A stretch of DNA of 5,304 bases from Candidatus Omnitrophota bacterium. GTDB taxonomy: Bacteria; Omnitrophota; Gorgyraeia; 2-02-FULL-51-18; JAGOUK01. The first letter of the stretch is position 1, and each line of letters starts with the position of its first letter. Positions 1 through 5,304 of this stretch are shown here, piece after piece. The position numbers and the translations under genes were made by a program. Where the stretch lies: contig JAGVCY010000291.1 of assembly GCA_020058965.1 (NCBI GenBank), forward strand, positions 1 through 5,304, read 5' to 3'. Under the pieces are notes generated by a model. That model was given only the letters and a program-made list of their open reading frames with translations. It had not been told where the DNA came from and did not search any database.

Positions 1-57
1 CCGGAGATTGATCGGGGGCGTTCGGGCCTCCTCGCTCAAGAGGGGAGGAGAAGAAAG

Positions 58-86
58 TTGAATTTGGTGAATAGTCCGAGTAGACT
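58..86 (+). promoter_or_regulatory. Weak candidate sigma-70 promoter before the toxin-antitoxin pair
   Basis: TTGAAT at 58-63 and TAGACT at 81-86 are separated by 17 bases, and each matches the sigma-70 consensus at four of six positions. Transcription would start near 93, on top of the GGAGG ribosome binding site at 93-97, which leaves almost no leader and weakens the call. A promoter somewhere ahead of 104 is expected, because no other start is evident for the TA pair and the overlapping xseA. The real promoter may lie upstream of the window. Confidence 0.22.
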
Positions 87-103
87 CGAAACGGAGGTAT
101 TCC

Positions 104-331
104 ATGCACAGCGTTAAAGAAATTATCAGGGAAGCTGAATCTCTACCCGTGGAAGATAGAACAACTCTGATCAACTCGCTCCTTCGGACTTTAAATACGC
201 CCAAAGCAAAAATTGACCGGGAATGGATCGGCGTTGCCAAGCGTCGTCTAGCAGATCTTCGCTCCGGTCGTGTGAAGTTGATCCCAGGAGACAAGGTTTT
301 TACCAAGCTTCAGAAACGCCTCGGAAGATGA
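104..331 (+). CDS. Type II antitoxin, putative addiction module component (Unstab_antitox family)
   Basis: A 75-residue protein matching the small 'addiction module' antitoxin family (Pfam Unstab_antitox, TIGR02574) in length and layout. An N-terminal helix pair (SVKEIIREAESLPVEDRTTL, residues 3-22) is followed by the family signature W42...AKRRLADLRSGRVKLIP (45-61) and a short basic tail. Such antitoxins bind and neutralise the adjacent RelE/ParE-fold toxin and usually repress their own promoter; here that is inferred from the family. The ATG start is well supported: GGAGG at 93-97 lies six bases upstream. Its stop overlaps the toxin start as ATGA (328-331), implying translational coupling. 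Codon use is more AT-rich than the downstream operon, consistent with acquisition from elsewhere. Family assignment is confident; activity is unknown because the partner toxin appears frameshifted. Confidence 0.88.
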   Translation: MHSVKEIIREAESLPVEDRTTLINSLLRTLNTPKAKIDREWIGVAKRRLADLRSGRVKLIPGDKVFTKLQKRLGR

Positions 332-639
332 CTTTTGGATTTCACCCGGCCGCGGAGGAGGAGTTTTACGAAGCCGTTCAGTACTATGAAGCTTTTGAAA
401 AAGCGTTAGCCCGTGATTTTTCCATCGAAGTTCATTCCGCCATCCAAAATATACTGGATTATCCGTCGGGCTGGCCCGTGCTCGAAGGCGACATCCGCCG
501 CTGCTTCACAAATCGGTTTCCGTTCGGAATTCTTTACAGCATAGAAAAAAAATCGGATTTTTATTCTAGCGGTGATGCACCTGCATCGGGCTCCCGGGTA
601 TTGGAAGACAAGACTTGGATAATTCGGAAATTCAAATAG
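328..639 (+). pseudogene. RelE/ParE-family toxin with a C-terminal frameshift
   Basis: The ATG at 328 overlaps the antitoxin stop (ATGA). The uninterrupted frame gives 103 residues. Its first ~74 fit the RelE/ParE toxin fold: FHPAAEEEFYEAVQYYE (4-20), the LDYPSGWPVLEGDIRRC stretch (43-59) and the strand NRFPFGILYSIE (62-73). The remainder (KSDFYSSGDAPASG and on) resembles nothing in the family. The expected C-terminus, IFILAVMHLHRAPGYWKTRLG, lies in the +1 frame at 557-619 and ends at TAA 620-622. Removing one A from the A8 run at 545-552 joins the two parts into a 97-residue toxin of normal length. As written, the last beta strand and the conserved His/Arg-rich end are lost, so the toxin is probably inactive. 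A sequencing error in the homopolymer, or slippage that restores some full-length protein, is also possible. The 3' end overlaps the xseA start. Confidence 0.82.
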
Positions 640-1856
640 ATCGGGCAGCGGTGCAAACCGACGGAGCCGAGAAGAAGATTTATACTGTCAGTCAGCTGAC
701 GCGCCTCGTGCGATTCACGCTTGAGGATCTTTTTAGTTCGGTGTGGGTTGAGGGGGAGATTTCGGATTTTACGCATCATTCGTCCGGGCATATGTACTTC
801 AATCTCAAGGACGGGGATTCGGCGCTTTCGTGCGTGATGTTCAAGCGGGAGAACACGCGGCTCAGGTTCAAGGCGGAAGCGGGGCAGAAAGTGCTGCTGC
901 ACGGGCGGGTGAGTATTTATGTGCCGCGGGGGCAGTATCAGCTCGTGGTCGATACGATGGAACCGAAAGGGCTCGGGGCGCTTCAGCTGGCGTTTGAGCA
1001 GCTCAAGACCAAACTTTTTAAGGAAGGGCTTTTTGACGAAGCGCGCAAGCGGCCGCTGCCGTTTTTGCCGCTTACGATCGGAGTGATCACCTCGCCAACC
1101 GGGGCGGTGATCCGCGACATGATGCATGTTTGGGAGCGGCGTTTTCCCAAGGTTCGCATTCTTCTGGCTCCGGTTCAGGTACAGGGTGCTTCGGCCGCGC
1201 CGGAGATCGTGAAGGCATTGGCCGACATGAATGAATTTGGTGAAGCGGATGTGATCGTCGTGGCGCGCGGCGGCGGGAGTCTCGAGGACTTGTGGGCGTT
1301 TAACGAAGAGTCGGTGGCCCGAGCGATCGCCGCTTCTCACATACCGGTGGTTTCCGCGGTGGGACATGAAGTGGATTACACGATCGCGGATTTTGTCGCC
1401 GACCGGCGGGCTCCGACGCCATCCGCCGCGGCCGAAATACTTTTACCATCGCTCGCGGAGCTGGAAGCAGGCTTGAAGGATACCGGCGCGCGGCTCGCAC
1501 GGATCTTGCGGAGGGAAGTGGATGATCGACGCGAAACGCTTGAGCGGCTCAAGGCCTCGCGCGTTTTTTCTCGGCCTCAGGTTTTGGTGGAAGACTTGCT
1601 TCAGTCCGTGGATGGGCTGGCGCGGCAGTTGGAAACGGCCGCGGGCCGGCGCGTCGCGGACTGCGGCAAGGAAGTGAAGTATTTGGCGGGGCAGTTGGAG
1701 GCGCTGAGTCCTCAAAAATGTCTCGAGCGCGGATACAGCATCGTGTTTGACGCGGCTGACGGGGGCATTATAAAATCCACGCGCCAATTGGATCGGTCGC
1801 GTTCGTTACGGATCCGCGTCGCCGATGGTGAGCGGGAAGTCACAAAATCAATCTAG
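615..1856 (+). CDS. xseA: Exodeoxyribonuclease VII large subunit
   Basis: Large, catalytic subunit of exonuclease VII, a cytoplasmic, metal-independent nuclease that degrades single-stranded DNA from either end and works with several XseB subunits. Residues ~22-117 form the N-terminal OB-fold (IYTVSQLTRLVRFTLED, WVEGEISDF, then SGHMYFNLKD). The catalytic domain carries ITSPTGAVIRDM (158-169), RGGGSLEDLWAFNEE (218-232) and SAVGHEVDYTIADFVADRRA (247-266), all typical. A helical segment (~275-360) and the C-terminal ALSPQKCLERGYSIV block (363-377) follow. At 413 residues it is shorter than the E. coli protein (about 456), mostly in the helical region. The TTG start at 615 has GGAAG at 603-607, seven bases upstream. 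A GTG at 651 is a possible alternative, since conserved sequence begins only at residue 22, but it lacks a clear ribosome binding site. The 5' end lies inside the toxin gene, suggesting co-transcription and coupling. Confidence 0.96.
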   Translation: MDNSEIQIDRAAVQTDGAEKKIYTVSQLTRLVRFTLEDLFSSVWVEGEISDFTHHSSGHMYFNLKDGDSALSCVMFKRENTRLRFKAEAGQKVLLHGRVSIYVPRGQYQLVVDTMEPKGLGALQLAFEQLKTKLFKEGLFDEARKRPLPFLPLTIGVITSPTGAVIRDMMHVWERRFPKVRILLAPVQVQGASAAPEIVKALADMNEFGEADVIVVARGGGSLEDLWAFNEESVARAIAASHIPVVSAVGHEVDYTIADFVADRRAPTPSAAAEILLPSLAELEAGLKDTGARLARILRREVDDRRETLERLKASRVFSRPQVLVEDLLQSVDGLARQLETAAGRRVADCGKEVKYLAGQLEALSPQKCLERGYSIVFDAADGGIIKSTRQLDRSRSLRIRVADGEREVTKSI

Positions 1857-1887
1857 ATCCTTCGGCCGCCTACGGCGGCTCCAGGAT
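1857..1887. repeat. REP-like palindrome between xseA and xseB
   Basis: A 31-base hairpin: ATCCT (1857-1861) pairs with AGGAT (1883-1887), a 3x3 internal loop (TCG/TCC) follows, then GCCGCC (1865-1870) pairs with GGCGGC (1874-1879) around a TAC loop. The outer halves, GATCCTTCG and CAGGATGAC, resemble a short intergenic palindrome I recall as dispersed in many bacterial genomes (GTCATCCTGAG...GAAGGATC). That recollection is not verified here. It begins directly after the xseA stop and fills most of the gap to xseB. As RNA it could protect the upstream message from 3' decay or alter xseB translation. There is no T tract after it, so it is not a classical terminator. Only one copy is in the window. 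Confidence 0.72.
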
Positions 1888-1900
1888 GACGGGAAAAAAT

Positions 1901-2158
1901 ATGACACAGAACAAAGAAGCGAAGTTCGAAGATCAGCTTAAGAAGCTCGAAGATATTGTCGGCCGCATGGAAAGCGGCGACCTCACGCTCGACGAGTCGC
2001 TCAAGCTGTATGAGGAAGGCGTCAAGCTGTCACAAAGCTGCACCAAGCGTTTGGAAGAGGCCCAGAAGCGCATCGAAGTGCTTTTGCGCAGCAGTTCCGG
2101 CGAATTGAGCGCGGTGCCAGCGGATGACGATCTCAAACCGAAAAAGCCCAAGAAATAA
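1901..2158 (+). CDS. xseB: Exodeoxyribonuclease VII small subunit
   Basis: Small subunit of exonuclease VII. Several copies bind the helical region of one XseA chain and are needed for stable activity on single-stranded DNA. From this start it has 85 residues, close to the usual ~80. The family core is clear: KFEDQLKKLEDIVGRMESGD (8-27), then LTLDESLKLYEEGVKLSQSC (28-47) and KRLEEAQKRIEVLL (49-62), forming the expected pair of amphipathic helices. A lysine/proline-rich tail (KPKKPKK) ends the protein. An in-frame ATG at 1886 would add MTGKN, but it lies inside the palindrome at 1857-1887 and directly abuts AGG with no spacing, so 1901 is preferred. The ribosome binding site of 1901 is weak (GGGA near 1891), so expression may rely on coupling to xseA. 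It is co-directional with xseA and the synthase gene, as in many bacteria. Confidence 0.93.
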   Translation: MTQNKEAKFEDQLKKLEDIVGRMESGDLTLDESLKLYEEGVKLSQSCTKRLEEAQKRIEVLLRSSSGELSAVPADDDLKPKKPKK

Positions 2159-2167
2159 TTTCATAGA

Positions 2168-3052
2168 GTGCTGAAAAAAATATCTCACGCAGTCCGCTCA
2201 AAAAGTTTCGAATGCGAGGCGCGAGCAACGAAGCAGGCGGAGCTTTTTCAGCGGACTGCTCGGGTGGCGGACCGCGCGCTCGACCGGCTTCTGCCGGCAA
2301 AAAGTCTATACCCGGCGCATTTGGCCGAGGCGATGAGGTATGCGGTTTTTTCGGGCGGAAAGCGCGTGAGGCCATTTTTAGTTTTGCAGGCCGCGCGGGT
2401 GTGCGGCGCAGCTGAATCCAAAGTCCTGCCGTTGGCCGCCGCGATCGAAATGATACACGCGTATTCGCTCGTTCATGATGATCTGCCGGCGATGGATGAC
2501 GACGACTTCCGCCGCGGTCGGAAAACCTGTCACAAGCAATTTGATGAAGCGACGGCGATCTTGGCCGGGGACGCGCTGTTGACGCAGGCATTTTTGGTGT
2601 TGGCGGAGGCGAAAGATGTCGCGGAACCGCGCCGACGGCAGGTGATCGCGGCCGTGGCGCGCGCGTCAGGGGCCTTTGGAATGGTCGGCGGCCAAGCGGC
2701 CGACCTAAAACACCAGAAGAAAAAGGTAAAACTTAAAGAGCTTTCGCGCATCAACGCGCTCAAAACGGGATGCCTGATCACAGTGTCCTGCGAAGCGGCG
2801 GCGCTTTGGGCCGGAGCAGCTCCCGGGGCCGTTAAGCGTCTAAAAAACTATGGCAAAGAAGTGGGTTTTCTCTTTCAGCTGGTGGATGATATCATAGACG
2901 GCGACGGCTATGTCCCCCTTTTGGGCGCGTGCAAAACTTATGAGTTAGCCGCGAAGGTGCGCGATTGCGCCAAAGCCGCGGTTCGGCCGTTTGGCCCCCA
3001 AGCCTCGGAGCTTGAGGCGTTCGCCGATTTTTTGTTCGAACGCAAGGCATGA
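2168..3052 (+). CDS. ispA: Short-chain polyprenyl diphosphate synthase (farnesyl/geranylgeranyl type)
   Basis: Trans-prenyltransferase that condenses isopentenyl diphosphate with allylic diphosphates to make C15 or C20 products in the cytoplasm; the product length cannot be settled here. Visible motifs are GGKRVRP (63-69), the first Asp-rich motif HDDLPAMDDDD (103-113) followed by RRGRKTCHKQF (115-125), AILAGDALL (130-138), GMVGGQAADL (171-180), KTGCLI (199-204) and the second Asp-rich motif FQLVDDIID (236-244). After it the usual loop with a Lys/Asp-rich GK...D...KATY segment is missing: the chain runs GDGYVPLLGACKTYELA to the end, leaving only 50 residues after D244. The GTG at 2168 lies nine bases after xseB and has a poor ribosome binding site. 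Residues 8-31 are encoded by a palindromic repeat (2189-2260), so the N-terminus is suspect. A GTG at 2264 would give a 262-residue form starting just past the repeat. The symbol is by role; an idsA/crtE-type enzyme is possible. Confidence 0.9.
   Translation: MLKKISHAVRSKSFECEARATKQAELFQRTARVADRALDRLLPAKSLYPAHLAEAMRYAVFSGGKRVRPFLVLQAARVCGAAESKVLPLAAAIEMIHAYSLVHDDLPAMDDDDFRRGRKTCHKQFDEATAILAGDALLTQAFLVLAEAKDVAEPRRRQVIAAVARASGAFGMVGGQAADLKHQKKKVKLKELSRINALKTGCLITVSCEAAALWAGAAPGAVKRLKNYGKEVGFLFQLVDDIIDGDGYVPLLGACKTYELAAKVRDCAKAAVRPFGPQASELEAFADFLFERKA
2189..2260 (-). repeat. MITE-like palindromic element, short copy, inside the 5' end of the polyprenyl synthase gene
   Basis: Terminal inverted repeats GCAGTCCGCTCAAAAAG (2189-2205) and CTTTTTCAGCGGACTGC (2243-2259) pair over 17 bases with one C/G exception. 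The reverse complement of 2189-2259 aligns without gaps to the element at 4994-5105, with 61 of 71 positions identical, once that copy's central 37 bases are removed. The inner blocks CTGCTTCGTTGCTC and GCGCCTCGCAT are identical in both. The element occupies exactly 24 codons in the synthase frame and has no stop there. No transposase is encoded, so any movement would need one supplied in trans. No target duplication is evident. Confidence 0.85.
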
Positions 3053-3067
3053 GGGTTTTAAGGTTTT

Positions 3068-4996
3068 ATGACTCCGTTGCTTCCTAACATCAATTCACCC
3101 CTGGACCTGCGCAAGCTGCCCAAAGAAGAGCTGCCGCGTTTGGCCCGTGAGGTTCGCGACTGCATCATCGAGACCGTCTCTGAGAAGGGCGGGCATCTCG
3201 GTGCGGGCCTTGGCGTCACCGATCTCACCATCGCTTTGCACTATGTTTTGAACACCCCCGAAGACTTTTTGGTCTGGGATGTCGGTCATCAGGTGCAGGC
3301 GCACAAAATTCTTACCGGCCGCCGCGATGCTTTTAAAAAATCCTTCCGTCAGTACAAAGGAATCAGCGGGCTCGTGAACAGCGGCGAAAGTCCCTACGAT
3401 GTTTTTACCACCGGTCATGGCGGCCCGTCCATTTCGGCCGCGCTCGGTGTCGCCGTCGCCCGCCGCCGTCAGGGAAAAAACACCAAGGTTGTCGCGGTCA
3501 TCGGAGATACTTCGATCGCCAACGGAATGGCGCTGGAGGCGATGAATCACGCCGGGCATATTCGCGAAAATCTTGTCGTGATTTTGAACGACAATGAAAT
3601 GAGTATTTCCAAATCCGTCGGCGCGATGTCGCGCTACCTCACGCAGCTGATCTCGAATCCCACCTACAATCACCTGCGCGACGAAGTCGAAACGCTGATC
3701 GGCCGTTTTCCCAAGGTCGGCGGCCGCGTGCTTGGAAAGATCAAGTACATCGAAGAGGGCGTGAAACATCTTTTGGTGCCGGGCCAGCTTTTTGAAAATC
3801 TAGGCTTCCGTTATTTTGGTCCGCTCGACGGGCACAATATGGAAAGTATGCTTGATCTGTTTCCGAAGATTTTTTCGATGCAGGGGCCTGTCTTGATCCA
3901 TATTATTACGAAGAAGGGGAAGGGCATGCCGATGGCGGAAGCCGACCCGATCCGCTGGCACGCGTCCGCGCCCTTTGACATGAAAACCGGTGAGCTTAAG
4001 AAAAAATCAACGGAGCTTTCGTACACCGAAGTGTTCGGTCAGACGATGTGCGAGATGGCCGAAGCCGATCCGAACATTGCCGCGCTCACCGGCGGCATGC
4101 CGGACGGCACCGGACTTGTCAAATTCGGCCAGCGGTTTCCCGAGAGATTTTTTGATGTCGGAATTTCGGAAGAGCATGGCATCACTTTTTGCGCCGGGTT
4201 GGCGTACGGCGGAATGCGGCCCTTTGTCACGGTGTACTCCACTTTTTTGCAGAGGGCGTTTGACCAGATCGTTCATGATATCGCGCTTCAGAACTTGCCG
4301 GTTATTTTTGCGATGGACCGCGGCGGCCTGGTCGGCGAAGACGGCCCGACCCATCACGGCGTGCTCGACATTTCGTTTATGCGCAAAATCCCCGGCATGA
4401 CGGTGCTTGCGCCGCGGGACGGCAAGGAATTTGTGCAGATGCTGCATTTTGTGGTCGGGCATACTTCAGGACCGATCGCTCTGCGCTACCCGCGAGGTTC
4501 CGTCACGGAACTGCTTCATCCGGCACTGACCAGTCATGCGACTACTCCGATTGAGCTGGGCAAAGCGGAAGTGCTTCGGGAGGGCTCGGATGTGATGCTG
4601 TTTGGGTACGGCGCGATGGTGGGCCCCGCGCTTGAAGCGGCCGAAGCGCTTGAGCGCGATGGCGTCAGCGCGGGCGTGGTCAATGCCCGTTTTGCCAAGC
4701 CCCTCGATGAGGAATTGATCCTGGCCTGTGCGCAAAAAACCAAACTGATGGTGACACTCGAGGAAGGATGCGTGGCCGGCGGCTACGGATCAGCGGTGTT
4801 GGAAGCGCTGGCCGCGCATCAAGTGACGATCCCGGCGCTCTGCCTGGGAATTCCGGACCGCTTCATCGAACACGGCCCTCGCGCCACACTGCTGGATCTG
4901 TGCGGGCTCTCGCCGCAAAAGATCGTTGAATCGGTTCGTTCCGCGCTTCAGGGGATTTCGCCCTCGCCTGTCAGCTCCGCGTCAGCCGCCCGCTAG
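3068..4996 (+). CDS. dxs: 1-deoxy-D-xylulose-5-phosphate synthase
   Basis: Thiamine diphosphate (TPP) enzyme that joins pyruvate and glyceraldehyde 3-phosphate to give DXP, the first step of the MEP isoprenoid pathway; cytoplasmic. At 642 residues it has the usual length (~620-640). The TPP domain shows GGHLGAGLGVTDLT (41-54), WDVGHQVQAHKILTGRRD (70-87), GHGGPSISAALG (117-128), GDTSIANGMALEAMNHAG (146-163) and LNDNEMSIS (173-181). The pyrimidine domain has the activating Glu in GISEEHGITF (365-374, E368), YSTFLQRAFDQIVHD (390-404), GEDGPTHHG (423-431) and LRYPRGS (472-478). The C-terminal transketolase domain ends with GIPDRFIEHG (594-603). Two cofactor motifs differ from the E. coli forms (GHSSTS, GDGAITAG). 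The ATG follows the synthase stop by 15 bases, with TAAGG at 3059-3063 as ribosome binding site. The stop TAG lies within the terminal repeat of the 4994-5105 element, so the Ser/Ala-rich tail may have been reshaped by its insertion. Confidence 0.97.
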   Translation: MTPLLPNINSPLDLRKLPKEELPRLAREVRDCIIETVSEKGGHLGAGLGVTDLTIALHYVLNTPEDFLVWDVGHQVQAHKILTGRRDAFKKSFRQYKGISGLVNSGESPYDVFTTGHGGPSISAALGVAVARRRQGKNTKVVAVIGDTSIANGMALEAMNHAGHIRENLVVILNDNEMSISKSVGAMSRYLTQLISNPTYNHLRDEVETLIGRFPKVGGRVLGKIKYIEEGVKHLLVPGQLFENLGFRYFGPLDGHNMESMLDLFPKIFSMQGPVLIHIITKKGKGMPMAEADPIRWHASAPFDMKTGELKKKSTELSYTEVFGQTMCEMAEADPNIAALTGGMPDGTGLVKFGQRFPERFFDVGISEEHGITFCAGLAYGGMRPFVTVYSTFLQRAFDQIVHDIALQNLPVIFAMDRGGLVGEDGPTHHGVLDISFMRKIPGMTVLAPRDGKEFVQMLHFVVGHTSGPIALRYPRGSVTELLHPALTSHATTPIELGKAEVLREGSDVMLFGYGAMVGPALEAAEALERDGVSAGVVNARFAKPLDEELILACAQKTKLMVTLEEGCVAGGYGSAVLEALAAHQVTIPALCLGIPDRFIEHGPRATLLDLCGLSPQKIVESVRSALQGISPSPVSSASAAR

Positions 4997-5105
4997 CAGT
5001 CTGCTGAAAAAGCCGCATCTGCTTCGTTGCTCGGGAGCTTATGTAGCTATCGCTACACCGCGCTCCCTCGCGCCTCGCATCCGCGGCTTTTTGAGCAGAC
5101 TGCTA
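4994..5105 (+). repeat. MITE-like palindromic element, long copy, at the 3' end of dxs
   Basis: A 112-base palindrome. TAGCAGTCTGCTGAAAAAGC, extended by CGC (4994-5016), pairs with the end of the element (5083-5105) over 23 bases with a single mismatch. The centre holds GGGAGC (5033-5038) with GCTCCC (5062-5067), and inside that TGTAGC (5042-5047) with GCTACA (5052-5057) around a TATC loop. It matches the reverse complement of 2189-2259 apart from 37 central bases (5033-5069). It begins with the dxs stop codon TAG and is bounded by TA on both sides, which could be a TA target duplication or part of the repeat. It has no coding capacity. As RNA it would fold into a long hairpin that may stabilise the dxs message 3' end, but no free T tract follows. 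Confidence 0.88.
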
Positions 5106-5146
5106 ATGGTTTGGCTTGCACTCTCTGTGTTTATTTCGACTTTTAT

Positions 5147-5175
5147 TTGACAAGACTTGCTCATACTATTAAAAT
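5147..5175 (+). promoter_or_regulatory. Strong sigma-70-type promoter
   Basis: The -35 box TTGACA (5147-5152) matches the consensus perfectly. After a 17-base spacer comes TAAAAT (5170-5175), a five-of-six match to the -10 box. The surroundings are AT-rich, in contrast to the operon before it. Transcription should start near 5182, so this begins a transcription unit separate from the xseA-dxs operon. The ATG at 5188 would then have a leader of only about six bases. Confidence 0.72.
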
Positions 5176-5187
5176 GTTAACAATTTT

Positions 5188-5304
5188 ATGAATCGTAAAT
5201 TAGAAACTTATAGCCCCAAAAAGGAGTTTTTTGGGGCGGGTCGGGCGGTGTGTCAATCCGCGGCATTTGTCTTGGTGCTGTTGTTACCCATGACGGGACA
5301 TACC
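5188..5304 (+). CDS. Start of an unidentified exported or membrane protein (runs off the window)
   Basis: An open frame from ATG 5188 continues to the window end (39 codons, no stop). I do not recognise the family. The N-terminus is polar and basic (MNRKLETYSPKKEFFGAGR) and is followed by a hydrophobic stretch, AAFVLVLLLPMTG (25-37). This fits a long signal peptide or a first membrane segment. The strong promoter at 5147-5175 supports a gene here. There is no Shine-Dalgarno sequence before the ATG, and the predicted leader is about six bases, so initiation would be nearly leaderless. Within the first codons CCCCAAAAA (5214-5222) pairs with TTTTTGGGG (5228-5236) around a GGAGT loop. AAGGAG at 5221-5226 looks like a ribosome binding site, but its only close start, TTG 5231, soon meets a stop, and GTG 5248 is 21 bases away. 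The true start may therefore lie beyond the window. Confidence 0.5.
   Translation, partial: MNRKLETYSPKKEFFGAGRAVCQSAAFVLVLLLPMTGHT
5214..5236 (+). other. Perfect nine-base-pair hairpin near the start of the downstream transcript
   Basis: CCCCAAAAA (5214-5222) pairs with TTTTTGGGG (5228-5236), leaving a five-base GGAGT loop. It lies about 30 bases after the predicted transcription start and inside the candidate CDS at 5188. It holds a Shine-Dalgarno-like AAGGAG (5221-5226) half in the stem and half in the loop. It could influence translation or transcription just after initiation, but no T tract follows it, so it is not a standard terminator. Confidence 0.45.

Follow-up and report, generated by a model that had tools for sequence, protein, structure and literature searches.

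Results

The locus

The DNA analysed here, which we call the window, is a single contig of 5304 bp (C165) belonging to the draft genome (G000; 1.68 Mb in 307 contigs, 72% complete) of an uncultured bacterium, probably a member of the phylum Omnitrophota; we refer throughout to the sole genome of the same genus as G001 and to a genome of the same family as G002. The genes of the window run in the order antitoxin-like, ParE-like, xseA, xseB, ispA and dxs, and a palindromic element is present in two copies in opposite orientations, copy A and copy B. The following features concern us:

1886..2158, + strand: xseB (exonuclease VII small subunit), upstream gene; Pfam Exonuc_VII_S, 78.9 bits; stop codon TAA at 2156-2158
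2168..3052, + strand: ispA-type farnesyl/geranylgeranyl diphosphate synthase gene; Pfam polyprenyl_synt; 294 aa from GTG 2168
2168..2170, + strand: predicted start codon GTG, 9 nt past the xseB stop
2181..2188, + strand: 8-nt sequence TATCTCAC, also found directly left of the coaB copy (locus L123) when the sequences were compared by eye
2189..2259, - strand: element copy A, short form, 71 nt; covariance model R1, 78 bits on the - strand and 47.5 on the + strand; orientation opposite to copy B
2189..2198, no strand assigned: left arm of the copy A outer stem, 10 bp, GCAGTCCGCT
2250..2259, no strand assigned: right arm of the copy A outer stem, 10 bp, AGCGGACTGC
2264..2266, + strand: alternative start codon GTG just past the element, at which a database-predicted protein of 262 aa (P0001) begins
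3068..4996, + strand: dxs (1-deoxy-D-xylulose-5-phosphate synthase), downstream gene; Pfam DXP_synthase_N
4996..5103, + strand: element copy B, full length, 108 nt; covariance model R1, 115 bits

Copy B overlaps the final base of the dxs stop codon, TAG (4994-5103 for the two together). At the other end of the window lie a small antitoxin-like ORF (104-331; PF09720, 48.8 bits) and a ParE-like ORF (328-639) that scores 20.8 bits against PF05016, under the cut-off of 23; towards its 3' end it may depart from the register of the family, and the ORF is possibly broken.

The ispA frame scores 278.1 bits against the NCBIfam FPPsyn model, barely above the cut-off of 275, and its product is modelled with a fold like that of solved farnesyl diphosphate synthases (3p41, TM 0.93 by target); the frame is unbroken and the catalytic motifs are present. 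Copy A, together with base 2260, which the covariance model makes the first base of the flank, encodes residues 8-31. An earlier note on this DNA had described 2189-2260 as 24 codons free of stops, and the ORF at 2168-3052 (+ strand, GTG start) confirms this, but an open frame alone is weak evidence, since for five of the six frames 20-28 of the 49 other copies (the coaB copy included) are likewise free of stops. The arms at 2189-2215 and 2233-2259 are inverted repeats with 81% complementarity, and 2189-2260 folds as RNA at -40.4 kcal/mol (z -5.6). Copy A is shortened: it has 71 nt, whereas 50 of the 54 copies measured span 104-109 nt (counted with 10-bp arms). A pattern drawn across the junction of this deletion, searched with up to one mismatch, hits two sites in the genome, copy A itself and a place before rplY; a search for it in G001 and G002 returned nothing. 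We also considered whether copy A is an RNA family known to Rfam or a terminator, and set both aside: Rfam gave no match in the window up to E 1, and a terminator scan, which accepts loops of 3-8 nt and may for that reason pass over both, found no site at copy A or copy B.

Comparison with relatives

None of 15 aligned relatives, 14 of which cover the N-terminus, carries the 24 residues, and the closest of them read IPGRLAQKARAVDRALDRLLP or similar there. Among 69 homologues there are at most 3 identities in 16 over residues 8-23, three proteins have residues in all 24 columns, and ATKQ occurs within the first 60 residues of none of the 120 proteins listed. This alignment is the check that the earlier note had proposed, a search for N-termini free of the insert, and both the 69 homologues and G001 are without the element's residues. 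G001 possesses the same xseB-ispA junction without the element, with 49 nt from the xseB stop to a shared CGG codon compared with 102 nt here, and its xseA-xseB-ispA-dxs synteny matches the window on both sides. A native segment that reads RLKQSA in G001 and RLAQKA in the relative P0002 is missing from the window's synthase, and so the element has likely replaced about six native ispA codons, the exact boundaries being approximate. The expectation that removal of the insert would leave a normal N-terminus therefore fails, as orthologues have about six more residues, of the RLAQKA/RLKQSA type, at this position. Part of the residues ISH may have been imported with the element, because TATCTCAC flanks the coaB copy too.

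A dispersed palindromic family

The copy A segment gives 52 BLAST matches in its own genome, a figure in which the two arms of one copy are often counted separately. A covariance model of 107 positions and 32 pairs, built from 44 aligned copies, locates 109 places in 95 sources (53 in G000, 28 in G001, 27 in G011 and one in G003); the stretches searched were chosen around known copies, some places are partial, and the 109 were picked by hand from 202 rows, a palindrome scoring on both strands. Covariance searches of whole genomes scored in 13 of 17, and searches across the class scored in 9 of 59 drawn genomes, the window's own being included in either count. The unit is uniform in length, as given above, and 96.4% of pair cells are paired in the 44 copies.

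Copies are concentrated at gene 3' ends or tRNAs, which account for 33 of the 53 in G000 (3.8% under random placement) and 22 of the 28 in G001 (4.6%), where adjacency means within -12 to 20 nt, ORFs are of at least 100 aa, and neighbouring genes were taken from a longest-ORF heuristic and not from a gene caller. A tRNA within 20 nt is seen for 15 of 28 copies in G001 (random 1.5%; loci L184-L198 and L257-L264) and for 10 of 53 in G000 (random 0.7%), a weaker preference than that of G001. The two genomes apparently share copies at the same site in two cases, L182 2478-2584 with L195 2476-2582 and L130 2447-2553 with L193 2270-2374; one of these pairs has imperfect arms, and shared pairs would represent older insertions that could date the family.

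There is no target duplication at the flanks of the 98 places (of 109) taken into this test: the mean flank match is 3.71 against 3.78 in mismatched pairs, and direct repeats of at least 6 nt flank 4 of 98 copies against 4.9% of mismatched pairs. Searches for two transposase families in these incomplete drafts found Y1_Tnp in G002 (two) and G011 (six) and DDE_Tnp_1 in G011 (one), with neither family in G000, G001 or G010; G002 has its two Y1_Tnp genes yet no copies of the element. A RAYT (Y1_Tnp) or DDE_Tnp_1 partner was consequently rejected, neither being present in G000 or G001. The earlier note had called the insert a palindromic mobile element, MITE-like, that was absorbed in frame and exapted. 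Absorption in frame is borne out by a multicopy repeat that lies in frame and is absent from homologues; the benefit implied by 'exapted' is unsupported, and 'MITE-like' sits badly with the absence of target duplication and of Y1_Tnp and DDE_Tnp_1 from this draft genome. The repeat is most likely a selfish or gene-end element.

In-frame copies in other genes

The element is in frame in five of the 53 places in G000, namely in ispA, glmU, a family-2 glycosyltransferase, a protein combining an MBL fold with TPRs (MBL-TPR) and an M1 aminopeptidase, with coaB likely a sixth. This count is a lower bound, and other open frames were judged by eye, without orthologue comparison. The four genes besides ispA contain 32-36 element codons each, and their copies, all full length, share one orientation and a 3'-arm frame that ends F-Q-(Q/R). 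GlmU is assigned by TIGR01173 (448 bits, cut-off 366.85), and its gene reads ATG, 36 element codons and GCC GTA ATT CTC, where G001 has ATG, 6 codons and GCC GTC ATC CTC; the element directly precedes the catalytic AVILAAGAGTRM (LAAGAGTRM), and the in-frame starts ahead of the core are the native ATG and a GTG inside the element, with no others. The N-terminus of the glycosyltransferase consists of MTQNPS, the element and RETISAVLMTRN, and 11 homologues are without the insert. Two copies are located mid-protein. In MBL-TPR the element occupies ORF residues 322-356 and is absent from 12 homologues, though the linker there varies in length; the site has 42 codons against 12 in G001, a net gain of 30. 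In the M1 aminopeptidase 38 codons stand against 7 in G001, a net gain of 31. G001 is without the element at both sites, and in both genes the parts on either side of the element follow each other in the right order and frame as halves of a single protein. To judge from these gene structures, translation through the repeat is hard to avoid.

The coaB copy (PF04127, 181 bits) is likely a further case, albeit a weaker one: the lone ATG, GTG, TTG or CTG ahead of the conserved KLRVLVTCG falls inside the element, yet initiation at a GTG three codons into the core is also conceivable and would leave the protein lacking about two residues of the family models, so that translation of the element is not forced there.

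Several candidates were left out of the count. The copy before rplY is followed by a native start with a ribosome-binding-like AGGAGA, and the batD copy and orphan frames with no Pfam match (L126, L135, L138, L139 and L143) were excluded despite their open frames. Three places in G011 are possible cases, likewise uncounted: L269 (contig C44, 2533-2656), directly before a CbiX-like gene (PF01903) whose possible start codons ahead of the core lie only inside or upstream of the element; L282 (contig C53, 2491-2614), where a prepilin-like gene reads MKNN, element, IKNNRGFTLLEL; and the frame at L275. At L282, 11 of 12 nt are repeated on both sides (ATGAAGAATAAT and ATAAAGAATAAT), and the outer arm, AATAAT/ATTATT, matches the repeated flank sequence. 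Among the 28 places in G001, judged by eye, there was no convincing coding copy.

Discussion

The start codon of ispA and the integrity of the insertion

The observations are best explained by a shortened multicopy repeat that lies in frame in ispA, likely in place of about six native codons, and that is likely translated from GTG 2168; we put the probability of this reading at roughly four in five. Little structure is predicted around GTG 2168 (-1.4 kcal/mol for 2130-2185 and -6.4 for 2150-2200), and the placement of this codon would suit coupled initiation after xseB; the counterpart in G001 starts with TTG, 4 nt past its own xseB stop. The alternative is that translation begins at GTG 2264. 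The element would then form a hairpin, left untranslated, in the interval between the two genes, and the synthase would have lost the start of helix A. The database prediction P0001 adopts this start, and other members of the family do precede plausible native starts at rplY, batD and other genes. Yet 68 of the 69 homologues extend by at least 6 residues (median 12) ahead of the V33 column to which GTG 2264 corresponds, and the codon sits 4 nt behind the -40.4 kcal/mol hairpin. In the AlphaFold model of P0002, helix A spans residues 4-25, equivalent to 20-41 of the window's protein, and by this comparison 13 of its 22 residues would be lost if translation started at V33. The window's protein is itself modelled with a single helix at 2-41 (mean pLDDT 95.7 for the whole), although pLDDT is 75, 78 and 91 for residues 1-10, 11-20 and 21-30, and the helix at residues 1-20 rests on values of 75-78 and few homologous residues. 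The other coding copies point the same way: where GlmU and the glycosyltransferase carry the element at a similar site, no start codon falls between element and core, and recourse to the TTG or ATG within the glycosyltransferase core would cost its first strand; the GTG within the CoaB core would cost about two residues. Inspection by eye found no clear Shine-Dalgarno sequence at either start. We consider initiation at 2264 unlikely, and predict that ispA is probably translated from GTG 2168 and through the element.

It might also be supposed that misassembly at the repeat created the insertion, or that the gene is a pseudogene in decay. With 307 contigs and 72% completeness, the draft invites the former suspicion, as assemblers err at repeats. 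Against these readings stand the agreement in synteny with G001 on both sides of the insertion, the ordered, in-frame joining of the M1 and MBL-TPR halves, and the intact synthase frame with its catalytic motifs. We regard either possibility as highly improbable.

Translation from GTG 2168 would then proceed as follows. Initiation would be coupled to the end of xseB, and moving ribosomes would melt the hairpin of the element. Judging by the structural models, the 3' arm (ATKQAELFQRTAR) would substitute for the first half of helix A, the element-encoded residues 20-31 standing in for it, and the remainder of the element would probably add a helical extension to the synthase. The insertion would be tolerated, and be roughly neutral, because the 3' arm replaces half of helix A and the rest is mere extension. 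More generally, in-frame copies may persist because the element is poor in stops.

Origin of the outer stem

The outer stem differs in sequence from copy to copy and remains complementary. Arms were measured in 54 of 68 places (11 were skipped, and the rest were too short or cut). Over the outermost 10 pairs of these 54 copies (540 cells), 413 cells have the consensus, 107 are changed on both sides with Watson-Crick pairing kept, 4 are changed on both sides and unpaired, and 16 are changed on one side. Over all 32 pairs in 44 of the 54 copies (1406 cells), 216 cells carry changes on both sides and still pair, where shuffles give 56; 9 pair despite a change on a single side (of the G-U type), and 51 are unpaired. 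Measured from the inner arm end, the perfect stem is 10-11 bp long in 31 of 49 copies in G000, 18 of 23 in G001 and 12 of 25 in G011, and the 23 copies from G001 have 22 distinct arms. The sequence of the arms is nearly independent of core ancestry: the two correlate at 0.167 (permutation p 0.056), and in 25 copies with divergent arms these match the arms of the nearest core relative at an identity of 0.48, the background being 0.47. Arms are also inherited, since around copy B the copies most alike in their cores have the same arms. A copy-specific, complementary stem that is nearly independent of the core suggests renewal at the level of DNA.

One means of renewal would be for each insertion to write its own stem, a target stretch of about 10-11 bp being copied in inverted form onto the other side of the element by fold-back or template switching. 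The glycosyltransferase copy has the appearance of such an event: its right arm (AGCGGGAGAC) encodes the native R-E-T, which is RET in 9 of 11 homologues, and its left arm is the exact reverse complement, as if it had been copied from a right arm that looks native. Template switching has also been proposed, in the available portions of PMC8794818 and PMC6649704, as a way to make or keep perfect stems. Against arm copying are the predominance of consensus cells in the arms, the identical arms of the closest core pairs around copy B, and the glmU site, where the G001 sequence does not resemble the arm; at non-coding copies the flanks of empty sites are only 67-85% identical, too diverged to tell which arm is native. 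We therefore offer arm copying as a tentative and rather doubtful mechanism. Complementarity might instead be maintained at the level of RNA, where selection would favour a hairpin (one that ends transcription behind a gene or stabilises the mRNA, for instance), with no copying of arms in DNA. Both the strong covariation and the concentration of copies at gene 3' ends and tRNAs would be expected under such selection, and we think it quite possible, if short of an even chance. It does not readily explain why paired changes are so overwhelmingly two-sided, when selection on RNA would tolerate G-U pairs, or why arms vary nearly independently of the core; the terminator scan was blank at both window copies too, subject to its loop limit. 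Were arm copying correct, a short target stretch would be replaced without duplication, the arms would be perfect and of new sequence, and entry in frame would be possible; such a palindrome would take the sequence of its ends from its target.

Relation to known systems

Palindromic elements of Rickettsia (RPE) were reportedly described by Ogata in 2000 and 2002. Protein-coding palindromes are best known from that genus, with scattered in-frame cases of other repeats, and by the available text of PMC10969869 and PMC2229807 the RPE measure 105-146 bp (or about 150 bp), are in frame in many genes and, in gmk, were shown to be translated in an active product. They are the closest known system to the family described here, both being multicopy palindromes in the range of ~105-150 bp that occur between genes and in frame in unrelated genes with the frame unbroken. 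However, the RPE belong to another lineage and the likeness drawn here is one of structure and placement, for which reason we do not class this family among them; the outer stem here is mostly 10-11 bp, copy-specific and complementary, whereas Rickettsia elements lose repeat identity over time, as the accessible part of PMC6649704 has it. Bacterial MITEs (NEMIS/Correia, ERIC, RUP, QMITE) are similar in size, hairpin structure, adjacency to genes and occasional in-frame fusions (PMC10969869 and PMC2229807, in the portions available), but here there is no target-site duplication, the terminal arms are not constant, and no source insertion sequence appeared among the two transposase families searched (Y1_Tnp, DDE_Tnp_1). 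REP palindromes, associated with RAYT, are found mostly downstream of genes and sometimes inside them, as here, but their units are of 20-40 bp (both points from the part of PMC3733652 at hand) and not 104-109 nt, and Y1_Tnp is absent from G000 and G001. The coding palindromes of nematomorph mitochondria and template-switch hairpins are also reminiscent of this family in that near-perfect inverted repeats are kept in coding sequence, and the available sections of PMC6649704 and PMC8794818 propose template switching as a means of homogenising arms; the mitochondrial palindromes, however, occupy conserved parts of genes, each arm encoding conserved residues, and those sections do not describe them as a dispersed family.

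A literature search of limited scope found no such palindrome family in Omnitrophota. What is new here is the lineage, together with an outer stem that is variable yet complementary (107 paired double changes against 4 unpaired).

Both glmU and ispA are essential in model bacteria. Because the repeat is in frame in ispA and in four or more other genes, its incorporation into functional proteins is likely in this lineage, and an independent case from a distant lineage that strikes glmU and ispA would demonstrate that the conversion of repeat DNA into protein sequence can recur. The empty sites in a genome of the same genus make the cost or benefit of an insertion measurable, while the copy-specific, complementary stem makes the manner in which such elements spread directly testable.
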